Assembly (NCBI GenBank): GCA_017456805.1
Contig: JAFTIQ010000107.1
Span: forward strand, 1-5,266
Reading direction: 5' to 3'
DNA from: Lentisphaeria bacterium
GTDB taxonomy: Bacteria > Verrucomicrobiota > Lentisphaeria > Victivallales > UBA1829
DNA length: 5,266 nucleotides
The notes beneath the pieces are model-generated. The model was not told the DNA's origin, did no database searches, and worked only from the letters and a program-made list of their open reading frames with translations. Numbering within the stretch: position 1 is the first letter of the stretch; every line of letters begins with the position of its first letter. The position numbers were made by a program, and so were the translations under genes. Below are positions 1-5,266 of the stretch, piece after piece.

Positions 1-981
1 CCCCATATCGCTGATAGGGGATTTATAATCGATCAGAGCGCACTCTCCGAGATAACCTGCTGTTTCATCCATGGAGATCATCTTTTCCAGAGCTTCCTGT
101 CCTTTTTCTGCATGGACCTCTACGGCTTTCCCCTGTTCAAAGCGAATGGAAAAGTTTTCGATGAGGGTACCCTGCCAGGAGAGGGGTTTTGAGGAGACGA
201 GGGTTCCTTCAGCTTCGCCTTTTTTCGGGGAGGTAAAGATTTCTTCCGAGGGGATATTTGGATTGAATTCTCTTCTGCTCAAATCTTTTTCGCTGCCGCC
301 TGCAAAGATTCCTTCCGGGATCAGTCCCACGCGGAAATCGGTTCCGTTGGATGCTTTGTATTCCAATGATTTAAAGTGGAACGCATTGAGTTTTTCCGCC
401 CGTGCATGAATGGTTTTGTTGTGTTCTTCCCAGTTGGCGATGGGATCTCCCACGGCGCGGGCGGCATTGAGGATTGCATCCCAGAGTTTTTCCACGGCAT
501 CCGCTTCCGGGATTCCGGGGAAGACTTTTTTTGCCCAATTGATTCCGGGAACTCCTGCGATACACCACTGATGTTTGTTTTCCATGGCATCGCGGAAGGG
601 TTTGATTTTCGGATACCGGGCAGCCTGAGCGCGGGCGCGTTTTCCCTGATCGATCCCATCCATACCGTCGGGATCATCGGAATCCAGCCAGAGGAGAGCA
701 GGCAGGGCTTCTGCGCGCCACTTCCATTTGGCGAGTTCCCATTCCGCAATGCCGGAGAGGGATTCTTCTGTACGGTATTGCTGATCCAGTTTTGCAAGGG
801 GCATATCATCCCATGTGACGACCACTCTGCCGGCTCCGGCAAGGTAGCATTTTTCCACGACCATCCGGACAAATTCCGGCTGATCCAAGCCTGCAATCAC
901 CAATATTTCCTGTCCGGGAACAGGGTTGATCCCGGTTTTTACGATCAAATCTGCGTATGCTTCAAGTTTCTTCTGATCCAT
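1..981 (-). CDS. M29-family metallo-aminopeptidase, 3' end cut off by the window
   Basis: The reading frame is open from an ATG at 981-979 to the left edge: 327 codons with no stop. It begins MDQKKLEAYADLIVKTG. The family (AmpS/AmpT, thermophilic metalloprotease M29) removes N-terminal amino acids from peptides in the cytoplasm using two metal ions. Recognition rests on NPNIPSEEIFTSP at residues 240-252, which holds the first metal-ligand glutamate (E246 or E247; E250 in the Thermus enzyme), and on LGECAL around residue 311-316, with E313 matching E316. The remaining ligands (His, Tyr, His, Asp) lie beyond the window; family members run about 370-410 residues, so some 45-85 residues are missing here. 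An AGGA ribosome site at 992-989, seven bases before the ATG, supports the start. It is the last visible gene of the mcsA-mcsB-kinase operon, 56 bases after the kinase stop codon, and may also have its own promoter. Family call is firm; the substrate is unknown. Confidence 0.9.
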   Translation of the reverse strand, partial: MDQKKLEAYADLIVKTGINPVPGQEILVIAGLDQPEFVRMVVEKCYLAGAGRVVVTWDDMPLAKLDQQYRTEESLSGIAEWELAKWKWRAEALPALLWLDSDDPDGMDGIDQGKRARAQAARYPKIKPFRDAMENKHQWCIAGVPGINWAKKVFPGIPEADAVEKLWDAILNAARAVGDPIANWEEHNKTIHARAEKLNAFHFKSLEYKASNGTDFRVGLIPEGIFAGGSEKDLSRREFNPNIPSEEIFTSPKKGEAEGTLVSSKPLSWQGTLIENFSIRFEQGKAVEVHAEKGQEALEKMISMDETAGYLGECALIDYKSPISDMG

Positions 982-1007
982 TTTCTTATCCTTTCTGACA
1001 GGGGGCT

Positions 1008-1036
1008 AATATATCATCATTTCCGGAAAAATACAA
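1008..1036 (-). promoter_or_regulatory. Possible secondary promoter for the aminopeptidase gene
   Basis: Read on the minus strand, TTGTAT (1036-1031) is followed after 17 bases by TATATT (1013-1008), which is preceded by TGA to give an extended -10. The -10 matches sigma70 consensus at five of six positions, while the -35 matches at only three. Transcription would start near 1001, about 20 bases before the ATG at 981. The same TGATATATT string forms the -10 of the manA promoter. The site lies in the only real gap of the operon. This is a sequence match only, with no proof of activity. Confidence 0.4.
1020..1029. promoter_or_regulatory. Perfect palindrome TTTCCGGAAA inside the putative promoter spacer
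   Basis: Ten bases form a perfect palindrome between the putative -35 and -10 elements of the aminopeptidase promoter, just after the kinase stop codon. Its placement would suit a repressor or activator site. A ten-base palindrome can arise by chance, and no second copy was noticed in the other intergenic region. Confidence 0.25.
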
Positions 1037-1037
1037 G

Positions 1038-2951
1038 TCAATCCTGCACAATCGGGAGAATGAGGGTAAAGGCTGCCCCTGTTCCGTCATAGCTGTATTG
1101 AATCCATCCGTTATGTTCCAGAGCCACACCGTAAGACATGGAAAGTCCCATTCCGGTTCCTTTTCCTGTTGGTTTTGTGGTGAAAAACGGCTCAAAAATC
1201 TTTTCTGCCAATTCTTTCGGGACACCGGGACCGGAATCTTTGACACAGATTCCGCAGAGGTTGTCCAGAGGAATTTTCTTAAGTTCTGCCGGAGGTTTCG
1301 GGATGATATTGATCTCCGTCAGGGTTCCGGCGGAGAGTGTGAGTTTTCTCTGATCTTCGGGCAGAGATTCCATGGCATCACGGGCATTGATGATCAGGTT
1401 GAGCACAGCCTGATTCAGCTGGGTTTCATCACCGAAAACCCGAATGACATCCGGCGAGCATTTTGTATCAATGACGAGTCCGGCTCTGGCATCGGGCAGA
1501 TAGAGTTCCCGGGCATTTTCCAGAATTTTGTTCAATTCAAGAGTCTTGTTCTGGCGGCGTCCTTTCCGGGCGTAGCCGAGAAGCTGACCGGTGAGTTTTG
1601 CCGCCTGCTGGGAGATATTATCGATTTTTTCCAGATGCTGCATATTGCTTTCCGAAGCACCTTCCATATAGATAAGATCCAGATGTCCCTGAATGGCATG
1701 GAGATGGTTGTTGAAGTCATGAGCGATTCCGCCTGCAAGCCTTCCGATCGCTTCGAGCCGCTGACGATGGGCGTGTTCGATTCTCCATGCTTCCCGTTCT
1801 CTGGCGATCCGCTGACGTTCTGTGATATCGCGTCCGATGAAAACGTAAGCGGGCATCCCGGAAAAGTAGATCCTGTTCAGAAGGAATTCCAGTTCTGCGT
1901 CCTTACCGGGAAGTTTGGAACGGATGATTGTACCATCCTCGGGAAGATCCTGCTGGGAGGTCAGAATGGAGATCCCGGCAAGATTTTTCAGGTTTTCGCC
2001 GATGGCATCAGAAATGGTGCTGAGCCCGCATGCTTTCAGTGCCGCATGGTTGGCATCGATCACGATCCCTTTTGAATCCGAAACGAAAATCAGGTCGTCT
2101 GCATTCTGAATAATGGTCCGGCAGCGCTGTTCTGATTCCTGAAGAGTCTGTTCCAGTAATTTGTATTGACCGTATCCGCCGAAGAATGCGACGATGATAT
2201 CCAGTGCGCTCCGGCTGTTTTGGGGGGCATCGAACCGGATTCTGTGAAGGTAAACGGTTGTGATGACAGAGAGCCAGAATGCCAGGAATACCTGCGGAAG
2301 AAGATGAGGCCAGAACTGAAGGATCGCTCCGGGATTCCCCCAGTAATAGACACTGAGAAAAATAACACTGTCGAAGAGCTGTCCGACAAGGATTGCCAGA
2401 AGAACGGAGATGAACATATTGAAATTTCTGTTCCGCATCTGCTGATAGACCATTGGGATCAGAAACAGGTCAAAGGTCAATGCGATAGTGGATGCTGCCA
2501 TGTGTTTGGTTGTCCCGCTGAGGAGATCTTTCAGGAAATCAGCGGTCATGCCGTTGGCGTTTGCAAAATCCGGCGCGGAACTTTCCAGAGTTCCCACGGA
2601 TCTGAGATAAAAAAGCATCCCGAATCCTGCCATGACCGCAATAATGATCCGCTGAGCGGAAAGTGTGCCGTCAACAATATAGATCACCAGAATGATCCCC
2701 AGACTCGGAAGGAGGATCGCGGAACTGGAAACTCCGAGATCCAGAGAGGCTTCGGTGGATAGAAAACGGACTCCTGCCGCCGCCATGAAGTGGGCAAACA
2801 CAATAATAACTCCGAAGGAGAAAAACAGCGGCGGCGAGCCGATGATCTTTCTGAGAGAGTGAAGAATCAGAAGAAATACCAGAATAAAGGTGGATTCCAG
2901 CCAGATCAGACCGTAGCTGAAAAGGGAGTCTATTGTAAAGAGTTCCGTCAT
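1038..2951 (-). CDS. Membrane sensor histidine kinase: YhhQ/VUT-like seven-helix domain, PAS, HisKA, HATPase
   Basis: The protein has 637 residues. Residues 1-240 hold about seven hydrophobic segments (roughly 9-30, 42-62, 76-95, 98-117, 149-170, 177-203, 212-238). A PAS domain follows (about 265-380, ending GRDITERQ), then a helical linker, the HisKA domain with GGIAHDFNNHL (phosphoacceptor H411), and a HATPase domain with the N box NLIINARDAM (N522), G1 DSGPGVP (572-578), F box FEPFFTTK and G2 GKGTGMGLSM (596-605). All ATP-binding boxes are intact, so it should autophosphorylate. There is no receiver domain and no response regulator in the window, so it is an orphan here. The membrane part resembles YhhQ/VUT transporters in helix pattern and in two stretches (see findings). 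The start overlaps the mcsB stop as ATGA (2951-2948) with only a weak GGGA upstream, implying translational coupling to mcsB. Kinase identity is firm; the stimulus is unknown. Confidence 0.93.
   Translation of the reverse strand: MTELFTIDSLFSYGLIWLESTFILVFLLILHSLRKIIGSPPLFFSFGVIIVFAHFMAAAGVRFLSTEASLDLGVSSSAILLPSLGIILVIYIVDGTLSAQRIIIAVMAGFGMLFYLRSVGTLESSAPDFANANGMTADFLKDLLSGTTKHMAASTIALTFDLFLIPMVYQQMRNRNFNMFISVLLAILVGQLFDSVIFLSVYYWGNPGAILQFWPHLLPQVFLAFWLSVITTVYLHRIRFDAPQNSRSALDIIVAFFGGYGQYKLLEQTLQESEQRCRTIIQNADDLIFVSDSKGIVIDANHAALKACGLSTISDAIGENLKNLAGISILTSQQDLPEDGTIIRSKLPGKDAELEFLLNRIYFSGMPAYVFIGRDITERQRIAREREAWRIEHAHRQRLEAIGRLAGGIAHDFNNHLHAIQGHLDLIYMEGASESNMQHLEKIDNISQQAAKLTGQLLGYARKGRRQNKTLELNKILENARELYLPDARAGLVIDTKCSPDVIRVFGDETQLNQAVLNLIINARDAMESLPEDQRKLTLSAGTLTEINIIPKPPAELKKIPLDNLCGICVKDSGPGVPKELAEKIFEPFFTTKPTGKGTGMGLSMSYGVALEHNGWIQYSYDGTGAAFTLILPIVQD
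2948..2951 (-). other. ATGA stop/start overlap of mcsB and the histidine kinase
   Basis: The mcsB stop TGA (2950-2948) shares bases with the kinase start ATG (2951-2949). The upstream sequence has only a weak Shine-Dalgarno match (GGGA), so ribosomes finishing mcsB probably reinitiate on the kinase. This ties the amount of the two proteins together. Confidence 0.85.
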
Positions 2952-4018
2952 AATTTTTCCCGTAAATCTTTCAGGGTCCCGCGGATGACGGCTGCCCGTT
3001 CCACTTCACGTTCTTCCTCATTGAGTTCTTTCCCGGCATGACAGATCAAATGAGCCTGCTGCACCAGAAGGAAAAGATTGTTGACCGCATTGATATCCAC
3101 AGAGGAGAACATATTCAAGTCTACTCCCAGACGGAGGGCGGAAAGAGCATCCAGAGCTTCCCGGATCTGAAGTTTATAGCAGTAACGCAGCATGCCGTAT
3201 GCCCTGCCTACATGATCCAGAAGGAAATCCCGCTTTCTGGAAAGGAGATACATTCTTGCCTCTTTTTCATGCCGGATGATCTGCCGGATCAACCCGTTCA
3301 GACGGAAGATGATCTGTTCTTCGCTTTCCCCCAGGGAACTCTGATTGGAGATCTGATAAAGATTTCCGGTGAAATGGGAGGTTGAGCCATAGAACCCGCA
3401 AGCGGTCATTCCCAGTTTAGAGACCCCCTGGATCACCCCGTTGATTTTTTCAGAAAGCTGCAATCCGGGCAGATGCAGGATCACCGAGGCGCACATCCCT
3501 GTTCCAAGATCCGATGGGCTGGAGGTGAGATAGCCGAAAGTCTTATCAAACGCAAATTCCAGTTCGGAGGAAAGTTTGTCATCCAGAACATTCAGCCGGT
3601 CCCAAATCACCGGGAGCTGGAGCCCCGGCGCAAGAGACTGGATCCGCAGATGATCCTCCCCGTTGATCATGATGGAGACGGATTCATTTTTCTCAGCGAC
3701 CAGAGCAGACTCCTGAGATTCTTTCAAAAATGTTTTGCTGATCAGACGGCGTTCCAGAAGCAGCTGTTTTTCCAGCGGATTCAGATTGGGATAATCGATG
3801 TTCATAGGCTCTGCAATGGATTCCGTTCGGTTCAAGGCATCCAGACACATTCCGCAGACGTTCTGAAGAGTTGCTTTTTCTCCGGAGACGGGGAACGGCA
3901 TATCCTTCAGATTCCGGGCAAGCCGGATTCCGGTGCTTATGACAATATCATCTTCCGGTCCGGCAGGAGCAAGCCAGCTGACAGGATTCCGGATCAGGCA
4001 GGAGAGATCATTTTTCAT
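2948..4018 (-). CDS. mcsB: McsB homologue (protein-arginine kinase family) with degenerate active site
   Basis: The start is the ATG at 4018-4016, nine bases after a strong GGAGG (4032-4028), giving 356 residues (Bacillus subtilis McsB: 363). An upstream ATG at 4105 lies deep inside mcsA and has no such support. McsB phosphorylates arginines on proteins to mark them for ClpCP and also acts as a Clp adaptor. Family features include IRLARN (31-36), NPLEKQLLLERRLIS (80-94), EDHLRI (121-126), LGTG..ASV (171-179), QISNQ (222-226) and a C-terminal REVERAAVIR (337-346) close to the RDxxRA phosphoarginine pocket. In arginine-kinase numbering, R126, E225 and R229 remain (R32, E121, R125). However R124 is G30, R280 is C176, R309 is C207, E314 is S212 and C271 is S167. 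Kinase activity is therefore doubtful; an adaptor or phosphoarginine-binding role is an inference. Homology is clear. Confidence 0.9.
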   Translation of the reverse strand: MKNDLSCLIRNPVSWLAPAGPEDDIVISTGIRLARNLKDMPFPVSGEKATLQNVCGMCLDALNRTESIAEPMNIDYPNLNPLEKQLLLERRLISKTFLKESQESALVAEKNESVSIMINGEDHLRIQSLAPGLQLPVIWDRLNVLDDKLSSELEFAFDKTFGYLTSSPSDLGTGMCASVILHLPGLQLSEKINGVIQGVSKLGMTACGFYGSTSHFTGNLYQISNQSSLGESEEQIIFRLNGLIRQIIRHEKEARMYLLSRKRDFLLDHVGRAYGMLRYCYKLQIREALDALSALRLGVDLNMFSSVDINAVNNLFLLVQQAHLICHAGKELNEEEREVERAAVIRGTLKDLREKL

Positions 4019-4577
4019 TCTGGAGTGCCTCCAATTCTTTCTGCATCTGATTGATCTTGTCCCGGAGCTCTGCGGCTTCTTCATACCGTTCTGCTGCGAT
4101 GGCATCCTGCAGTTCCGACTGAGTGTGTTTGAGATTCATCTGGAGCAGGGATATGGAAGGCTTTTTCCGCTTTTTTGCGGGAGAACCCGCCGGAAGCGGA
4201 TGTTTGCCGGTGTGACTCGTCCCCCTGTGCATGGTGTCAATCGTCTGTTCCAGTACCTTCCGGAATGCCCGGTAACAATCCGGACAACCCATTTTTCCTG
4301 TTTTCTGAAAAGATTCGCTATCCCAGCCGCAGGACTTGCAGACGATTTTTTTCATGGGCGGCGGCATCTTCCCTTTTTCTTCCTGCTGGATCTGATTTCC
4401 GATCTGACTGGACAGCTGAAGCAGGACTTCCGCCAGATTGAAGTCCTGAAAATTTCCATTTTCCTTTGCCCGCTTTTCAGCGCACTGGGCACAAAGATGA
4501 AGCACTTTTTTTTCTGATCCGATGATCTCCTGAATGTGGATCGTCGCCGGATTTTTTCCGCATATACTGCAAAGCAT
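4008..4577 (-). CDS. mcsA: McsA-like zinc-finger protein with UVR domain, McsB partner
   Basis: The protein has 189 residues starting MLCSICGKN. In Bacilli McsA binds and activates McsB and links it to ClpC under heat, metal or oxidative stress. Two four-cysteine zinc sites are visible: C3/C6 with C29/C32, and C80/C83 with C98/C101 (VCKSCGW and GCPDCYRAF). The HRGTSHTGKHP stretch (117-127) is typical of the family, followed by a basic linker (AKKRKK) and a C-terminal UVR coiled coil (about 143-186; AIAAERYEEAAELRDKI). All cysteines are present, so the protein looks functional, unlike its partner's active site. The start at 4577 has AGGAG (4588-4584) six bases upstream; the alternative ATG at 4613 has no ribosome site and would lie only about 11 bases after the predicted transcription start. 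It is first in the operon and overlaps mcsB by 11 bases. No ctsR precedes it. Confidence 0.93.
   Translation of the reverse strand: MLCSICGKNPATIHIQEIIGSEKKVLHLCAQCAEKRAKENGNFQDFNLAEVLLQLSSQIGNQIQQEEKGKMPPPMKKIVCKSCGWDSESFQKTGKMGCPDCYRAFRKVLEQTIDTMHRGTSHTGKHPLPAGSPAKKRKKPSISLLQMNLKHTQSELQDAIAAERYEEAAELRDKINQMQKELEALQNEK
4028..4032 (-). promoter_or_regulatory. Ribosome binding site of mcsB (GGAGG), decides the start
   Basis: GGAGG on the minus strand lies inside the last codons of mcsA, nine bases before the ATG at 4018. It selects this ATG over the in-frame ATG at 4105 and yields a protein of normal family length. The mcsB ATG precedes the mcsA TGA (4010-4008), so the genes overlap by 11 bases and are likely translated in coordination. 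Confidence 0.85.
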
Positions 4578-4583
4578 TTTATT

Positions 4584-4588
4584 CTCCT
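4584..4588 (-). promoter_or_regulatory. Ribosome binding site of mcsA (AGGAG), decides the start
   Basis: AGGAG lies six bases before the ATG at 4577, directly in front of the first zinc-finger cysteine codons. It favours this start over the in-frame ATG at 4613, which has no comparable signal. Confidence 0.8.
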
Positions 4589-4630
4589 GATCTTTCGGCA
4601 GAGAGTTCAACATTACTTATTTCTTCAGGA

Positions 4631-4658
4631 AATTTAGCATAAAATCAGATATTGTCAA
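4631..4658 (-). promoter_or_regulatory. Promoter of the mcsA operon
   Basis: On the minus strand a perfect TTGACA (4658-4653) is followed after 16 bases by TAAATT (4636-4631), preceded by TGC to form an extended -10. The -10 matches consensus at four of six positions, with the perfect -35 and TGn compensating. Transcription would start near 4624, giving a leader of about 47 bases before mcsA. No CtsR-type direct heptad repeat and no CIRCE element was seen around it, so heat control of the Firmicute kind is not supported. Confidence 0.7.
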
Positions 4659-4665
4659 GAATATT

Positions 4666-4686
4666 TCCCGCTAAAGCGGGATTTTT
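4666..4686 (+). terminator. Terminator-like hairpin between the divergent promoters
   Basis: TCCCGC and GCGGGA pair around a TAAA loop (4666-4681), followed by TTTTT (4682-4686) on the plus strand. It has the form of a short intrinsic terminator for rightward transcripts. No plus-strand gene lies upstream, so it would stop only antisense or read-around transcription before manA. The other strand lacks a T tract in the right place. Because it sits between the two -35 elements it could instead be a shared operator. Confidence 0.5.
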
Positions 4687-4698
4687 CTCATCTTCCTT

Positions 4699-4726
4699 TT
4701 GAAAAATCCGTAAAGTGTGATATATT
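4699..4726 (+). promoter_or_regulatory. Promoter of manA
   Basis: TTGAAA (4699-4704) is followed after 16 bases by TATATT (4721-4726), preceded by TGA to give an extended -10. Each hexamer matches consensus at five of six (-10) or four to five (-35) positions. Transcription would start near 4733, leaving a leader of about 115 bases before manA. The layout (16-base spacer plus TGn) mirrors the divergent mcsA promoter. Confidence 0.65.
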
Positions 4727-4732
4727 TAAAAG

Positions 4733-4764
4733 AAACAGAAGCTGTTTGAAATGTCGGGAACATT
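4733..4764 (+). promoter_or_regulatory. Two perfect dyads at the start of the manA leader
   Basis: AAACAG-AAG-CTGTTT (4733-4747) begins at the predicted transcription start, and AATGT-CGGGA-ACATT (4750-4764) follows two bases later. Either could be a regulator binding site or an RNA hairpin near the 5' end of the transcript. Farther on, AAAGATCTTT (4774-4783) is flanked by CTGC and GCAG. No known riboswitch or attenuator was recognised. Confidence 0.35.
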
Positions 4765-4848
4765 CTGCCAGGAAAAGATCTTTGCAGGATTTTTCAGAAA
4801 TTTGGAAGACTTTCAGAACTGCATCAATAACGTTAAGGAACTTTTGTC

Positions 4849-5266
4849 ATGGATCAGAATCATTTATATCCTTTGCGCTTTCAGCCGTATTATAAACCCG
4901 TTATGTGGGGCGGCGGAAATCTGAAAAAAGTATTGAACAGAACCTTGCCTGAAAATACATCGGATCCCATCGGGGAAGCATGGGAACTCTGCGACCGGGA
5001 AGATGTTCAGAGCGTTGTGCTGAATGGTCCCCTTGCAGGAAAAACCATCACCGAACTTGTGCAAAATTATGGAACTGAACTGCTCGGAACAAAATTTCAG
5101 GGCGGAAGATTCCCGCTTCTGATCAAAATTATCGATGCCGGACAGAAACTTTCTCTTCAGGTGCATCCCGATGAAGAGGCTTGCGGACGGATCGGAAACG
5201 GTGCTCAGCCGAAAACCGAAATGTGGTACATCATCCATGCAGATCCTGGCGCAAAGATCATTGCCG
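4849..5266 (+). CDS. manA: Mannose-6-phosphate isomerase, 3' end cut off by the window
   Basis: The frame is open from the ATG at 4849 to the right edge: 139 codons and one extra base. AAGGA (4835-4839) lies nine bases before the ATG. The enzyme interconverts mannose 6-phosphate and fructose 6-phosphate in the cytoplasm, linking mannose use or GDP-mannose supply to glycolysis. Typical landmarks of the short bacterial type I enzyme are visible: YYKPVMWGGGNL (14-25), GEAWELCD (42-49), FPLLIKIIDA (88-97), LSLQVHPDE (101-109) with zinc ligands Q104 and H106, and KTEMWYII (122-129) with zinc ligand E124. The last zinc-ligand histidine and the catalytic arginine region lie beyond the window; the family is usually about 310-320 residues or longer. 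It is transcribed away from the mcsA operon and has no evident functional link with it. Confidence 0.92.
   Translation, partial: MDQNHLYPLRFQPYYKPVMWGGGNLKKVLNRTLPENTSDPIGEAWELCDREDVQSVVLNGPLAGKTITELVQNYGTELLGTKFQGGRFPLLIKIIDAGQKLSLQVHPDEEACGRIGNGAQPKTEMWYIIHADPGAKIIA

What the first reader, a model, noticed from the sequence alone, without database searches (positions are those of the whole stretch)
2948..4018. McsB homologue lacking key ATP-binding and catalytic residues: a likely pseudokinase or pure adaptor
Seen in sequence: the five phosphate-binding arginines of arginine kinase (R124, R126, R229, R280, R309) correspond here to G30, R32, R125, C176 and C207. One of the two catalytic glutamates (E225, E314) is kept as E121 while the other is S212, and the reactive cysteine C271 is S167. 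The codons were read directly: GGA at residue 30, TGC at 176 and 207. The fold motifs, the length and the C-terminal REVERA (close to the RDxxRA phosphoarginine pocket) are intact, the frame is open, and the gene is in a tight operon with an intact mcsA, so it is under selection and not decaying. Inference: it may bind rather than make phosphoarginine, or deliver clients to a Clp protease, or use another chemistry.
Basis: partly seen in the sequence, partly recalled or inferred. Interest (0 to 1): 0.75.

Follow-up and report, generated by a model that had tools for sequence, protein, structure and literature searches.

The report
Kinase-dead McsB kept beside McsA
A bacterial enzyme that normally tags proteins with phosphate on arginine has here lost most of its chemical machinery but kept its predicted fold and its partner, and similar losses turn up separately in other bacteria, which suggests the protein has a second job.

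Summary
Window 2948-4018 (-) encodes a 356-residue McsB homologue with G30, S167, C176, C207 and S212 where active McsB has R, C, R, R and E. In Bacillus subtilis McsB, R29K, R176K and R207K each abolish the kinase signal and C167S is the kinase-inactive allele (PMC7235348), so this protein is very probably not an arginine kinase. It belongs to a Lentisphaerota clade in which active-site residues were lost in three lineages, with intact sisters between them. Outside the active site it is still constrained, but more loosely than intact sisters, and its fold is predicted to be normal. 109 of 119 full-length homologues examined keep all eight residues. Best reading: a pseudokinase kept for a kinase-independent role with McsA, holding clients or repressors or serving a Clp ATPase. 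The phosphoarginine-reader part of the first idea is weaker, because D338 of that pocket is also changed. The main rival is slow decay under relaxed selection.

The parts
2948..4018 (-). mcsB-like pseudokinase gene, 356 aa
   Evidence: PF00217 E 2.5e-56; best solved relative 6fh1 255.6 bits
3929..3931 (-). codon 30, GGA (G); R29 of B. subtilis McsB
3659..3661 (-). codon 120, GGG (G); E in all 56 outgroup representatives
3656..3658 (-). codon 121, GAG (E), catalytic Glu kept
3644..3646 (-). codon 125, CGG (R), kept
3518..3520 (-). codon 167, AGC (S); C167 of McsB
3491..3493 (-). codon 176, TGC (C); R176 of McsB
3398..3400 (-). codon 207, TGC (C); R207 of McsB
2993..3010 (-). REVERA, the phosphoarginine-pocket motif RDxxRA with D338 changed to E
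   Evidence: motif from PMC7235348
4008..4577 (-). mcsA, 189 aa from the internal ATG, four CxxC pairs kept, overlaps mcsB by 11 bp
   Evidence: NF053706 E 1.4e-33, 116 of 210 bits cut-off; zinc-finger alignment; junction
1038..2951 (-). sensor histidine kinase (VUPS, PAS, HisKA, HATPase), overlaps mcsB by 4 bp
   Evidence: a neighbour, link to McsB not shown

Best explanation
The gene encodes a pseudokinase that descends from the protein-arginine kinase McsB. Shown: five of eight key ATP-binding or catalytic residues are changed, the ORF and most conserved positions are kept, and mcsA with its zinc-finger cysteines is in the same overlapping operon. Inferred: it no longer transfers phosphate to arginine and probably binds ATP poorly or not at all. 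Also inferred: it persists because the McsA-McsB complex has a kinase-independent use, in which McsB holds a client or regulator and is docked or released through McsA's zinc fingers, possibly passing clients to a Clp ATPase. This would use the adaptor and partner-switch side of McsB described in B. subtilis without the phosphoarginine mark.
For: Residues. R29K, R125K, R176K and R207K each abolished the B. subtilis McsB kinase signal, and the kinase-inactive C167S strain still turned over MgsR somewhat faster than the deletion (12.3 against 17.7 min), read by its authors as a kinase-independent adaptor role (PMC7235348, passages and section 7). Removal of CtsR from DNA by McsB freed from oxidised McsA, when McsB is not active as a kinase, is described in PMC5506225 (passages). 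Clade: the window protein and P0003-P0007 form one group (100/99), with separate losses in P0011 (S167, Q207; sister to intact P0009) and P0012 (Q121, Q125, S167; sister to intact P0010). Constraint: changes at conserved non-active-site positions occur at 0.23-0.39 of the rate at variable ones in the seven pseudokinase pairs tested, against about 1 if neutral; P0001-P0012 are all 356 aa with no indel between them. In P0001 changes hit 5 of 8 active-site positions against 7 of 86 other conserved ones (p = 0.0007). Fold: pLDDT 89.2, pTM 0.88; best PDB match by E-value 6fh1_B, TM 0.90. The stretch matching the McsA-docking loop, about 157-163, is kept. Recurrence: degenerate McsBs in G052, G011, G061 and G131, each the only McsB match in its genome and lying between mcsA and a clpC-like gene.
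Against: No genome is held for the window, so a second intact McsB, ClpC, CtsR or YwlE cannot be looked for. Constraint is looser than in intact sisters: ratio 0.23-0.39 against 0.16-0.21, and the P0011 McsB branch is 0.160 against 0.034 in P0009 while their McsA branches are 0.195 and 0.169. D338 of the phosphoarginine pocket is changed too. In B. subtilis, ClpC activation by McsB is reported to need kinase activity (PMC5506225). The active-site excess is significant at 0.05 for P0001, P0003, P0005, P0006 and P0007 but not for P0004 (p = 0.06), P0011 (0.24) or P0012 (0.11), with no correction for several tests.
Confidence: 0.6

Rival explanations
1. The gene is on its way out. Arginine phosphorylation became dispensable in this lineage, and McsB is drifting slowly to loss with no remaining function.
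For: Three losses in one clade; McsB sped up after loss in P0011 (branch 0.160 against 0.034 in P0009 while McsA is even); conserved-site constraint weaker than in intact sisters; most of the amino-acid changes can be reached by one base change (own reading of the code; relatives' DNA not seen).
Against: P0001-P0012 are all 356 aa without indels, the pseudokinases at 73-82% identity to the window; substitutions still avoid conserved sites about threefold; to the outgroup, the McsB/McsA distance ratio of the pseudokinases (0.44-0.45) is hardly above that of intact P0009 (0.42); R337, R341 and the McsA loop are kept; degenerate McsBs elsewhere stay full length beside clpC. Protein searches favour intact ORFs, which biases this.
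Confidence: 0.25
2. It still catalyses, either weakly with rearranged residues or with another chemistry.
For: E121, R125, R32 and R35 remain; C167S or C167Y occurs in otherwise intact McsBs (L002, L003, L043, L044), so C167 alone may not be decisive.
Against: Three phosphate arginines and one catalytic Glu are lost together; single Lys substitutions of the matching arginines killed B. subtilis McsB; no compensating basic residue next to them in sequence.
Confidence: 0.08
3. It binds phosphoarginine made by another enzyme and acts as a reader.
For: R337 and R341 are kept; L040 (G052) keeps the full RDxxRA with a ruined active site.
Against: D338 is E in the window and P0003 and N in P0004-P0007 and P0041, but D in P0008-P0012; no source of phosphoarginine is known in this organism (no genome held).
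Confidence: 0.1

Closest known systems
McsB protein-arginine kinase (B. subtilis, G. stearothermophilus, S. aureus)
   Same: Length, PF00217 domain plus C-terminal dimerisation domain, predicted fold (TM 0.90 to 6fh1_B), mcsA beside it
   Different: Lacks R29, C167, R176, R207 and E212 equivalents; D338 is E; scores under the NCBIfam protein-arginine-kinase cut-offs
Kinase-inactive McsB C167S laboratory mutant (PMC7235348)
   Same: No kinase activity expected; the mutant kept some adaptor function for MgsR, according to its authors
   Different: Natural, with several residues lost, shared by a group of relatives
Bacterial Ser/Thr pseudokinases (PMC12599244; start of abstract and McsB passages only)
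   Same: Kinase-derived proteins without catalytic residues
   Different: Unrelated fold (recalled); McsB occurs in that paper only in its reference list
   Same: Active site lost, full length, mcsA beside them, only McsB match of the genome
   Different: Much longer branches and clpC-like gene adjacent; separate from the window's clade

Membership tests
McsB, by descent | PF00217 guanido phosphotransferase domain over the gathering score | tested here: met
   190.7 bits against 22.4
McsB, by descent | McsB-type fold with C-terminal dimerisation domain | tested here: met
   model m4e12925be24c, best match 6fh1_B, TM 0.90; a prediction, not a solved structure
McsB, by descent | mcsA beside mcsB | tested here: met
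Protein-arginine kinase (functional McsB) | Eight active-site residues | tested here: not met
   3 of 8 kept (R32, E121, R125)
Protein-arginine kinase (functional McsB) | NCBIfam equivalog cut-off | tested here: not met
   362.8 of 385 bits (NF002194), 339.9 of 500 (NF053707). Intact sisters P0008-P0010 pass 385 and so does pseudokinase P0004 at 389.3; none of the ten tested passes 500, so the cut-offs are only a weak guide
Protein-arginine kinase (functional McsB) | RDxxRA phosphoarginine pocket | tested here: inconclusive
   R337 and R341 kept, D338 is E; some McsBs with intact active sites also vary at 337 or 338
Protein-arginine kinase (functional McsB) | Arginine kinase activity | not testable with these tools
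   needs purified protein
ClpC adaptor | Binding to McsA, ClpC and clients | not testable with these tools
   no genome for the window; gene context only in other genomes

The most novel reading that the evidence does not exclude
McsB has an ancient kinase-independent core job that outlives the phosphoarginine mark, so lineages repeatedly discard the chemistry and keep the McsA-McsB pair as a pure binding and redox partner switch. In the window's branch the emptied phosphate pocket, with cysteines at 176 and 207 in place of two arginines, may itself have become a thiol or metal site.
Probability: 0.2. Interest if true: 0.8.

Novelty: new variant of a known kind. Interest (0 to 1): 0.62.

Why it matters
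Whether McsB is needed as a kinase, as an adaptor or as both is unsettled in the papers read here. Natural McsBs that lost the chemistry but stayed beside mcsA, and elsewhere beside clpC, offer ready-made separation-of-function proteins. If they bind McsA and clients, the adaptor role is real and separable; if they bind nothing, the adaptor idea weakens. They also warn that 'protein arginine kinase' annotations and phosphoarginine predictions should not be made from family membership alone.

Tried and rejected
Sequencing error or frameshifted pseudogene: rejected, because a near-identical protein comes from another contig and relatives share the changes. Contig-edge fragments: several 234-241 aa McsBs begin at the internal Met 117 and look like partial genes, not a truncated form. 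McsA gene counts as a sign of McsB loss: abandoned, cluster counts are not comparable. Relatives in viral contigs: none. ClpC phosphoarginine-pocket residues E32 and E106 as a discriminator: read by eye, both kept in G052, G011 and G049, not the first in G061; they also affect the resting state, so uninformative. Second model, of intact P0009: same overall confidence (89.3 against 89.2), somewhat higher around 161-170 (90 against 80) and 211-220 (78 against 69); too weak to use. Codon-level selection tests could not be done for the Lentisphaerota clade, because only its proteins were available.

Full report
What is there. The window carries, on the minus strand, mcsA (4008-4577, 189 aa from its internal ATG), mcsB (2948-4018, 356 aa) and a sensor histidine kinase (1038-2951). 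mcsA and mcsB overlap by 11 bp, mcsB and the kinase by 4 bp. The genes recognised in the window include no ctsR or clpC, and no whole genome is held for it. The source is most likely a Lentisphaerota bacterium, because the relatives that carry an organism name in the listing are Lentisphaerae, Lentisphaerota, Lentisphaeria, Victivallales or Victivallaceae.

The observation. Alignment to solved McsB structures and the codons themselves confirm G30, R32, E121, R125, S167, C176, C207 and S212. These correspond to R29, R31, E121, R125, C167, R176, R207 and E212 of B. subtilis McsB. In that protein R29K, R31K, R34K, R125K, R176K, R207K and R337K gave no phosphoprotein signal, and C167S is used as the kinase-inactive allele (PMC7235348, passages and section 7). 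The window protein therefore combines several changes of which single ones at the same positions (to Lys, or C167S) suffice to stop the enzyme.

How unusual it is. One search lists the best 120 of 7988 hits. With the window and without P0002 (99.7% identical to it) and the partial P0041, 119 full-length proteins remain, and 109 keep all eight residues. Eight of the other ten belong to the window's own clade; the remaining two each have one change. Among the 119 further partial McsBs listed, all keep E121, R125, C167, R176, R207 and E212: the non-consensus residues counted, which also included nine known rows, all belong to those known clade rows. Both lists are the hits most similar to the query, not a random sample.

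History. In the tree of 32 proteins the six pseudokinases (window, P0003-P0007) form one group (100/99). All have S167 and C176. P0004-P0007 have K212 and N338; the window and P0003 have C207, S212 and E338; the window alone of the six has G30. P0011 (S167, Q207) is sister to intact P0009, and P0012 (Q121, Q125, S167) is sister to intact P0010. The simplest reading is three separate losses in one clade.

Constraint. Among 94 positions conserved at 97% or more in 56 outgroup representatives (thinned from 108), the window protein differs at 5 of the 8 active-site positions and 7 of the 86 others (p = 0.0007). The intact sisters P0008-P0010 differ at 0 of 8 and 5 to 8 of 86. The test is weaker for other members: P0003 0.008, P0005 and P0007 0.037, P0006 0.049, P0004 0.06, P0012 0.11, P0011 0.24, without correction for several tests. 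Between pseudokinases, changes at conserved non-active-site positions run at 0.23-0.39 of the rate at variable positions (seven pairs). The three intact ingroup pairs give 0.16-0.21, and the pairs P0009-P0011 and P0010-P0012 give 0.32 and 0.50. Nine intact outgroup pairs give 0.00-0.16, but they helped define the conserved set. P0001-P0012 are all 356 aa and align without any gap.

McsB against McsA. McsA and McsB were paired by equal longest-contig length, an inference. McsB-to-McsA distance ratios are 0.51-0.94 among the six pairs of four pseudokinases and 0.48 on average (0.33-0.80) among outgroup pairs. Measured to the outgroup the difference almost vanishes: 0.44-0.45 for the pseudokinases, 0.42 for intact P0009. 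In the cleanest contrast, P0011 against P0009, the McsB branch is 0.160 against 0.034 while McsA is 0.195 against 0.169. So the protein is constrained, but probably less than an active McsB.

Structure. The AlphaFold model has pLDDT 89.2 and pTM 0.88. Its best PDB matches are McsB structures, for example 6fh1_B with TM 0.90 and 6tv6_D with 0.91. The loop that McsA's zinc finger contacts, S. aureus Y147-Y153 according to the review PMC12467219 (section 15), corresponds to about 157-163 here and is kept. The window's McsA keeps its four CxxC pairs.

Other lineages. I used G001, the genome of locus L001 (record title: uncultured Clostridia bacterium), as centre. In a sample of its class 44 of 60 genomes have a McsB match. 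Residues were checked for 43 distinct proteins: the 30 automatic loci, 11 regions that I fetched, and the loci; the partial matches in G014, G023 and G031 were not checked. Three are clearly degenerate: L040 (G052, 6 of 8 changed, RDxxRA intact), L046 (G011, 6 of 8) and L047 (G061, 8 of 8; so diverged that single columns are uncertain). L045 (G049) has S167 and H212. In a sample of its phylum 236 of 249 genomes have a match. I checked 30 of the best and 30 low-scoring ones, of which L132 is only an N-terminal fragment and L131 ends near residue 216; of the other 176 genomes only G001 and G034 had been seen. One more is clear, L127 (G131, 5 of 8). L122 and L125 are borderline, each with four changes of which two are D for E. 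Each clear case is its genome's only McsB match; completeness of these genomes is not told.

Their surroundings. L046 (G011), L071 (G061) and L127 (G131) have the order ctsR-mcsA-mcsB-clpC, with CtsR confirmed by Pfam, and so has L072 (G049). L070 (G052) has mcsA-mcsB-clpC without ctsR next to it. The ClpC-like protein in G061 has no recognised Clp_N domain, and the ClpC of G131 is cut by the end of the locus. On a tree of 114 McsBs built without the active-site columns, the degenerate label (12 rows, including L045 and L125 but not L122) needs 8 changes, of which well-supported branches force 6. That tree is a quick one, and L046 and L047 are long branches that may be falsely joined.

Mechanism. 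Shown: active-site loss, retained constraint outside it, retained operon with mcsA, recurrence beside clpC in other genomes. Inferred: no phosphoarginine is made, and the protein acts through binding. Two kinase-independent activities of McsB are described for B. subtilis: some adaptor function in the C167S strain (PMC7235348) and removal of CtsR from DNA when McsA is oxidised (PMC5506225, passages). The same review reports that ClpC activation by McsB needs kinase activity, so a pseudokinase probably would not activate ClpC in the B. subtilis way. For the window itself the client is unknown. The overlapping histidine kinase is a neighbour only.

Literature. Searches for McsB with pseudokinase, Lentisphaer, catalytically inactive and pseudoenzyme, for Victivall with arginine kinase, and for phosphagen kinase with pseudokinase listed no title or start of abstract that describes a natural McsB pseudokinase. 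Passages of PMC5177608 and PMC10128030 treat chlamydial McsB as a putative kinase of untested function. The library holds only openly licensed papers, so the original McsB structure papers were not read, apart from passages of PMC8370763. Prior report elsewhere cannot be excluded.

Noticed in passing
window 1038-2951: A sensor histidine kinase with a VUPS (vitamin uptake-like sensor) domain, PAS, HisKA and HATPase overlaps mcsB by 4 bp; translational coupling with McsA-McsB is possible.
   Followed up: no
window 4008-4613: The mechanical ORF of mcsA starts 12 codons upstream of the likely start; relatives of about 187-192 aa support the internal ATG at 4577.
   Followed up: partly
window residue G194 of mcsB: R194, whose phosphorylation tethers the B. 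subtilis McsB octamer (PMC8370763, passages), is G here and never R in the 121 proteins (84 are A), including intact kinases.
   Followed up: partly
L040 / L070 8138-9178 (G052): McsB with six of eight active-site residues lost but a complete RDxxRA phosphoarginine-pocket motif: a better candidate for a phosphoarginine reader than the window protein.
   Followed up: partly
L043, L044, L002, L003: McsBs with S or Y at the reactive cysteine 167 but the other seven active-site residues intact, so loss of C167 alone need not mean loss of activity.
   Followed up: no
L071 5912-8590 (G061): Beside a strongly degenerate McsB, a ClpC-like ATPase of 892 aa in which no Clp_N domain is recognised.
   Followed up: no
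G230:C97:19574-20616: mcsB is split between two overlapping matches, a possible frameshift or assembly error.
   Followed up: no
P0049: Protein looks chimeric: first part like P0017, later part like another Lentisphaerota McsB.
   Followed up: no
window 2-981 and 4849-5265: M29 aminopeptidase (cut by the window edge) and the start of a mannose-6-phosphate isomerase on the other strand.
   Followed up: no
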